Below are positions 1-64,000 of a stretch of 64,000 bases of DNA, in pieces. The translations under genes were made by a program, and so were the position numbers. The number at the start of each line of letters is the position of its first letter. The stretch's first letter is position 1. Below the pieces are notes generated by a model. That model searched no databases. It was not told the origin of the DNA and saw only the letters and a program-made list of their open reading frames with translations. Source of the stretch: Candidatus Bathyarchaeota archaeon (GTDB taxonomy: Archaea > Thermoproteota > Bathyarchaeia > Bathyarchaeales > DTEX01); NCBI GenBank assembly GCA_018396635.1, contig JAGTQE010000003.1:1-64000 (forward strand), read 5' to 3'.

Positions 1-3
1 GAC

Positions 4-186
4 TCAATAATTACCCTCACTCATGGCAATAAGCTGCTTAGGCGATACATTGAAGTTCTCGCAGAAAATTCCCAATCTATGGAGATAAACGTTAGCAGTA
101 ACCTTGGAGCCACGGGCAACATTATCGTACCAGCGCCTAACATCAACATCCCCAAGCAAATAACCATACCTAGCCCGACCAGCCAA
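4..186 (-). pseudogene. N-terminal fragment of a tyrosine recombinase (integrase) core-binding domain
   Basis: The 60-codon frame resembles the N-terminal SAM-like domain of archaeal phage-type integrases (DVRRWYDNVARGSKVTANVYLHRLG, then a segment like SPKQLIAM). It stops at TGA (4-6) just after that domain begins, so no catalytic domain follows in this frame. It starts 65 bp from the 3' end of a tRNA-Val gene on the same strand, the usual place for an integrase next to its attachment site. I infer a decayed or interrupted integrase at the edge of an integrated element lying to the left. The match is by recollection of the family pattern, and the rest is outside the window. Confidence 0.4.
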
Positions 187-251
187 CCGACAACCACCAA
201 AAAAATAAACAATAAAAAGAGGTTATATCTAAGAGACTTGAACTCAAAAGG

Positions 252-368
252 TGGTGGGCCGGGCCGGACTTGAACCGGCGACCTTGCAGAAACCTTACTC
301 GGTTTTTCTGCGCCTCCTGGATTTTTATCCGTCAGGCAGACGTCCTAACCAAGCTAGACGACCGGCCC
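252..368 (-). tRNA. tRNA-Val(GAC) with two introns; CCA encoded
   Basis: On the minus strand the acceptor 5' side GGGCCGG (368-362) pairs with CCGGCCC, followed by discriminator A (255) and an encoded CCA (254-252). The T arm is GCCGG-TTCAAGT-CCGGC and the D arm has GTCT/GGAC. The anticodon stem TCTGC pairs with GCAGA only after a 17-nt intron (313-329, one-base ambiguity) is removed after position 37, giving loop CTGACGC with anticodon GAC. A second, 22-nt intron (284-305) lies after position 44 in the variable region; its removal leaves the standard AGGTC. Both junctions have a 4-bp central helix flanked by 3-nt bulges (CCTG/CAGG and GCAG/CTGC). The mature length is 75 nt plus CCA. Confidence 0.88.
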
Positions 369-416
369 TTCCAATTTAAGATTTGTTTAGACAAATTATT
401 TTTGCACATCTTAATG

Positions 417-424
417 TTATAAAT
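417..424 (+). promoter_or_regulatory. TATA box of the GH3 gene
   Basis: TTATAAAT lies about 27 bases ahead of a predicted start of transcription near 446. That leaves only a very short leader before the glycosidase start codon. Confidence 0.45.
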
Positions 425-460
425 CTTATTGTTGCAATTTATCTTATGGAGGGGGTTTTG

Positions 461-2722
461 TTGGATAGCGCCGCCGTAGAGTGTAGGGTTAGGGACTTGG
501 TTAATAAGATGACACTTGAAGAGAAGGTTGCGCAGCTATGCTCTGTCCCATCCTCAGAGCTTCTAGAGGGTGGAGAATTCTCCTGCGAAAAGGCTAGAAG
601 GCTTATTGGTAAAGGTATCGGTCAGGTCACGCGGCTGGCCGGTAGCCCCGCATCCCCAAGAGATCCCTCTAAGATAGCTGCGATAGCCAATGATATTCAG
701 AGATTTCTGGTTGAGGAGACTAGGCTAGGCATACCGGCGATAATACATGAGGAGTGTTTGAGTGGACTTATGGCCTTCGGAGCGACAACCTTCCCTCAAG
801 CCATTGGTCTTGCTAGCACATGGAACCCTGACTTAATTGAGAGGGTTACGTCTGTTATAAGGAGGCAGATGAGAGCTATTGGGACGCATCAGGGGCTTGC
901 ACCAGTCCTAGACGTAGCCAGAGATCCACGGTGGGGTAGAACTGAGGAGACTTTTGGTGAAGATCAGTATTTGGTTGCAAGTATTGGAGTCGCTTATATT
1001 AGGGGGCTTCAGGGAGATGACTTGTCTTCAGGCGTTATAGCCACACCGAAGCACTTCGCCGCCCACGGATTCCCAGAGGGCGGGAGGAACTGTGCGCCCG
1101 TACATGTTTCCCCGAGAGAGTTGAGGGAGGTGTTCCTCTTCCCTTTTGAGGCGGCTGTGAGGGTTGCTGGCGCATATTCAATTATGAACGCCTACCATGA
1201 CATAGATGGTGTACCATGTGCAGCCTCAAGGGAACTTTTAACCGAAACTCTAAGGTATAAATGGGGTTTTAGGGGATATGTTGTATCCGATTATGGCGCC
1301 ATAGATATGCTTAGAACATTTCATCATGTCGCCGCCGACGAGAAGGATGCCGCTGTCCAAGCACTTGAGGCTGGCATAGATATCGAACTCCCGAGAACAA
1401 GGTGTTATGGTGAACCACTGCTTAGCGCTGTCAGGGAGGGAATCATCTCAGAGTCGTTAATCGATGAGTCTGTGACAAGGGTTTTAAGGGCAAAATTCCT
1501 TCTAGGGCTCTTTGACAACCCATATGTTAATGTTGACGCCGCATCTAGAGCCTTTGATACGCTTGAAGATAGGGCTCTAGCTTTGGAGGCAGCCAGGGAA
1601 TCTATAATCCTCCTTAAAAATGACGGTGTCCTTCCATTGAGGAGGGATTTAGGGGCCATAGCTGTTGTGGGGCCCAACGCCGACACAACTAGGGGGCTTT
1701 TGGGTGATTATAGCTACACACTGCACTTAAATTGCGATGTGGATGCTGTTAGAATAGTTAGCGTTCTTGAAGCTATTAAGCGCAAAGTTTCGCCCCAAAC
1801 ATCGATATACTTCGCTAGGGGCTGCGACATCTACGATCCCTCAAAGGAAGGATTTAAAGAGGCTTTGGAGATCGCGTCAAAGTCGGATGTCGTAATAGCG
1901 GTTATGGGGGAGAGGTCCGGTATGTTCCGCCTACCAGCTGTAACCGGAGAAGGTAGAGACCAAGCAAGCCTCTCATTGCCAGGCGTTCAAGAAGATCTCC
2001 TCAAAGAGCTATGCAACCTCAATAAGCCACTTATATTGGTTCTGGTAAACGGTAGGCCATTATCTATAAGGTGGGCGGCTGAGAAGGCTTCAGCTATAAT
2101 TGAGGCTTGGTTTCCGGGCGAGGAGGGTGGAACTGCCATAGCTGATGTGCTCTTCGGAGACTATAATCCGGGTGGAAAGCTGCCCATAAGTATTCCGCAG
2201 GACGCTGGCCAAATACCAGTCTACTATAGTAGAAGACATTCATCCTTCAGAGACTACGTCTTTATGAGTGCAAAACCGCTATTCCCGTTCGGGCACGGTT
2301 TAAGCTATACAAAATTTGAGTACTCAGACCTAAGAATAGAGCCGAAGGAGATTGGCCCCGCTGGCAGAGTCAAAATAGCATTTAAAGTCAAGAATATTGG
2401 CTCTCTCAAAGGTGATGAGGTCACACAATTATACATTCAGGATGAGGTTGCGTCGGTAGCCAGACCTATAAAAGAGCTGAAGGGCTTTAAGAGAGTGACG
2501 CTCAACCCCGGGGAGGAGAGGGAGATTGCTTTCACCCTTTTCGCTGACCAGCTTGCCTTCTATGACCGCTATATGAGACTTGTCGTTGAGCCAGGCACAT
2601 ACAAGGTTATGGTTGGAGGATCTTCTGAGGATATAAGGCTGACTGGAGAGTTTAGGATTACTGGAGATGTGAGAGTCTTATCATGTGTACACAATTTCTT
2701 CAGCGAGGTTATCGTCAAATAG
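461..2722 (+). CDS. Glycoside hydrolase family 3 (beta-glucosidase / beta-xylosidase type)
   Basis: This is a full-length GH3 enzyme of about 750 residues, expected to release sugars from the non-reducing ends of beta-linked oligosaccharides. Visible in order are the N-terminal MTLEEKVAQL helix, the (beta/alpha)8 domain with KHFAAHG, the nucleophile motif GYVVSDYGA (Asp about residue 277), the second alpha/beta domain with TGEGRDQASL, and a C-terminal fibronectin-III-like domain (from about EYSDLRIEP). No signal peptide is clear. GGAGGGGG at 448-455 is well spaced for TTG 461; ATG 446 in the same frame is the alternative. The next sugar genes, at 3.4-5.6 kb, share the orientation. Substrate cannot be assigned. 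Confidence 0.93.
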   Translation: MDSAAVECRVRDLVNKMTLEEKVAQLCSVPSSELLEGGEFSCEKARRLIGKGIGQVTRLAGSPASPRDPSKIAAIANDIQRFLVEETRLGIPAIIHEECLSGLMAFGATTFPQAIGLASTWNPDLIERVTSVIRRQMRAIGTHQGLAPVLDVARDPRWGRTEETFGEDQYLVASIGVAYIRGLQGDDLSSGVIATPKHFAAHGFPEGGRNCAPVHVSPRELREVFLFPFEAAVRVAGAYSIMNAYHDIDGVPCAASRELLTETLRYKWGFRGYVVSDYGAIDMLRTFHHVAADEKDAAVQALEAGIDIELPRTRCYGEPLLSAVREGIISESLIDESVTRVLRAKFLLGLFDNPYVNVDAASRAFDTLEDRALALEAARESIILLKNDGVLPLRRDLGAIAVVGPNADTTRGLLGDYSYTLHLNCDVDAVRIVSVLEAIKRKVSPQTSIYFARGCDIYDPSKEGFKEALEIASKSDVVIAVMGERSGMFRLPAVTGEGRDQASLSLPGVQEDLLKELCNLNKPLILVLVNGRPLSIRWAAEKASAIIEAWFPGEEGGTAIADVLFGDYNPGGKLPISIPQDAGQIPVYYSRRHSSFRDYVFMSAKPLFPFGHGLSYTKFEYSDLRIEPKEIGPAGRVKIAFKVKNIGSLKGDEVTQLYIQDEVASVARPIKELKGFKRVTLNPGEEREIAFTLFADQLAFYDRYMRLVVEPGTYKVMVGGSSEDIRLTGEFRITGDVRVLSCVHNFFSEVIVK

Positions 2723-2732
2723 AGGGGCCAGC

Positions 2733-3260
2733 CTAAATCAGCTTATAATCCCTTTTTGTTTTTAAGATAAAGATATTTGATGGCATCTGCATTGTTGAAT
2801 ATATCTGTTCCTGTCTGATTCCGAGCGCTATCTCTATGAATTCGGGTATCACCTTATATATTAATTCAGCAGACGGTGGCCCCCAATAAATTCCAGGGCA
2901 GAAGGAATCTACGTAAACGTAAAATCTATGCCCATAATATTCGAATGCCGCCTTCTTTGGATCACCATACTTCGGCTTGTTGAGGATCTTGAAGGGCCAG
3001 AGCTTGCATGCCAGCGGCTTATTCCTTTGTAGCCCGCACAGCCATTTCCCACTTGGAGCCATATAGAGAAAGACGCATGACCCGTCAGGCTTTTTACCCA
3101 TATAGAACTTATTTAAACCAGCCCTCGTAACGCCTACACCATATTTCTTCGTTATGTTCAGCCATTCCTGAAAAGTTAAAACTACCTCAAACTCTCTACA
3201 GCATATTCCACAGCCATTACAGCGCCACAGTGATACTTGGCTCCAGGGCACGAAAACCAT
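2733..3260 (-). CDS. YkgJ-family cysteine-cluster protein
   Basis: The 175-residue protein carries the N-terminal CNGCGICCREF cluster and a later CGLQRNKPLACKLWPF segment, the Cys arrangement of the YkgJ / UPF0153 putative metal- or iron-sulfur-binding family. The molecular role of the family is not established. It converges on the GH3 gene (10 bp apart) and is divergent from the sugar isomerase gene, so it is probably a single-gene unit. Confidence 0.8.
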   Translation of the reverse strand: MVFVPWSQVSLWRCNGCGICCREFEVVLTFQEWLNITKKYGVGVTRAGLNKFYMGKKPDGSCVFLYMAPSGKWLCGLQRNKPLACKLWPFKILNKPKYGDPKKAAFEYYGHRFYVYVDSFCPGIYWGPPSAELIYKVIPEFIEIALGIRQEQIYSTMQMPSNIFILKTKRDYKLI

Positions 3261-3420
3261 GCATTATTCCCTATTCGCCTTAATATCTGGAAAATTTGAG
3301 AATTAATCTGACTAATAAATTTTCACCCAATAAGCCATTATTAATTCTGCAATGACTGCGGCGCCTATCTGCGTAAAGGGTAAATACGGGCGCGTTAAAA
3401 TGATCTTCAAGGTGTTTCGT

Positions 3421-4329
3421 ATGAAAGTTAGCTGCGCGTGGCTTTTCGCCATAACTAAATACGGCTATCCGCCATCCTTCGAGAATTCTCTGAGAGCAAT
3501 TAAAGAGATGGCTGATTTAGGGTTTAAATTTATTGAGATAGAGATAGTTGGCGAAAAACAGCTTTTAGAATTCAAGGAGCGTTACAGGGAAATCAAAAAT
3601 ATCTGTAAGGATTTGGACGTTAAAATAATAAATTTGTGTGCAATCTTCCCCGATATAGTTAGCTCAGACAGCTATTTGAAGGGAAAGGCAATAGAGAATT
3701 TCAGGGAGAGCTGCAACATTTGCCGTCAGCTTGACTGCGAGATGATACAGCTAGATTCCTTCACACCACCACTGAAGTTTGTAGGCGAACTGCCATATAA
3801 GGAGGCTATAAGCTTCGGCCGCCAATTTAAGGTTGAAGTTGACCCGAAATTTAACTGGAAAGCTTTCTGGTCAAACCTCGTTGAAACATTCAGGGTTTGT
3901 AGCGGCATATCGAAAGAAATGGGTTTAAGGCTATGTCTAGAGCCCAGAGTCGGCGAGAATATAGCGAATACCGACGCAATGCTAAGGCTGCTTGACGCTG
4001 TCGCCTCAGAGAATTTTGGGGCAGTCCTAGACGTTGGTCATCTACACGCCCAAAAAGAGATAATTCCGCTGTCAGTTGAGAAGCTCGGTTCAAAAATATT
4101 CTATGTTCATGCGTCAGATAATGATGGCAGAGATAACTATCATTTGCCGCCTGGAAGGGGCACTGTTGATTGGGACGCCTTAATCATAGCTCTCAACAAG
4201 CATAATTATAAGGGCTATATTGCAATTGATATTGGAGGGGCAGGCTACACAGGAAACATAGATTTAGATGTTATCGAGTCTAAAAACTTCTTGGAGAATC
4301 TTCTTAGTAAATACGGTTTATTAGGGTAG
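3421..4329 (+). CDS. Sugar phosphate isomerase/epimerase (xylose-isomerase-like TIM barrel)
   Basis: The roughly 300-residue protein has the AP-endonuclease-2 / xylose-isomerase-like barrel pattern: GFKFIEIEIVG near the start, LCLEPRVGE, then AVLDVGHLHA, FYVHASDNDGRDNYHLPPGRGTVDW and a terminal GYIAIDIGG. The Glu, Asp/His, His and Glu-type ligands of a divalent metal fit these motifs. I chose ATG 3421 because AAGGTG lies 8 bases ahead; the frame is open further upstream to 3352. The stop is 3 bp before the NagA-like gene, so the two are probably one operon acting on the same sugar or amino sugar. The exact substrate is unknown. Confidence 0.83.
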   Translation: MKVSCAWLFAITKYGYPPSFENSLRAIKEMADLGFKFIEIEIVGEKQLLEFKERYREIKNICKDLDVKIINLCAIFPDIVSSDSYLKGKAIENFRESCNICRQLDCEMIQLDSFTPPLKFVGELPYKEAISFGRQFKVEVDPKFNWKAFWSNLVETFRVCSGISKEMGLRLCLEPRVGENIANTDAMLRLLDAVASENFGAVLDVGHLHAQKEIIPLSVEKLGSKIFYVHASDNDGRDNYHLPPGRGTVDWDALIIALNKHNYKGYIAIDIGGAGYTGNIDLDVIESKNFLENLLSKYGLLG

Positions 4330-4332
4330 AGT

Positions 4333-5622
4333 ATGTCAGCCATAACGCTATGTGATGGCGTAGTCTTAACTCGGAGGGGATTGAGAAGAGTTAATGTGGT
4401 AATTGAGGGCAATAGGATAGCTAATATAGGCGAAGGATTAAGGGTCGGCGAGAGAGTAGATTGCTCTGGGCTCTTTATACTTCCAGGATTTAGAGAACAG
4501 CATGTACACGATTTACCAAGCCTACTAAGTGGAAAGTTTGAGGCTAAGAGGTTTGGGAGAGTCGCAGAATCGCTAGCTAGGCATGGGGTTACGTCGGTTA
4601 AGCTTGCCACAATAGCTATGCCGACGGATAGATTAATAAAATATGCTGAAACTCTTAGACAATATTTAAGCTCAGGTAGAAATTGTTTGGATGGGGCTAG
4701 AATAGAGGGGCTGCATGTTGAGGGCACATTTATAAGGAGGGAGTGCGCTGGGGCTCAGCCAAGAGAATATATAGTCGAACCATGGATGCCTGAGGCTAGA
4801 AATCTTCTGGATAGTCTCATAGAGACTGGTGTGGTTAGACTAGTTAATATTGTTGCCGACTTCGGTCCAGATCTGATAAAATACGCTTCCTCGAAGGGGC
4901 TCATTGTTGGGTGCGGCCATTCAAGGGCTTCCGCCAAACAATTGGAGGAGGCTTACAGATCTGGGCTAAAATACATCGTTCACATAACGAATGGTTCTAT
5001 GGGGCAATCCTTCAAGCCGTTTGATGGGGGTGGAACATATGAAGGGGCCTTAATCCTACCATTATTTGTAGAAATAATATTGGATGGATATCATGTGGAC
5101 ATGAGATATGTTTCAGACATAATTGAGAGGAGGATTCAGAGGGGACGGGAGCATGAGATAATAGCTGTGACCGATGCTACCTTCGCCATAGATGAAGAGA
5201 TTCCTGAAGGGGAGTTCCAAGCCTTCTCCGTTGTGGGGTGTAGAAGCGCGGATGGGAAAGTCTTATTCGTTAAGCGATTCATGGATGAGAAGGGTGAGTG
5301 GAAGGAGCCTCCACCCAACACCCTCTTCGGAAGCATCCTAACCATGGATAAGGCTTTCGAAAACCTGCTAAACATGTTCACAATTGATCATGAGGGATTT
5401 ATGATAGATGTTAAGGCGAGAGACTTCAGCGAAGCCCTAAGGCTATCATCAGCCATAACATCTTACAACCAGGCGCGTCTGGAGGGATTAACTGACGTAG
5501 GCGTAATAGAGAGGGGATTCTTAGCAGATATTGTGGTCCTGAAGATAGATGGAACCCCTGGAAAATATAGCGTTAAGGTTGTTAAGTCTATTGTTAACGG
5601 GGTTCTACATGAGTACGCTTAG
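4333..5622 (+). CDS. nagA: Amidohydrolase, N-acetylglucosamine-6-phosphate deacetylase-like
   Basis: At 429 residues this is the usual size for NagA, which removes acetate from N-acetylglucosamine 6-phosphate. It has the small beta domain, the HxH metal motif (H57, H59 in QHVHD), the family segment GLHVEGTFI with its metal-binding Glu, GCGHSRA, HITNGSMG and the catalytic Asp in VTDATFA. A C-terminal GFLADIVVLK segment closes the beta sandwich. It follows the isomerase gene by 3 bp. Family membership is secure; the exact substrate (GlcNAc-6-P or another N-acyl amino sugar) is inferred. Confidence 0.8.
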   Translation: MSAITLCDGVVLTRRGLRRVNVVIEGNRIANIGEGLRVGERVDCSGLFILPGFREQHVHDLPSLLSGKFEAKRFGRVAESLARHGVTSVKLATIAMPTDRLIKYAETLRQYLSSGRNCLDGARIEGLHVEGTFIRRECAGAQPREYIVEPWMPEARNLLDSLIETGVVRLVNIVADFGPDLIKYASSKGLIVGCGHSRASAKQLEEAYRSGLKYIVHITNGSMGQSFKPFDGGGTYEGALILPLFVEIILDGYHVDMRYVSDIIERRIQRGREHEIIAVTDATFAIDEEIPEGEFQAFSVVGCRSADGKVLFVKRFMDEKGEWKEPPPNTLFGSILTMDKAFENLLNMFTIDHEGFMIDVKARDFSEALRLSSAITSYNQARLEGLTDVGVIERGFLADIVVLKIDGTPGKYSVKVVKSIVNGVLHEYA

Positions 5623-5751
5623 ACTCTAAATTTTTCTGCCCTCATTAAGGGGAGATCTTAGATAACGCCTCAAGGGGCCGCTTATTAAGGCGCTGATTAG
5701 ATCTTGAGTAAGAAAAACTCTAAGAAGGACGCAGGCGGCCAACCGTTCACC

Positions 5752-6234
5752 TTATCTCTTATAGAGGTATAACGTGTGTGTTGGGAAGCCTAGAAACGAG
5801 TTTTCGCAGAACCTTTCGACTTTAACTGGCTTCCAGCCTATTATCTCATAGTCGTGGGATACAACCCTAGCTCCCTTCTTAAGCTCAGCCTCAAGTTTCG
5901 GCCTAACCTTCTCATTAGCGCTTGTCGTTAAATATAGGTAGACGACGTCGGCCATGCTTATGTTCACATTAAAAATGTCGTCATGTATAATTTTAACTCT
6001 GTCCTGTAATCCCAGTTCAATAACCTTCTTTATAGCCTGTCTAACTAGGTCTTCTCTCAGCTCCACTCCTATAGCGTATGCACCGAACTCTTTTGCGGCA
6101 ATTATCACCGGTCTGCCGTCCCCAGCGCCCAGGTCAACGAATATTTCACCCGGCTTTAGCTCAGCCATCTGTAGAAGCCTACGTATAACTGGCTCGGGGG
6201 AGGCAACGAAGGGGGATATGAACAATCTGTCCAC
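5752..6234 (-). CDS. SAM-dependent methyltransferase, class I
   Basis: The 160-residue protein is a minimal Rossmann methyltransferase with motif I VDLGAGDGR (residues about 34-42), motif II AIGVELRE and a following DDIFNV acidic loop. No target-recognition domain is present and I see no NPPY-type motif, so it could act on a protein, a small molecule or RNA. The 129 bp on its downstream side (5623-5751) hold no gene that I can recognise. Confidence 0.75.
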   Translation of the reverse strand: MDRLFISPFVASPEPVIRRLLQMAELKPGEIFVDLGAGDGRPVIIAAKEFGAYAIGVELREDLVRQAIKKVIELGLQDRVKIIHDDIFNVNISMADVVYLYLTTSANEKVRPKLEAELKKGARVVSHDYEIIGWKPVKVERFCENSFLGFPTHTLYLYKR

Positions 6235-6289
6235 CTCTCACATCTTCCAACTAATTGTTAAAAGCATTATTTTTACCTTACGCTAATCC

Positions 6290-9196
6290 TTAAAATCTTC
6301 TCTTTAAAGTCTCCCGCTCAGCCTCAATTATAAGCTCGAATAGTTTGTCCGTTATAGAGTGCTCCTTCAACAATATTCCTTTAACATCGCTTATCCTAAG
6401 TCCCTTTCCCGAAAGGGCTATTGCTGCAGCCTTACCGAATCTAGAGATTAATTTTGCCGTCTCAACAGCCTCATCCCTAAGATACTCCTCATTCTTAGTT
6501 AATTTCTCGCCTTTCTTCTCCACTAATGAGTATGCTTCCTCCTCATCAACCTCTAGGAGCCCGATCTTTGATGAGCCGCATCTTGGGCAGAGCGGTTTCT
6601 CCGGGAGATCCTTAATGGTCAACATTTCTATATAGTCCCAGCACTCAGTGCAGATGAATGTTCTAGTCTCATTGAGAAGCCTAGCTTTAGCCGACTCTAT
6701 TAGGATCCTGCGCATCTTCTCTGGCGGTATGAGATCCGTCTTCATGCTTACGCGCTCTATTCCAACGCGGGCTATCGGTGTAACCTCACCTCCAGTTTCA
6801 ACCATGACAACTTTTATTTCTCCACGCCTCATCATGCCAAGAACATTTAAGAGGTTCTTTAAGTCCAAGTCTTTTGTGAAGACCTCCTTTAGAGCCTCCT
6901 CATAGATAATTGTGTCCTCGAAGCTTTTTATCAGATTTCTTAGGCTTACGCTTTCGAAGTCAACCCACTTTTGTATTGCCCCAAAGCGCCTAGCGACATG
7001 TATTAGGCGCCTCTTAAATATTCCAGTTTTAGTGACAGCCTTAGTTAACATATCCCTTATTTGCTCTTCGCTCAACTCTTTAAGGTCTGAGAAGATATTG
7101 GCAACAGTCTTCGCATTGACCTCGCCCATGGTCTGTATAAATATTCTATAGGGGTCATGCTGGACAATTATCGAGTAGCCCGTCATCTCGGATATTATGT
7201 GACCTAGGATTTGAGCTAAAGCCCTATTAGTTAGCGAGCCGAAATTGCACTGTAGTATAACGAAGTCCTCCCACTCCTCGATTGTCACACGCCTATCAGT
7301 TGGAACAGGATAGCCCCTCCTAACATGCTCAACGGTCTCAGCTATAGCGTCCAGTATCGTCTTCTCGTCAGCCGGGTACTTTCCTGAAAGCTCCCTCGCT
7401 ATCTCCTCTGGGCTTAAACCCGCCATCAGCCTCTCTTCAACAAGGGCTCTTATTGCCCCAACCTCTTGGGCGACCTCAAATGGCACAGGTATTTCCTCTC
7501 CAACCCAGCTTGGGATCGCCCCAGTCGGGTCGTCGACAGCCTTAACGTATATTTTATCGGCGTCAATGTTAACTATTTTCCAGGGGCTTCCGCGTATTAT
7601 GAACTTGATTCCAGGCTTGCCATACTCAGCCACGAACGCCTCGTCTAGAAGACCTACTGCGGTATCGGTCTCCTTATCAATAACGAGATAATGTTTCTCG
7701 TCGGGTATCATTGAGAGGTTCTCGAAGAAGTATTGGAAGAGGTCTTTTGACCTGCGGGGCTTAAGGGCTACGCCGTCTTCAAATGAGACCCAGGCTAGTC
7801 TCGGGAAGCGGTTATGCATGTACTCGAGGACCCGCCTTATATCGTCCATTGTTAGATCTCTATATGGATAGGCTCTACTGTAAATCTCATAGATTTCGTT
7901 AAATTCCATGCGCTTCCTCTTAATTAGAAGGGCTGCTATCTGATGGGTCAGCACATCGAAGGGCTTCTCCGGAATATCAACCGGTTCTAGCTCCTCCATA
8001 TAGGTTCTTCTACCTATAACCATGGCTTCAAGGGTGTCATCCGAATCCATTGTTATAATGACGCCGTTAGCTATGCGGCCAATTCTATGCCCACTCCTAC
8101 CAACACGCTGTATTAGGCGTGTAACCTGCCTCGGGCTCATATATTGGATCACTAGATCTATCCTCCCCACATCGATGCCTAGCTCTAAGCTGCTTGTGCA
8201 GACGAGTCCACGCAACTCTCCCTCCTTCAACCCCTTCTCAGCCGCTATTCTGGAGGGTTTGGCTAGAGAGCCATGGTGAATAGATACTGGGAAGTTTACG
8301 TCCCATATCTTAAACCTGCTAGCCAAGATTTCTGAGATTGCCCGCGTGTTTGTGAATAACAGGACAGAATTATGTTTCTCAATTAGCTGGCGCATGACAC
8401 GCAGCCTAGCCGCAACCTCGGGATGAGTGAAGAGCATTGACGCCAGCTCATAGTCTTGGGGCTCAGGCTTCGGATATAAAATCTGCAATCTCATCAGCCT
8501 AGCAACAGGAACCTTAACTATCTCAACTGGACGATTATTTCCAACGAGGAACTGGGCGACCTTATCAGGGGATCCTATCGTTGCCGATAACCCAATTATC
8601 TGGAAGTCTTTACCACATATTGTTCTGAGCCTCTCAAGGGCGAGCGCAAGCTGGCTTCCACGTTTACTGTCAGCTAGCTCATGAACCTCGTCGACGACAA
8701 CCCACCTTATAGATTGTAGGTGGCGGCGCATAATCCAGCCAGACAATATGGATTGGAGGGTTTCAGGAGTCGTTATCAGCACGTCGGGTGGGCTTCTCGC
8801 TTGCCTTGAGCGCTCATTGGCATCTGTATCACCATGTCTAACAGCCAGCTTAATATCGAGCTTATTACACCACCACTCCAGGCGCTCAAGCATATCACGG
8901 TTCAGCGCCCTCAACGGCGTAATATACAGCACTTTTATTCCAGGCTCCTTCTTAGGGAGCTGGATGAGCATATGCAGTATTGGAAGCATTGCCGCCTCAG
9001 TCTTCCCGCTGGCTGTCGGCGATATCAGGAGAACATTCTTCCCCTCAAGGATTTTTGGTATAACCTTCGCCTGCGGCTCCGTCGGGAATTTGAAGCCTTT
9101 CTCCTCAATGAGTTTACGTATAGGGCGGGCTAGCAAATCGAATACATTTGTCTTCTCATCGACTTTCTGAGGCTGCGTCTCAATCGCCAGATCCAC
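6290..9196 (-). CDS. lhr: Lhr-family DEAD/DEAH-box helicase
   Basis: This 968-residue superfamily 2 helicase has the Lhr core layout. RecA1 carries the Q-motif region KFPTEPQAKVIP, Walker A SPTASGKTE and the DEVH box. RecA2 carries TSSLELGIDVG and QRVGRSGHR. A winged-helix and beta-barrel region follows, with a long C-terminal extension. Near residue 870 is a zinc-ribbon-like CTEC...CPRCG segment. Archaeal Lhr proteins are 3'-5' translocases linked to DNA repair and recombination. It ends 55 bp before the methyltransferase gene and could share a transcript. Confidence 0.93.
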   Translation of the reverse strand: MDLAIETQPQKVDEKTNVFDLLARPIRKLIEEKGFKFPTEPQAKVIPKILEGKNVLLISPTASGKTEAAMLPILHMLIQLPKKEPGIKVLYITPLRALNRDMLERLEWWCNKLDIKLAVRHGDTDANERSRQARSPPDVLITTPETLQSILSGWIMRRHLQSIRWVVVDEVHELADSKRGSQLALALERLRTICGKDFQIIGLSATIGSPDKVAQFLVGNNRPVEIVKVPVARLMRLQILYPKPEPQDYELASMLFTHPEVAARLRVMRQLIEKHNSVLLFTNTRAISEILASRFKIWDVNFPVSIHHGSLAKPSRIAAEKGLKEGELRGLVCTSSLELGIDVGRIDLVIQYMSPRQVTRLIQRVGRSGHRIGRIANGVIITMDSDDTLEAMVIGRRTYMEELEPVDIPEKPFDVLTHQIAALLIKRKRMEFNEIYEIYSRAYPYRDLTMDDIRRVLEYMHNRFPRLAWVSFEDGVALKPRRSKDLFQYFFENLSMIPDEKHYLVIDKETDTAVGLLDEAFVAEYGKPGIKFIIRGSPWKIVNIDADKIYVKAVDDPTGAIPSWVGEEIPVPFEVAQEVGAIRALVEERLMAGLSPEEIARELSGKYPADEKTILDAIAETVEHVRRGYPVPTDRRVTIEEWEDFVILQCNFGSLTNRALAQILGHIISEMTGYSIIVQHDPYRIFIQTMGEVNAKTVANIFSDLKELSEEQIRDMLTKAVTKTGIFKRRLIHVARRFGAIQKWVDFESVSLRNLIKSFEDTIIYEEALKEVFTKDLDLKNLLNVLGMMRRGEIKVVMVETGGEVTPIARVGIERVSMKTDLIPPEKMRRILIESAKARLLNETRTFICTECWDYIEMLTIKDLPEKPLCPRCGSSKIGLLEVDEEEAYSLVEKKGEKLTKNEEYLRDEAVETAKLISRFGKAAAIALSGKGLRISDVKGILLKEHSITDKLFELIIEAERETLKRRF

Positions 9197-9292
9197 GCTA
9201 ACTGCACCACTGTGCTTAAAGAATAAATTTAAGGTTCAAAGTAAAAGTGTTTTGCCGAGATATCTGCGAAGCATATCTTAGAATATTACCTC

Positions 9293-9946
9293 TCAGATGT
9301 GAGCGAACAGCATGTAAAGCGCGAAGCATATTATGTAGGCTGCGCTAACCAGAAGGAGAAGCCGGATGATCTTCCAACTTAATATTCTTCTGCCCCTATA
9401 AAAGGAGAAGCCTAAGAAGCTGAACCATAAGAAGTCGGCAGCCACGTGGCCAGCTAGAAAAGAGAGAAAACCTGAGAGCCCAGCTATAGACGTGAAGCCC
9501 GCTATTGCTGGAAGACCCAGCTCCAGCCACCATAGGAAGAAGTAAGGGTTTGAGCAGCTGGCTAGAAAGCCGGAAACAATTAAGCCTAAAGCCGACAGAT
9601 CTGTTACATTAGAGTTAGATGTAAGTATGCTCTCGCTAATATCCATGCTCCTCATATTTAAGGCACCTCTTATTAGCTGGAGACCCATAAGGATTAGCAC
9701 GACGCCACCCACATATTTTATCGCGATCTTAACGCCCGCGTGCTCTAGCAGAGGGTCAAGACCCAAAAAGATAAGCAAGATAATTACACCTTCAATTATA
9801 AAGTGTCCCAGGATAATTAGGGGTCCAGCAAACTTTCTGCCTCTAAGCGACTCAGAAACTACTAGGGCGAAAATCGGACCTGGAACCACTGCTCCCGAAA
9901 GGGCTGCCAGAAAGGACGCTGCCACAATGCCAGCTAATTCAAGCAT
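9293..9946 (-). CDS. LysE/RhtB-family amino acid exporter
   Basis: The 217-residue membrane protein has six hydrophobic segments and the N-terminal family signature, PGPIFALVVSESLRGRKFAGPLIILGH. LysE-type carriers export amino acids. The gene lies 23 bp downstream of an ACT-domain regulator on the same strand. This supports a regulator-exporter unit that responds to amino acids, although the exported compound is unknown. Confidence 0.82.
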   Translation of the reverse strand: MLELAGIVAASFLAALSGAVVPGPIFALVVSESLRGRKFAGPLIILGHFIIEGVIILLIFLGLDPLLEHAGVKIAIKYVGGVVLILMGLQLIRGALNMRSMDISESILTSNSNVTDLSALGLIVSGFLASCSNPYFFLWWLELGLPAIAGFTSIAGLSGFLSFLAGHVAADFLWFSFLGFSFYRGRRILSWKIIRLLLLVSAAYIICFALYMLFAHI

Positions 9947-9969
9947 CTGCAGATCTCCCAGAAACCATG

Positions 9970-10473
9970 CTAGTACACTGAAACCTTCAGTACACCCTTA
10001 ATCCTCAGAAACTCAGGGATAAGATCGCCCGGAATCTTAGTTTCAGTTATGAGGATCAGCTTTGGTTCCGGTGTGAGCTCGGGATCATCAACTATCGCCT
10101 GCCTTATGCTTATGTTCTTCTGAGCTATCAGCGATGCCGCCGCAGCTAATATGCCGGGCATCTTAGCATCTACTGGAGTTATCTCGACGACACCAAAGTT
10201 TAAATATTTCGCAACATCACGCAGCGAAGCCCCAGCCGGGCTTATTCCACTAAAGATTGTTTTTAGCTCAGGGTTACTTTCAATCATCTTTATAGTTTGT
10301 ATAACTGTTCTTCTATCGACTCCAGCAGCTCGGCTCACCCTAACAACAGGCACAATTATATCGCCACAACATATTTTCCCATTCCTGATACTCAAACCAT
10401 TCTTGATTAAGATCTTAGCCACATTAAGTCTTTCCGGATAACCCTCCAAACACTTTGCTATTTTATTCCACAT
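9970..10473 (-). CDS. HTH-ACT regulator of amino acid metabolism
   Basis: The 167-residue protein has an N-terminal helix-turn-helix-like part (VRVSRAAGVDRRTVIQTIKMIES, about residues 45-68). A C-terminal ACT domain follows (VVEITPVDAKMPGILAAAASLIAQKNISIRQ, then LILITETKIPGDLI). This fits the archaeal ACT-containing regulators of amino acid metabolism (COG2150 type). It is first in a two-gene unit with the LysE exporter. I infer that an amino acid binds the ACT domain and controls the operon. Confidence 0.78.
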   Translation of the reverse strand: MWNKIAKCLEGYPERLNVAKILIKNGLSIRNGKICCGDIIVPVVRVSRAAGVDRRTVIQTIKMIESNPELKTIFSGISPAGASLRDVAKYLNFGVVEITPVDAKMPGILAAAASLIAQKNISIRQAIVDDPELTPEPKLILITETKIPGDLIPEFLRIKGVLKVSVY

Positions 10474-10605
10474 CGTTGCTCACTAAAACATTCAATAGTA
10501 ATTGAGGGAACGTCGCCTTTTTAATCTTTTCTACAAACAGAATATTACAGGCCACGCTTAAATGCGGCTTCCACTATATTAAAGCGTTTAATCAGTGAAC
10601 AAAGC

Positions 10606-10615
10606 TTTTAAATAT
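10606..10615 (+). promoter_or_regulatory. TATA box ahead of the S15 gene and the informational array
   Basis: TTTTAAATAT lies 43 bases before the TTG start of S15 and would start transcription near 10637. It is probably the leading promoter of the array that follows. Confidence 0.5.
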
Positions 10616-10657
10616 CGGTGCATTTTCTTTTTTCCAGAGTTTACTGGAGGATTAAGC

Positions 10658-11098
10658 TTGCCTAAGAAGGAGAAAGGACGCTCCCACTCAACGAGACCAG
10701 TTGGGAAAAGGCCCCCGAGCTGGTGCAAATATACACCTGATGAGGTTGTGGCTTTAGTTGTTAAGCTTGCTAGGGAGGGGAATCCTCCAAGCAAGATAGG
10801 CGTTATACTGCGTGACCAGTATGGTATCCCGCTTGTTAAGTCCATAGTTGGGAGAGGCATAGTTGAGATATTAAAGGAGAATGGTTTAGCCCCCAAAATA
10901 CCTGAGGATTTAGATAACCTTCTCAGAAAGGCCGCCCGTATAACTGCGCACCTACAGAAGCATAGGAAGGATACTTCTAATAGGAGGGCGCTACAGATCG
11001 TTGAATCAAAGATCCATCGCCTCTCAGATTATTATAAGGAGAAGGGCATATTACCGCCTAACTGGGAGTATAAGAGTGTTATCGCCTCCATAGGCTAA
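10658..11098 (+). CDS. rps15: 30S ribosomal protein S15 (uS15, archaeal/eukaryotic type)
   Basis: The 146-residue protein has the archaeal N-terminal extension (PKKEKGRSHSTRP) and the core RKAARITAHLQKHRKDTSNRRALQIVESKIHRLSDYYK that binds 16S rRNA. The start is TTG 10658: GGAGG at 10646-10650 is ideally spaced and the protein then begins exactly where S15 proteins do. A longer frame goes back to 10595 but has no family support. RecJ follows after 2 bp. Confidence 0.95.
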   Translation: MPKKEKGRSHSTRPVGKRPPSWCKYTPDEVVALVVKLAREGNPPSKIGVILRDQYGIPLVKSIVGRGIVEILKENGLAPKIPEDLDNLLRKAARITAHLQKHRKDTSNRRALQIVESKIHRLSDYYKEKGILPPNWEYKSVIASIG

Positions 11099-11100
11099 CC

Positions 11101-12579
11101 GTGATACTCATGAGTGATGGAAGACGCCTAAATGATTTTATCTATGCCTCTAAGAAAGCATCTGATAAAATACTGGAGGAAGTTAATAAGGGTAAAAGAG
11201 TCTTTATAATTTCCCACATGGACGCTGACGGCATATCTGCCGCCGGAATAATGGGTAAAGCGCTCCTCAGAGCCAACGCAAACTTCTGCATCAGAATAGA
11301 AAGGTGGATGGATGAGAGGGTTTTAAGCGATGTACGCCAACTTAGCGGCGAAGATACCTTGATAATTTTCACTGACATGGGGAGCGGATACCTAGATATC
11401 TTATGCGCAAATATTGGGGATAGACAAGTAGTTATACTCGATCACCACCAGCCTATTGGGAAAGACAGGGAGAATTTCTTACACGTTAATCCGCACCTCT
11501 TCGGCATAGATGGATCTAGGGAGATAAGCTCCTCTGGAATTGCATATCTCGTATCTAAATTTCTGGATAAGAGGAATATTGACCTCGCACATTTAGCCGT
11601 CATAGGAGCCCTAGGCGACCTACAAGATAAATATGAGGGTAGAAGATTGGGCGGACTTAACGATTTAATAGTTAAAGATGCCATTGAGTCAAAGCTCCTA
11701 GAAGTTGAAACTGACCTACTCTTCTTTGGCAGAGAGACCAGGCCAATACATAAGGCCTTAGCCTATACAACAAATCCCTATATACCTGAGATAAGTGGTG
11801 AAGAAGATAAGAGCCTGGCATTCTTAAGAGGACTGGACATTGATCTTAAGAGGAATGATAGATGGCGGGCCTTAAGAGATCTATCACATGACGAGAAACG
11901 TAGACTGTTCTCTGCCTTACATGACTACTTGGTCTCTAAAGGGTTTAGGAGCGAGTATATAACAAGCTCCCTTATCGGAGCCGTCTACATCCTCGTAAAT
12001 GAGGAGCCCTGGACCCCGCTTAGAGACGCAAGGGAATACGCTCTCCTACTGAATGCCACCGGGAGAATGAATGCTTCAGGCTTAGGGGTGGCAATATGTA
12101 TGGGCGATAGGAGCAGGGCGTATGAGGAGGCTTTAAGGATCCTAGAAGAGTATAGGCAGATGATAACCAAGTACCTTACATGGCTCAACAATAACCCGGA
12201 TAGAATCGAGGAGTGGGAGAACATATATGTTCTCCATGGGGAAAAAGACATCGATGAACGCACAATAAGCGCTGTCTCAACAATAATATCAACAAGCCTT
12301 CCTAAGCCGAACAAACCTCTAATAGCCTACTCATACATACCTAAAGAGAGAGTTATCAAGGTATCTGCGCGGGCAGCAGACTCAATTGCCAGGGCCGGGC
12401 TAAATCTCGGAGAGATAATACGCATAGCCGCGGAGAAATGCTCCGGGGTGGGGGGAGGTCACGATGTTGCCGCGGGGGCACAGATACCATATGACTATAA
12501 AATGCAATTCTTGAAAATCATCGATTCTCTAGTTAAGGAGAGCATCTCCAGGTTGAGGGGCGATGAGAGCAGAGGTTAA
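11101..12579 (+). CDS. Archaeal RecJ-like DHH/DHHA1 phosphoesterase
   Basis: At 492 residues this has the DHH domain motifs SHMDADGISAAG (D near residue 41), DMGSG and DHHQP, then the C-terminal DHHA1 motif GVGGGHDVAAGA. Archaeal RecJ homologues are single-strand nucleases, some bound to the replisome as GAN or acting on RNA. The position directly after S15 fits an informational role. GTG 11101 or ATG 11110 could be the start and no clear SD decides between them. Confidence 0.88.
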   Translation: MILMSDGRRLNDFIYASKKASDKILEEVNKGKRVFIISHMDADGISAAGIMGKALLRANANFCIRIERWMDERVLSDVRQLSGEDTLIIFTDMGSGYLDILCANIGDRQVVILDHHQPIGKDRENFLHVNPHLFGIDGSREISSSGIAYLVSKFLDKRNIDLAHLAVIGALGDLQDKYEGRRLGGLNDLIVKDAIESKLLEVETDLLFFGRETRPIHKALAYTTNPYIPEISGEEDKSLAFLRGLDIDLKRNDRWRALRDLSHDEKRRLFSALHDYLVSKGFRSEYITSSLIGAVYILVNEEPWTPLRDAREYALLLNATGRMNASGLGVAICMGDRSRAYEEALRILEEYRQMITKYLTWLNNNPDRIEEWENIYVLHGEKDIDERTISAVSTIISTSLPKPNKPLIAYSYIPKERVIKVSARAADSIARAGLNLGEIIRIAAEKCSGVGGGHDVAAGAQIPYDYKMQFLKIIDSLVKESISRLRGDESRG

Positions 12580-12829
12580 TGTAACCCTCGTTTACGAGAG
12601 CGAAGAGGAAGCTGCCTCCATACGTGATGGTGTTTCTCCGGATAATTTGGATGCACCTAAAGGATTATTTATAGATACGTGGGCTTCAGGCAAAAGTGTC
12701 ATTACATATATAAGTTATGAGGGCGACAATCTTGCAACGCTGTTATCAACAATAGATGACCTATTGAGCTGCGTGGCTATGGCTGAGAAGGCTATCCTAG
12801 CAGTAAAAAAGATACAAAAGATTTTTTAG
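12563..12829 (+). CDS. Pcc1-like KEOPS subunit (first of two in the window)
   Basis: The 88-residue protein has the Pcc1 beta-alpha-beta-beta-alpha pattern: an N-terminal strand, YESEEEAASIRDGVSPDN, a second strand pair (KSVITYISYEGD), then a long helix (LATLLSTIDDLLSCVAMAEKAI). Pcc1 is the dimerising subunit of KEOPS, which makes the t6A modification of tRNA. It overlaps the end of RecJ by 17 bp. A second Pcc1-type gene is at 17415. One may be the canonical Pcc1 and the other the Pcc1-like partner described as Gon7-equivalent in archaea; which is which cannot be told here. Confidence 0.7.
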   Translation: MRAEVNVTLVYESEEEAASIRDGVSPDNLDAPKGLFIDTWASGKSVITYISYEGDNLATLLSTIDDLLSCVAMAEKAILAVKKIQKIF

Positions 12830-12891
12830 TCTCATTTATCTATTCCTCAAAAGGAAATTGAAATTGTAATAGGGGAGCGTGTGAAGAGTAG

Positions 12892-13617
12892 ATGTCTGTC
12901 TTCGCTGTGCCCGGAGCATACGATAGAGCCATTACAGTGTTCTCTCCAGATGGTCGACTGTTTCAAGTGGAATATGCGTTAGAGACCGTTTACAGAGGGT
13001 CTACAATAGTTGGTATACTATGCCCTGAGGGCGCCGTTATAGGGGCAGAGGAGAAGATAGAGTCAAAGCTACAGAACCCAAAATTCAGCCAGAAGATCTA
13101 TGAGGTCGACGAGCATATTGGAGCCGCAGTCGTAGGCCTGAGCTCAGATGCCCGTGTATTAATTGATGAGGCAAGGATCTTTGCCCAAACCAGTAGGCTA
13201 ATGTATGATGAGCCAGTCGATGTAGAGATGGTTGCTAAGAGGATTGGCGACATAAAGCAGATGTACACGCAGCACGGCGGGGTTAGGCCATTCGGCGTAT
13301 CCATAATCTTCGCCGGCGTGGATAAGGGCGGATGCCAGCTATTCACAACAGATCCGAGCGGAACCTACAGGGCATATAAGGCCGTCGCAATAGGAATAGG
13401 CCGCGAGACAGCTGAGAACATCCTAAAAGAGGAGTACCGCGATGATCTGACGCTTGAAGAAGCCATTAAATTGTGCATCAAGTGCCTGCTGAAATCTATG
13501 CAGGCGCGCGGCGAGCAGCCCAGAATTAAGGTTGCCATTGTTCCGGTCTCCACAAAGAGGTTTAGGATGCTCACCGATGAAGAAATTGAGAAGTATGTTA
13601 GAGAACTACAGGGTTGA
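12892..13617 (+). CDS. psmA: Proteasome subunit alpha
   Basis: The 241-residue protein begins with the alpha-subunit gate region and YDRAITVFSPDGRLFQVEYALE, which is diagnostic. The fold follows with GVRPFGVSIIFAG and DPSGTYRAYKAVAIGIG. It lacks an N-terminal catalytic Thr, as expected for alpha. No beta subunit gene is in this window. It is followed closely by SBDS, as in many archaea. Confidence 0.97.
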   Translation: MSVFAVPGAYDRAITVFSPDGRLFQVEYALETVYRGSTIVGILCPEGAVIGAEEKIESKLQNPKFSQKIYEVDEHIGAAVVGLSSDARVLIDEARIFAQTSRLMYDEPVDVEMVAKRIGDIKQMYTQHGGVRPFGVSIIFAGVDKGGCQLFTTDPSGTYRAYKAVAIGIGRETAENILKEEYRDDLTLEEAIKLCIKCLLKSMQARGEQPRIKVAIVPVSTKRFRMLTDEEIEKYVRELQG

Positions 13618-13631
13618 AGGGTATTTGGGGA

Positions 13632-14321
13632 ATGAGCAAGAACTATACTATTGCCCGTATAAATATAGGCGGAGAGAACTTCGAGATCCTCGTTAAGCCA
13701 GACCCCGCATTTGACTATCGTAGTGGAAAATCTATTTCATTATCAGAAGTCCTTGTGACAGACGTCATCTTCACCGACGCAAATAAGGGTCTGAGGGCGC
13801 CTGAGAAGAAGCTCAAGGAAGCCTTTGGGACAACAGATCCAATAGAGGTAGCTAAAATCATACTCAAGAAGGGGACGCTGCAGCTAACAGCCCAGCAGAG
13901 GAGAAAATTGATTGAGGAAAAGCGTAGGCAGATAATCGACTTCATATCGCGTAACGCAGTAGACCCAAGAACAAAGCTACCGCATCCACCAATGCGCATA
14001 GAGCAGGCCCTTGAGCAGGTTCACTTCTCCGTTGACCCATTTAAGAGCGTTGAGGAGCAGGTTAATGAGGCCATCAAAGCCTTACGGACAATTCTTCCAC
14101 TCAGTATCGAGAAGATATCTGTGGCCGTTAAAATACCCTCAGAATATACTGGCAAGTCTTATGGCATACTTAAATCGTTTGGTACAGTGAAGAGCGAGAA
14201 TTGGTTGAGCGATGGATCACTTCTGGTAGTTTTAGAGATACCTGCCGGACTCCATGGACCATTACTTGAGAAGATTGGTGAGATAACTCATGGGAATGCT
14301 GATGTGAAGATTTTAAAGTAG
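13632..14321 (+). CDS. Ribosome maturation protein SBDS/SDO1 homologue
   Basis: The 229-residue protein has the three SBDS domains. The N-terminal FYSH-like part has ARINIGGENFEILVKPDPAFDYRSGK, LTAQQRRKLIEEKRRQIIDFISRNAVDPRTKLPHPP is the family signature, and the C-terminal part is ferredoxin-like. In eukaryotes SBDS releases eIF6 from the large subunit, and an aIF6 gene lies further down this array. I chose ATG 13632; the frame is open to a TTG at 13614 that overlaps psmA. Confidence 0.95.
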   Translation: MSKNYTIARINIGGENFEILVKPDPAFDYRSGKSISLSEVLVTDVIFTDANKGLRAPEKKLKEAFGTTDPIEVAKIILKKGTLQLTAQQRRKLIEEKRRQIIDFISRNAVDPRTKLPHPPMRIEQALEQVHFSVDPFKSVEEQVNEAIKALRTILPLSIEKISVAVKIPSEYTGKSYGILKSFGTVKSENWLSDGSLLVVLEIPAGLHGPLLEKIGEITHGNADVKILK

Positions 14322-14347
14322 GGTGAAATGCTGCTGGAGGGTTTGGC

Positions 14348-15040
14348 ATGTTTTATTTTGAGAATAGGCAGATTGTGACTCCGGGAGATTTATTAGCTGA
14401 AGGAGACTATGTTGCTGGAAATAATACGTATAAAGAGGGTTTTAGAATCTACGCAAGCAGGCTTGGGCTTGTTGAGTATGATGGTAGAACAGTCCGCGTT
14501 ATAGCCTTAAACTCTGTTTATATCCCCTCACCCGGGGACCAAGTTATTGGTAAAATAGAGGATGTTAACGTTAATGGTTGGATTGTTGATATAAATTCCC
14601 CATATAAGGGTATTTTAAGGGCTAATGAGGCCTTCAATAAGCCATTTAGGCAGCAGAGGGATAATTTGGCAAGCTTACTTGACGTTGGGGATTTAATCCT
14701 CGCAAAGGTTGTCGCATTTGATAGGACGATTGACCCAATCCTTACAATACGTGAGCCAGGGCTTGGGAAGATAACCCAGGGACAGATCGTGAAAGTCTCT
14801 CCTGCAAAGGTTCCAAGGATAGTTGGGCGGAAGGCTTCGATGATAAATATGCTTAAGAAGGAGACCGAGTGTAAGATAACTGTTGGGCGAAACGGCATAA
14901 TATTAATTTCCGGACCAAGCCCGGAGAATGAGAGACTAGCTATTTTAGCAATTGAGAGGATAGCCCAAGAGGCACATACATCTGGGCTAACAGATAGAAT
15001 AGCCGAGATGATAAGAAGGGAGAAGGGTGTGAAAACATGA
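14348..15040 (+). CDS. rrp4: Exosome complex RNA-binding protein Rrp4
   Basis: The 230-residue cap subunit has an N-terminal domain ([20 protein letters not shown]), an S1 domain ([29 protein letters not shown]) and a KH domain ([30 protein letters not shown]). It binds RNA at the entrance of the archaeal exosome. It overlaps rrp41 by 4 bp (ATGA), so translation is coupled. Confidence 0.97.
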
Positions 15041-15783
15041 GTGGAAAAATTAAGTTAATTAACGAGAACGGTTTGAGGGTTGATGGAAGAAGACCAAATG
15101 AGCTTAGGCCAATAAAGATGGAAGTTGGCATATTGAGTAACGCTGACGGGTCAGCGTACATTGAGCAGGGCAAGAGCAAGATACTCGCAGCCGTCTACGG
15201 TCCGAGGGAGGTTCATCCAAGACATTTAGCGCTACCAGACAGAGCCCTACTAAGGTGCAGATATCATATGGCGCCATTCTCGGTTGAAGAGCGTAAATCC
15301 CCAGCTCCATCTAGGCGCGAAATAGAGCTCTCGAAGGTTATAAGGGAGGCTCTAGAGCCAGCAATATTTCTTGAAAAGTTTCCAAGAACCTCAATAGATG
15401 TATTTATTGAAGTTCTTCAGGCAGATGGTGGAACGAGATGCGCTGGCGTGACAGTCGCATCTCTAGCCTTAGCGGACGCTGGGATACCTATGAGAGATAT
15501 GGTTGTTGCATGTGCCGCCGGGAAAGTTGATGGGGTCATAGTTCTAGATTTAAATGATTTAGAGGATAAGGAGGGTGAGGCCGACATACCAGTGGCCTAC
15601 ATGCCCAATCTAGGCTTAATTTCGCTCCTACAGATGGATGGAATCTTAACCATTGAGGAATTTAACCAGGCCCTAAACCTAGCGATCGAGGGCTGTAAGC
15701 AGATATACAGGCTTCAGAAGGAGGCCTTAAAGGCTAAATATGTGGCAATTAAGGAGGAGGTTGAGGAGACTTGTCTTCAGTGA
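15037..15783 (+). CDS. rrp41: Exosome catalytic subunit Rrp41 (RNase PH fold)
   Basis: The 248-residue RNase PH-like protein has the signature [22 protein letters not shown] and the phosphorolytic site region [24 protein letters not shown] with [12 protein letters not shown]. Asp residues in [16 protein letters not shown] fit the catalytic acidic site of Rrp41. It forms the hexameric ring with Rrp42, encoded next. Confidence 0.97.
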
Positions 15784-16583
15784 TGGTTTCTCGAATAAGG
15801 CAGAGACAAATATATCAGTTGATAGCCTCTGGGAAGAGACTTGATGGCAGGGGGCTCACTGATTACCGATCAATTAAAATAGAAACTGGCATGATCGAGA
15901 AGGCCGAGGGGTCTGCAAGAGTCCTGCTGGGTAAAACGGAGGTCATAGCCGGAATTAAAGTTGAGCTGGGCGAGCCATTTTCAGATAGACCTAACGAAGG
16001 AGCCTTCACGGTTAATTCTGAGTTTGTCCCCTTAGCTTCCCCAGAGTTTGAGCCTGGGCCGCCGAATGAAGACGCTATCGAACTAGCAAGAATTGTTGAT
16101 AGAGGCATACGGGAGTCTCGGGCAATAGACCTCGAAAAGCTCTGCCTAATACCTGGAAAGAAGGTTTACGTGATATTCATCGACATATACGTTCTCAATC
16201 ATGATGGCAATCTGATAGATGCTTCCGCAATAGCTTCTCTAGCAGCGCTACTTAACGCGAAGATACCAGTCTACGTCGTTGAGAATGGTGAGGTCAAGAA
16301 GAAGCCAGAATATATGCCGTTGCCAATAAGAAATTATCCGATCGCCGTAACTTTTGCGAATATAAGTGATAAGCTAGTCGTCGACCCATGGCTTGAGGAG
16401 GAGGAAGTTATGACCGCACGATTAACGATAACATGCGATAAGGATTCTAGAATATGCGCTATACAGAAGGGCGGTCAGGGAGCATTAACGCCGCAACAGA
16501 TTATGGAAGCTGCTTATATAGCTGTTAAGAAAACTGAAGAGTTAAGAAAACTGGTGGTGGAGAGCTGTGGGCAGAAGATGTAG
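15783..16583 (+). CDS. rrp42: Exosome subunit Rrp42 (RNase PH fold)
   Basis: The 266-residue protein pairs with Rrp41 in the exosome ring. It shows KRLDGRGLTDYRSIKIETGMI, VKVELGEPFSDRPNEG and FIDIYVLNHDGNLIDASAIASLAAL. The last of these lacks the Rrp41 catalytic pattern, as expected for the structural partner. I chose ATG 15783, which overlaps the Rrp41 stop as TGATG; a TTG at 15771 in the same frame is possible. Confidence 0.96.
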   Translation: MVSRIRQRQIYQLIASGKRLDGRGLTDYRSIKIETGMIEKAEGSARVLLGKTEVIAGIKVELGEPFSDRPNEGAFTVNSEFVPLASPEFEPGPPNEDAIELARIVDRGIRESRAIDLEKLCLIPGKKVYVIFIDIYVLNHDGNLIDASAIASLAALLNAKIPVYVVENGEVKKKPEYMPLPIRNYPIAVTFANISDKLVVDPWLEEEEVMTARLTITCDKDSRICAIQKGGQGALTPQQIMEAAYIAVKKTEELRKLVVESCGQKM

Positions 16584-16827
16584 GAAGGTTGGGCCGGCCA
16601 GAGGATTTGGGCCAAGGTACGGCGTGTCTGTTAGAAGGCGTTACGTTAGCGTGGTTACTGAGATGAAGAAGCGGCATATATGCCCGCAATGCGGCCTAAG
16701 ATCTGTACGCAGGGATAGCGTCGGCATATGGGTTTGCGGTAAGTGTGGGCTTAGGTTTACTGGCGGTGCCTATACGCCGACAACCAAGGTTGGTGCAATA
16801 ACAGCCCAAGCCACTAAAAGATCCTAA
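16567..16827 (+). CDS. rpl37ae: 50S ribosomal protein L37Ae (eL43)
   Basis: The 86-residue zinc-ribbon protein has GPARGFGPRYGVSVRRR and two Cys pairs, CPQC and CGKC. It starts at GTG inside the end of rrp42 (17-bp overlap). The small RNA polymerase subunit gene rpoP often follows rpl37ae in archaea, but here only 33 bp separate it from the Brix gene. Confidence 0.95.
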   Translation: MGRRCRKVGPARGFGPRYGVSVRRRYVSVVTEMKKRHICPQCGLRSVRRDSVGIWVCGKCGLRFTGGAYTPTTKVGAITAQATKRS

Positions 16828-16860
16828 ATTCCTTTTTTAGAAAGATAAGCGGAAGATAAG

Positions 16861-17418
16861 ATGATAATACTGACGACCTCGCATAGGCCTACGAGGAGGG
16901 TTAGAAGTCTCTGTAATGATTTGGCGTCCACAATACCTGGCTTAGTTAGAGTTAATCGTGGAAAGATGGGGCTAATTGATGTTGCCGAGAAATCTATTCA
17001 CGCCGGATCCGGAAAGTTTATTGTTGTTGATAGATGGAAGGGTTGTCCGGGTAGAATAAGGCTTTATAAGGTTAATGACGGAGAAATCAGGGAGGAGGCT
17101 CCACGCATATACGTTTCAGGCGTGAAGTTGCGGAGAGAATTTAAAACGCCTTTCGGTAAGAGGAGGGAAAAGGTTAACTCGCTATTCCTAAATATGAGCG
17201 GGGCATTAGATTCGGAAAGAGAAAAGTTTAGGTTAAAGCTTTCAGAGTTCCTTGAGGTGCCGGCCCTTAAAATTGGCGGCGAAACACTTAATTATCAAGC
17301 TTACATGCATGTGGGCGTTGGAGAGGACTGCTGGGCATACATATCGTTCTTCCTTCTACCTGGAAGGGCGGAGATTGGGCCGCGCATAAAGATTTCTCAT
17401 GTGGTGTGGGATATATGA
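16861..17418 (+). CDS. Brix-domain ribosome biogenesis protein (Imp4-like)
   Basis: The 185-residue protein matches archaeal Brix proteins: ILTTSHRPTRRVRSLCNDLASTIPGLVRVNRGKM at the start, then FIVVDRWKGCPGRIRLYKV. Brix proteins help rRNA processing and ribosome assembly. Its TGA overlaps the ATG of the following pcc1 gene. Confidence 0.9.
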   Translation: MIILTTSHRPTRRVRSLCNDLASTIPGLVRVNRGKMGLIDVAEKSIHAGSGKFIVVDRWKGCPGRIRLYKVNDGEIREEAPRIYVSGVKLRREFKTPFGKRREKVNSLFLNMSGALDSEREKFRLKLSEFLEVPALKIGGETLNYQAYMHVGVGEDCWAYISFFLLPGRAEIGPRIKISHVVWDI

Positions 17419-17675
17419 TTAGAGAGGCCAGCGCCACTATACGCATCACATATCCCTCAGAGGATGAGGCGGATATCGTGTGCAGATCTATCTTCCCTGA
17501 GACCGAGACCTCTATAAAATACCGATCAAAAGTTAAGTTGATTAGAAATGGTAAAAGCATCACTTTAATATTTGAGTCAAGGGATACCACAGCCCTTAGA
17601 GCTGCAATAAACTCATATCTAAGTTGGCTTATTCTTTTAAGGGACATTTATAGAATCCTTGAGAGACAGAAGTAA
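17415..17675 (+). CDS. pcc1: KEOPS subunit Pcc1
   Basis: The 86-residue protein has the Pcc1 pattern ASATIRITYPSEDEADIVCRSIFPE, then KLIRNGKSITLIFESRDTTALRAAINSYLSWL. The start is ATG 17415, overlapping the Brix stop as ATGA; GTG 17406 is upstream in frame. Its place between Brix and an RNase P subunit matches the conserved archaeal neighbourhood of pcc1, so I regard this copy as the canonical one. Confidence 0.82.
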   Translation: MIREASATIRITYPSEDEADIVCRSIFPETETSIKYRSKVKLIRNGKSITLIFESRDTTALRAAINSYLSWLILLRDIYRILERQK

Positions 17676-17681
17676 TTGTAC

Positions 17682-18005
17682 ATGGCAAGAAAAAGCAAGG
17701 TTGCAAGTATAGCTTTAAGTCGCATTAGGCGATTATTTAGTCTAGCCGTCGAGATGCTTGAGACCAGACCAGACTTATCTCAAAGATACGTTGAGATAGC
17801 CAGAAAAATAGCTATGCGGACTAGGACACGCCTACCAAAAGAGTACAGGCTGTTAGTATGCAGGCACTGCAAGAAATTTATTTTTCCTGGAGTGAGCTCG
17901 CGTGTCCGCCTGCAGCCTAGGAGGGAACCCCACCTCGTCATCACATGTTTATATTGTGGTAAATGTATGAGAATTCCATTGAGGAGGAGAAAGAGTGAAG
18001 AGTAG
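17682..18005 (+). CDS. rnp4: RNase P protein component 4 (Rpp21/Rpr2)
   Basis: The 107-residue basic protein has two N-terminal helices (IALSRIRRLFSLAVEMLETRPDLSQRYVEIARKIAMRTR), then a zinc ribbon with CRHCKK and CLYCGKCM. These are the hallmarks of Rpr2/Rpp21, which binds RNase P RNA with Rpp29. RNase P trims 5' ends of tRNA precursors. The start is ATG 17682. Confidence 0.92.
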   Translation: MARKSKVASIALSRIRRLFSLAVEMLETRPDLSQRYVEIARKIAMRTRTRLPKEYRLLVCRHCKKFIFPGVSSRVRLQPRREPHLVITCLYCGKCMRIPLRRRKSEE

Positions 18006-18270
18006 GGGTTCGAGTAAGGCCGCTCAATTGAAGCCAACTGTGCATATAGGCAAAAGAGGATTAACAGACTCGCAGATAAAGGAGATAATGAAGCAGCTTG
18101 AGGCCAGGCGGAGGGTTAAAGTTAAGGTTTTAAGGTCGGCTTTAGGGGAAAGCGCGGTTGAGGATATAGCTCAGAGGGTGGCCCAGGAAACGGGCTCTAA
18201 AATAGTTCAGATAATTGGGCATACGTTCACATTATATAAGCCGAGAACGAGGAGGCGGATGCTTCAATAA
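17995..18270 (+). CDS. YhbY/CRM-domain RNA-binding protein
   Basis: The 91-residue CRM domain has VHIGKRGLTDSQIKEIMKQLEARRRVKVKVL and ends with the GSKIVQIIGHTFTLYKPR strand. The GxxG-like loop is IGKRGL. Single CRM proteins associate with pre-ribosomes. It starts at GTG inside the end of rnp4 (11-bp overlap), which implies coupled translation. Confidence 0.9.
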   Translation: MKSRGSSKAAQLKPTVHIGKRGLTDSQIKEIMKQLEARRRVKVKVLRSALGESAVEDIAQRVAQETGSKIVQIIGHTFTLYKPRTRRRMLQ

Positions 18271-18299
18271 GCAAGCTGATTCTGCAGGAAGCAAATAAG

Positions 18300-18308
18300 T
18301 ATTTATAA
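18300..18308 (+). promoter_or_regulatory. TATA box for the S19e-PDCD5-L39e-L31e-aIF6 segment
   Basis: TATTTATAA in the 90-bp gap after YhbY would start transcription near 18330, ahead of S19e. This suggests an internal promoter in the array. Confidence 0.5.
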
Positions 18309-18360
18309 GACCCCTCTTTAGATTAGTGAAAGAAAGAGAAAGAAGTGGGGAATTGATAGA

Positions 18361-18816
18361 TTGCCAACACCATTTGATGTTCCCCCCTCAATGCTAATAA
18401 GCCGATTAGCAAGGTATCTAAAGGATAATGTAGATGCCGTCGAGCCTCCAGAATGGGCTCCATACGTTAAAACTGGCGTTCACGCAGAAAGAGCTCCGCA
18501 GAATCCAGACTGGTGGTATGTTCGCTGCGCCTCGCTGCTCAGGAAAATCTATATTATGGGCCCTATAGGCGTGGAGAGACTGCGCTCTGAGTATGGCGGG
18601 AGGAAGAGAAGGGGTGTAAGGCCTGAACATGCGAGGAAGGGTAGCGGCGCAATAGTTAGGAAGGCTCTCCAGCAGCTTGAGAAGGCTGGCTTAGTCACAA
18701 CTATAAGGGGGAAGGGCAGGATTGTCACGCCTGAGGGGAGAAGTCTCTTGGACACGCTCTCAGCTGAGATCAAGAAGGAGCTGGAGAAGGTTAATCCAGC
18801 TCTAAGTAAGTATTAG
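18361..18816 (+). CDS. rps19e: 30S ribosomal protein S19e
   Basis: The 151-residue protein shows MPTPFDVPPSMLISRLARYLKD, then PPQNPDWWYVRCASLLRKIY-type sequence and GPIGVERLRSEYGGRKRRGVRPEHARKGSGAIVRKALQQLEKAGLV. It starts at TTG, preceded by a weak GTGGGG. Confidence 0.96.
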   Translation: MPTPFDVPPSMLISRLARYLKDNVDAVEPPEWAPYVKTGVHAERAPQNPDWWYVRCASLLRKIYIMGPIGVERLRSEYGGRKRRGVRPEHARKGSGAIVRKALQQLEKAGLVTTIRGKGRIVTPEGRSLLDTLSAEIKKELEKVNPALSKY

Positions 18817-18832
18817 GATTGGGGTGGTTTGC

Positions 18833-19168
18833 GTGGGGCTCGACTACGAGAGGGAGCTCGAGGAGATAAGAAGGCGTAAGTTAATGGAGCTGCAGCAGAA
18901 AGCTGCCCAGGAGCAGGAGGCTGAAGCCAGTAGGAAAGAGGAGATGATAAGACAGTCTATTCTAAGGAGAATACTCACTGTTGAAGCTAGGCAGAGACTT
19001 GCAAACCTGAAGATGGTTAGACCGGACTTTGCTGCTCAGCTAGAGACCCAGCTAATTCAGATTGCGCAGCAGGGACTAGTGAAAATACCTATAGATGACG
19101 ACCAGCTGAAGGAGATCCTTAAAAGGTTGCAGGAGGGTAAGAGGGAGATTAGAATAAGGAGGATATGA
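18833..19168 (+). CDS. PDCD5-family DNA-binding protein
   Basis: The roughly 111-residue protein has a charged N-terminal helix ([30 protein letters not shown]) and the PDCD5 core [39 protein letters not shown]. It sits between S19e and L39e, a conserved archaeal order. GTG 18833 is preferred because GGGGTGG lies just ahead; GTG 18824 is also in frame. Confidence 0.93.
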
Positions 19169-19170
19169 GG

Positions 19171-19323
19171 ATGGCTAGGAATAAACCCTTAGCGAAAAAG
19201 CTTAGGTTAATAAGTGCCGGTAAAGAGAGCAGCCCTATACCATCATGGGTTATAGTGAAGACTCTAGGCAAAGTTACGAGGATACCTAAGAGGCATTGGA
19301 GGAGGACTAAGATAAAACCTTAG
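19171..19323 (+). CDS. rpl39e: 50S ribosomal protein L39e
   Basis: A 50-residue very basic protein: [31 protein letters not shown] and a terminal [12 protein letters not shown], the L39e pattern. It lies at the wall of the peptide exit tunnel. It begins 2 bp after the PDCD5 stop and is followed 11 bp later by L31e. Confidence 0.95.
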
Positions 19324-19334
19324 GAGGGGGCTAG

Positions 19335-19667
19335 ATGAGCGAGAAGAGCGGTAGCACAGAAGTAAAAGAGGTGGAAAAGAAAGAGGAGGAGAGCGACATA
19401 GTTGAGGAGCGCATATATACTGTTCCGCTTGGCAGGGCCTGGATAACTCCTGTAACCAGGCGGGCGCCAAGAGCCATGCGCATATTGAAAGCCTTTATCA
19501 AGAGGCATATGAAGATTGATGAGGACTCCATAAAAATCTCTAATGAGGTTAATGAGAAGATATGGGAGAGGGGCATAGAGAAGCCTCCACGCAAGGTTAG
19601 GGTTAGAGTAACCAAGGATAAAGATGGAGTTGTAACAGTTTATTTAGCTGAAGCTGAAGGAAAGTAG
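19335..19667 (+). CDS. rpl31e: 50S ribosomal protein L31e
   Basis: The 110-residue protein has an acidic N-terminal tail (about 25 residues) before the L31e core: ERIYTVPLGRAWITPVTRRAPRAMRILKAFIKRHMKI, then VNEKIWERGIEKPPRKVRVRVTKDKDGVV. The tail is longer than in many L31e proteins. aIF6 follows after 1 bp. Confidence 0.95.
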   Translation: MSEKSGSTEVKEVEKKEEESDIVEERIYTVPLGRAWITPVTRRAPRAMRILKAFIKRHMKIDEDSIKISNEVNEKIWERGIEKPPRKVRVRVTKDKDGVVTVYLAEAEGK

Positions 19668-19668
19668 A

Positions 19669-20358
19669 ATGCCCCTATTCCTCTTAGACGTGTTTGGAAC
19701 AGCAAGTATAGGAGTTTTTATGCGCGCAACCGATAAATTTATTATTGTGCCAAGTCAGCTGCCAGAGAGCACTATAAATAAGATTGAAAGGTGGTTTGGC
19801 ATAGCATTAATAAAGACTAATATTGGCGGATCAGCGCTTATAGGCTCTTTAGTATGCGCCAATTCAAATGGCATAGTCCTGCCGCATATTGTGCGTGATG
19901 AGGAGCTCGCTGCCCTGAAAGCTCTGAAGGATGTGAATATATCTATTATGGAGGATAGTAGGAGGACGGCGTTTGGGAACCTTGTTTTAGCCAATGACTA
20001 TGGTGCGGTTGCGGATCCAAGGTTAAAAAGAAGCGAAGTTAAGATTATATCTGACACATTGGGGGTTGAGGTTGTGCAGGGGGAGATAGCTGGCTTACCC
20101 TACGTGGGCTCTCTCGCACTCGCAACAAATAGGGGGATTTTAGCTCATCCATTGCTTAAGCCTAGCGAAGAAAAGCTTTTAAGTGAGGTACTTAAAGCTC
20201 CAGTTAGTGTTGGAACAATTAACTGTGGAATCCCATATATATCTACGGGTTTGATAGGGAATAGTCGAGTTGCGGTTGCAGGCTCACTAACAACAGGTCC
20301 AGAAATATTCATAATAGGTCGGGCTCTTAGGGTGGTTGGCGAGAATGAGCGAAGTTAA
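19669..20358 (+). CDS. eif6: Translation initiation factor aIF6
   Basis: The 229-residue protein has the repeated alpha-beta subdomains of the aIF6 pentein, with FGTASIGVFMRATDKFIIVP, GSLVCANSNGIVLP, NLVLANDYGAVADP and SLALATNRGILAHP as successive repeat strands. aIF6 keeps the 50S subunit from joining 30S. It overlaps the LX gene by 14 bp. Confidence 0.95.
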   Translation: MPLFLLDVFGTASIGVFMRATDKFIIVPSQLPESTINKIERWFGIALIKTNIGGSALIGSLVCANSNGIVLPHIVRDEELAALKALKDVNISIMEDSRRTAFGNLVLANDYGAVADPRLKRSEVKIISDTLGVEVVQGEIAGLPYVGSLALATNRGILAHPLLKPSEEKLLSEVLKAPVSVGTINCGIPYISTGLIGNSRVAVAGSLTTGPEIFIIGRALRVVGENERS

Positions 20359-20533
20359 AGTCTATATGGTGGTTGGCAGGATAACAAAGCCAAATTTTAA
20401 AACGATTTTTAGAAAGGAGGTTAGGGCATTAAAGCCCGAGCACGCATTAGAGGAAATATACAAGATCTTTGGTAGTAAGCATAGGGTTAAGCGATTCCAT
20501 ATAAAGATTTTGAGGGTAGAGGAGAAAACCTAA
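20345..20533 (+). CDS. rplX: 50S ribosomal protein L20a/LX (eL20)
   Basis: The 62-residue protein has VYMVVGRITKPNFKTIFRKEVRALKPEHALEEIYKIFGSKHRVKRFHIKI, the LX pattern. ATG 20345 is chosen over an ATG nine bases upstream. It lies inside the end of aIF6, as is common in archaea. Confidence 0.92.
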   Translation: MSEVKVYMVVGRITKPNFKTIFRKEVRALKPEHALEEIYKIFGSKHRVKRFHIKILRVEEKT

Positions 20534-20580
20534 CTTATTTAAGTCTCCTCTCAATCTATGTTGTTTTGAGGAGCCATCTT

Positions 20581-21018
20581 ATGTCGGAGCCAGCCGAATC
20601 TGTAGAGGACGAGATTAGCAGGCTTGTAGTTGAACTGAGGATATTGGAGAGGACCGCTGAAGCTCTCCAGCTAAGAATAAACCTTGTTAACGCCAATTTA
20701 ACAGAGCTCAACTTGGCAAGCATGTCCCTGGAAGGCATTGAGAAAAAAGATTCAAACTCAATATTTGTCCCGATAGGCGGGGGCTCATATATTAAGGCTA
20801 TTCTTGAGGATACTGATAAAGTGGTTTATGGTATAGGTGCTGGGATAGCTATCGAGAAGACGATAAAGGAGGCTAAGGAGGATATAGCAAACAGGATAGC
20901 AGAGCTGAACAAAGCGAAGGCTGCGCTAGAGCAGCAGTTAAACCAGGTTTTAACCAGCATGCGTGAGAGGCAAGTTAGGCTACAGGAGCTATCCTCTAAG
21001 CTCAGAAGGCAAGGCTGA
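20581..21018 (+). CDS. pfdA: Prefoldin subunit alpha
   Basis: The 145-residue protein is two coiled-coil helices around a central beta-hairpin region: NSIFVPIGGGSYIKAILEDTDKVVYGIGAGIAIEKT. This is the alpha prefoldin layout. Prefoldin captures unfolded proteins. ATG 20581 follows GAGGAG at the right distance; a TTG at 20566 is in frame upstream. Confidence 0.93.
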   Translation: MSEPAESVEDEISRLVVELRILERTAEALQLRINLVNANLTELNLASMSLEGIEKKDSNSIFVPIGGGSYIKAILEDTDKVVYGIGAGIAIEKTIKEAKEDIANRIAELNKAKAALEQQLNQVLTSMRERQVRLQELSSKLRRQG

Positions 21019-21027
21019 GATAAGCAG

Positions 21028-21939
21028 ATGTTTGAGAGATTACGCAACGCGTTAAGTGGGATTCTAGATAAAATTTCAAGCGTGGAGCTTAAGCCCGAGA
21101 AGATACAGGAAGTGCTCTGGGATCTTAAACTAACGCTCCTAGAGAATGATGTTGCCCTAACTGTTGCGGAACATATATGTAGCGAGGTTGAGCGGAGGAT
21201 AATTGGCTTAAGGGTTAGCAGGTTTGAGGATAAACGTAAAGTCGTAAAGGAGATTTTAAGGAGCATCCTTCTAGAAGTCCTTAAGAGTGGAGAGGAAGTA
21301 GACTTTATCGGTTTAATCGAGGAGAAGAGAAGGGTTAGGGAGCCGTGCGTGATTGTCTTTGTTGGCATAAATGGGACTGGGAAAACAACAACTATTGCTA
21401 AAATAGCGAATCTACTGCTCAAGAGGGGTTACTCTGTGGTCTTGGCATGCAGCGACACATTTAGGGCTGGCTCAATAGAGCAGCTTGAGCAGCATGCAAA
21501 GAGGCTTGGGGTTCCCATGATCAAACATAAGTATGGCTCGGATGCTGCGGCTGTTGCCTACGACGCTGTGCAGTATGCTAAGGCTAAGGGAATAAACGTT
21601 GTCCTCATAGATACTGCTGGAAGAATGCAGACAAACAAGAATCTTATGGCTGAGATGGAGAAGATAATTCGTGTTGTTAAGCCAGATTTAACGATATTTG
21701 TTGGGGATGCTCTAACTGGAAATGATGCCGTCTCGCAGGCTGAGGAGTTCAGCAGGCACATAAATATAAGCGGGTCAATATTGACAAAGATGGATGCTGA
21801 CGCAAAGGGCGGAGCCGCAATCTCAATAGCCTATGTCACAAAGAAGCCAATATTATTTTTAGGGTTTGGGCAGAAGTATGATGATATAGAGCCCTTTAAG
21901 CCTGAGATTATAGTGGACCGGATTATTACGCCATCTTAA
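21028..21939 (+). CDS. ftsY: Signal recognition particle receptor FtsY
   Basis: The 303-residue NG-domain GTPase has an N-domain helix bundle, G1 GINGTGKTTTIAKIAN, DTFRAGSIEQLEQH, G3 DTAGRMQTNKNLM, G4 TKMDADAKGG and the closing GFGQKYDDIEPF. The acidic A domain is almost absent, so membrane contact is probably through the N-domain helix. It closes the informational array. Confidence 0.96.
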   Translation: MFERLRNALSGILDKISSVELKPEKIQEVLWDLKLTLLENDVALTVAEHICSEVERRIIGLRVSRFEDKRKVVKEILRSILLEVLKSGEEVDFIGLIEEKRRVREPCVIVFVGINGTGKTTTIAKIANLLLKRGYSVVLACSDTFRAGSIEQLEQHAKRLGVPMIKHKYGSDAAAVAYDAVQYAKAKGINVVLIDTAGRMQTNKNLMAEMEKIIRVVKPDLTIFVGDALTGNDAVSQAEEFSRHINISGSILTKMDADAKGGAAISIAYVTKKPILFLGFGQKYDDIEPFKPEIIVDRIITPS

Positions 21940-22004
21940 TGGCTTTAACCCTTCCATAAGGGGAAGCGAGAATCTTGCTGCGTATAATTTTGGGATTTTA
22001 TGGA

Positions 22005-22068
22005 TGGGTCAGATGAGTAACTCTCGATCATAGGCTTATAATCTCTTGACTCTTCCCACATCATCCCC
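22005..22068 (-). ncRNA. Candidate C/D box sRNA
   Basis: On the minus strand a near-consensus C box (ATGATGT, 22064-22058) and a perfect D box (CTGA, 22012-22009) are 45 bases apart and are bracketed by a short TGGG/CCCA stem. A weak C'-like ATGATCG lies in the middle; I do not see a good D' box. An AT-rich TATA-like element lies about 30 bases upstream (22093-22104). This is suggestive only. Confidence 0.25.
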
Positions 22069-22092
22069 ATGTCATTATATCCTCAAGAAGTG

Positions 22093-22104
22093 AAATTTAA
22101 ATTT
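22093..22104. promoter_or_regulatory. Palindromic TATA-like element
   Basis: AAATTTAAATTT is its own reverse complement. On the plus strand it lies about 35 bases before the radical SAM start, and on the minus strand about 30 bases before the candidate C/D sRNA. It could therefore serve either side. Confidence 0.4.
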
Positions 22105-22134
22105 ACTTCGTGATATTATCGAGCTGTGTGAAAT

Positions 22135-23184
22135 ATGAGTAAACTGCATATTCCCAAGCCATTCTCAGCCGGGATATTTTTAACCTATAAGTGCACAGGC
22201 GAGTGCAGACACTGCATGTATGCCTGCTCCCCAAAATGGAGGAGCGACTGGATAGACTTAAAGGGCGCCGAGGAGATTATAGAATTCCTCTCCAGATCAT
22301 TCACAGAATATTATCCTAAAGACTTTAGTCAGGTTGGAGTTAATGTTGGACTGCATTTCACGGGCGGCGAACCCTTCCTAAACTTCGATCTTCTATTGAG
22401 TTTGGTTGAGGTCGCCAACAATTATGATGTGCCATCAATCTTCGTTGAGACAAACTGCTTCTGGTGCATTAACGACAGCGTGGTTGAGGAGAAGCTTCTA
22501 AAGCTTAGAAGGGCTGGTCTAGATGGCATATTAATCAGCGCAAACCCGTTTGTAGTTGAGCATGTGCCCTTCGAGCGTATAGAGCGCGCCGTTAGGATAA
22601 GCAGACGCATATTCGGCAGAAACACGATGATTTATCAGGAGAACTTCTACAACCAGCTGAAGTCAATAAACTTAAGTGGAACTCTCCCCTTTGAGAGCTA
22701 TCTCTCGATAATGCGTGAAAAGGATCCTATAGGCCTTTATTTTGGGTTAAGCTATCCATCAATGCTCCTGATGGGTAGATTACCCTTTAGGCTAGGCCAC
22801 CTATATGAGAGGTTTCCGGCGAAAATGTTCTTCAGCGGGTCATGTCTAGAGGAACTTACCCGAAATTGGCATGTGCACATAGATAACTACTATAATTATG
22901 TAACGGGCTATTGCGCTGGGATAACCCTTGGAGATGCTAGAAAACTTGAGATATTATGCCAAGACGGCATTGATTTAGATGAGTATCCGGTGGTTGGCAG
23001 GCTTGTGGCATCCGACGGTATAAAGAGGCTTTTCACGTATGCGTCTGAGGAGTATGGATATAGGGAGAGGGGGGATGGATACATATCAAAGTGCCACCTA
23101 TGCCTCGATATAAGGAGGCATATTGTGGAGCATGACAGCGGGCTTAGAGAGCTTAAGCCAAAAGAATTTTATGAACATCTTTAA
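22135..23184 (+). CDS. Radical SAM protein
   Basis: The 349-residue protein has the radical SAM cluster motif CTGECRHC (CxxxCxxC, about residues 19-26) and FTGGEPFL, the SAM-binding GGE motif. Near the C terminus (about 317-320) are two more Cys (CHLC), which could ligate another cluster, though this is shorter than a full SPASM domain. The product is unknown. It stands alone between FtsY and an orphan gene. Confidence 0.85.
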   Translation: MSKLHIPKPFSAGIFLTYKCTGECRHCMYACSPKWRSDWIDLKGAEEIIEFLSRSFTEYYPKDFSQVGVNVGLHFTGGEPFLNFDLLLSLVEVANNYDVPSIFVETNCFWCINDSVVEEKLLKLRRAGLDGILISANPFVVEHVPFERIERAVRISRRIFGRNTMIYQENFYNQLKSINLSGTLPFESYLSIMREKDPIGLYFGLSYPSMLLMGRLPFRLGHLYERFPAKMFFSGSCLEELTRNWHVHIDNYYNYVTGYCAGITLGDARKLEILCQDGIDLDEYPVVGRLVASDGIKRLFTYASEEYGYRERGDGYISKCHLCLDIRRHIVEHDSGLRELKPKEFYEHL

Positions 23185-23294
23185 GATCGACGACTATTAC
23201 CCATATAAATATACAACTAATATTTTCTCGTCAACCTTTTATTCTTCCATCACGATCTTTTTATTGAGATCCATTTAATATTGAGTGAGAATTG

Positions 23295-23759
23295 ATGCAG
23301 CAGAGAAAACACCGCCTTAGGAAGAGGGTTGAGGGAGAGTTTATAGAAGAGGGGGATGTAGGCGTTGATAACCTCGTCAAAGTATTGATTAGAAGTTTTT
23401 TGAGAGCTGATAGTGATTATGGCGCAATATCTGATATAAAGACCAGTGTAGATTACGTCTACGCCCTCATAAGAAACTACATTTCCGAGGAAAAACTTGA
23501 CATTTACGCGCTAAAGATTGGGGATCAAATATTGATGTCTAAAACAAATGTAAACTTTGATAAAGTCTATGAGGTTATAAGGGAGAAAGCCCATCTAGAG
23601 GTAAAGAAAGGAATTATTGAGATTTGGAATGACCCAGAGAATAGGCTGCTGCACTTGCTGATCATACCATTAAGGAAACATTTTCCAATAGAATATGTTG
23701 CGGAGAGCGATAGGGAAAGAACCATAAGCATGCTTCTAGAGGAATTCTCAAATACCTAA
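23295..23759 (+). CDS. Hypothetical protein
   Basis: I do not recognise this 154-residue protein. It has a basic start (QQRKHRLRKRVEG), then an apparently globular alpha/beta part with VDYVYALIRNYISEEKLDIYALKIGDQILMS. It ends LLIIPLRKHFPIEYVAESDRERTISMLLEEF. No membrane segment or metal motif is visible. It converges on rps12 with 11 bp between the stops. Confidence 0.6.
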   Translation: MQQRKHRLRKRVEGEFIEEGDVGVDNLVKVLIRSFLRADSDYGAISDIKTSVDYVYALIRNYISEEKLDIYALKIGDQILMSKTNVNFDKVYEVIREKAHLEVKKGIIEIWNDPENRLLHLLIIPLRKHFPIEYVAESDRERTISMLLEEFSNT

Positions 23760-23770
23760 AAATGGACGTT

Positions 23771-24208
23771 TCAGCGTCTCGGCTTCTCCTTCTTGCCTAA
23801 AACCAAATCCTTAAGGGCTATTCCATTAACCGTTACAACCTTCCATCTAACTCCAGGTATATCTCCCATAGACCGACCCCTTGAGCCACCTATGCCCTCA
23901 ATGATCACTTCATCATGCTCGTCAACAACGTTAAGCGCGCCGTCGCCAGGCAGGAAAGCCGTCACAACCTTACCATTCTTTATCAGCTGAACCCTTACGC
24001 ATTTCCGTATGGCGCTGTTCGGCTGCTTACTCTCCCTACCAACCTTCTCCAAAACTATTCCGCGAGCCATTGGTGCTCCTTCGAGCGGATCCGCTTTAAC
24101 ATCTAGCATAAGCATACGCCTCTTATAGTACCTGTCTTTCCAACGGAACTTCTGTCTCCTAGCTCGAAGTTTTCTCGCAGCAAACTCCCCTCTAGGCTTT
24201 TTAGCCAT
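23771..24208 (-). CDS. rps12: 30S ribosomal protein S12
   Basis: The 145-residue archaeal S12 has [37 protein letters not shown] with the decoding-site PNSA segment, and [15 protein letters not shown]. It is the last gene of the RNA polymerase operon here. rps7 and EF-1 alpha, which often follow in archaea, are not next to it. Confidence 0.97.
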
Positions 24209-24285
24209 AGTTTCATCTCCACTCCATATCTAATATTTGCCAAGATCGCTCTAGTTATAAATATTTCGTTTTTAGCAGCGACTTG

Positions 24286-24723
24286 CTAAACTATGATTAC
24301 GTTACTTATATTGAAGTATCGCTTCGCTAGGAATCTAACCTTCTCCGCATTTCGACCGTTCTTGCCAATGGCTATGCCTTTATCTTTTCCGTCAACTGAG
24401 GCAACCGCTATCACGTTTCCATCAGGCTTCTTGATTATTCGAACCTCCTTGACATTCGCAGGCTTAAGCGCATTTTTTATCAGTTGGATTGGGTCTTCAG
24501 AGAACTCTACAACCTCATATTTTTTGCCCGTAACCTTCTCTAGGAGCGCTATATTCTTCCCGCCCCTACCTATAGCTAGCCCTGCCTCACCCTCCTTAAT
24601 CACGAAGATAACTCTTTCAAATTTTTGGTCGATTATGCAGTCCCTGACCGTTGCCCCAGTTAAGCTCTCGAAGAGGCGTATATACTCCAATTCCTCATTG
24701 GTTAAACGTATTCCCTTAGACAT
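24286..24723 (-). CDS. nusA: NusA-like KH-domain protein
   Basis: The 145-residue archaeal NusA consists of two KH domains with GxxG loops: GLAIGRGGKNIALLEKVTG and GIAIGKNGRNAEKVRFLA. It lacks the bacterial N-terminal and S1 domains, as is normal in archaea. Its likely role is in transcription elongation or termination, or rRNA processing. ATG 24723 overlaps the L30e stop. Confidence 0.93.
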   Translation of the reverse strand: MSKGIRLTNEELEYIRLFESLTGATVRDCIIDQKFERVIFVIKEGEAGLAIGRGGKNIALLEKVTGKKYEVVEFSEDPIQLIKNALKPANVKEVRIIKKPDGNVIAVASVDGKDKGIAIGKNGRNAEKVRFLAKRYFNISNVIIV

Positions 24724-25051
24724 TCCCACCACCTGTAAACTTGAGTATATCGGAGTCGCCCGGATCTCTTATTGTTAGGGCGGATACTAAAAATGGCTTA
24801 CCACATGCTGAGCCTAAATCTAGGCTTGTGCCAGGGTAAACGACTAAGGGTATCTCGGATAGCTTACAGTAGTATTCGATCTTCTCACGTATATCTTTTG
24901 GGCAATTGGAGGCTATGACCACTAACCTAGCTCTTCCAGACATAATACTTTTTATGGTTGAATTTGAGCCAAATAAAACTTTCCCAGTTTTAACTGCTAT
25001 AGCAATCGACCTATTAAGCTCGCTTTTGCTGAAGCTACTCAACTGATTCAC
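24716..25051 (-). CDS. rpl30e: 50S ribosomal protein L30e
   Basis: The 111-residue L7Ae-superfamily protein has IAVKTGKVLFGSNSTIKSIMSGRARLVVIASNCPKDIREKIEYYCKLSEIPLVVYPGTSLDLGSACGKPF. It overlaps the end of rpoA by 17 bp and the start of the NusA-like gene by 8 bp. Confidence 0.95.
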   Translation of the reverse strand: MNQLSSFSKSELNRSIAIAVKTGKVLFGSNSTIKSIMSGRARLVVIASNCPKDIREKIEYYCKLSEIPLVVYPGTSLDLGSACGKPFLVSALTIRDPGDSDILKFTGGGNV

Positions 25052-28000
25052 CCTCCGATCTCATGTTTGCGGATGGGGCCGTCATGTAAATATCAACTAG
25101 ACCAGTACCTACTGGTATGGTCTGCCCAACTATAACATTTTCAGTCACACCTTTAAGGAGATCAACTTCGCCTCTAACCGCTGCCTCAACTATGTTTGGC
25201 ACAGTTATTTCAAACGCTGCCCTCGCTAGGACGCTTGGCTTCTCACCGCTGACTCCATGGCGTCCTATCTGTCTAACGCTTCCAGTCGCCGTCATTATGT
25301 CGGCTACAAGCATTACATGCCTAATGTCAACGTCTAACCCTTGCTCTTCGAGTACCCCCATAGCCTCCTCGATTATTGCGTTTCTAGCGGCCTCTATTCC
25401 CAAAGTCCTCTCAATTTCATGTATGCTATTTGTAGTTGTTCTCGTAGGATCAACACCTACAACCTCAAGAACCCTGGGGAGATTAGACCCATCAGTCTTT
25501 ATGATCCACTCGCCATTCTGCTCGGTGACATAAACCCTCTTTATGCCCGGTATGCCTCTCACATGATATGATAAAACCTTGTTTAAGAGTTTTTTAGAGT
25601 CCATCTTTTTCTTCGGCTCAATGAACATTAAATCGCCCTCAACCCTCAGCGAGCAGCCCGGTATATTAATGATCTCGGTAAGGTCGTCTATAGATAAGCC
25701 GCGTTCATCCATCCTGCGCTTGCTCAACCTAACGATTACCCCGCCGGTCTCCGGATCAACATATGTTTCTTCAGCAATATCCTCAACAGTTGTATATAGA
25801 ATCTTCTGGGCGACTTCCATAGCCTTCTCCCGGCTACCCCTATGCTCCTCATCCAAGTAAATTGTCATTACTGGCGTTGAAGGCTCCCTCCTTGCATCAA
25901 CTATCTCGATTAATCGTGGCAGCCCAAGAGTAACGTTCTGCTCCCTAACACCAGCATAGTGGAAGGTTCTTAGGGTCATCTGCGTACCCGGCTCACCAAT
26001 GGATTGCGCCGCGACAACGCCTACGGCTTCTCCCGGCTCGACTAAAGCTTTCTTATAGCGTTCAACTGCCAAGCTGACTGCTAAATCCACACCCTCCTTA
26101 CTAAGATTAGAAGCCTTCAGCCCCTCCAAGAGCTCGCGCACTAACAGTGGCGTAAGCTCATCTCTAACCTTGTTAACTTGGCCCTCAATATACTCCTGCG
26201 ATGCTGGTTCGCCTTTTTCAATCATAAGCCTAACCTGCTCAATCAGCCTACTGACATTAACTGCCTTGCCGTGATCGCTCTTGGCTGGATCAACTCCATC
26301 TTCACCATACCTAAACTGCACAATCTCGCCGAGAGAGTTTCTAACGGTTCCATCATATTCAACGCGCAGATGCTCAAGGGCATTAATTAACCTTCTCTGC
26401 ATGTATCCGCTCTGCTGTGTTCTGACCGCCGTGTCCACCAGCCCTTCTCGCCCACCCATAGCGTGGAAGAAGAATTCTATCGGATCAAGCCCATCTCTAT
26501 AGGATGAATATACGAAGCCCCTAGCCTTTGGAGACGGATCGCCAATCTTGAAGTGCGGCAAGGCTCTCTCCAAGTAACCGCGTATAACACGCTTACCCCT
26601 AATAGATTGCTGCCCCAGTATTGCAGCCATCTGCCCTATATTAAGCGTTGAGCCTCTAGCACCCGTCTTAGTCATAATTATACCCGAGTTCTCGAGGCTG
26701 AGGTCCTCCTCAGCAACTTTCCCAGCCCTCTCCCTAGCCTCAGCCAGCTCATTCATAACATAAAGCTCAAATGAGTCTAGAAGCGTTTGACCCGGAAGCC
26801 TCTCCAGAGTCCCGTCCTGCAATGCTTTAGTTAAAGACTCTATTCTCTTTTCAGCGTTCCTTATTATTTGACGTATTTTCCGCTTAGCTTCAGCTGAAAG
26901 GTCGAGTTCATCGAAGGAGTATGTGAAGCCGCGCATAGTTATAAAGCGATTAAGTAAGCGACTTATCTGGTTAAGGAATTTTCTACCAGCCTCAGTTCCA
27001 TAATCCTTTATTATTCTATGGAGAACACTCTCAGACTTTTCAGCGCCTATAGAGTTCTTATCGATCACGCCCTTAATTAGGACGCCGTCCTTAATGACAA
27101 CATAGGCGTCATAAGGACACTCCTCCTTCAAACAAACATCACAATTCCTACAAACGCTTGCCTTCAACGCATAATTAAAGCCCTTTGGAAGGAAGAGGCT
27201 GAATATCTGCTTCCCAGTCCAGAGGGGCTCAGGCTCCTTCACCTCAGGCTCAGGTAGATCCCCATCGTAGCCTGCTGCCGCAAGGAGTTCGCATACTTCT
27301 TTCTTATTTAGGAGCGTTGATTTACGTGTTAAGAGGTAGGCTGCTGTTATAAAGTCCCTAATGGCGCCTATTATTGGACCCCCAAACCTAGGCGAGAGAA
27401 TATGGTCTTGAACCTGCATGAGCAGCCGGGCCTCTGTTTGGGCCTCCTCACTCTGTGGAACATGCAGATTCATCTCGTCGCCATCGAAGTCTGCGTTGTA
27501 GGGCGGGCAGACGCAGAGGTGTAGCCTGAAGGTTTTATATGGAAGAACCTTAACATAGTGGGCCATTATGGACATCCTGTGCAGGGAAGGCTGCCTATTA
27601 AATATCACTATATCTCCATCCTGTAGGTGGCGCTCAACTATGAAACCTGGTTCAAGAGCCTCAGCGAGCTTCTCCCTATCAGCCACAAACTCAAGCCTAA
27701 TGCGCTTCCCATCGGGTCTAACTATATAGAGCGCCCCCGGATACCTATCTGGGCCATTCTTAACTAGCTCGCGCAGCCTATCAATATTCCACGGGGTAAC
27801 CTTTTCTGGCACGGTGAGCCTCATAGCCACATATAATGGAACCCCAACCTCATTTATGTCTAGGTTTGAGTCTGGGCTTATGACTGTACGAGCTGAGAAG
27901 TCAACCCTCTTACCTGATAGGTTGCTTCTAAATCTTCCCTCCTTACCCTTTAGGCGCTGGGATAGAGTCTTTAACGCTCTCCCGGAACGATGTCTGGAGG

Positions 28001-28877
28001 GCGGTATGCCTGAAGCCTCGTTGTTAAAGTAAGTAGTGACATGGTACTCAAGTAGCTCGGATAAATCTTGAATTATGAGTGTTGGAGCTCCAGCCTCAAT
28101 ATTCTCTTTGAGCCTCTGATTTATCCTTATAATATCTACAAGCTTATGAGTTAAATCATCCTCGGATCTTATCCCTGACTCAAGCGTTATAGATGGCCTA
28201 ACATAGACTGGTGGGACTGGCAGTACTTGCAGTATAGTCCATTCTGGACGGGCACATTTGGGATCAAAACCAAGAAGCTCTAAATCTTCATCGCGAATCC
28301 TCTCAAACCTTTCACGTATCATACTGGCGGTTAAGCGTTGGGAGCCTCCCTCCTCAGTATACTCGTGAAATATTGTTGGCTTAGTAAACTCTATCTTATA
28401 CTGCTTTGCACCGCAGTATGGGCATTCACGGTTCTTCTTGGCCTCCTCGAAGACCCTATTATAGAATGACGATGGAACATTACCAAGCATTCTCTTTAAT
28501 CTCTCCATCCTAGCCCTTAGGGAGGTGATTGTCTTCTCCGGCAGCAGTATGCGACCGCAATTTCTACATATAGCCTGTAGTAGATTGTAGATTATCTCAG
28601 CAAACTCAACGTGTATTATTGGCACAGCGAGCTCAATATGCCCAAAATGTCCAGGGCAGCCGGAGGCTGTGTTACCGCATGTTCTACATCTCTGTCCGGG
28701 CTCAAGCACACCTAGGCGATTATCCATGAGACCGGATGGAATGACCGCACCGTCCTCATCATAGGTGTCGGCTGTCTGAATTTCTACAACAGACATTTTC
28801 CTTATTTCTTGTGGGGAGAGTATGCCGAATTTTATTGAATCTATAACCTTTTGATATGCTTCCTCAATCATAGCCAT
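25035..28877 (-). CDS. rpoA: RNA polymerase subunit A, A' and A'' in one chain
   Basis: This 1280-residue chain covers both parts that many archaea encode as rpoA1 and rpoA2. Near the start is the clamp zinc site CRTCGNTASGCPGHFGH, then CRNCG...CPYCG. The catalytic NADFDGDEMNLHVPQ carries the three Mg-binding Asp. AAILGQQSIRGKRVIRGY and the bridge-helix and trigger-loop segment GEPGTQMTLRTFHYAGV follow, the last of these in the A'' part. There is no stop between them. It begins 1 bp after rpoB. Confidence 0.97.
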   Translation of the reverse strand: MAMIEEAYQKVIDSIKFGILSPQEIRKMSVVEIQTADTYDEDGAVIPSGLMDNRLGVLEPGQRCRTCGNTASGCPGHFGHIELAVPIIHVEFAEIIYNLLQAICRNCGRILLPEKTITSLRARMERLKRMLGNVPSSFYNRVFEEAKKNRECPYCGAKQYKIEFTKPTIFHEYTEEGGSQRLTASMIRERFERIRDEDLELLGFDPKCARPEWTILQVLPVPPVYVRPSITLESGIRSEDDLTHKLVDIIRINQRLKENIEAGAPTLIIQDLSELLEYHVTTYFNNEASGIPPSRHRSGRALKTLSQRLKGKEGRFRSNLSGKRVDFSARTVISPDSNLDINEVGVPLYVAMRLTVPEKVTPWNIDRLRELVKNGPDRYPGALYIVRPDGKRIRLEFVADREKLAEALEPGFIVERHLQDGDIVIFNRQPSLHRMSIMAHYVKVLPYKTFRLHLCVCPPYNADFDGDEMNLHVPQSEEAQTEARLLMQVQDHILSPRFGGPIIGAIRDFITAAYLLTRKSTLLNKKEVCELLAAAGYDGDLPEPEVKEPEPLWTGKQIFSLFLPKGFNYALKASVCRNCDVCLKEECPYDAYVVIKDGVLIKGVIDKNSIGAEKSESVLHRIIKDYGTEAGRKFLNQISRLLNRFITMRGFTYSFDELDLSAEAKRKIRQIIRNAEKRIESLTKALQDGTLERLPGQTLLDSFELYVMNELAEARERAGKVAEEDLSLENSGIIMTKTGARGSTLNIGQMAAILGQQSIRGKRVIRGYLERALPHFKIGDPSPKARGFVYSSYRDGLDPIEFFFHAMGGREGLVDTAVRTQQSGYMQRRLINALEHLRVEYDGTVRNSLGEIVQFRYGEDGVDPAKSDHGKAVNVSRLIEQVRLMIEKGEPASQEYIEGQVNKVRDELTPLLVRELLEGLKASNLSKEGVDLAVSLAVERYKKALVEPGEAVGVVAAQSIGEPGTQMTLRTFHYAGVREQNVTLGLPRLIEIVDARREPSTPVMTIYLDEEHRGSREKAMEVAQKILYTTVEDIAEETYVDPETGGVIVRLSKRRMDERGLSIDDLTEIINIPGCSLRVEGDLMFIEPKKKMDSKKLLNKVLSYHVRGIPGIKRVYVTEQNGEWIIKTDGSNLPRVLEVVGVDPTRTTTNSIHEIERTLGIEAARNAIIEEAMGVLEEQGLDVDIRHVMLVADIMTATGSVRQIGRHGVSGEKPSVLARAAFEITVPNIVEAAVRGEVDLLKGVTENVIVGQTIPVGTGLVDIYMTAPSANMRSEGESVE

Positions 28878-28878
28878 T

Positions 28879-31800
28879 TTACGCCCTCTCCTTCAATCTA
28901 AGTCTTGGCGCAATACATAAGCTCATTAACTCCTGAAGGAGGAGCTTAAACGCGTATGATACTGCAACCGGCGAGACTTTAGCCTTATCACCACAGAGAT
29001 GGCACACATATTTGCGTTGTCTCATATCATAGTACGCCATGAAGCCACAGTTTTCACAGACATATATTACGTATTTATCTGACTCCTCGAGGAGCCTATC
29101 CTGGAGGAGGAGGGCCGCGCCATGCCCAATTAGGCAGTCCCTCTCCATCTCGCCGAAGCGTAGCCCGCCTCCCCTCGCCCTACCCTCGGTCGGCTGTCTC
29201 GTTAGCATCTGAACCTGGCCCCTCGCCCTCGCATGAATCTTGTCGGATACCATGTGGTGCAGCTTCTGATAGTATACTAGTCCAATAAATATGTCCGCCA
29301 CATATTTCTCTCCAGTTACACCATTATACAGAACCTCACGGCCAGTATAGCTGAAGCCTAGATTTACAAGCATCCGCTTTAAGATTTCCCCACGCCTCTC
29401 GCCTACAAATGGTGTTCCATCCATAAAATCGCCCTTGAGCGCAGCTATTTTGCCAGCCATAGACTCTAGGAACTGTCCAATAGTCATCCTTGATGGTATG
29501 GCGTGTGGATTAATTATTACGTCTGGGACGACTCCATCAACGCTAAACGGCATATCTTCCTGCGGCACAATCATCCCTATAACGCCCTTCTGCCCATGTC
29601 TTGAGGCAAACTTGTCACCCAGCTCTGGGATGCGTTCATCCCTAACCCTAACCTTCACAAGCTTGTTCCCCTCATTAGTCTCCGTTATAAAGACGGCGTC
29701 AACTATACCCTTCTCAGACGGCCTCATCTCAATCGATGAGTCTCTCATGGTTGGGCCCTTAACCTCAAACTCCTTATATTCTTCAAGGAATCTCGGCGGA
29801 CTAACTCTGCCTATCAGGACGTCTCCGCCAGAAACCTCTGTCTCCAACCTCACTATTCCATCTGCTTCGAGGTGGCGGTAATACTGCTCTCCGCGGAAGC
29901 CTCTTATTCCAGGCTCTGGAACAGTTAGCTGATCCTTTAAGCCACCTAAATATTGGCGGCACTCAGCCTCATATAGCCTATAGAATGTAGAGCGGAAGAG
30001 ACCACGCTCTATAGAAGCCTTATTGATGATTATAGCGTCCTCCATATTATATCCTTCATAGGATAAGACAGCTACAACACAGTTTTGCCCGGAGGGCCTA
30101 AGATCATATCCTATAATCTCCATGGGTTTAGTTCTAACGAGGGGTCTTTGTGGATAATGTAGGATATGGGCCCTTGAGTCAACCCTGAGCGAGAAGTTTG
30201 AAGCGTAAACTCCTAAGGCTTGCTTCGCCATCGCAGACTCATATGAGTTACGCGGGGACTGGTTATGTTCAGGGTAGGGTATTAGGGACGCGCAGATTCC
30301 AAGGATCCCGTAGGGCGTTAACTCAAGGTGGGTGTGCTCTGGTGTTAGGTCTTCCGGATATAGGGCGATATAGGCATTCTCCTCTTCCTCGGCATCCAAA
30401 TACTCGATTATACCATTCTTTATTAGATCGCTCCAGGTCCACTCTTTGGAGAGAATCTTCTCAACATGCTCTTTCTTCAGTTTAGGCACTCCATTCTCAA
30501 CTATAATAAGCGGCCTACGTATTCTACCCTCATCACAGTTAACATACACTTCGCGTTTAACACCATAGGCTTCGGAGAAATACGCTATGTTAATTTCAGA
30601 CGATATTTCACCCATTCTCCTTGCCCTTCTCACTTCATTGACAAGCGCCTCTGGATCGTCACAATAGCCTATGGGAACCCCGTTGACAAATACCTTTGTG
30701 CCTGTAGCCCTAAGCCTATCATCAGCTTCAAGCAGCGGGACAACTCCACGCTTATACAGCTCACGCTTAACTTTCTCCGGGTCTACGCCAATAGATAGCG
30801 AAGCCGATAGAGCCAAATTCTTAACTAACCCGCAGTTAGCGCCCTCAGGGGTTTCATTTGGACATAACCTGCCCCAATGCGTGGCGTGTAGATCCCTAGC
30901 CTCAAAGTTAGGCTGGCTCCTGCTTAGCGGTGACTGAACCCTACGCAGATGGCTGTAGGTGGATATCAGATTTGTCCTGTCAAGGAGCTGCGTTATGCCA
31001 ACTTTACCCCGACCCCAGTTGCCAGTCGCCAGGGCGTGCTGGAGCTTCTCAGTTATTATTCCAGGCCTAACAGCCACCGAGACGCTTACCATACGTTTCT
31101 TCGAACCCATCCTCTCAAGCTGATACTTAATGTCACGGCAGAGGTTCCTGAAAGCCACGCGGAACAAGTCGGCGAGGAGCGGGCCGGCTAGCCTAAGTCT
31201 CTTGTTCTTAACGTGGTCTTTGTCGTCTGGCTTACGCCTACCAAGCTTTAGCTCAATAACCCTAGCCGCCATCTCGCCGAGCAGAATTGCCTTCTCAATT
31301 CTCTTCTTAGGAGACCTTCCAACATGGGGCAGAAAGTTTCTGTCTAAAAGGAACTCGGCCCTTTGTATACGATAACTCTTTACTTGACCGTGCGCTATTC
31401 TATTGCCAATGTAAAGGAGCGCATCCTCAACAGTATTCACTCCAGCAGCATCTTCGAATGAGGGCTCCAACTCACTCTGGATAGTCTTGTCCAATGAGAC
31501 TGCTTCAGCTATTTCCTTATCAGTTTCAAGCCCTAAGGCCCTCATAAGGACTATGAAAGGTATCTCCGATGGGATTCCGGGAACCGAAACGTACAGCGCG
31601 CCATTAGGCTTCATTCGAACCTCGATTCTCGCCCTAAAGCCAACGGTGGTCGAGAATATTTTAGCCCCATATATTGGCGTAGACCCTTTAATTTCCACGT
31701 CTGTAAGTATACGGTTTGGGGCTAAATCCTCGAGGGCAACTATAACCCTCTCAGATCCATTAATTATAAAGTAGCCTCCAGGATCTAGGGGGTCCTCACC

Positions 31801-32247
31801 CTGCCTTATAATTTCCTCTTCAGATAAGCCGTATAGGTGGCAATATTTAGACTTGAGCATCGTCGGTATATCGCCTATGTATACGATTTCCTTCTCAATC
31901 TCTCTATTGCCAACAACCTGAATCATCTCAACAGATATAGGCATAGCATACGTCAGATTTCTTAAGCGCGCCTCCATGGGATATATTTCGCGCCGTGTGC
32001 CGTCAACCTCAGTAACATATGGGCCATATATTACGCCATTCTCGGTCTCCCGCGCAATATAAACCTTGCCAAACTTTATCTTATATGGACCCTCCGGAAC
32101 CTCTATCTCTATTTCGCCAACCTCATCCACAATCTCCTGAAGACCATGCTCAATAAATTCATTATAGGAGTCAAGGTGCTGCCTAACGAGGCCCTTCTCT
32201 TCAAAGAGCGATTTAAAAACCGTAAAAGCGTCTTCTGGACTAATCAA
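28879..32247 (-). CDS. rpoB: RNA polymerase subunit B, one chain
   Basis: The 1122-residue protein unites B'' and B'. It has LRRVQSPLSRSQPNFEARDLHATHWGRLCPNETPEGANCGLVKNLA, GDKFASRHGQKGVIG with its catalytic-site Lys/Arg, and a C-terminal zinc ribbon CENCG...CHLCG. The start is TTG 32247. An rpoH gene, often directly upstream in archaea, is not seen in the 220 bp between rpoB and the tRNA-Arg gene. Confidence 0.97.
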   Translation of the reverse strand: MISPEDAFTVFKSLFEEKGLVRQHLDSYNEFIEHGLQEIVDEVGEIEIEVPEGPYKIKFGKVYIARETENGVIYGPYVTEVDGTRREIYPMEARLRNLTYAMPISVEMIQVVGNREIEKEIVYIGDIPTMLKSKYCHLYGLSEEEIIRQGEDPLDPGGYFIINGSERVIVALEDLAPNRILTDVEIKGSTPIYGAKIFSTTVGFRARIEVRMKPNGALYVSVPGIPSEIPFIVLMRALGLETDKEIAEAVSLDKTIQSELEPSFEDAAGVNTVEDALLYIGNRIAHGQVKSYRIQRAEFLLDRNFLPHVGRSPKKRIEKAILLGEMAARVIELKLGRRKPDDKDHVKNKRLRLAGPLLADLFRVAFRNLCRDIKYQLERMGSKKRMVSVSVAVRPGIITEKLQHALATGNWGRGKVGITQLLDRTNLISTYSHLRRVQSPLSRSQPNFEARDLHATHWGRLCPNETPEGANCGLVKNLALSASLSIGVDPEKVKRELYKRGVVPLLEADDRLRATGTKVFVNGVPIGYCDDPEALVNEVRRARRMGEISSEINIAYFSEAYGVKREVYVNCDEGRIRRPLIIVENGVPKLKKEHVEKILSKEWTWSDLIKNGIIEYLDAEEEENAYIALYPEDLTPEHTHLELTPYGILGICASLIPYPEHNQSPRNSYESAMAKQALGVYASNFSLRVDSRAHILHYPQRPLVRTKPMEIIGYDLRPSGQNCVVAVLSYEGYNMEDAIIINKASIERGLFRSTFYRLYEAECRQYLGGLKDQLTVPEPGIRGFRGEQYYRHLEADGIVRLETEVSGGDVLIGRVSPPRFLEEYKEFEVKGPTMRDSSIEMRPSEKGIVDAVFITETNEGNKLVKVRVRDERIPELGDKFASRHGQKGVIGMIVPQEDMPFSVDGVVPDVIINPHAIPSRMTIGQFLESMAGKIAALKGDFMDGTPFVGERRGEILKRMLVNLGFSYTGREVLYNGVTGEKYVADIFIGLVYYQKLHHMVSDKIHARARGQVQMLTRQPTEGRARGGGLRFGEMERDCLIGHGAALLLQDRLLEESDKYVIYVCENCGFMAYYDMRQRKYVCHLCGDKAKVSPVAVSYAFKLLLQELMSLCIAPRLRLKERA

Positions 32248-32468
32248 ACTCTAGAACCCCCCATATCAAGACATAGCATCATAATGGCGCACTGCATGGA
32301 TATGGGATCAACCATCAACCTTCCCCAACTATTTGATTCAATATAACTTCAAGAGTAAGTAATTTTAAAACAGCAAATGAGACTAATAAACTTTGCTTTT
32401 TTCTCGCATCAAACCAGCCACAGCGCAGTTTATGGGAAGAACAAAATTATTTAGGCAGTTATTTTAGG

Positions 32469-32599
32469 CTCCAACTCCGCAGGCCGACGTCATAATCCTG
32501 GCTAGACCACGGGTCCATGGGCCTGAAACATTTAGGCCTTTATATTTTGGCGGACCCGGCGGGATTTGAACCCGCGACCTCCGGCTTTCTGCGCTGGAG
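32469..32599 (-). tRNA. tRNA-Arg(GCG) with 3' half before 5' half (permuted or tandem split)
   Basis: On the minus strand the 3' half comes first: position 38 (32586), anticodon stem GCCGG, variable AGGTC, T arm GCGGG-TTCAAAT-CCCGC, acceptor CGGGTCC, discriminator G and encoded CCA (to 32548). After 31 bases the 5' half follows: GGACCCG (from 32516), D arm, stem TCGGC and loop bases CTGCGG ending at 32477. Joined at 37/38 they give a 76-nt tRNA with loop CTGCGGA, anticodon GCG, and a 7-bp acceptor stem. The outer ends pair as GTTGGAG (32475-32469) with CTCCAGC (32599-32593). With the central CTGC/GCAG helix and 3-nt bulges GGA and AAA this makes a textbook bulge-helix-bulge. The span given includes the outer helix. 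Confidence 0.9.
32539..32547 (-). promoter_or_regulatory. TATA-like element in the linker between the tRNA-Arg halves
   Basis: AAATATAAA on the minus strand is centred about 26 bases before G1 of the 5' half (32516), the right distance for an archaeal promoter. It may be chance in an AT-rich linker. If real, the 5' half could be transcribed on its own. The linker also has a GGCCT/AGGCC hairpin with a 9-nt loop. Confidence 0.3.
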
Positions 32600-32631
32600 T
32601 CTTAGGACACTAAAATTAGTTTTATGGCGAC

Positions 32632-32640
32632 AATATAAAT
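32632..32640 (-). promoter_or_regulatory. TATA box upstream of the permuted tRNA-Arg
   Basis: ATTTATATT on the minus strand predicts a transcription start near 32610, about 10 bases before the outer BHB helix (32599). This supports a transcript that begins with the 3' half. Confidence 0.5.
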
Positions 32641-32688
32641 GCTTTGCTTACTATACTAATATGTTCTTATTTGCCGTGAGATCTCTTT

Positions 32689-34131
32689 TTAGAGACCTAT
32701 TTCCCTTAAGAGCCCGTTTATACAGTCCTTTATTGATTGTAGGAGGGGGTGCTTAATTTTTGTGGAGCTTAAGCTCTCCAGCCTTTCAATCCTGAAGAAT
32801 AGGGGTGGGTGAGGGTCTAATCCAAGCCAACTGCCAACTCTCCCAGATGTCTTCTCAAGCCACAGGCGCCTATAGCCTATCTTTCTTAAAGCGTCAGCCA
32901 GGGCATGCGATTTTTCAAGTATGAGGGCTGCCTCGAGATCCGCTCTAGCCTCAAAAAACTTCGCTACAAAATATATTAGGCTCAGAGCGAAGATGACATA
33001 AAAGAAGCCAAATATCATTATAAATGGCAGGAGGATATACCATCTAAATAAATATTCAGCTGACGTTATCATGAAGAGCATGAGCGGATCTCTACCTTTA
33101 ACGTGGCTCATCTCATGACCAATAACTGCTGCTATCTCTTCCTCATTCAGCTGGATTAATAGCCCAGTAGTTATTAGGATCAGGCTAAAGCGGGGCGAGG
33201 GGCCCGTGGCAGCAGCATTAGGAATTATAATATTTGCTATTCTAACCTTAGGAATTGGCATTTCAAATTTGCCGGCAACCATCTTAACTATGTCGTAGAC
33301 GTTTATGCTTTTCACTAGTAGATTTTCAGGCTTAATTATTATGCCATGCTTTAAGAAGACTTCTTGAACCGCTTGAAGGTCGATGGGTCTTCCAAGGGCC
33401 AGGGTTCTCTCATAAATTTCCTTCTTGATCTGGAGAAGCCGCTCCCTAGAGTAGTTCTGCCTAATAAAGTCAAATTCTTCTTGAGGGATATGATATTGAA
33501 GCACATACACCGTAGGCGAGTCCTCAGTGATCGGCCAATCTCCCATCTGCATGACTATTTTATCTGAGAACAGTACTAGGATGAACTGTGATAGAACTAG
33601 GACAACTGGTGCGTATGCTGGTCCGACTACAGCAAACACCAGGTAGCTGAATAGTATAAAGATGACGAAGAGGAGAAGCATATTTCCAGTGAAGATCTGG
33701 CTGAGAATCTTCTTCCTCCTTGTTAGCATCTTCTCGCCTGTTAGATGTTTGCCTGGAACCCAGGCGAAGTATAAGGTCGTCCTTCTAATTTCATCCTCAA
33801 ACATCTGGAATATAATCATTAGATCTTCCTTTATTCTATTCAGAACCTTTGGGGGGAAGTTGTAGCCGTAGGGTCTCATCCTCACTTCGAAAGGATCTCC
33901 GGTAGTGATCTCAACGTCAACATACCAGGAATCCGATCCAAGCAGGGTGAAGGCTAATGTTTCTCTCCCATTAATAATCCACCGCCTAACATTCGCAAAA
34001 CGATAGTAAAAGGGCACAATATACTTCCTATATACATATATTAAGAGATCGTGATAATAGGCTGGCGAGACCTCTGTATGAACCTTAAATGAGAATTCTT
34101 CAAGATCTTTTAAAATCTCCATCCCCATCAT
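32689..34131 (-). CDS. M48-family membrane metalloprotease (HtpX/Ste24-like)
   Basis: The 480-residue protein has the zinc protease motif VIGHEMSHVKGRDP (HExxH) with a downstream Glu in FFEARADLEAALI as the third ligand. Before it are two hydrophobic segments (about residues 155-200), and after it two more (ITSAEYLFRWYILLPFIMIFGFFYVIFALSLIYFVA). The N-terminal 150 residues are a soluble domain that I do not recognise and are unusual for HtpX, which is near 300 residues. It likely degrades damaged membrane proteins. Confidence 0.85.
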   Translation of the reverse strand: MMGMEILKDLEEFSFKVHTEVSPAYYHDLLIYVYRKYIVPFYYRFANVRRWIINGRETLAFTLLGSDSWYVDVEITTGDPFEVRMRPYGYNFPPKVLNRIKEDLMIIFQMFEDEIRRTTLYFAWVPGKHLTGEKMLTRRKKILSQIFTGNMLLLFVIFILFSYLVFAVVGPAYAPVVLVLSQFILVLFSDKIVMQMGDWPITEDSPTVYVLQYHIPQEEFDFIRQNYSRERLLQIKKEIYERTLALGRPIDLQAVQEVFLKHGIIIKPENLLVKSINVYDIVKMVAGKFEMPIPKVRIANIIIPNAAATGPSPRFSLILITTGLLIQLNEEEIAAVIGHEMSHVKGRDPLMLFMITSAEYLFRWYILLPFIMIFGFFYVIFALSLIYFVAKFFEARADLEAALILEKSHALADALRKIGYRRLWLEKTSGRVGSWLGLDPHPPLFFRIERLESLSSTKIKHPLLQSIKDCINGLLREIGL

Positions 34132-34238
34132 CTTTCCACTAGCATACTATTAATTTACTTTGTGGATTATTAAATATGTATCTCCCCAATTTTGAGGAGA
34201 AGCGGGCGCATAAAGTTTTTAAAAGATTTATGGTAATG

Positions 34239-34247
34239 CTTTTATAG
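34239..34247 (+). promoter_or_regulatory. TATA box of the LSm gene
   Basis: CTTTTATAG lies about 50 bases before the LSm ATG. It is one of several AT-rich boxes in this gap and has the best spacing. Confidence 0.4.
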
Positions 34248-34293
34248 AGAAAGGAGAATTTGTTGGTATTAGCCACTAACCTGGCGAGTATCT

Positions 34294-34545
34294 ATGGAGC
34301 CCAGTAAAAAACCATTAAATGTGTTGATGAAGCAACTCAATTCCTATATTAGCGTCACCTTAAAGAACAATATTGAGTATAGGGGCACCATGATACACTG
34401 TGACAGCTACATGAATATTATACTGGACAGCGCAGAAGAATATAATGGCGACCATCTAGTTGCAAATTACGGTAAAGTTTTAGTCAGAGGAAATAATATC
34501 CTGTATATAACGTTGAATCCGCCACAGAAGAAAGAGCAGCAGTAA
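34294..34545 (+). CDS. Sm-like (LSm) RNA-binding protein
   Basis: The 83-residue Sm fold has the Sm1 motif (ISVTLKNNIEYRGTMIHCDSYMNIILDSAEEY) with the RNA-binding D-x-x-M-N residues and the Sm2 motif VLVRGNNILYITL. Archaeal LSm rings bind U-rich RNA. It is convergent with the tRNA endonuclease-like gene, so two RNA-related genes lie end to end. Confidence 0.93.
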   Translation: MEPSKKPLNVLMKQLNSYISVTLKNNIEYRGTMIHCDSYMNIILDSAEEYNGDHLVANYGKVLVRGNNILYITLNPPQKKEQQ

Positions 34546-34606
34546 TTAACAGTCTATTGATTGGGAAAACGCAATTATCAGTACGGAATGGGGATTAGAG
34601 GTTATC

Positions 34607-35182
34607 TTAAAAGTTGAGGCGTGAAAGGGAGTAGTATACTATTTCACCTCTCCTATTAATTACGGCCAATATTAAAGTCTTCTTTAGATTTTGAGCTTGC
34701 ATCAGTATCTGCGCTAATCCCTCTATGGAGAGAGACATGCCCTCATATATGCCGTAGACTAGATAGTCTGCCGAATCCTTACTGTATTCTCCTCTTTCGT
34801 AGAGGCGGAAGTCTGCGCCTAGTCCGAAGCCTTCCCGAACAACATACCCCCTACTCCTTAAATCTCGGTAGATAAGATATTTTATCCAAGCGTTCTTCTC
34901 AATAGCCTTATACTTCTCTAGCAGTTCTTGGAAGCCGACTTGTTTGCCAGTCTTCTCGTCTATCACTCTAATTAGTCCTTTTCCGCATAGGTACATGGCT
35001 TCATAGAACGTCAATAATAGGCCTTTATCCTCATGTATCCCATAGCCCCTCTGAGATAGCCTTTCAGAATCCTCCTCAGACCTGATTAAAACCCCGCTGT
35101 CCCTAAGTAAGGCCTCAATAACGTTCCTTTTTGCTTCGATTTCCTTCCTCTCACCATTTAACCCTGACATATGCTTCTCCAC
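34607..35182 (-). CDS. endA: tRNA-splicing endonuclease homologue lacking the catalytic His
   Basis: The 191-residue protein has both EndA domains: the N-terminal part (LLTFYEAMYLCGKGLIRV) and the C-terminal nuclease domain (KYLIYRDLRSRGYVVREGFGLGADFRLYERG...YLVYGIYEG...LKKTLILAVINRRGEIVYY). Of the catalytic triad, the Tyr (in RLYERG) and the Lys (in LKKTLILA) are present. The His expected in the HSxYLV-type motif is not: the segment reads SADYLV, and the C-terminal domain has no His at all. I infer a structural or altered subunit of a heteromeric enzyme. It lies 2 kb from the permuted tRNA-Arg gene and 15 bp downstream of mtnA. Confidence 0.85.
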   Translation of the reverse strand: MEKHMSGLNGERKEIEAKRNVIEALLRDSGVLIRSEEDSERLSQRGYGIHEDKGLLLTFYEAMYLCGKGLIRVIDEKTGKQVGFQELLEKYKAIEKNAWIKYLIYRDLRSRGYVVREGFGLGADFRLYERGEYSKDSADYLVYGIYEGMSLSIEGLAQILMQAQNLKKTLILAVINRRGEIVYYSLSRLNF

Positions 35183-35197
35183 TAGGATTTATTCTCC

Positions 35198-36226
35198 TCA
35201 AACATCTCCCTTACATTCACATAGCTTCTCGAACTGTCTTTTATCTAGAACCCCTATCTCGCATATTATGGCATCAACATACTTTATTGGAGTTATATCG
35301 AAGGCAGGGTTTAATACATTTACATTGGGGGGAGCTATTCTAACAGCCCCTATGCATGTAACCTCTTCGGGGCTTCTCTCCTCTATGACAACATCCCTTG
35401 CGAACGCTTTTAGATCGAACGTTGATAATGGCGCAGCAACATAGAAGGGTATGCTATGTTCATGGGCTAAGACAGCGATCGTGTATGTGCCTATCTTATT
35501 TATCACGGCGTCACGGACTACCCTGTCCGCACCCACAATAACCTTATCCACCATCCCCTTAAACATCACATATCCAACCATGTTATCAGTTATTAGCGTT
35601 ACAGGAATACCGTCACGCATAAGCTCGTAGACTGTTAGCCTAGAGCCCTGAAGCTTAGGTCTGGTCTCAGTAGCTATGACCTTAATGCGCTTTCCCTCCT
35701 CCCTAGCGGCTCGCACAATAGCTAATGCCGTCCCATACTCCACCGTAGCCAGTCTTCCAGCATTACAGTGCGTTAAGACTGTGTCACCATCCTCTATTAG
35801 CTTTGAGCCATACTCACCAATCTTACGATTTACTTCAGCATCCTCATCAGCTATGCGCTGTGCCTCATCAATAACAAGTTTTCTCAAAGCCTCAACATCG
35901 CCAGCGGCGCCCTTAACCTTATTCAGAATCCTCTCAATTGCCCAAAAGAGATTAACTGCCGTCGGCCTTGTCTTCCTGAGCATATCAGCGGAACGCTCAA
36001 TTTCCTCAAGAAAAGCCTCTTTAGTCTTTGCTTCCGAGTAATGGGCTGTCAATGCCAGAGCGTAGGCTGCGGCAACCCCAATCAGTGGAGCCCCCCTAAT
36101 CTTCATATCTCTGATCGCCGCAGCTACTTCAGCGCAGCTTTTCATTTCAAGCCAAATTTCCTTTTCGGGAAGAGCCGATTGATCAATTGAGACTACAATA
36201 CCATCTTTCCACTCAATAGTCCTCAT
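35198..36226 (-). CDS. mtnA: Methylthioribose-1-phosphate isomerase / eIF2B-like
   Basis: The 342-residue protein has the MtnA pattern: MKIRGAPLIGVAAAYALAL, LTHCNAGRLATVEYGTALAIV with the catalytic Cys, and KVIVGADRVVRDAVINKIGTYTIAVLAHEHSIPFYVAAP with the catalytic Asp. It isomerises 5-methylthioribose 1-phosphate in methionine salvage. The related ribose 1,5-bisphosphate isomerases are an alternative, but the NKIGTY motif favours MtnA. Confidence 0.88.
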   Translation of the reverse strand: MRTIEWKDGIVVSIDQSALPEKEIWLEMKSCAEVAAAIRDMKIRGAPLIGVAAAYALALTAHYSEAKTKEAFLEEIERSADMLRKTRPTAVNLFWAIERILNKVKGAAGDVEALRKLVIDEAQRIADEDAEVNRKIGEYGSKLIEDGDTVLTHCNAGRLATVEYGTALAIVRAAREEGKRIKVIATETRPKLQGSRLTVYELMRDGIPVTLITDNMVGYVMFKGMVDKVIVGADRVVRDAVINKIGTYTIAVLAHEHSIPFYVAAPLSTFDLKAFARDVVIEERSPEEVTCIGAVRIAPPNVNVLNPAFDITPIKYVDAIICEIGVLDKRQFEKLCECKGDV

Positions 36227-36286
36227 ATCTGAATCAACCAGAATATGACTTTAAATCCTTAAACTTTTAACTTTATCTGAAGCATA

Positions 36287-36703
36287 CTAGAAGCCGAAGC
36301 CCAATTTCCAGCTGTAAAGCGCAACCTCAAGTATTATGATTGCAATGATGAGTAACGCTATACCAACCTGTATCAACATGGAGGCTTGGCTTGGGTTACG
36401 CCTATATTTAACGCTCTGATAGATTAGGATCAGCCCGGCTGCGCCCAAAGCATAGATCACCATTACGGCTATGCTTTCACTCAGCAGCTGATCATGTAGG
36501 CTGGGATAAAGGAATAGGAAGCCGCTTCCATATGGAATCGCACCTCTAGTGGGCATAGAAATATCATATATTCCTCCGCTAATCAGGAAAATTGAAAGAA
36601 GCATTAAGATTATGGCTATAAGATTTTGTGGAGGCCTATATTCGAATATCTTCCTAATCCTTCTCCATAATCGCTCCAGAGGACTTGGCAGAGCCCTAGC
36701 CAT
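36287..36703 (-). CDS. Small membrane protein resembling OSTC/Ost3-type oligosaccharyltransferase subunits
   Basis: The 138-residue protein has three or four hydrophobic segments: LIAIILMLLSIFLISGGIYD, SIAVMVIYALGAAGLILIY and MLIQVGIALLIIAIIILEVAL. The layout recalls eukaryotic OSTC/DC2 and the membrane part of Ost3/Ost6. In those, G-x-IYD at the end of the first segment is followed by a loop and then ...ESI...YALG..GLI...S. It is divergent from the zinc-ribbon-aglB unit, so a glycosylation role is supported by context. Homology is inferred from pattern, not from a search. Confidence 0.55.
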   Translation of the reverse strand: MARALPSPLERLWRRIRKIFEYRPPQNLIAIILMLLSIFLISGGIYDISMPTRGAIPYGSGFLFLYPSLHDQLLSESIAVMVIYALGAAGLILIYQSVKYRRNPSQASMLIQVGIALLIIAIIILEVALYSWKLGFGF

Positions 36704-36807
36704 TTAAGCAACCATCCTAAAATAGGATAAAGGAGAATTAAATTTAAATGTTACCTAAGCATATTCCAATTCAAAAGATTCGTACGCCGCCCAGCATATT
36801 AGGAAAT

Positions 36808-36817
36808 CTTTTAAATA
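36808..36817 (+). promoter_or_regulatory. TATA box of the zinc-ribbon-aglB unit
   Basis: CTTTTAAATA predicts transcription from near 36840. This makes ATG 36851, preceded by GGTGA, the most likely start of the first gene. Confidence 0.5.
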
Positions 36818-36850
36818 TCTTTTTGTATGGGTAATATGGTGAAATCTTCT

Positions 36851-37060
36851 ATGCCGCAGCAGGTACTCTGCGATGGTTGTGGTGAAGTTCTGTATCAAGG
36901 CTATGAGATAAGGTCGCCTGAGGAGATATATGAGATGTATAGTGGTAAATGCCCAAAATGTGGAAGGAAATTATCATTGATGCCCCAAAAAATCGATGTT
37001 CTACCATTGAAAGAGAGGTGGGGAGGAAGTCAGAAAACTTCTCCATCGAATAAACGATAA
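36851..37060 (+). CDS. Small zinc-ribbon protein
   Basis: The roughly 69-residue protein has two Cys pairs, CDGC (residues 7-10) and CPKC about 28 residues later, forming a zinc ribbon around YEIRSPEEIYEMYSGK. No catalytic part is present. It may be a small nucleic-acid- or protein-binding factor. ATG 36851 is chosen for its SD and the predicted transcription start; ATG 36827 and 36836 are in frame. The aglB gene follows after 62 bp. Confidence 0.7.
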   Translation: MPQQVLCDGCGEVLYQGYEIRSPEEIYEMYSGKCPKCGRKLSLMPQKIDVLPLKERWGGSQKTSPSNKR

Positions 37061-37122
37061 ATAATAGCGGAATTAATTTAATTAAGCCAAAGAGAACACA
37101 TTATACAAGGTCGAGAGATCTC

Positions 37123-39348
37123 ATGAAAGCTGTAATAAAAAGATTCAGAAGATTCGCGGAGATGCTGCCTAAAATACAATATATTCGACCAAAGATCCCT
37201 CGCTCCTCTTTTATTAGGTTGGTCACTCTTCTTCTAATTTTAATAGTTGCCTCAACCATCAGACTCCTACCCTTACGCTGGGGCGCTTACCTAAATGAGT
37301 TCGACCCCTACTTCCACTATTATGTGGCTAAAAATATCTCGGATAAGGGTCTCGCATATCTCTTCTCATGGCACGATTATGCCGGCTGGTATCCTCACGG
37401 TCGAGATATGCGTTACGTCTCTAATCTCGGCTTAACTGTAACGGCCGTTGCGGTACATAAAATTTTGAGCATTCTTGGAATTTCGCTCGCCTCCAATGCA
37501 AACCCCTTGGACCCGCTGCTTTCAGACCCCCTCTATAATTTATGTGTAATCTTTCCGATTATAGCAACAGCGCTCACTTGCGTCGCCATATATATTCTTG
37601 GGAGGGATCTTGGGAGAGAAGCTGTTGGTTTATTGGCGGCATTACTGCTGGGCTTAGACTTATCTCATATTGGCAGAACGTCTCTCGGATGGTTTGATGA
37701 CGAAACCATTGGAATACTAAGCGCAATCCTCACGCTGACGTTCTTTAACAGGGCAATAGACAATGAGAGAGACTTAAGGAGCAGCGTTGTTTACGCCGCC
37801 CTAGCAGGAGTATCTTTAGGCTACCTCTGCATGTCCTGGGGTGCGGCCAGATATATTGTCGCGATAATTGCGCTCTTCTCCTTCGTACTCCTAGTTATAA
37901 AGAGATATTCATCTCGCCTACTACTATCCCATATAATTACCTTCAGCGTATCCTTCTCAATAGCTGCAGCTAACCCACGGACTGGAATAGGCTTCCTCTT
38001 CGAAGCGACAAATCTCTCTGTTTTCGGAGTACTCTTTCTACTACTCTTGGCTGAGTTAAATAGACGTATATCGGCAACCAGAAGAAAGATTATTTGTTCT
38101 CTGGCAGTTATTATACTGGCAGCGGCAATTCTCGGGGTACTCTTAGGATTTGTCTTCATCAGACTTCCTTGGGAAAAGTTCCTCTTCACCCTAATTCCAT
38201 CACTCCGCTCAGCCAGCCCACTCTTCCAGTCTGTCGCCGAGCATAAACCCTCTTCATGGGCAACCTTCTACTATGATTTCGGCTTCGGAATAATCTTTGT
38301 GCCCGTCGGAGTATTCTTCGCCACATTATCTGCAACTAATCTAAGCATACTTATAATCCTTTACTGTTTAACATCAATCTATTTTGCCAGCTCCATGGTT
38401 AGACTAATTATCCTAGCATCCCCGGCAATATGCTTGCTCTGGGCATTAGCATTAAAGCGAGTTCTATCGCCGCTTATTCTAACTCTAACTGAAAAACTCC
38501 CACAAGTCGGGCGAAGGGTAAAGGTTAGACCTATCGGGAAGGATCTCATCGCCGCCCTGCTAATACTCATGTTCATATTCTTCACCTTAACGTATGTTTT
38601 TGGAACAACGTTTATCCTCGGGCCCCGATCCACCGGACCCAGAACCTTTTCACATGCTGATACGCCGACAACAATCTCGGGAGCCAGCTTAGCAGTTAAA
38701 CCAACATCATTGGTTCCAGACTGGATAGAGACCCTCATATGGATGCGCGAAAACTTACCGCCATCGCCATCGAAGCCGGGTGAAAGAGGGACTGTCGTTG
38801 CGAGCTGGTGGGATTACGGCTACTGGATAACTATTATCGCCAATAAAACAACGCTAGCCGATAATGGCACAATAAATGGCACTCAGATAGCCCAGATTGG
38901 GAGAATGTTTATGTCAAATGAGACCGAGGCTATTGAAATACTTAGGAGATATAATGTTACCCACGTAGTTGTATACGTAACTTTTGACACTCAGGGGAGA
39001 GATGCGCCCGGGTACGGTGGCGATAACGGCAAGTGGAGGTGGATGGCGCTAATACCCGGATTAAATGATAATCTCTTTGGTAATTATACGCTCGGATGGG
39101 ACTGGGTGGACTATAATAAGAATTATCAAGTTGATAGCGGTGAGATAGTGGCGAATATGGTGGGACAGAACACGGTGCTATATAAGCTGATGAATTATGG
39201 TAAGGAAATGACCGTATATGGATACTCAACTATCTCTCTACAACACTTCAGAAAAGCCTACTTCTCACAAAAGGAGGGTTCACCAAAACCAGCCCCAGGA
39301 ACATCAATTGTGCCACTAGTATGCGTATATGAGGTAATCTACGATTAG
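37123..39348 (+). CDS. aglB: Oligosaccharyltransferase AglB/STT3
   Basis: The 741-residue membrane enzyme transfers a lipid-linked glycan to Asn in N-x-S/T sequons. The first segment (about residues 28-45) is followed by the external loop with NEFDPYFHYYVAKN (catalytic Asp). Further segments follow with the DDETIG loop, about a dozen membrane helices in all. The soluble C-terminal domain has the signature VVASWWDYGYWITIIANKTTLADN (WWDYG). The second half of the domain is short, as in crenarchaeal types. Neighbours include the OSTC-like protein. Confidence 0.95.
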   Translation: MKAVIKRFRRFAEMLPKIQYIRPKIPRSSFIRLVTLLLILIVASTIRLLPLRWGAYLNEFDPYFHYYVAKNISDKGLAYLFSWHDYAGWYPHGRDMRYVSNLGLTVTAVAVHKILSILGISLASNANPLDPLLSDPLYNLCVIFPIIATALTCVAIYILGRDLGREAVGLLAALLLGLDLSHIGRTSLGWFDDETIGILSAILTLTFFNRAIDNERDLRSSVVYAALAGVSLGYLCMSWGAARYIVAIIALFSFVLLVIKRYSSRLLLSHIITFSVSFSIAAANPRTGIGFLFEATNLSVFGVLFLLLLAELNRRISATRRKIICSLAVIILAAAILGVLLGFVFIRLPWEKFLFTLIPSLRSASPLFQSVAEHKPSSWATFYYDFGFGIIFVPVGVFFATLSATNLSILIILYCLTSIYFASSMVRLIILASPAICLLWALALKRVLSPLILTLTEKLPQVGRRVKVRPIGKDLIAALLILMFIFFTLTYVFGTTFILGPRSTGPRTFSHADTPTTISGASLAVKPTSLVPDWIETLIWMRENLPPSPSKPGERGTVVASWWDYGYWITIIANKTTLADNGTINGTQIAQIGRMFMSNETEAIEILRRYNVTHVVVYVTFDTQGRDAPGYGGDNGKWRWMALIPGLNDNLFGNYTLGWDWVDYNKNYQVDSGEIVANMVGQNTVLYKLMNYGKEMTVYGYSTISLQHFRKAYFSQKEGSPKPAPGTSIVPLVCVYEVIYD

Positions 39349-39416
39349 CATCAAGCGAAGACATAAAATAAACCCTTAAAATAAATTATCCATTGAACAG
39401 AATAGTCAAGCGATCT

Positions 39417-39522
39417 GGGCCCGTGGCCTAGCCAGGATCAAAGGCACCGAGCCGAAAAGATGCAGCGGCGTGCACGCCTCCGGAGCCGGAGATCCCGGGT
39501 TCAAATCCCGGCGGGCCCGCCA
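39417..39522 (+). tRNA. tRNA-Arg(CCG) with an intron in the anticodon stem (29/30); CCA encoded
   Basis: The acceptor GGGCCCG/CGGGCCC, D arm GCCT/AGGC, T arm CCGGG-TTCAAAT-CCCGG, variable AGATC, discriminator G and CCA (39520-39522) are intact. The anticodon stem CCGGC/GCCGG forms only if 26 nt (39450-39475) are removed between positions 29 and 30, which gives loop CTCCGGA and anticodon CCG. At the junction a 4-bp helix GCAC/GTGC is flanked by 3-nt bulges CGA and ACG. Cutting each after its second base gives exactly this intron, and GCCG/CGGC forms the intron helix. The mature length is 77 nt plus CCA. Confidence 0.9.
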
Positions 39523-39572
39523 CTTTCAGGTTTGAACTCCTTTTAACGATAATGTTTATTGGCTTACCTTGA

Positions 39573-39716
39573 GCCGAAGAGGTTGAGGGGGAGGCTTCGC
39601 CGATAAGCGAACACATCTGTATTAGCAGTGATAAGCATCTGGCCGTGAAATTCCATAATAAGCTCGGCTTTACGGCCAAGTTATCCTCAGAGATAATACC
39701 GAAGTTTGTAGACTGA
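39573..39716 (+). pseudogene. Possible remnant of an acetyltransferase-like gene
   Basis: The 392-bp stretch after tRNA-Arg(CCG) holds no intact gene. One frame is open for 47 codons and contains DKHLAVKFHNKLGFTAKL, similar to the C-terminal A-x-x-F-x-x-KLGF motif of GNAT acetyltransferases. It has no start codon context and the rest of the domain is missing. An inverted repeat (GGCCGTGAAA 39641-39650 with TTTACGGCC 39669-39677) lies within it. The rest of the gap shows nothing that I recognise. Confidence 0.25.
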
Positions 39717-39914
39717 GTTCTTAGAAGAATGCGCGCACGGGGAGAAGAAGCACATAAAAGTCGAGAGCATAGAGGGAGAGGGATATTTCAGAATATAGGC
39801 GGCATTTTATTAAGTTTATTCAAAAATATATGCTATTACGTGCTGAAAAATGCCTTCTAAACTCTCAGCGCATAAAGTATGCCTTAAATCCTTTTGCAAT
39901 AATAGTAGAGATGT

Positions 39915-41321
39915 ATGCGGGTCTCAAAAAGTAGAAACATTAGGAAGGCTGAGACACTCAAATACTCCACTATAGCGATTGCAAGCGTCTTCTTTGTAGA
40001 GCTTCTTTCAGGCCTCATCCTAAATAGCCTCGCCATATTAAGCGACTCTCTACACGCTTTATTCGACACGTTATCGTCGCTTATGCTTCTGGTTTCTGTG
40101 CACGCGGCGCTTAAGCCCCCTGACGAAAATCATATGTATGGTCATGAAAAGTTTGAGTTGCTGGGCGGATTAATTGGTGGCTTCACGCTGACGGTGTTGG
40201 CAGTATATATTGCCGCCGAGTCAATTCTTAGAATCTCTAGGGTTGAACCTTACATGAAGCTCAACCTTAACTTAGCCGGATACATCACTTTAACATACAC
40301 GCTTCTAATAGATTTATTGAGAATATTTATTTTCAGATCTGCCTCTGAAAGAAGCCCAACCATAACGGCTGGCTTTTATCACGCGCTTTCAGATCTAGGT
40401 TCAACTATTATCGCGCTTTTGGGCTATTGGCTCTCAACGCGCGGAATATTTTATGGAGACCCGTTCGCCTCGTTAATATTAAGCGCTCTCCTAATTTTGT
40501 TAAGCGTTAGGCTAGTCTGGAACAACGCCATAGAACTCAGCGATATAGCGCCCAGAGAGGCTGTTATAAAAGTTAGGGAGGAAATCTCGAAGGTCGGCGG
40601 GAGCTTATTCAGCTATGAAAGCCTGAAAGTCAGGAAAATTGGTGAGAAGATATATGTAAGAGCCACGCTTAAAATTCCAGATTATATAAGTTTTGAGGAG
40701 GCACATAGATTTGCGAATAAGATAGAAGATGGTATAAGAAGGAAGTTCAAAGACGCAGACATATATTTCCACATAGAGCCGGCGGGCATAAAGGGAATGA
40801 CTACAAAGGAGTTCATTGAAAAACTTTTGGCTAAATTTAAGGATGTAAAAGGAATACATGATATAAGCATATCCCACCATTGCGGGAAAATCTATATCGT
40901 GCTGCATGTGCAGGTTGAGCCGTCAACGCCCATAAGTGAAGCCCACAATCTGGCAGATAAAATTGAGGAGACTATTCGTAGGAACGTGAGCAACGTTGAA
41001 AACATATTTGTCCACATGGAGCCGTCAAACATCGAGTTAAATAGGGGCTACGTGCTGGATGAGAAGGATGTGGAGGAGCTTACACGGGCAGCCGCCGAGA
41101 AATATGGGGGTAAAATAAGGATTAAGCGTGTGATAACATATGTTGCGGATGGCAAGCGCTATATTAACATTGAATGCTCCCTCAGCGAGGAGACTTCAGT
41201 TGAGGAGGCGCATGAAATGGCTACCGAGATAGAGGAAGCCATTAAGAGTAGGGCTTCTGAAACAATCGTTTCAGTGCATGTCGAGCCTAAGGATAGGGAG
41301 ACGCATTCCCCAATAGCCTAA
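39915..41321 (+). CDS. Cation diffusion facilitator with three C-terminal dimerisation-type domains
   Basis: The 468-residue protein has six membrane helices (to about residue 210). HALFD in the second and HALSD in the fifth form the HxxxD pairs typical of zinc transport. After them come three tandem repeats of 75-85 residues, each a CDF cytoplasmic domain ending in an H-x-EP motif: YFHIEPAG, FVHMEPSN, SVHVEPKD. Most CDF proteins have one such domain and about 300 residues. It converges on nth with 6 bp between. Confidence 0.9.
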   Translation: MRVSKSRNIRKAETLKYSTIAIASVFFVELLSGLILNSLAILSDSLHALFDTLSSLMLLVSVHAALKPPDENHMYGHEKFELLGGLIGGFTLTVLAVYIAAESILRISRVEPYMKLNLNLAGYITLTYTLLIDLLRIFIFRSASERSPTITAGFYHALSDLGSTIIALLGYWLSTRGIFYGDPFASLILSALLILLSVRLVWNNAIELSDIAPREAVIKVREEISKVGGSLFSYESLKVRKIGEKIYVRATLKIPDYISFEEAHRFANKIEDGIRRKFKDADIYFHIEPAGIKGMTTKEFIEKLLAKFKDVKGIHDISISHHCGKIYIVLHVQVEPSTPISEAHNLADKIEETIRRNVSNVENIFVHMEPSNIELNRGYVLDEKDVEELTRAAAEKYGGKIRIKRVITYVADGKRYINIECSLSEETSVEEAHEMATEIEEAIKSRASETIVSVHVEPKDRETHSPIA

Positions 41322-41327
41322 CCTAAA

Positions 41328-41981
41328 TCATTGCGCTGTAGAGGTTGAGGGGCATATCTTATTGAGTACGCATTCATCGCATTTTGGGCGCCTTGCCACA
41401 CATATTTTTCTGCCATGAAACATCAGTAGTTCGGCGAACCTAAGCCACTTATCCCTAGGAACTATCTCCATCAAATCTTTCTCAATCTTTTCAGGATCTG
41501 TCTCGTTTGTCAGCCCAAGTCTCTTAGAAACCCTGCTCACATGGGTGTCAACTATTATCCCCTCAATGATGCCAAAAGCATATGAAAGGACAATATTGGC
41601 TGTCTTTCTAGCAACCCCTGGGAGACTTAGCAAATCCTCCATCTTGCTCGGCACATCACCATTATACTTTTCGACTATTATTTGGCATGCTCTCTTAATG
41701 TTCCTAGCCTTAACCCTACAGAACCTCACAGACCTTATATCATTCTCAAGTTCCTCTAAGCTGGCATTAGCGTAATCTTCAACAGCCCTATACTTCTTAA
41801 ATAAGCTCTCAGTAACCTTGTTAACCGAATCGTCGCGGAACTGCGCTGCAAGCATCGCCGCAATAAGAAGTTCCAGGGGATTACTCCACCTAAGAATTAG
41901 CTTAGCTTCCGGGTGAACCTTCTCTAAGAGGCCAATCACCTCAATAACCCTACTCTTTAACTCCTCTTTTTCCGAGCACAA
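41328..41981 (-). CDS. nth: Endonuclease III
   Basis: The 217-residue DNA glycosylase/AP lyase has the helix-hairpin-helix LLSLPGVARKTANIVLSYAFG with the catalytic Lys, then VDTHVSRVSKRLGL with the catalytic Asp. The C-terminal iron-sulfur Cys set is CVARRPKCDECVLNKICP. It removes oxidised pyrimidines. Confidence 0.96.
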   Translation of the reverse strand: MCSEKEELKSRVIEVIGLLEKVHPEAKLILRWSNPLELLIAAMLAAQFRDDSVNKVTESLFKKYRAVEDYANASLEELENDIRSVRFCRVKARNIKRACQIIVEKYNGDVPSKMEDLLSLPGVARKTANIVLSYAFGIIEGIIVDTHVSRVSKRLGLTNETDPEKIEKDLMEIVPRDKWLRFAELLMFHGRKICVARRPKCDECVLNKICPSTSTAQ

Positions 41982-42089
41982 CGTAAAACCCCCATAACAA
42001 TTTCACTACAAAGGAGACTTAAAGCTTTATTCCCTGCACTCTATGGTAATCAATAGTGAAGGCAAGATATTACTGATGGTGACTTAAAG

Positions 42090-43250
42090 TTGAAGATAAG
42101 AGAGGTGAAGGTTGTAAAACTTGAAAGACCAGCTAAAAGCGAATTTAAATCCAGGCCGAGAAGACAACCCTGGATAGTTGATGCTGAAGTAGCAAACCCG
42201 ATGTCCAAATATCCCAGATATAAGAGGCATAGAAGCAGCTGGCTGCCCAGATGGGAGACTTTATGGGTGAAGGTTACCGCCGAGGATGGATCGTGGGGAG
42301 CCGCCCCAATCTCTTACGGTAAACCAGCAGCAGTAATAATTAACGACCATTTGGGGCCGAAGATTCAGGGCGAAGACTGTCAAGCCATTGAGAGAATATG
42401 GGACATGATGTTTAGGCTAACTAAACCCTACGGCTCGGAGGGGATAGCCATGTGCGCTATCAGTAGTATCGACCTAGCCCTATGGGACCTTATTGGGAAG
42501 ATATATGGCGCTCCAGTCTACGAGCTAATAGGCGGCCCTGCAAGAGACAAAATATTCTGTTATGCCACTGGAAACGATGTTGACTGGTACCTGGAGCTGG
42601 GCTTTAAAGCAATAAAGCTAGCATGCCCATATGGACCAGCCGATGGCATTTGGGGGATTAAGCAGAACGAGAAGCTTATTGCGGAGACGAGAAGCCTCGC
42701 TGGGCCTGATGTGGAGATAATGCTTGATTGCTACATGGCCTTTGACATAGAATATACTTTAAAGCTAGCTAGACGCTTAGAACCATACGATGTTAGATGG
42801 ATTGAGGAACCCCTAATACCTGAAGACTTAGACGGCTACGTTACAATCGAGAGGAAATTGGGCAAGACCTCCTTAGCTGGCGTCGAGCACTGGTTCTCTC
42901 CCTGGAGATTTAAAGAGGCCATAAAGAGGAGGGCCGTAGACATTTTGCAGCCCGATATACATTGGGTGGGAGGGTTAACGGCATGCATTAAAATCTGCCA
43001 TGAAGCTGACCTTGCTGGGCTAACTGTTTGCCTTCATGGAGGCGCAAACGATCAATATGGGCTACATTTAACCTACGCTATGCCAAACACTCCTTGGGCG
43101 GAGTTCTTCATATCTTCTCCGCCAGGCGTGCCACTTGAGGAGGCCAATCCAAATATTCCTGTTCCAAAAGACGGATATATTGCGCCTAGCCGTGAGGCTG
43201 GATTCGGCGTCCCTATAAAGGAGGAGTGGCTTCAACCAGTCGAGATATAG
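42090..43250 (+). CDS. Enolase-superfamily dehydratase, L-rhamnonate dehydratase-like
   Basis: The 386-residue protein resembles L-rhamnonate dehydratase more than other mandelate racemase types. It has an N-terminal ANPMSKYPRYKRHRSSW segment, then DLALWDLIGKIYGAPVYELIGGPARD. Metal ligands are seen in MLDCYMAFD, WIEEPLIPEDLDGY and AGVEHWF, and HGG supplies a C-terminal catalytic His. The expected reaction is dehydration of an acid sugar to a 2-keto-3-deoxy acid. It starts at TTG with GGTGA six bases ahead. The sulfatase-like and propeller genes converge on it. Confidence 0.82.
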   Translation: MKIREVKVVKLERPAKSEFKSRPRRQPWIVDAEVANPMSKYPRYKRHRSSWLPRWETLWVKVTAEDGSWGAAPISYGKPAAVIINDHLGPKIQGEDCQAIERIWDMMFRLTKPYGSEGIAMCAISSIDLALWDLIGKIYGAPVYELIGGPARDKIFCYATGNDVDWYLELGFKAIKLACPYGPADGIWGIKQNEKLIAETRSLAGPDVEIMLDCYMAFDIEYTLKLARRLEPYDVRWIEEPLIPEDLDGYVTIERKLGKTSLAGVEHWFSPWRFKEAIKRRAVDILQPDIHWVGGLTACIKICHEADLAGLTVCLHGGANDQYGLHLTYAMPNTPWAEFFISSPPGVPLEEANPNIPVPKDGYIAPSREAGFGVPIKEEWLQPVEI

Positions 43251-43282
43251 TGGCCGCAATAACAGCACTTTCTCCTAAAAGC

Positions 43283-44776
43283 CTACGATACATACTTTAA
43301 TCCTCCCTTGCATTTAAGCCAAGGCTCCACAACCTCTCTTGCAGCACCAAGATCTAGAAGGAATTCTATAAATCTTTTATGAAGGTTGCCTGCGATCCCC
43401 ATCTCCTCGCTCAGCAGGTTCACTTCCTGCTTTGGGTCACGCTTAAGGTTATAAAGCTCCGTGCTTATCTGTCCAAAAGGCTTTAGGGTTCTTGGCTCTC
43501 CGTCAACTATGAAAGTTACTTCAACTCTCTCCGCCTCCTTTACGCCCTCTTCAGGTGCAAGTATAAGCGCCCAGTCGCGGGAATTTACTGTGGCCCTTAA
43601 TCCAGCCCTAACACCCCTTATTAAAGATGGTGTGGAGACAGCTATATCCCTCAGCTCTTGCACCTCGCCCCTAACAAGTGGCAGAAGCGACTTACCCTGA
43701 ATACCCAATGCGCTCAAATCCTTTATGCCAGCTATCTCAAGTATTGTAGCCGTTATATCCGGCGTTTGAACTAGAGCATCCACCTTTAAGCCATTCCTTA
43801 AGCCCATATTGTCCGCAAACCTTATAATTAGCGGTATATGAGCCACTTCTTCATAGAGGGGTGCTAGACCATGGCTTCCACCCATAATTATTGATTTTCC
43901 TATAAGCCCATGCTCACCCAGATAGAAGCCGTGGTCACTGGTAAATACTACAGTCGTTTTATCTAGCAGTCCGAGGTCATCTATCTTCTCCAAGAGGAAG
44001 CCAATCCACTTATCCACCAAGGTGGCCTCGCCAGCATACATCGCTCTAACATGTAGCAACTCGCTCTCCGTTAGATAACCGCATGGTCCATAAGCCGGAT
44101 AGATAACCTCCTCACCCGCATATCCAGAATCATACATGTCCACGTAATATTTTGGGGGATCCCATGGTTCATGTGGGTCAAAGAAGTCAATATAGAGGAA
44201 AAATTTTTCCCCATAGTTTTCTTCTAGCCAGCGTGAAGCCTCCATTGCGGTCTTCGCCGGTATCCAGTCTTCCTCATATCTCCTGCCGTAATTGTTTCTA
44301 ATATGCTGTTTAGTGGTCTCCACGCTCCTTAGCTTCTGAGGGTCGCATGGAAGCTTAACGTCCACCGGACTGGTTCTATAGCGGTCGTTTTCTTGACCCC
44401 TAATCCAAACCCAGCCATCGAAGCCTCTATCAAAATGATAACCGTCCTTAAGTATATGTGGGGTATCCGCCACCATCATACATGTGTAACCAGCCTTCTT
44501 AAGGATTAGCGGAAGCGTGACCCAGTCTCTGGGCAGCGGAGACCAATCATAATACGTAAACGTAAACCTTCCAGTGAATAAATCCGCTCTATTAGGCACG
44601 GTTGGAAATGATGCATGATAAGCCCTAGTGAACTCAACGGAGTCCGCGCAGAAATTCTCAAGATTTTTCACTCTAGCCTTTAAGCCATTCTTAACAATAA
44701 ATTGTTCATGAAGCAGATCGTATCTGAATGTATCAGAGTTTATTAGAACTATGTTATTAACATCCTCAACCATCAA
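43283..44776 (-). CDS. Sulfatase-like alkaline-phosphatase-superfamily hydrolase with Thr at the nucleophile position
   Basis: The 497-residue protein has the sulfatase fold: NSDTFRYD near the start, the nucleophile segment FPTVPNRADLFTG, a DPHEPWDPP loop and FTSDHGFYLGEHGL. In sulfatases the segment reads C/S-x-P-x-R, with the Cys or Ser turned into formylglycine. Here the first position is Thr (T59), which cannot be so modified. It may therefore be a phosphodiesterase or phosphatase of the superfamily. It is 22 bp from the glycosidase-like gene and probably co-transcribed. Confidence 0.8.
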   Translation of the reverse strand: MMVEDVNNIVLINSDTFRYDLLHEQFIVKNGLKARVKNLENFCADSVEFTRAYHASFPTVPNRADLFTGRFTFTYYDWSPLPRDWVTLPLILKKAGYTCMMVADTPHILKDGYHFDRGFDGWVWIRGQENDRYRTSPVDVKLPCDPQKLRSVETTKQHIRNNYGRRYEEDWIPAKTAMEASRWLEENYGEKFFLYIDFFDPHEPWDPPKYYVDMYDSGYAGEEVIYPAYGPCGYLTESELLHVRAMYAGEATLVDKWIGFLLEKIDDLGLLDKTTVVFTSDHGFYLGEHGLIGKSIIMGGSHGLAPLYEEVAHIPLIIRFADNMGLRNGLKVDALVQTPDITATILEIAGIKDLSALGIQGKSLLPLVRGEVQELRDIAVSTPSLIRGVRAGLRATVNSRDWALILAPEEGVKEAERVEVTFIVDGEPRTLKPFGQISTELYNLKRDPKQEVNLLSEEMGIAGNLHKRFIEFLLDLGAAREVVEPWLKCKGGLKYVS

Positions 44777-44798
44777 CTCGCCTCCAATAAAGTTCTAC

Positions 44799-45779
44799 TT
44801 AAACCCCTTTAGCCGAACTTATATAAAGCAGTAGCCTATCTACCTCAAGGTTTAATCCGGGCTCCTTACTCGTGGTTGGATCCACGGCCTCTATCCACAT
44901 TAACCACCTTCCCCTAGGGCTGTCGCATGCGACACCTGCATAAGTGTGAATGGGGTATGTTGGATGCTCATATATGGAGCCGGGCTTCCATTTAGCTTCA
45001 AAAATCGTTTCAAGATTCAGCCTCCTATAGTCTATAGTATAGGCTGCAAACGTATCTGTAAGCGCAGCATCTTTAACAACTTCTCTCGTCGCAGTGCCAA
45101 TAAGTGTAGGCCCGTTACATCCAGCCATTATCGAACCATATAGTAGTAAATAATTTGGCTGCTCCCTACCATCAACTGTTGGAACACCCATCTTAACCCA
45201 GCTCTTCCCATCTCTGCTCAGGGCTAGGGCTGTACGAACAACCCTTGAACCCTCCGCTCTCGCCTTGTAAAGGCATATATATTTTCCATCCACTATGTCA
45301 ATTGTTGGATCCCTAGCTTCGGCGCTATCATACTCTTTATCACGCCTCAAAGCGAAGCCTTCGCCAATCCAGGGGCCGGATGGGTCGTCCGCAGACATTA
45401 AATAGGTTTCCCATCTCCTTTCGGAGACATCAACCGAGATATAGAGCATGTATCGCCCAGTTAGCGGATCCCTCAAGATCTGAGTTCCCTCTATGCTCTG
45501 AACTGGCTGGTTGCAGATTGATTCGATCTCCTCCTTATTTATACGCCATATTAGACTGTAGTTCTCCCCATCCCGAGAACGATATATTTCTAGGGCATAT
45601 CCTCTAGACTCAGCAGACCTTGGTCTGCTGGTAAGCAGGAATTCTTCATCCCATGGGTCAAACCATAATTTACCTGCGCCGCACCAGGAGCCCGGTTCAA
45701 ATTTTGGGGGATTTAAGAGGATCTTTCTAAATCTCCTTCTAGAAAATATTGCTTGTGGAGGATAAATGCCATGCCACAT
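44799..45779 (-). CDS. Five-bladed beta-propeller glycosidase-like protein
   Basis: The roughly 326-residue protein has the repeating beta-blade pattern of GH43/GH32/GH117-type propellers: GKLWFDPWDEEFLLTSR, EGTQILRDPLTGRYMLYISVD, EARDPTIDIVDGKYICLYKARAEG and a final RGRWLMWIEAVD. The Asp and Glu residues in EGTQI and ARDPTI sit where such enzymes keep catalytic acids. I cannot assign a family. ATG 45779 after GGTGGGTG is preferred; the frame is open to 45821. It heads a two-gene unit with the sulfatase-like gene. Confidence 0.6.
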   Translation of the reverse strand: MWHGIYPPQAIFSRRRFRKILLNPPKFEPGSWCGAGKLWFDPWDEEFLLTSRPRSAESRGYALEIYRSRDGENYSLIWRINKEEIESICNQPVQSIEGTQILRDPLTGRYMLYISVDVSERRWETYLMSADDPSGPWIGEGFALRRDKEYDSAEARDPTIDIVDGKYICLYKARAEGSRVVRTALALSRDGKSWVKMGVPTVDGREQPNYLLLYGSIMAGCNGPTLIGTATREVVKDAALTDTFAAYTIDYRRLNLETIFEAKWKPGSIYEHPTYPIHTYAGVACDSPRGRWLMWIEAVDPTTSKEPGLNLEVDRLLLYISSAKGV

Positions 45780-45933
45780 TGGTAATGCACCCACCAGACT
45801 TAGATATATCCATAGGCACATAAATGCTTAAGGAATTAATTAAGTTCAGGGCGTGGAAAACCAAACCAATATATTACTTCTCACAAAAATATTTATTTGA
45901 ATCTTAAGTTACTCCGAAGCATGAGGAAGAACC

Positions 45934-46212
45934 TTGACACTAGATAAGATGATCGAGAAAGCATATCATCTTATATGTGGGCGGAGAGTTGAACAAATTG
46001 AGGAAGGAGTTTATAATGTTGTTGGAGAACACGGCACGTATACTGTTATGAGGGATTTAAGTGGTTCCGTGACATGTAATTGCCCGGGCTTCGCTTCCAG
46101 AAAGAAGTGCTCACATTCTCTTGCAGTTATAATGATAAATAACCCGGATTTATTAAGGAGAATTGAGCGGGAACTTAGAAGAGAAGAAAGAGGTCTTAAA
46201 TCTAAACGCTAA
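45934..46212 (+). CDS. SWIM zinc-finger protein
   Basis: The 92-residue protein is little more than a SWIM zinc finger: TCNCPGF...KKCSHSLAV (CxC...CxH), preceded by a beta-hairpin (YNVVGEHGTYTVMRD). SWIM fingers bind DNA or protein, for instance in recombination cofactors. It starts at TTG 45934 after GAGGAAG. Confidence 0.85.
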   Translation: MTLDKMIEKAYHLICGRRVEQIEEGVYNVVGEHGTYTVMRDLSGSVTCNCPGFASRKKCSHSLAVIMINNPDLLRRIERELRREERGLKSKR

Positions 46213-46267
46213 TTAAGGGCTTCTTAAATTGTTTTAGGATAAGCTCGCTGATAAATGGGTATGGAGA

Positions 46268-47530
46268 ATGAGCTCAAAGAGAACATCTCTCGAAATGTTC
46301 CGCCTGAAAAAGGTACTGGAGACTCTAGCCTCTAAGGAGGGCAGGGGGACCGAGCTCATATCACTTTATATTCCGCCTGGGAGGCAGATAAGTGAAATAA
46401 TTGCAATGCTTAAGGATGAGTGGGGCACAGCCTCAAACATTAAGTCAACCACAACCCGCAAAAATGTGCAGGACGCCATAGTGAGGGTTATTCAAAGACT
46501 TAAGCTATTCAAGGAGGTCCCAGAGAATGGTCTCGTCATATTCTGTGGCGCCATACCTCAAAGCGGACCTGGAAGTGAGAAGATGGAGACTTACGTTATT
46601 ATCCCGCCTGAGCCAATAAACATTTACCTATACAGGTGCGACTCCAGATTCCACATAGAGCATTTAAAGGACCTCATCAAAGAGAAGGAGACCTATGGGG
46701 TTATACTCGTAGATTCTAGTGAGGCGACGTTTGCAACTATAAAGGGGCGACGCCTAGAGATAGTTGACGAGATAACCTCAGGGATACCGGGTAAGCATAG
46801 GGCTGGAGGGCAGTCTGCTAGGCGTTTTGAGCGTATACGTGAGGCTCAAGTCCAAGAGTTCTTTAAGAGGATCGCCTCGCACGCCAACGAAATTTTTCTA
46901 CCCATAGAGGACTTGAAGGGAATAATTATTGGTGGACCTGGGCCGACAAAATACGACTTTGAGAAGGGTGCATATTTAGACTATAGGCTCAGAGAGAAGA
47001 TTATAGGCATCGTTGATACAGCCTACACTGGGGAGCAGGGGATTAAAGAGGTTCTTGAGAAGGCTCCTGAAATAATGAGGAATGTAAGATATATCGAGGA
47101 GAGGAAAATTGTTCAGAGATTTCTGTACGAGATTGGGCGTGATACAGGCTTAGCAACTTATGGTGAAATGGAAGTTAGAAGGGCTCTTGAGGCTGGCATA
47201 GTTGACACGCTCTTGCTATCGGAGGCTATTGATATAACTCGCGTGACAGTTATCTGCACACTATGCGGACACACTTATCATGAGTCGATGAAGAGCCATG
47301 AGGTTCTGGCGTTTACCCAATCACTTGTAGGGAAAGCTTGCCCAAAATGTGGGAATCAAACGCTTGAGGTTGCTGAGGAGAAGGATCTGATTGAGGAGCT
47401 GGCTGAGCTAGCTGAGGCCACCGGCTCAAAAGTTGAAATTATATCTCCGGAGACGGAGGAGGGGCAGATGCTATTAAAGTCGTTTGGCGGCATAGCCGCC
47501 ATTCTAAAGTATAGGGCGGAGCAACGTTAA
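46268..47530 (+). CDS. prf1: Peptide chain release factor aRF1
   Basis: The 420-residue protein has the N-terminal stop-codon domain with TASNIKSTTTRKNV (the NIKS motif), the GGQ peptidyl-tRNA hydrolysis motif in RAGGQSARRFERIRE, and a C-terminal domain with a Cys pair set CTLCG...CPKCG. It frees the finished protein at stop codons. Confidence 0.97.
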   Translation: MSSKRTSLEMFRLKKVLETLASKEGRGTELISLYIPPGRQISEIIAMLKDEWGTASNIKSTTTRKNVQDAIVRVIQRLKLFKEVPENGLVIFCGAIPQSGPGSEKMETYVIIPPEPINIYLYRCDSRFHIEHLKDLIKEKETYGVILVDSSEATFATIKGRRLEIVDEITSGIPGKHRAGGQSARRFERIREAQVQEFFKRIASHANEIFLPIEDLKGIIIGGPGPTKYDFEKGAYLDYRLREKIIGIVDTAYTGEQGIKEVLEKAPEIMRNVRYIEERKIVQRFLYEIGRDTGLATYGEMEVRRALEAGIVDTLLLSEAIDITRVTVICTLCGHTYHESMKSHEVLAFTQSLVGKACPKCGNQTLEVAEEKDLIEELAELAEATGSKVEIISPETEEGQMLLKSFGGIAAILKYRAEQR

Positions 47531-47572
47531 TAATATGCTATAACATATTATGTTCTTTTAAGGGGGTTAAGA

Positions 47573-47950
47573 ATGTCGGATCTAGAGCTCGAGATGATAA
47601 GGCTTAGGAAGCTTATGGAGATGAAGAGGCGTCTAACAGAGAAAACCGAGGCTGAAAAGCCTAAGGAAATTGATCCACATGAGGTTTTAGATAAAGTTTT
47701 CATCGATAGGGCATGGGAGGTCTTTAATGCGGCGAAGGCCCAATATCCAGAGGTTGCGCAATACGTTGAGAGGCTTCTCGTTAAGCTAGCTCTAGAGGGT
47801 AAGATTAAAGAGAAGATAACGGGCGAGGAATTGTATGGGCTCTTCCTACGCCTCGGATATAAGGTTAGGCTTCAAACACGCATTAACATTATAGAGCATG
47901 GAAAAGTGAAGAGCCTAGAGCAGAAGATTAGGGAGGAGCTTTCAAGTTAG
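47573..47950 (+). CDS. Small conserved-looking helical protein, somewhat PDCD5-like
   Basis: I do not recognise this 125-residue protein with certainty. An N-terminal charged helix (LEMIRLRKLMEMKRRLTEKTEAEK) is followed by a helical core: WEVFNAAKAQYPEVAQYVERLLVKLALEGKIKEKITGEELYGLFLRLGYKVR. The layout recalls PDCD5. It lies 42 bp after aRF1, so it may be linked to translation. Confidence 0.7.
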   Translation: MSDLELEMIRLRKLMEMKRRLTEKTEAEKPKEIDPHEVLDKVFIDRAWEVFNAAKAQYPEVAQYVERLLVKLALEGKIKEKITGEELYGLFLRLGYKVRLQTRINIIEHGKVKSLEQKIREELSS

Positions 47951-47973
47951 CAACCTTTGAAAGAGAATTATTT

Positions 47974-49407
47974 TTAGATTATTGGTGTCAGCTTAGGTAT
48001 TGGATAGCCCTTTGACACATCCATCTCCAGTACATGGAGGTTTGTTCTGGGTTTCACGCCGTAAACAAGAACTGATCCATGCTCCCGCGTAATCCTTAAA
48101 TGTACATCTGCCATCGCCGAAAGGATTTTCGCTACTCTCGGATAACCCGGCTTAAGCAATATTATACACAGGCTTTCTGTCTCCCTCGCCCTCATAGCGC
48201 AGGCCCTAAGCGCCGAAAGAGCCTCCTTAACTCCATACGTGTCTATTAGCGTGTCTGCGCCAACTATGCGCAGCACTGGTTGACCTGTTTCCTTCATCAA
48301 TTCGTACTCGGCATTGAAGCAGCTCATAACATACTCTGTAATACTTTCACCCTCAAGCGTTACTACGAAGGGTTCAGGTTTAAATCCAGGATACTTTCTG
48401 ATGTAAACTCTCAGAAGTCTATTTATCTCGTCCTCCGTCAACCCGCCCTCCTCAGCCTTCTTCCTTATGAGATTATGGTCCACGCCGCTAGATGGTATCA
48501 GAATCACTCCTCTTCCCTGAGTAGTAAAGTTGTAGGCTGTTATGGCAGAAATCAGATGATATTGCAGCGTTGCGATCTGCTCACCAATTTCGATTAGCAC
48601 TAGCGAGCCTCTTGGATAGCCTCCGCCAAGCATCTCGTCTAGGTCTTGCGACCCGGTTGAGAAGAACTTTTTCGTGTCTGGCCGAGGCTCAAACCTGCAT
48701 GGCTTCTCAATCACCTTGACCTTGAATGGTGGGAAGGCCTTAAAGCCGCCTTTAAGCGTTAAGACCAGCTGCGTTTCAGGCGTCGGCATACCCCTCATCT
48801 TAAGTATCTCCAGATCCCTCAGGATTCTACCATCCAATCTACTCCTCTTCAGGAGGATTATGCCGTCAGCAACAAACTCCTCTATACCTAGCCCCACCCT
48901 TTCCTCACCATATGGCACTTCCACAATCAGGATCGTTGTGCAACCCAGGATTTTCGTGATGCGGCTCAGGATTGTGTGTAAGATTATTCTGGCTTCATAA
49001 GTCTCCCTGAACGCTTGGGCTAGTGCTGAGAACGAGTCTATTACTAGGCGTTTAGCTTCTATTCGGCTTACCTCACTGATAATCATCTCTAGAGTTGTTG
49101 ACACAGCCCCCTCTTTAGCGGTCATGAGGTCTAGAAAGCTGAATCTTTCCTCCGCTTCAAGCCTCTTAAAGTCGAATCCTAGTTCAAGCATATTACTTAA
49201 GAAAGTCTCCTTACTCTCAGCAAAGCTGGCATATATACCCCTTTCGCCGTAATTGGCTATACCGTTATAAAGGAAAGAAGCTGAAAACATAGTCTTACCT
49301 GTGCCAGGGTTCCCAGCCAAAACTATTAGACCGCCCCTTGGAAAGCCTCCGCCGATAACCGCATCTAAGCCGCTTATCCCTGTTGGAACCCTACTAGTGC
49401 CACTCAT
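47974..49407 (-). CDS. KaiC-like ATPase with two RecA domains, the second degenerate
   Basis: The 477-residue protein has two KaiC domains. The first has Walker A GNPGTGKTMFS and a Walker B-like RLVIDSFSALAQ. The second (from about residue 245, STGSQDLDEMLGGGYPRGSLVLIEIG) reads GEQIATLQ where GxxxxGKT should be, so it probably does not bind ATP normally. KaiC/GvpD-like archaeal proteins act in signalling or regulation. It overlaps the gene upstream by 14 bp. Confidence 0.85.
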   Translation of the reverse strand: MSGTSRVPTGISGLDAVIGGGFPRGGLIVLAGNPGTGKTMFSASFLYNGIANYGERGIYASFAESKETFLSNMLELGFDFKRLEAEERFSFLDLMTAKEGAVSTTLEMIISEVSRIEAKRLVIDSFSALAQAFRETYEARIILHTILSRITKILGCTTILIVEVPYGEERVGLGIEEFVADGIILLKRSRLDGRILRDLEILKMRGMPTPETQLVLTLKGGFKAFPPFKVKVIEKPCRFEPRPDTKKFFSTGSQDLDEMLGGGYPRGSLVLIEIGEQIATLQYHLISAITAYNFTTQGRGVILIPSSGVDHNLIRKKAEEGGLTEDEINRLLRVYIRKYPGFKPEPFVVTLEGESITEYVMSCFNAEYELMKETGQPVLRIVGADTLIDTYGVKEALSALRACAMRARETESLCIILLKPGYPRVAKILSAMADVHLRITREHGSVLVYGVKPRTNLHVLEMDVSKGYPIPKLTPII

Positions 49408-49774
49408 TCTTCATCCTCCCACCTACACAATCAGCTATCCTCTTTAGAATTAATCGCATTTCTTCAACTGATCTTTGATCACTGCTATGCATGAGATCGA
49501 TGAAATGCTCCGCATTTATATTTAAGCCGTACTTAGCGTTAATGTTCATTACCATTAGATTAATTATGACTTTAGCTCCAGCGCCAAGAATCCTCTCCAT
49601 GGCATGATAGAAGGTTTTCGGATCCTCCCAAATAACCTCATAGGGATCACGCCCCAAATTTATCCTCATAAAAAGCAACACGGCACCTCCAGCAGACTCG
49701 CCGAGAGAGGAGTAGAGGATCTCCCTGAAAAGTTCACGAAAAAACATAATAATTGAGCGGTCATTTTTCAACAT
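49394..49774 (-). CDS. Hypothetical protein coupled to the KaiC-like ATPase
   Basis: The 126-residue protein is unrecognised. It looks helical, with ILYSSLGESAGGAVLLFMRINLGRDPYEVIWEDPKTFYHAMERILGAGAKVIINLMVMNINAKYG and no definite membrane helix. Because its end overlaps the start of the KaiC-like gene, the two are probably translated together, and I infer that the products interact. Confidence 0.65.
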   Translation of the reverse strand: MLKNDRSIIMFFRELFREILYSSLGESAGGAVLLFMRINLGRDPYEVIWEDPKTFYHAMERILGAGAKVIINLMVMNINAKYGLNINAEHFIDLMHSSDQRSVEEMRLILKRIADCVGGRMKNEWH

Positions 49775-49915
49775 ATGTATACACTAAAAGCAATATCTAT
49801 GTAGTGGGTTAAAAGGTTAATTATGTTTAAATATATACGATGGGTCTAGATATACTTAACAATAATCTAACATGTTTAATTATCTCTTGAAAAATATTTA
49901 GGGAGGAAAATTCTA

Positions 49916-50170
49916 TTAGCCCATAAATTTCTTAATTGTTCTAAGCGCTTCTAAGAAGGCTCCACCTCTTTCAGTCAATCTATAAACCTTTCTACCGCCC
50001 ATATTATCTTCCCTCAATAAGCCTTTTGAAACTAAAAAATTGACCACGCTCTTAGCCCTATCAACCGGAAGCTGAGCACTATAAGATAACTTCGTTATTG
50101 TTATAGCGCCCTTCCTCCTCACAGCATCAAGTACATCAAAGTAGATCTCGTATCTCGTCCTTCTCTTCAA
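49916..50170 (-). CDS. Winged-helix transcription regulator
   Basis: The 84-residue winged helix has YEIYFDVLDAVRRKGAITITKLSYSAQLPVDRAKSVVNFLVSKGLLREDNMGGRKVYRLTERGGAFLEALRTI, the pattern of small archaeal regulators of the ArnR/HTH_45 type. It lies 23 bp downstream of the MscS gene on the same strand and may regulate it. Confidence 0.85.
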   Translation of the reverse strand: MKRRTRYEIYFDVLDAVRRKGAITITKLSYSAQLPVDRAKSVVNFLVSKGLLREDNMGGRKVYRLTERGGAFLEALRTIKKFMG

Positions 50171-50193
50171 TTATAAACACTTTACCCTTTAAT

Positions 50194-50865
50194 TTAGCTT
50201 TTAGGTTTCAGATAAATCTTGCCTCCTAATATGGAAGTATTTGGTATCAGCACCCTTGTGCCATCACTTTTCACGACTACCGTGAAAAGCGTTGCAACAT
50301 CATCAACAACACCGTCCTCCCCAGCTAAAACAACTGGGTCGCCAATTTTATAGGGTCTTGATATTAATAGAAATAGCCCCGCAACCGCTTGTCCTAAAAC
50401 CTGCTGGGAGGCAAAACCTATAACTATGCCTATAAAGCCTCCTAAGGCAACTCCAGCTGCGCCACCAGCTACTCCGCCAGCTATAGCCGCAACTAAAGCC
50501 CCAATGCCTATGATTTTGACAACATTCCTAACAGCTGCTGCTGTAGCATGCTCATATTTCGCCCTCATAGACCAATAGAAGAAGGATGCTACTCCACTCA
50601 CAATAAGATAACCGAACGCTATAGCAAGTAATATCTGAACATACCCAATGTAATCCACAATATTTATCCCAAACTGTAGCATAAAGCTCGTAAAAAGCCA
50701 TTGGATAACTGCCGCAACAGCTACATAAAGCACTATGTAAAGAACAACCTTAATCATAGCCTTAGCTGCATTTCCCGCAATCTCAGCCTTATCTAACTGC
50801 TCCTTTTTGGATGATGAACTGGCACACAAATTAATCACCATTCCATTATATCTCGCTAACAGCAT
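50194..50865 (-). CDS. MscS-family mechanosensitive channel
   Basis: The 223-residue protein has three hydrophobic segments, then a Gly/Ala-rich pore helix (GIGALVAAIAGGVAGGAAGVALGGFIGIVIGFASQQVLGQAVAGLFLLISRP) and the beta domain (YKIGDPVVLAGEDGVVDDVATLFTVVVKSDGTRVLIPNTSIL). It ends right after that and lacks the C-terminal cage domain. MscS channels release solutes under osmotic down-shock. It lies 27 bp downstream of the DVGG-repeat gene. Confidence 0.85.
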   Translation of the reverse strand: MLLARYNGMVINLCASSSSKKEQLDKAEIAGNAAKAMIKVVLYIVLYVAVAAVIQWLFTSFMLQFGINIVDYIGYVQILLAIAFGYLIVSGVASFFYWSMRAKYEHATAAAVRNVVKIIGIGALVAAIAGGVAGGAAGVALGGFIGIVIGFASQQVLGQAVAGLFLLISRPYKIGDPVVLAGEDGVVDDVATLFTVVVKSDGTRVLIPNTSILGGKIYLKPKS

Positions 50866-50892
50866 ATATTATTATCGCCGGCATATATGTCA

Positions 50893-52188
50893 TTACGCTG
50901 GTGGGTTTGGTAGGGAATCTACTTTCTTAGGTTCCTTAGCTAAGTAAACTTTTTCTTCGCTAGTCAACTCTTCAGTGTACTGGAGTTCACCCATAACCTT
51001 ACAGTACTTCTCCAAATACACTTTCCTAGCATAAATGTTTCTTGCGCTAGCCCTCTCCTCCATTATTACGATGCTTGCATAAATGTCTTCGACGTCAGCC
51101 CTCTCATCAATATGTACTTCCTCCGCCACAACTGGCCCACGTATTTTACCTCTCTTACCTATCCGAACACGCCCAGCCTTTAACCCATCCGTAGTGGTGA
51201 TCTCTCCGCCAACATCAACGGAATTGATTGCTTCTATGCGCTGAGCCTTCAATCTGCCGCCAACATCTATAGATTTAGCCCAAAGCGTTCCACCAACATC
51301 TACCACTCCACCAACATCCAGATCGCCAGACAGCTTTAGGTGCCCCTCAACCTTAAGCTTACCACCAACATCTATCTTAATCCCTTCAGCGTTGCCGTAG
51401 ATGACAACAGACCCCCCAACATCAATCTCACTAAAGATTAAATCTCCGTCTACCTCTAATGTTCCGCCAACATCAATCTTCTCACCCTTAGATAAGCCGG
51501 CCAATTTCACGCTTCCACCAACATCAATAATCCTGAAGACAAGCTGTTTGCTTGAGCGGAAAGCCCCGCCAACATCAATCTTATCCCTTATTTCCCCGCC
51601 AGCAATCTCAGCTATACCACCAACATCCAGATCCTCAGCAAAGACTTCAGATTTGGCACGGAAAGAGCCACCAACATCAATTTTATCTACTTTAACAATA
51701 CCTTCCCCATAAAAGGAGCCGCCGACATCCAGTAGCGCACCAACCGTTGAGCCAGCCACCTCAACAGCTCCACCAACATCTATGGCTTTTGCATTTACAC
51801 TCCCTCCCACATTAAGCCTCCCGCCGACATCAACGTTCTCAGCATCCAAGTCCCCCCTGACACGCAGCTCCCTATCAATATCAACATTCTTAGCTTTCAT
51901 ACTGCCCTCCACAAATAGTGAACCCTTCTCAATCTTTACAGCCCCCTCAATCAGCAAGTCCCCCTTAACGGTTACCTCGCAATCCTTACCCCTCAGCTGC
52001 GCTGAGGAAACACTGCAATTAAATATACAATCGCCATAACATTGAATTATTCCGGAGACCGTAATCTTCTGAAGCCCCTCCTTAGCCTCAATTGTTGCAC
52101 CCTCCTCCACATATAAGTTCCCCTCAACAGCATCTAGGGAAATTGTTGCTCCTTGTGGAACCCTAATATCGCCCAATATCCTCACCAC
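50893..52188 (-). CDS. DVGG-repeat beta-helix protein (bactofilin-like)
   Basis: The 431-residue protein is built of short strands of about 18-22 residues, each opening with I/L/V-DVGG followed by four or five residues such as SFRA, AVEV or KLKV. About 14 DVGG copies are visible in the middle third. This predicts a right-handed beta helix like bactofilins (polymer-forming cytoskeletal proteins). The N-terminal part has more varied strands and the C-terminal 90 residues lack the motif. No signal peptide is visible. It shares its orientation with the MscS and winged-helix genes, suggesting one operon. Confidence 0.75.
   Translation of the reverse strand: MVRILGDIRVPQGATISLDAVEGNLYVEEGATIEAKEGLQKITVSGIIQCYGDCIFNCSVSSAQLRGKDCEVTVKGDLLIEGAVKIEKGSLFVEGSMKAKNVDIDRELRVRGDLDAENVDVGGRLNVGGSVNAKAIDVGGAVEVAGSTVGALLDVGGSFYGEGIVKVDKIDVGGSFRAKSEVFAEDLDVGGIAEIAGGEIRDKIDVGGAFRSSKQLVFRIIDVGGSVKLAGLSKGEKIDVGGTLEVDGDLIFSEIDVGGSVVIYGNAEGIKIDVGGKLKVEGHLKLSGDLDVGGVVDVGGTLWAKSIDVGGRLKAQRIEAINSVDVGGEITTTDGLKAGRVRIGKRGKIRGPVVAEEVHIDERADVEDIYASIVIMEERASARNIYARKVYLEKYCKVMGELQYTEELTSEEKVYLAKEPKKVDSLPNPPA
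51200..51840 (-). repeat. Short coding repeats encoding DVGG
   Basis: The 11-bp core GATGTTGGTGG (CCACCAACATC on the plus strand) or a one- or two-base variant recurs about 14 times, 40-70 bp apart. It is always in the frame of the beta-helix gene. Codon choice is nearly constant in these cores while the sequence between them varies. Confidence 0.8.
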
Positions 52189-52287
52189 AAATCATCACTT
52201 AGAAGGATATAATATAAGGTTAAGTCACAATATAATTAATACAAGTAATAGTCACATTATGTTACTATTAAGCCTGAAAACAATTAT

Positions 52288-52296
52288 CTTTATATC
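52288..52296 (+). promoter_or_regulatory. TATA box ahead of the hairpin region
   Basis: CTTTATATC predicts transcription from near 52318, at the foot of a stable hairpin and 140 bases before valS. Confidence 0.4.
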
Positions 52297-52315
52297 TTAG
52301 TCCTTAAAGATTAGT

Positions 52316-52373
52316 ATTTGCGGCATTATTGCTGGGAGGAAGGCGTCTTGAACCGCCGCCAGCGCCAAGTACA
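52316..52373 (+). ncRNA. Candidate structured RNA or valS leader
   Basis: ATTTG (52316-52320) can pair with CAAGT (52366-52370), GCTGG with CCAGC, and GGCG with CGCC around an 8-nt loop. ACA follows the stem directly (52371-52373). The order recalls an archaeal H/ACA sRNA, but I see no kink-turn and the pocket spacing does not fit well. It could equally be a leader of the valyl-tRNA synthetase gene. Confidence 0.3.
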
Positions 52374-52461
52374 TTAAATGACACTAAGATAGGCTCTAAT
52401 GCGCCAGAAATGCTCTTTAAAGATAATTTTAATTTGAAAATTATTGGTATGGTGACGCTTT

Positions 52462-54921
52462 ATGGGAGGAGAGGAGGTCATAAGCTTTAAACCTAAAATA
52501 AAAGATAAGACCTGGGACCCCGCCAAGGAGATGATCTTATTCAAGAAGTGGCAGGAGGATGGAATCTACAAGTTTAATGAGACCTCTAATAAGGAGGTCT
52601 TTAGCATAGATACCCCACCCCCATACGTTAATACTCCAGTCCATATTGGGCAGGCATACACATATGTTTGGATGGATATATTTGCGCGTTATAAGCGTAT
52701 GATGGGCTATAACGTGCTCTTTCCAATGGGCTTAGATAAGAATGGTTTGCCAATAGAGGTTCAAACTGAAAAGACGTTCGGCATAGTTATGCATGAGACC
52801 CCTAGAGAGGAGTTTATAGCGAAGTGTAAGCAGCTGCTCGAAGAGAGCGGTGAAGCCTCACTAGAAACGTTTAAGCGCCTAGGTTTAAGCTGCAACTCAT
52901 GGAACCTCGAGTACAAGATTGGAGGCAGATACGATACCGATGACCCAGAATATAGGCGCCTGACACAAGAAACCTTCATAGAGTTCTGGAAGAGAGGCCT
53001 CATCTACGAGGATGAGAAGGTTACAAATTATTGCCCAGTCTGCCGCACAACAATATCTGACGCTGAAGTCGAGTATGAGGAAGAGGAAGCTACACTAAAC
53101 TACATAAAATTTAAGGTTCAGGAGACTGGTGAAGAAATACTTATAGCCACAACTAGGCCAGAATTATTGTGCTCATGCCGCATAATCCTTTTCAATCCAG
53201 CGGATGAACGCTACCAGCACCTTAAAGGGAAGCATGCCATCGTCCCAATATATGGACACGTCGTTGAGATCATTCCACATCCCTATGCCAAACCAGACTT
53301 CGGCTCAGGCCTAGTTATGATATGTAGCTTCGGCGACTACAGTGATATCAGGATACTCAGGGAGCTCGATTTGAAGCCGATATTCGCTATAAATGAGAAG
53401 GGCGAAATGAACGAGAACGCCGGAAAGTATGCTGGATTAAAGGTTGAGGAGGCAAGAAAACGCATAATAGAGGATCTTAAGGCTGAGGGGCTGCTCGTCA
53501 AACAGGAAAAGATTATTCAGCGCAAGCCAATCTGTTGGAGATCCAAGAATCCAATAGAGTTCATTCCAATGAAGGAGTTTTATCTAAAGCAGGTTGAGTT
53601 TAAGAAGCGGATACTTGAGCTATCTGACCAAATGCGCTTCTTCGCTCCGGAGAGTAAGCAGATACTTATAGACTGGATCAATTCCATTGATATAGATTGG
53701 GTTATATCAAGGCGTAGATATTATGGAACTGAGATACCTTTATGGTACTGCAAGACTTGCGGCTACGTCTATGTGCCCGAACCTGGAAGATACTATCAGC
53801 CCTGGAGAGAGCCGCCGCCGATAGACAGATGCCCAAAGTGTGGCGGAAGAGAGTTTCGTGGCGAGGAACGAACATTTGACACATGGTTCGACTCAGCCAC
53901 CTCTGAAGTCTATATACTTGGCTATCTATGGAATAAAGAGTTCTTTAAAAAGAACTTCCCATGCTCACTTAGACCACAAGGGAAGGAGATTGTTAGGAAC
54001 TGGCTATACTTTACTATTCTAAAGTCCTTCTTACTCTTCGGAAAGGAGCCCTTCAGAAATGTTTGGATACATATGCATGTTGTAGACGAGCAGGGTAGAA
54101 AAATGAGTAAAAGCGCAGGGAATGTAATTGACCCGCAGGATGTTATAAGAATGTTTGGCAGCGAAGCCTTCAGGATATGGACTGCGCTTGAAGGTAACAT
54201 AACTAAAGGCGACATAAGATGCTCATTTGAGAGGATACGTGGAACATCAAAATTCCTAACAAAGCTATGGAACATAGCCAGGTTCATATCATCTTTCCCG
54301 CAGGTAAGCGAGGATTACGAACTCGCACCGCTGGATAGAATGATATTGGCTAAGCTAAATGAGGTGATATCTGAGAGCCGGAAGGGTTATGAGGAAATGA
54401 ACGCATTCCATGCTGGAACAACTATAAGGAATTTCACATGGAACATTTTCGCCGATCACTATATTGAGGCTGTTAAGTCAAGAGCCTATAACAGAGATAA
54501 CCTATTCAGCCCAAGGCTTCAGCGCGGCGCATGGTATACACTTCACAAGTGTCTGGAAACAATACTTAAGCTTTTGGCGCCAATATGTCCATTTATAACC
54601 GAAGCAATATGGCTCGAATTATACTCTAAGGAGAGCATACATGTCCAGCGCTTCCCTGAGGAGAGAGATGAGTGGAAAGATAACATCGTTATTCTGCTGC
54701 CAAAGTTCATGGAATTTAATAACGCAATATGGCAGTACAAGAAGAAAAATAATATCGCCTTAAACCAGGACCTGAACGTTGCAGTCTATGCGCCACCCGA
54801 CCTGAAGCCGTTTGAAGAAGATCTGAAGGCTATGCATAGAATTAAAACCCTAATATTTGGCAAGCCGGAACACGAGACTGCGGAGAAGATTTCTGAGGAG
54901 GTCTTTATAGCCAAGGCTTAG
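52462..54921 (+). CDS. valS: Valyl-tRNA synthetase, with HIGQ instead of HIGH
   Basis: The 819-residue class I synthetase has DTPPPYVNTPVHIGQAYTYVWMDIFARYKRMMGYNVLFPMGLDKNGLPIE, a CP1 editing domain (IATTRPELL), zinc-like Cys pairs CPVC, CKTC and CPKC, WVISRRRYYGTEIPLWYC and the KMSKS loop. The anticodon-binding domain and a short C-terminal part follow. The catalytic HIGH reads HIGQ. Val rather than Ile or Leu is supported by the motif context and the 819-residue length. It ends 4 bp inside the convergent MBL gene. Confidence 0.88.
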   Translation: MGGEEVISFKPKIKDKTWDPAKEMILFKKWQEDGIYKFNETSNKEVFSIDTPPPYVNTPVHIGQAYTYVWMDIFARYKRMMGYNVLFPMGLDKNGLPIEVQTEKTFGIVMHETPREEFIAKCKQLLEESGEASLETFKRLGLSCNSWNLEYKIGGRYDTDDPEYRRLTQETFIEFWKRGLIYEDEKVTNYCPVCRTTISDAEVEYEEEEATLNYIKFKVQETGEEILIATTRPELLCSCRIILFNPADERYQHLKGKHAIVPIYGHVVEIIPHPYAKPDFGSGLVMICSFGDYSDIRILRELDLKPIFAINEKGEMNENAGKYAGLKVEEARKRIIEDLKAEGLLVKQEKIIQRKPICWRSKNPIEFIPMKEFYLKQVEFKKRILELSDQMRFFAPESKQILIDWINSIDIDWVISRRRYYGTEIPLWYCKTCGYVYVPEPGRYYQPWREPPPIDRCPKCGGREFRGEERTFDTWFDSATSEVYILGYLWNKEFFKKNFPCSLRPQGKEIVRNWLYFTILKSFLLFGKEPFRNVWIHMHVVDEQGRKMSKSAGNVIDPQDVIRMFGSEAFRIWTALEGNITKGDIRCSFERIRGTSKFLTKLWNIARFISSFPQVSEDYELAPLDRMILAKLNEVISESRKGYEEMNAFHAGTTIRNFTWNIFADHYIEAVKSRAYNRDNLFSPRLQRGAWYTLHKCLETILKLLAPICPFITEAIWLELYSKESIHVQRFPEERDEWKDNIVILLPKFMEFNNAIWQYKKKNNIALNQDLNVAVYAPPDLKPFEEDLKAMHRIKTLIFGKPEHETAEKISEEVFIAKA

Positions 54922-55760
54922 GGTTGCAGAAAACTACTTAAATCCCTTCCCTTCCTCAACCTACCACCAAAAACTATTTCTTTCCCAAGTATGACCCTCA
55001 TACCATCGAAAGCCGCTTTAGTGGGCACACCTGTTCTCTTCTCTATCAATTCAGCCTCCTTCTCTGGTCCCCTGAGTATCATCTGCATCCCAAAGTGAGT
55101 TATTAAAGCCATCTCAGGCCTAGTTTCCTCAATTATCTTTATGGCGTTGTCTGTTGTCATATGTCCCTCCCATGGCTGGCCAGACGGTCTTAAAACAGAC
55201 AGTATAAGGAGTCTCAGTCCACTATAAAACTTTGACACATCACTAAAATATTCTGAGTCAGGCATATATGCAAAGCCGCCAAACCCTTTTACCTCAAATC
55301 GGAAGCCAACAGCGTCTGGATCCGAATGGACTGCTTTACATGCCGTAACATTTATTCCATCAATCTCTACGGATGTGCCGACCGTCGCCTCAACAACTTT
55401 TTCAGGCATAGCCTGATGATATCTCGATATAGAGTTTTCACAAATCTCATTACCCCTTAAAACGCTGCGAGCAGCCAGCAGGATACCACGCTTCTTAGTA
55501 GTCCCTTCACTCATGGCCTCTATGAGCGGCTCAGCATCATTAGCGTGATCGAGATGCGAATGTGAAACCAATATCGCCCTGATCTTCTGCGGGTCCAACC
55601 CCATCTCCAGCGAATATATAAGCGCGCCAGGACCGGGATCAATATGCATGTTTATGTTGCCCTGCTCAGAGATAATCCTTATCCCACCAGTCCTCCTCCT
55701 TTGAGTTATCGTTGCGAAACGCCCGCCTCCGGTCCCGAGAAAAATAATCTCAAGCATCAC
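54918..55760 (-). CDS. Metallo-beta-lactamase-fold hydrolase
   Basis: The 280-residue protein has FLGTGGGRFATITQRRRTGG, the zinc motif SHSHLDHANDAEPLI (HxHxDH), a further His in ACKAVHSDPDAVGF, the PDSEYF loop and ITHFGMQM. The pattern is nearest to RNase Z-like and PhnP-like phosphodiesterases. It could process an RNA or a small cyclic phosphate, but this is open. The 264 bp between it and the UMP kinase start show no gene. Confidence 0.82.
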   Translation of the reverse strand: MMLEIIFLGTGGGRFATITQRRRTGGIRIISEQGNINMHIDPGPGALIYSLEMGLDPQKIRAILVSHSHLDHANDAEPLIEAMSEGTTKKRGILLAARSVLRGNEICENSISRYHQAMPEKVVEATVGTSVEIDGINVTACKAVHSDPDAVGFRFEVKGFGGFAYMPDSEYFSDVSKFYSGLRLLILSVLRPSGQPWEGHMTTDNAIKIIEETRPEMALITHFGMQMILRGPEKEAELIEKRTGVPTKAAFDGMRVILGKEIVFGGRLRKGRDLSSFLQP

Positions 55761-56024
55761 CGCAACCCCAAATATTTCATGAGAGACCTATACAAAGAAT
55801 AATTTAGCATCTCTTCCACATTAACAATATGGTGACCTGCAAAACGCACGTCAAAGCCGACCAAACAGTTAAAAACGAGGAGATATTATTTAGGAGAAAA
55901 AGCGGCCACGATCCAAGAAGATTAAAATGTTACTGAGCAGTTAATCGGGCGAGAAGTCTAGCTGAGGGAAGGATTTATTTAGAATAACGTTAAGGATAAT
56001 ATGATTTACTTTGGTGGCGGAATA

Positions 56025-56699
56025 ATGAAAGTTGTTGTAAGGATTGGCGGCTCAGTTATAGCTTCGCCGCCAAACCCAGAATTAATCCGCAAATACGCTG
56101 AGCTAATCATGAACTTAGGGAAAAGAGAACATAAGATCGCCGTCATTATAGGTGGAGGAAAGCTGGCCCGTGAATTCATAAGCTTAGCACGTGAGCTAGG
56201 CTTGCCCGAGCAGGAGCAGGACGAACTAGCAATATCAGTCTCGAGGCTCTTTGCCCAAGTATTATCTATGATGATTGGCGGGTATGCATGGAGGAAGATA
56301 CCTGAAAACATTGAGGAGGCCGTAAGGGCTTTAAGTGAGAGAGGAATTGTTGTCATGGGCGGAGTGAAGCCCGGCATGACCACAGATACTGTAGCAGCAT
56401 TATTAGCCTCAGAGATTGGGGCAGACCTAATAGTTAAAGCGACCGATCAGGAGGGCGTATATACGCGAGACCCACGAAAATATTCCGACGCCAAAAAACT
56501 TGATGAGATAGGCTTTAATGACCTAGAGAAAATATTATCTGAGGATAGGCATAGGGCTGGCATACATCAGATAATTGACCCGGAAGCTGTCCGGATACTA
56601 AAAGAAAAGCGCATAAAAACAATAGTTGTTAATGGTTTTAGGCCAGAAAATGTTCTTCTAGCTATTAGCGGCGCAAAGGTTGGGACAGTAATACACTAA
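56025..56699 (+). CDS. pyrH: UMP kinase
   Basis: The 224-residue amino-acid-kinase-fold protein has VVVRIGGSVIASPP, AVIIGGGKLAREFI, GGVKPGMTTDTVAALLASEIGADLIVKATDQEGVYTRDPRKY and the closing VNGFRPEN, as in archaeal UMP kinases. It makes UDP from UMP. ATG 56025 follows GGTGG; the frame is open to 56001. Confidence 0.93.
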   Translation: MKVVVRIGGSVIASPPNPELIRKYAELIMNLGKREHKIAVIIGGGKLAREFISLARELGLPEQEQDELAISVSRLFAQVLSMMIGGYAWRKIPENIEEAVRALSERGIVVMGGVKPGMTTDTVAALLASEIGADLIVKATDQEGVYTRDPRKYSDAKKLDEIGFNDLEKILSEDRHRAGIHQIIDPEAVRILKEKRIKTIVVNGFRPENVLLAISGAKVGTVIH

Positions 56700-56775
56700 T
56701 CTTTTCTCTGGAACCACATATAGCCATCTTTTGCTTGCTGCAATGCTGCGGCTACCTCTCAATACCTTGAGGTCG

Positions 56776-57105
56776 CTAGGATTGAGATTTCGGCCTTAAA
56801 TACTCTATTCTCATCTGCAGCTTTTCTTTCTCCTCACTATATCCTTTTATCTTCCTCTCTATCTCAGTCTTTTTTGACTCAATTTCCTTCCTACGCCTAG
56901 AGACTGCGTTAAGTCTCACCTCAAGACGGCTGTACATATACTGATCCCTGCAGCGCCGCATCTCCTCAAATATCCTATTTTCCTCATTTAAAACGGCGGA
57001 GTACTCTTCCTCAATCGCCTTCCTCTCTGCCTCTAAATCGGCCAGCATTCTCTCAATCTTTTGGAGCTCAGCCCTCAGTTTTTCTAATACTGTTGTCTGC
57101 GACAT
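56776..57105 (-). CDS. Coiled-coil protein
   Basis: The 109-residue protein is nearly all charged heptads (LEKLRAELQKIERMLADLEAERKAIEEEYSAVLNEENRI, then RRRKEIESKKTEIERKIKGYSEEKEKLQMRIEYL), broken by a short CRDQYMYSRLEV turn. This gives two antiparallel helices, somewhat like a prefoldin without the beta part. Function unknown. Confidence 0.7.
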   Translation of the reverse strand: MSQTTVLEKLRAELQKIERMLADLEAERKAIEEEYSAVLNEENRIFEEMRRCRDQYMYSRLEVRLNAVSRRRKEIESKKTEIERKIKGYSEEKEKLQMRIEYLRPKSQS

Positions 57106-57177
57106 ATATAATAAATCATAGTAGCATAAAGATAAATTTATCTTTATTCGACCTGTGGCATATATTATATATAAGTC

Positions 57178-59088
57178 TCAAGACTCCCAGGGAAATCTGC
57201 AGCGGATTAGATCGCTCATTCCATCATGCCATTCGCTACCCGCTATGGTGAAGTGAGCCTTTAAAGGTTCCTCGCCACGAACAAGCTTGATCATAATATG
57301 GTTCCAACCACTCTTAATCTCAGCAGACTTATAGTTTGACCCATCACCGCCGTAATTTGGCCTTAGTGGTAAAGGCTTAACAGTTTCATGAAGCAGCTCA
57401 CCATTAAGCCATATCCTCATTCTACTATTGTTTGGTACACCGACTATAACTCTCCTATCGCTTGGCGAATAAATAAAATGTCTCAGGTATATTACTCCAG
57501 GCCTTCCCATGAAGAAACTCTCAACCTCAAGGGAATTTTCAGGCCATGAGACCTCCTTCCACTTCTCGCCAGCACAATAAAGGTTCAAATCTCTCTCCGG
57601 AGGTAAAGATGCCTCCAGAGATAGTGGTTCACGATAGACTTCAGAAACTAGCCAACGAAAACTTCCTACAAAAACCACTGGAATTATTGCTGGTCGCGGC
57701 CTCTCATCTAATATCACCTTAATTAAACATTCATTTGAAGGGTTTACGTGAGCTGCTGGCGCGGTAACTGAGAACGCAAAGCTTGCCCTTTCCCCCGCCC
57801 GTAGCTTGATTGGCTGGGGAACGTTAGGCTTTAAAATCCATTCCTTAGGTGCGTAAACCTCCACTCTACCTGATATCATAGTTAACCGCGTATTTTCAAT
57901 CGTTACCGTGAATCTATTCTCCTTATATGGAATGACTGCTGGGCCATCCTCGTAGGTCACTGAAATATTCACGCTCGCTAATTCGTGGCTAATGGTATTG
58001 GGTGAAAGATCCCATAAACTTTTAATTCTGCTTATCGAGGATTGAATTGCTTCCTCGGCGCCCGTGAAATCATCCTCTTCCGATATTTTAACTAGAGTAT
58101 CGAAATATGAGAGAACTTTTTCACCTATACTGCATACAATATCCGTTAGCTCGCCAAGCGTCTTTGGAACATAGATATTCCTTATACCATTGCTCACGAT
58201 AACGGATTCTCCCAGAGGCTTAATCCATTTCTCTGGAAGGTTCTCTCTACCATATATTATTCCCCATATAGCGCCTACCGTTGCCCCAGTGCAATCAGTA
58301 TCCCACCCACAGTTCACCGCCTTACAAATAGCGTCTCCGAAATCCTCCCCATAGAGTAGACCAATCGTCTGAAAGCCCAGGTTTATAGGCGAATACTGGG
58401 CTATGGGGCTATAGACGGTCTCCTTAACCCTCTCACGAGCTTCCCTCCAATCTAGCCCATTTAAGTAGGCCTCCAGCGCTAGCCTAATGGCCTTCGAAGT
58501 TAAAGATTTTTCAGGAATAGCTGCCAAACCAAGCTGCACCAGCTTAACTCTGTCCTCTATAAAGAATGCTGCTGACTCGACGACCGCGTTAAATATTTCG
58601 CCGTAAACCGATTCGCCTCCCGCATGATCGCATATAGCATCTTGATAGGCATATTTAGCGGCGACATGCGGTGCGCCCGGCGCTATACAAGCCCATATCT
58701 CCGACCTTATTGGGCAACCCATACAATCCTTAAACCAGTTATTATACCATCCTGAAACCGGAGGCTGTAGTCCTAGTTTAAGATTCATCTTATGTAAACC
58801 ATACTCATCATAGTTATAGAGAACGCAGTCAAGCCAGTATTCAGCTAAATCTCGCGCCGTCAATGAAAGCCCGCGGTCTCTAAGCGCCTGAAGCCAGACA
58901 AGCTGAATTTCTAAGTCGTCATTAGGCATACCACCCTCAATGATCTTAGGATACCACCAAACATCAAACATCTCCTCCCGCCCATAAAGAGATTCTAGAG
59001 GGCCGCCAACGGTTCCGCCAGCATTCTTACCTAGCCAGCAACCGTAAACCTTATTCCGATAAGTTTTTCTACTAATGTGCAATTCCAA
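57178..59088 (-). CDS. ADP-ribosylglycohydrolase-family protein with a C-terminal beta-sandwich
   Basis: At 636 residues it joins an ADP-ribosylglycohydrolase-type domain (residues 1 to about 330) to a long beta-rich region. The first domain has YRNKVYGCWLGKNAGGTVGGPLES, NDDLEIQLVWLQ with its acidic metal site, and GWDTDCTGATVGAIWGIIYG. The second has an Ig-like segment (VEVYAPKEWILKPNVPQPIKLRAGERASFAFSVTAP) and a last carbohydrate-binding-like part (MRIWLNGELLHETVKPLPLRPN). The fusion suggests a glycan or glycoside substrate rather than ADP-ribosyl-protein. No signal peptide is evident. Confidence 0.8.
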   Translation of the reverse strand: MELHISRKTYRNKVYGCWLGKNAGGTVGGPLESLYGREEMFDVWWYPKIIEGGMPNDDLEIQLVWLQALRDRGLSLTARDLAEYWLDCVLYNYDEYGLHKMNLKLGLQPPVSGWYNNWFKDCMGCPIRSEIWACIAPGAPHVAAKYAYQDAICDHAGGESVYGEIFNAVVESAAFFIEDRVKLVQLGLAAIPEKSLTSKAIRLALEAYLNGLDWREARERVKETVYSPIAQYSPINLGFQTIGLLYGEDFGDAICKAVNCGWDTDCTGATVGAIWGIIYGRENLPEKWIKPLGESVIVSNGIRNIYVPKTLGELTDIVCSIGEKVLSYFDTLVKISEEDDFTGAEEAIQSSISRIKSLWDLSPNTISHELASVNISVTYEDGPAVIPYKENRFTVTIENTRLTMISGRVEVYAPKEWILKPNVPQPIKLRAGERASFAFSVTAPAAHVNPSNECLIKVILDERPRPAIIPVVFVGSFRWLVSEVYREPLSLEASLPPERDLNLYCAGEKWKEVSWPENSLEVESFFMGRPGVIYLRHFIYSPSDRRVIVGVPNNSRMRIWLNGELLHETVKPLPLRPNYGGDGSNYKSAEIKSGWNHIMIKLVRGEEPLKAHFTIAGSEWHDGMSDLIRCRFPWES

Positions 59089-59144
59089 ACCGAGCGCCCC
59101 GAAGAAATTAGCTATTTTGTGACTTAAAAAGGCTCTTTCAATTG

Positions 59145-59537
59145 TTATTCTCCCATTTCAGTAAGCCATCTATAAATCGTCTTTAGCGGTATATTGAGGT
59201 GCTCCGCTATTCTCTTGGCACTATAGCCTTTATTCTTGAGCTCCCTAACGATTTCTTTCCTCCGTCTTCTCTCGGCTTTACTATACCTCGCCTTATTCTC
59301 GAATATTACCCTGTCTTCATAACCGAATAGTGAGAGAGCAAGCATAAAAGCCCTAATATAATTGCGGCTCCTATCAACATAGCTGATAATCTTGATCCTA
59401 TATTCTTCAGCAAGATAGCCCCTTAATTGGCCTAAGGCTTCCTCCATCAAGTCGAGATTTAAAGGCGAGGAAAACCTAATCTCCACTAACCGACACTCAG
59501 GCCTGACAATTATTGAGTACTTTTCTTTTTCAGTCAT
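59145..59537 (-). CDS. Helix-turn-helix protein
   Basis: The roughly 130-residue protein has an N-terminal alpha/beta part of unknown kind (SIIVRPECRLVEIRFSSPLNLDLMEEALGQLRGYL). Its C terminus is a resolvase-like HTH: RRRKEIVRELKNKGYSAKRIAEHLNIPLKTIYRWLTEMG. The GAAGGGAG six bases before ATG 59537 decides the start. AT-rich repeats lie directly upstream, so it may regulate itself and the genes on the other side. Confidence 0.78.
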   Translation of the reverse strand: MTEKEKYSIIVRPECRLVEIRFSSPLNLDLMEEALGQLRGYLAEEYRIKIISYVDRSRNYIRAFMLALSLFGYEDRVIFENKARYSKAERRRRKEIVRELKNKGYSAKRIAEHLNIPLKTIYRWLTEMGE

Positions 59538-59602
59538 TTTTACTCCCTTCACACAATTACTTATATCCTATGACTGATGGCAGTACGGTATAAATTTTTC
59601 GC

Positions 59603-59676
59603 ATTATAAAAAAATACAAAAATGAGAAAAATTTATAAGTCTCTTCTCAAATTATAAAAATTGAAAAATGAGAAAA
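59603..59676. repeat. Tandem AT-rich repeat with alternating TGAGAA/TTCTCA
   Basis: Two copies of an approximately 27-bp sequence begin ATTATAAAAA and end AAAAATGAGAAAA; they lie at 59603-59630 and 59651-59676, 48 bp apart. Between them an inverted TTCTCA (59644-59649) makes TGAGAA-TTCTCA-TGAGAA. They lie 66 bp upstream of the HTH gene start and look like an operator. The rest of the gap to 59905 shows only a 32-codon frame (59676-59774) that I do not accept as a gene. Confidence 0.45.
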
Positions 59677-59905
59677 TGGAGGCGACGACCATTATTGGGA
59701 AAGTAATATTAGAGATAATCAGTAATAAGATAACTGATCGAGGGCCTCCGATCAAAACCACACCTGACGCTTAAAACCACAACTTTTTTTAACTTACCAG
59801 TCCATTCTAACAATTTTTAAGAGAATGAAAAAGCATTTAAACAGAGCTAGTAACACTTTTTCATATAATCGTAATATCATGGTATTAAATCGAGGTGAGA
59901 GCGGA

Positions 59906-60325
59906 TTGATTGAAGATAGTAGGATTGAGAGAGCCCTGCTCAATGAAGCCGCCAGGTTTCATGGTCACCTCGGCCCCTTCCTTGTGCTCGGATTGAAAGC
60001 AGGACTATTTGCTAATAAGGTTCTTGGTAAGGATCCTTTTAAGACTAAAGCGATTGTCGAAACGAAGCTTAGACCCCCATACTCCTGCCTCATTGATGGG
60101 ATTCAAGTCGTTACTGGATGTACTATGGGAAAAGGAAATATTGAAGTTAAGGATGGAGAGGCGATACTAATAAGATTCACTAAGGGCGATAAGGTTCTTG
60201 AGATGAAACTTAAAAGAGAAGTTCTTGAGAGCTTAGAAGACATGCGCAGTGGAGAGGATGCCGAGAGGAAGGCTTTAGATGTCATGCTTAGACCAGTTAA
60301 CGAGCTATTTGATATAAAGTTATAG
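59906..60325 (+). CDS. FmdE-like protein (formylmethanofuran dehydrogenase subunit E family)
   Basis: The roughly 139-residue protein has the FmdE signature ARFHGHLGPFLVLGLKAGLFANKVLG and DGIQVVTGCTMGKGNIEV. FmdE-family proteins occur with and without methanogenesis, often bound to metal or molybdopterin functions. No other formylmethanofuran dehydrogenase subunit is in the window, so methanogenesis is not shown. TTG 59906 after GAGGTGA is preferred; ATG 59879 is in frame. Its 3' end overlaps the convergent ECF gene by 6 bp. Confidence 0.82.
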   Translation: MIEDSRIERALLNEAARFHGHLGPFLVLGLKAGLFANKVLGKDPFKTKAIVETKLRPPYSCLIDGIQVVTGCTMGKGNIEVKDGEAILIRFTKGDKVLEMKLKREVLESLEDMRSGEDAERKALDVMLRPVNELFDIKL

Positions 60326-60955
60326 CTGTAGGAACCATATACTCCTCGCTATAGCAGGTATTTTCTTCAAAGCCGCCTTCAATATAAGTAGAGATGTTAC
60401 TGAAGACAGTGGTACATGAGCCATATTGAAAATCCCAGTAAATATAAGTGTCCATGTTAAGATATCAAGCGATGAAGAAACGTTTAAGCCCATCGCTCTA
60501 AGTATCGTCCCCGTAAATTGGAGATACCTTGGATCTATATATAGGAAAAGAGCAATGTTTGTGAAGGTACAGACAATAACTCTTAAAAGCGCTCCAAAGA
60601 TCGTACCGAACAGGAAAATTTTTAAGCTTCCAGCTTTTTCACGCATAACCTTTGTTCCGATTTTAATCCCAATCCAAAAGCCAATGATCATAGATATTAC
60701 TGCCAAAAACTTCATTAAAGGTCCGATCCACGCACCGCTCCTAAAAGTTAATCCCATCCAATGGATGATCTCGGCGACTATAGCTGGGACTGGGCCGCAA
60801 AGCATGAAAACTATCATAACAGGGACCTCAGCGAAATCAAACTTCAGATAGGGAAGCAAAGGATAGGAGATTTCAACCCTCGAGATCGCTAACACTATGG
60901 ATAGACTCGAGAAAACGCCGATATAGGCTAAGATTACGCTTCTCCTGTGAAGCAT
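60320..60955 (-). CDS. ECF transporter substrate-binding (S) component
   Basis: The 211-residue membrane protein has about six hydrophobic segments and the motif LKFDFAEVPVMIVFMLCGPVPAIVAEIIHWMGL, as in RibU-type vitamin transporters. S components capture vitamins and need an energising module that is not in this window. A flavin substrate would suit the nearby nitroreductase and CofD, but this is a guess. Confidence 0.8.
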   Translation of the reverse strand: MLHRRSVILAYIGVFSSLSIVLAISRVEISYPLLPYLKFDFAEVPVMIVFMLCGPVPAIVAEIIHWMGLTFRSGAWIGPLMKFLAVISMIIGFWIGIKIGTKVMREKAGSLKIFLFGTIFGALLRVIVCTFTNIALFLYIDPRYLQFTGTILRAMGLNVSSSLDILTWTLIFTGIFNMAHVPLSSVTSLLILKAALKKIPAIARSIWFLQL

Positions 60956-61071
60956 TTATCTTCCCCGCGTTCCGTAAACTTCATTATAGGTTTACTTATT
61001 TAAAAGTTATTACTCAAAAATTGGTAATAAACGTTTAACTATCAAAGAGTGATCCTAGCTTTGATTAAGAA

Positions 61072-61692
61072 ATGCAGAACATCTGGAATATAATAAAAGG
61101 TAGGAGAAGCATTAGGAAATATTTACCGAACGCTGTCCCAAAGAACGCTCTCCTCAGGATTATTGAGGCTGCCAGATGGGCCCCTTCAGCCCATAATGCT
61201 CAACCTTGGCGTTTCACTATAATAACCGATTTAAAAATAAAGAAGAGACTAGCCGAAGAAATGGCTTCTGATTGGTTAAGGGATCTCGAGAAGGATGGTG
61301 TCCCCACAGAAGTCTCTAAAAAATTGGCTGAAGAGTCTATTAGACGCTTTACTGAGTCCCCAGCCATTATTGTTGCTGCAATAGATATGAGGGAGATGCA
61401 CAAATATCCTGACAGGCGTAGACGGAGATTTGAGCATCTAATGGCAACACAAAGCCTAGCTGCCGCAATACAAAATATTCTCTTAGCTGCCTACGCTGAG
61501 GGTTTGGGAACGTGTTGGTTCTGCGCACCTCTCTTCTGTCAAGAGACAGTAAAGAAGGTTTTGGGGATGCCGCGAGACGTGGAGCCCCAAGCCCTAATAA
61601 CAGTAGGCTATCCGGCCGAAAAGCCTGAGCCTCCGCCCAGAAAACCACTTAAGGATATAGTCTTCTTAAATTATTGGGGTGCCTCCATATGA
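61072..61692 (+). CDS. FMN-dependent nitroreductase-family protein coupled to cofD
   Basis: The 206-residue protein has IKGRRSIRKYLPNAVPKNALLRIIEAARWAPSAHNAQPWRFTII, then LGTCWFCAP and a C-terminal MPRDVEPQALITVGYPAE, as in the nitroreductase fold that binds FMN. Its stop overlaps the cofD start as ATGA. In some F420-making organisms a related domain (C terminus of FbiB) reduces dehydro-F420-0, the product of the CofD-type transferase. I infer that role here from the coupling. Confidence 0.85.
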   Translation: MQNIWNIIKGRRSIRKYLPNAVPKNALLRIIEAARWAPSAHNAQPWRFTIITDLKIKKRLAEEMASDWLRDLEKDGVPTEVSKKLAEESIRRFTESPAIIVAAIDMREMHKYPDRRRRRFEHLMATQSLAAAIQNILLAAYAEGLGTCWFCAPLFCQETVKKVLGMPRDVEPQALITVGYPAEKPEPPPRKPLKDIVFLNYWGASI

Positions 61693-62618
61693 TAACTGCT
61701 TTAGCTGGCGGTGTTGGCGCCGCGAAATTTCTCTCAGGCCTCATTAAAATAGTTCCGGAGGAGGAGCTAACTGTCATAGTCAATACTGGAGATGATATGG
61801 AGCTTTTTGGGCTACATATTTCGCCGGATCTCGACATAATAACCTATACTCTAGCTGGCATAGTGGATGAAGAGAAGGGTTGGGGAATAAAAGGGGACAC
61901 ATTCAACTGCCTCGAAATGTTAGAAAAATATGGTTATGAGAAATGGTTTAATTTGGGCGATAAAGATCTTGCAACACATATCCATAGAACAATCCTCCTG
62001 AAGAAAGGCCTAACGCTCTCTCAAGTGACAAAAGATATATGCAGAAGACTTGGTTTAAAGGTCAACATCCTTCCAATGACAGATGATAAATTTGAGACAT
62101 GGATTGAGACCGATGCAGGATTAATGCACTTCCAAGAGTATTTAGTCAAAAGGGGAGCAAGAGATAGGGTCTTAGGCGTAAAATATGTCGGTGTGGAAAG
62201 CGCAAAGCCTGCGGAAGGCGTCATTGAATCTATACTTAGAAGTAGCCTAATAATCATTTGTCCAAGCAACCCGATAGTTAGTATAGGTACAATACTATCA
62301 GTAAAGGGTGTGAGAGAAGCCCTCAGAAAAAGTCATGCACGAAAGATCGCCATAAGCCCTATAATATCGGGAGCACCATTAAAAGGCCCAGCTGATAAAT
62401 TAATGAGCGGACTTGGATTGGAAGTGTCAGCATTCTCGGTAGCATACCTGTATAGAGATTTCCTAAACGTTTTTATATTAGATCAATTAGATAGAGGAGA
62501 GAAAGAAAGAATAGAAAGCCTTGGAATAAGAACCATTTTAACTAACACAATAATGAAGACATTAGAAGATAAAGTTAATCTCGCCAAAGTAGTCCTCGAA
62601 GCATCTAAAAGTATCTAA
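61689..62618 (+). CDS. cofD: CofD, F420-0 forming transferase
   Basis: The 309-residue protein has the hallmarks of CofD: TALAGGVGAAKFLSGL, IVNTGDDMELFGLHISPDLDIITYTLAG, GWGIKGDTF, FNLGDKDLATHIHRT and IICPSNPIVSIGTILSVKGV. It joins the lactyl- or PEP-derived phosphate group to FO during coenzyme F420 synthesis. ATG 61689 follows the GGGGTG segment; a TTG 15 bases upstream is in frame. It is coupled to the nitroreductase gene. Confidence 0.94.
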   Translation: MITALAGGVGAAKFLSGLIKIVPEEELTVIVNTGDDMELFGLHISPDLDIITYTLAGIVDEEKGWGIKGDTFNCLEMLEKYGYEKWFNLGDKDLATHIHRTILLKKGLTLSQVTKDICRRLGLKVNILPMTDDKFETWIETDAGLMHFQEYLVKRGARDRVLGVKYVGVESAKPAEGVIESILRSSLIIICPSNPIVSIGTILSVKGVREALRKSHARKIAISPIISGAPLKGPADKLMSGLGLEVSAFSVAYLYRDFLNVFILDQLDRGEKERIESLGIRTILTNTIMKTLEDKVNLAKVVLEASKSI

Positions 62619-62621
62619 TTC

Positions 62622-63254
62622 TTACACTTCGTATCTTAGGGCTTCAGCTGGCTTCAATTTAGCTGCATACAAGGACGGGTAAGCTGCAGCAGCCACGCTC
62701 ACCAAAACAGCTATTCCTATCGCCGTCCCAATAATATACATGTACCTAGCTATTGCTCCCTCAAAGAAGACCAAGGGACCATACTGAACATAGTAGATTA
62801 CTATCGCAGAGAGCCAGCCAACTATCGCGCCAATAACTCCGCCTATCAAACCCAGCAACAGTGCCTCTATTAGGAATATTTCTAGAACCGCTGTATCCGT
62901 TGCACCCAAACATTTTATGGTTCCTATCTCCTTATAGCGTTCAGTCACCGACATTAGCATTGAGTTCACTATTCCAACCCCGCAGACAAGTATCGCTATT
63001 ACAGCTACCCACATCTGGTACTGAGGAGGAGCACTGCCGATTCGAGCAAGTATTTCGCTCATAGTCATAAGCGAGACGAGGAAAGCTATACTTAGTAGGA
63101 CTGAAAGCGATGTTATCATTGTTCTCGTAAAGCGCTTTCTAATACTTTCCAGGCAATATTTAAATGCATCACTTATTGGAAATTTTATACTTCCAATTTC
63201 ACCTACTCCTGGCTCTACTTGACCGCTCATATGCACTGTCTCCGCTTTCCCCAT
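62622..63254 (-). CDS. FtsX/MacB-type ABC permease, minimal form
   Basis: The 210-residue protein has four hydrophobic segments and the FtsX-domain signature MSVTERYKEIGTIKCLGATDTAVLEIFLIEALLLGLIGGVIGAIVGWL, ending with YAAKLKPAEALRYEV. The large extracellular domain that MacB-like permeases carry between segments 1 and 2 is missing: only about 10 residues (ARIGSAPPQY) link them. No ATPase gene lies beside it in this window. Convergent with cofD. Confidence 0.82.
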   Translation of the reverse strand: MGKAETVHMSGQVEPGVGEIGSIKFPISDAFKYCLESIRKRFTRTMITSLSVLLSIAFLVSLMTMSEILARIGSAPPQYQMWVAVIAILVCGVGIVNSMLMSVTERYKEIGTIKCLGATDTAVLEIFLIEALLLGLIGGVIGAIVGWLSAIVIYYVQYGPLVFFEGAIARYMYIIGTAIGIAVLVSVAAAAYPSLYAAKLKPAEALRYEV

Positions 63255-63449
63255 TTTATCTTATCTAGAAAATTTGATACTATGTTTCAATATATTAAAT
63301 TTTTGTTTAATGAGCAGACAGAGCTTGTAAAAAGTAACGGAGTGATTCATCCAAGTTGGGTTTACTTCTAGAAAAATTTATAACTTTAAGTTTTTATATC
63401 CAAAAATAAGAGAGAATGGTACTCAAAATATTTTCCGTTAAGCTAGGTT

Positions 63450-63746
63450 GTGGCAGCCTTGTCTGAGGCAAAAAAATGTTTTCCATCATGCAATAGATTC
63501 AGGTGTGGAAAGAATTTTTTAGCGTTTCGCGGAAAAACTCCTTGGTGTCGATGGACTGATGAAGCATGTAATCCAACAAATTGCAACTATGCAATGTGCA
63601 TGATTAGACGCTTGCTTCCAGGGGGTATATGCGGAGAGACGCTGAAAAGAAAGACTGTTGAGAGAGGGCCGGAAGAAGAAACCATACCGTCTATAAAGGT
63701 CAGAGGAAAGGTTTTTAGAAAGATTGGTGAAAAAGAAATCTTCTAA
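63450..63746 (+). CDS. Small cysteine-rich protein
   Basis: The 98-residue protein has eight Cys, nearly all in the first 61 residues (C10, C14, C19, C33, C40, C45, C50, C61) with Trp and Arg between them (CRWTDEACNPTNCNYAMCMIRR). It probably binds a metal or an iron-sulfur cluster. The last third is charged. I do not recognise the family. It starts at GTG and is convergent with the EamA gene. Confidence 0.65.
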   Translation: MAALSEAKKCFPSCNRFRCGKNFLAFRGKTPWCRWTDEACNPTNCNYAMCMIRRLLPGGICGETLKRKTVERGPEEETIPSIKVRGKVFRKIGEKEIF

Positions 63747-63773
63747 GAATCTATTGACGATCTCGCCGCCACC

Positions 63774-64000
63774 TCACTTATATTTTTTGTTTACAAAGTA
63801 TATTCCAGCTGATATCAATATGAAACCTAGGAGTGAGTTGTATTCGATAACCTCTCCTAAAAAGATGCTGCCGAAAATAAGTGCCACAGCTGGCACGGCA
63901 AGACTTGATGTTGAGACAACTATTGCCTCCTCAATTTTTATAAGATATAGCCAAATCGTGGATGCTACCGCCGATCCAACTATTGCAGTATAAAGTACCG
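63774..64000 (-). CDS. EamA/DMT-family transporter, C-terminal part
   Basis: The frame enters from the window edge and encodes three hydrophobic segments: AIVGSAVASTIWLYLI, IVVSTSSLAVPAVALIFGSIFLGE and SLLGFILISAGIYFV. It ends NKKYK at TGA (63776-63774). The GSIFLGE segment and the terminal short helix are typical of EamA drug/metabolite exporters. The N-terminal part is outside. Confidence 0.75.
   Translation of the reverse strand, partial: VLYTAIVGSAVASTIWLYLIKIEEAIVVSTSSLAVPAVALIFGSIFLGEVIEYNSLLGFILISAGIYFVNKKYK

What the first reader, a model, noticed from the sequence alone, without database searches (positions are those of the whole stretch)
32469..32599. tRNA-Arg(GCG) gene with its halves in reversed order and a perfect BHB junction
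Seen directly on the minus strand: the 3' half (32586-32548, CCA included) precedes the 5' half (32516-32477). Rejoined at 37/38 they form a complete tRNA with a 7-bp acceptor stem, D and T arms, and anticodon GCG. The outer sequences add a 7-bp helix, a 4-bp central helix and two 3-nt bulges, the archaeal splicing motif. Permuted tRNA genes are known in a few algae and in Thermofilum pendens for other tRNAs; I know of none for Arg(GCG) in an archaeon of this kind.
Basis: partly seen in the sequence, partly recalled or inferred. Interest (0 to 1): 0.95.

Follow-up and report, generated by a model that had tools for sequence, protein, structure and literature searches.

The report
Reversed-order tRNA-Arg gene in Bathyarchaeia
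In a group of uncultured, largely hot-spring archaea the only gene for one arginine tRNA is written with its second half before its first, so the RNA must be spliced into a circle and re-cut to work; the same arrangement is kept in 13 related genomes, which makes it a real, inherited oddity and gives a natural series for asking how such scrambled tRNA genes arise and disappear.

Summary
On the minus strand, 32599-32469, a tRNA-Arg(GCG) gene has its 3' half (32586-32548, CCA encoded) upstream of its 5' half (32516-32477), with a 31-nt linker. The outer sequences form a perfect bulge-helix-bulge that joins positions 37/38. The genome is a Bathyarchaeia MAG. No other tRNA-Arg(GCG) was found in it. 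The same permuted gene is in 13 genomes: 10 of 11 in its genus and 3 of 6 in a second genus. Exons are nearly invariant, linkers vary from 9 to 34 nt, and the outer helix is paired in every sequence with compensatory changes. A TATA-like box lies upstream and none in any linker. The best reading is a functional circularly permuted tRNA gene of the algal 'type II' (37/38) layout. The only archaeal cases I could find in the literature are two in Thermofilum pendens, both joined at 59/60. One species nested in the genus (G011) has an ordinary tRNA-Arg(GCG) at the same locus. A generic 37/38-permuted model found no other case in 257 Bathyarchaeia and 398 Thermoproteota genomes. Processing is inferred; no RNA data were available. 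RtcB ligase was not found in this MAG and remains unexplained.

The parts
32632..32640 (-). TATA-like box (ATTTATATT) with purine-rich stretch upstream: presumed single promoter
   Evidence: TTTA[TA] hexamer 41 nt upstream of the outer helix; TTTATA-like boxes lie upstream of the gene in all 13 genomes (flanks; 11 of 13 by strict regex), none in any linker
32593..32599 (-). Leader, outer-helix strand CTCCAGC
   Evidence: Pairs with 32475-32469; 100% paired over 13 distinct sequences, two of seven pairs with changes on both sides
32586..32592 (-). Central-helix strand GCAG (32592-32589) and bulge AAA (32588-32586); predicted cut between 32587 and 32586
   Evidence: fold
32548..32586 (-). tRNA 3' half, positions 38-76, CCA encoded
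   Evidence: exon near-invariant in 13 genomes
32517..32547 (-). 31-nt linker between CCA and position 1; can form a small GGCCU/AGGCC hairpin; presumed removed by RNase P and RNase Z from the circular intermediate
   Evidence: linker 9-34 nt and not conserved in relatives
32477..32516 (-). tRNA 5' half, positions 1-37, anticodon GCG at 34-36
32469..32482 (-). Central-helix strand CTGC (32482-32479), bulge GGA (32478-32476; predicted cut between 32477 and 32476), outer-helix strand GTTGGAG (32475-32469)
34607..35182 (-). tRNA-splicing endonuclease subunit, probably the structural (beta) one: lacks the catalytic His that the paralogue at G000:C12:53889 has
   Evidence: PF01974 and PF02778 hits, PDB EndA relatives; catalytic paralogue; missing His read from the sequence
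32689..34131 (-). M48 peptidase gene, the conserved upstream neighbour of the tRNA
28879..32247 (-). rpoB, downstream neighbour (in G007, G008, G009, G012, G013, G014 and G015 as well)

Best explanation
[quoted passage not shown] One transcript is made from the upstream TATA box: leader - 3' half - linker - 5' half - tail. Leader and tail pair into a strict bulge-helix-bulge (hBHBh'). The EndA splicing endonuclease cuts both bulges, a ligase joins G37 to A38 to give a circular pre-tRNA that keeps the linker, and RNase P and RNase Z then cut the linker out at positions 1 and 76. Shown on DNA: order, structure, conservation, covariation, absence of another gene, presence of two EndA subunit genes. 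Inferred: transcription, cutting, ligation, circle, end trimming.
For: Exact anatomy. Rejoined halves give a complete tRNA-Arg(gcg). Unconstrained folds recover the bulge-helix-bulge for one strand and for the alignment. No other Arg(GCG) in the genome, while CGU+CGC are 72 of 330 Arg codons in seven window genes. Conserved in 13 genomes of two genera. 99.0% of pair cells standard; outer helix 100% paired with both-sided changes at two of its pairs; score 0.133 against at most 0.044 for slid partners. Exons near-invariant, linkers 9-34 nt and unrelated, no TATA in any linker. Two EndA paralogues, one with the catalytic His/Lys and one without, as in crenarchaeal alpha2beta2 enzymes.
Against: No RNA data. 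RtcB (PF01139), the usual archaeal tRNA ligase, was not found in this MAG, although the same search finds it in control archaea; the ligase step has no identified enzyme here. Part of the pairing of the halves follows from their being a tRNA, so the independent structural evidence rests on the outer and central helices (11 bp).
Confidence: 0.93

Rival explanations
1. [quoted passage not shown]
For: Archaeal split tRNAs use the same 37/38 junction and terminal helices, and adjacent split halves are known in Aeropyrum and Thermosphaera (PMC3218864).
Against: Linker is only 9-11 nt in five of the 13 genomes and holds no TATA-like box in any, leaving no room for a second archaeal promoter; same strand and constant order in all 13.
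Confidence: 0.04
2. Non-functional relic of a tandem tRNA-Arg array, kept by chance, with the working tRNA-Arg(GCG) elsewhere or missing from the assembly.
For: Tandem duplication with loss of the outer halves is the proposed origin of permuted genes (PMC3978253); the tail resembles exon 38-45 (1-2 mismatches in 8).
Against: Near-identical exons and fully paired outer helix across 13 genomes with diverged linkers and flanks; none of the carriers shows an ordinary full-length Arg(GCG) in the same search.
Confidence: 0.02
3. Assembly artefact (inversion, circularisation or mis-joined reads).
For: All genomes are MAGs.
Against: Same arrangement in independent assemblies from Tengchong and Tibet hot springs (JZ and QZM bins; PMC8407382) and in a genome whose RpoB equals that of the B71_G16 record, with species-specific linkers and flanks.
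Confidence: 0.005

Closest known systems
Type II (37/38) circularly permuted tRNA genes of algae (Cyanidioschyzon merolae, Ostreococcus, Micromonas, Bigelowiella nucleomorph)
   Same: 3' half upstream of 5' half, junction at 37/38, bulge-helix-bulge at the termini, short linker, upstream TATA-like box (PMC3978253)
   Different: Archaeal; CCA is encoded; strict hBHBh' motif (green algae and nucleomorph use the relaxed hBH form); no Arg(GCG) case among the published genes that I saw
[quoted passage not shown]
   Same: Archaeal permuted genes, encoded CCA, one promoter upstream of the 3' half, sole copy of their anticodon (PMC3218864, PMC3978253)
   Different: Junction at 59/60 in the T loop, 17-nt 3' piece, linkers of 7 and 1 nt, additional intron at 37/38, BHB without the central helix; found in one species, whereas here 13 genomes of two genera share the gene
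Archaeal split tRNAs (Nanoarchaeum, Caldivirga, Aeropyrum, Staphylothermus)
   Same: 37/38 junction (many), bulge-helix-bulge with long terminal helix
   Different: Halves are separate transcripts; here one short transcript is the likeliest reading

Membership tests
Circularly permuted tRNA gene | 3' half encoded upstream of 5' half on the same strand | tested here: met
Circularly permuted tRNA gene | Rejoined halves form a complete tRNA | tested here: met
   ARAGORN tRNA-Arg(gcg) on the rejoined 79 nt
Circularly permuted tRNA gene | Termini form a bulge-helix-bulge motif at the junction | tested here: met
   7-11 bp outer helix, 4-bp central helix, two 3-nt bulges
Circularly permuted tRNA gene | Single promoter upstream of the 3' half, none between the halves | tested here: met
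   Sequence motif only: TATA-like box upstream, none in linkers; no TSS data
Circularly permuted tRNA gene | Circular pre-tRNA intermediate that keeps the linker | not testable with these tools
   Needs RNA
Circularly permuted tRNA gene | Only or main gene for its anticodon | tested here: met
   No other Arg(GCG) in the own genome (Arg CCU, UCU, UCG, CCG accounted for)
Circularly permuted tRNA gene | Processing enzymes present (EndA; ligase) | tested here: inconclusive
   Two EndA subunits found; RtcB not found in this MAG; RNase P and RNase Z not tested
Type II (37/38) permuted gene | Junction between positions 37 and 38 | tested here: met
Type IV (59/60) permuted gene as in T. pendens | Junction between positions 59 and 60 | tested here: not met
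   Junction is at 37/38
Split (trans-spliced) tRNA | Halves transcribed from separate promoters | tested here: not met
   By motif only: linker 9-34 nt without TATA-like box in 13 genomes

The most novel reading that the evidence does not exclude
A stable, vertically inherited permuted tRNA gene in Archaea: the permuted tRNA-Arg(GCG) was already present in the ancestor of its genus (and perhaps of the family), and in G011 the permuted gene has been replaced by an ordinary one at the same locus, so scrambling of a tRNA gene is reversible in nature.
Probability: 0.65. Interest if true: 0.82.

Novelty: new member of a known kind. Interest (0 to 1): 0.74.

Why it matters
Permuted tRNA genes were known from a few algae and one archaeon, the archaeal cases being confined to a single species, so their age, stability and origin could not be read from comparison. 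Here one permuted gene can be followed through 13 genomes, next to sister genera and one congeneric species with the ordinary gene. It suggests that an essential tRNA can depend on circularisation for a long time, puts the algal 37/38 layout into Archaea, and makes the duplication-and-loss origin and the reverse step testable. It also shows that standard tRNA finders miss such genes in MAGs.

Tried and rejected
ARAGORN and Rfam at gathering score on the window do not call the gene; sub-threshold Rfam hits to tmRNA models reflect the tRNA-like halves and permuted order, not a tmRNA. My first structure for model R1 had the acceptor and D-stem right-hand strands off by one column; the pair counts were redone with the right structure, and R1 hits stand because position and rank agree with the separate model R2. 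Weaker hits of R1 (up to 43 bits) and R2 (40-66 bits) that were inspected are ordinary tRNAs or tandem tRNA pairs; four lay at contig edges and were judged from ARAGORN calls only. Search for the permuted order in viral contigs: none. Taking the leader as a relic of the first copy's 5' half: not supported (7-10 of 13 mismatches). A search for RtcB in relatives could not be made (cap reached).

Full report
What was checked. The minus strand from 32605 to 32465 reads CTAAGA CTCCAGC GCAG AA|AGCCGGAGGTCGCGGGTTCAAATCCCGCCGGGTCCGCCA - 31 nt - GGACCCGTGGTCTAGCCAGGATTATGACGTCGGCCTGCGG|A GTTGGAG CCTA. The halves joined at 37/38 are called tRNA-Arg(gcg) by ARAGORN; the window as it stands gives no ARAGORN tRNA anywhere and no Rfam hit here, so standard tools miss the gene. 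A free RNA fold of the strand gives the outer helix, central helix, both bulges, T arm and acceptor stem (4/200 and 1/200 shuffles as stable).

Where it is. RpoB of the window is 90% or less identical to named records, all the nearest being Candidatus Bathyarchaeota MAGs, many from Tengchong and Tibet hot springs (habitats in PMC8407382, 57-83 C). The assembly has 1.45 Mb in 35 contigs, 99% complete. The gene lies between an M48 peptidase gene and rpoB, all on the minus strand; about 2 kb upstream lies a tRNA-splicing endonuclease gene (34607-35182, PF01974 + PF02778).

Is it the only gene? BLAST of the rejoined 79-nt tRNA against the whole own genome finds one other full-length match, 82% identical, which is tRNA-Arg(CCU). 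The remaining Arg genes seen are UCU (C30), UCG (C7:25024) and CCG (window 39417-39522), all with introns. CGU and CGC make up 72 of 330 Arg codons in seven window genes, so the tRNA should be needed.

Relatives. A search of the 21 genomes of the family with the rejoined tRNA gives the two halves in reversed order and close together in ten of the eleven genomes of the genus (own included) and in three of six of a second genus (g2). In G011 (same genus), G018, G019 and G020 the gene is ordinary, contiguous and intronless with anticodon GCG. G001, G003, G005 and G017 gave neither form; they are 66-95% complete. A covariance model of the permuted precursor (R1, built from three of these genes) run over 257 Bathyarchaeia genomes gives exactly these 13 at 107-132 bits; the next is 43 bits and is an ordinary tRNA. 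A generic model of any tRNA permuted at 37/38 (R2, mostly built from ordinary tRNAs cut and swapped in silico) again finds the same 13 genes at 85-93 bits in the class. In 398 genomes drawn from the phylum it found only the seven of the 13 carriers that were in that sample. The other hits I examined, including the highest-scoring ones, are ordinary tRNAs or tandem pairs of ordinary tRNAs, which also shows that the model detects a 3' half followed by a 5' half of other isotypes. The large searches used Infernal's stricter filters and scored a limited number of candidates per genome, so weak cases could be missed.

Selection. In the 13 distinct sequences 99.0% of pair cells are standard pairs. 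The outer helix, which is not part of the mature tRNA, is paired in every sequence; two of its seven pairs change on both sides and the other five vary on one side only. Slid partners give 34-51% paired. RNAalifold without guidance gives the same helices. The outer helix is 7-11 bp before the first mismatch. Linkers are 9, 9, 9, 9, 11, 19, 28, 30, 31, 33, 33, 34 and 34 nt and unrelated between groups, while exons are near-invariant. TTTATA-like boxes lie upstream of the outer helix in all (11 of 13 by strict regex, the other two as GTTTATAG), and none in a linker. This favours one transcript and argues against a split tRNA.

Machinery. Two EndA paralogues: C12:53889 (best PDB relatives: archaeal EndA chains such as 3p1z and 2cv8; retains the Y-H-K residues by my reading of the alignment) and the window gene, in which the His is missing. 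This is the pattern of the heterotetrameric alpha2beta2 enzymes of broad specificity (established knowledge). RtcB (PF01139) was not found in the own genome although the same search finds it in control archaea. Either the assembly lacks it, or another ligase acts; I could not test relatives.

History. A tree of RpoB + RpoA' places G008/G009/G016 (permuted) as sister to the rest of the genus (95.6/94 protein; 99.5/95 codons) and G011 (ordinary) with G010 (permuted): 98.1/97 on codon positions 1+2, 100/100 on all codons, but only 54/74 on protein. G011's ordinary gene lies at the orthologous place: downstream of the same M48 gene and the same ~90-aa convergent ORF (82% DNA identity with G010 across the intergenic stretch). 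So within this genus the permuted form is most simply ancestral and the ordinary form in G011 secondary. G011's gene shares G3-C70 and C49-G65 with the ordinary genes of G019 and G020 (6 and 3 differences) rather than the A3-U70 and G49-C65 of the permuted genes (5-10 differences), which hints at replacement by recombination or transfer rather than plain reversal; the counts are small. Between the genera g1 and g2 one origin with later losses, two origins, or transfer all remain open: g2 carries the permuted gene at other loci, and the family tree puts g2 with genera that have the ordinary gene.

Origin. The tail after G37 (AGC[CT]GG[AG]G in the relatives, AGTTGGAG here) differs by only 1-2 of 8 bases from exon 38-45 (AGCCGGAG) in all 13, as expected if it is what remains of the second copy in a tandem duplication whose outer halves were lost, the model reviewed in PMC3978253. 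The leader shows no such likeness to exon 25-37. This is suggestive only and was noticed after the fact.

What is known. The library lists 34 permuted tRNA genes up to 2014: algae, plus iMet and Tyr in Thermofilum pendens, both joined at 59/60 (PMC3978253, PMC3218864); the later papers that I opened add none (PMC8450103, PMC12397907, PMC10085705), and searches for Bathyarchaeia with permuted tRNA gave nothing. The library holds open-licence papers only, so an unseen report is possible. I file this as a new member of the known kind 'circularly permuted tRNA gene, type II', to my knowledge the first of that type in Archaea and the first archaeal permuted tRNA seen to be conserved across genera.

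Limits. Everything is DNA-level.

Noticed in passing
G000 (own genome): RtcB (PF01139) tRNA ligase not found in a 99%-complete MAG that has many intron-containing tRNAs; control archaea are positive in the same search.
   Followed up: partly
L125 / G011:C1:5115-5193: Ordinary intronless tRNA-Arg(GCG) at the locus orthologous to the permuted gene in a congeneric species nested among permuted carriers.
   Followed up: yes
G011: Only one EndA paralogue (the window-type, non-catalytic one, at C1:7564) was found in this species with the ordinary gene; the catalytic one is missing, possibly an assembly gap.
   Followed up: no
window 39417-39522 (+): tRNA-Arg(CCG) with more than one intron, not reported by ARAGORN or Rfam at gathering score.
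   Followed up: partly
window 255-368 (-): tRNA-Val(GAC) with an insertion of about 40 nt after the anticodon; many tRNAs of this genome carry one or more introns, several at non-canonical places.
   Followed up: no
L014 and L017 (G000:C27:2522-2607, C7:25699-25784): Two slightly different tRNA-Ser(GCT) genes in one archaeal MAG; one may come from a short contaminating contig (C27 is 3.3 kb).
   Followed up: no
L203 5133-5573, L204 6810-7088, L211 6257-6532, L208 8239-8601, L206 253-648: Conserved ~90-aa ORF (PISPxxLAEAEDVDFVEEKE...) between the M48 gene and the tRNA in relatives, absent from that spot in the window.
   Followed up: partly
window 34607-35182 (-): A tRNA-splicing endonuclease subunit gene lies about 2 kb from the permuted tRNA, in the conserved neighbourhood of the M48 gene, in several relatives.
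   Followed up: partly
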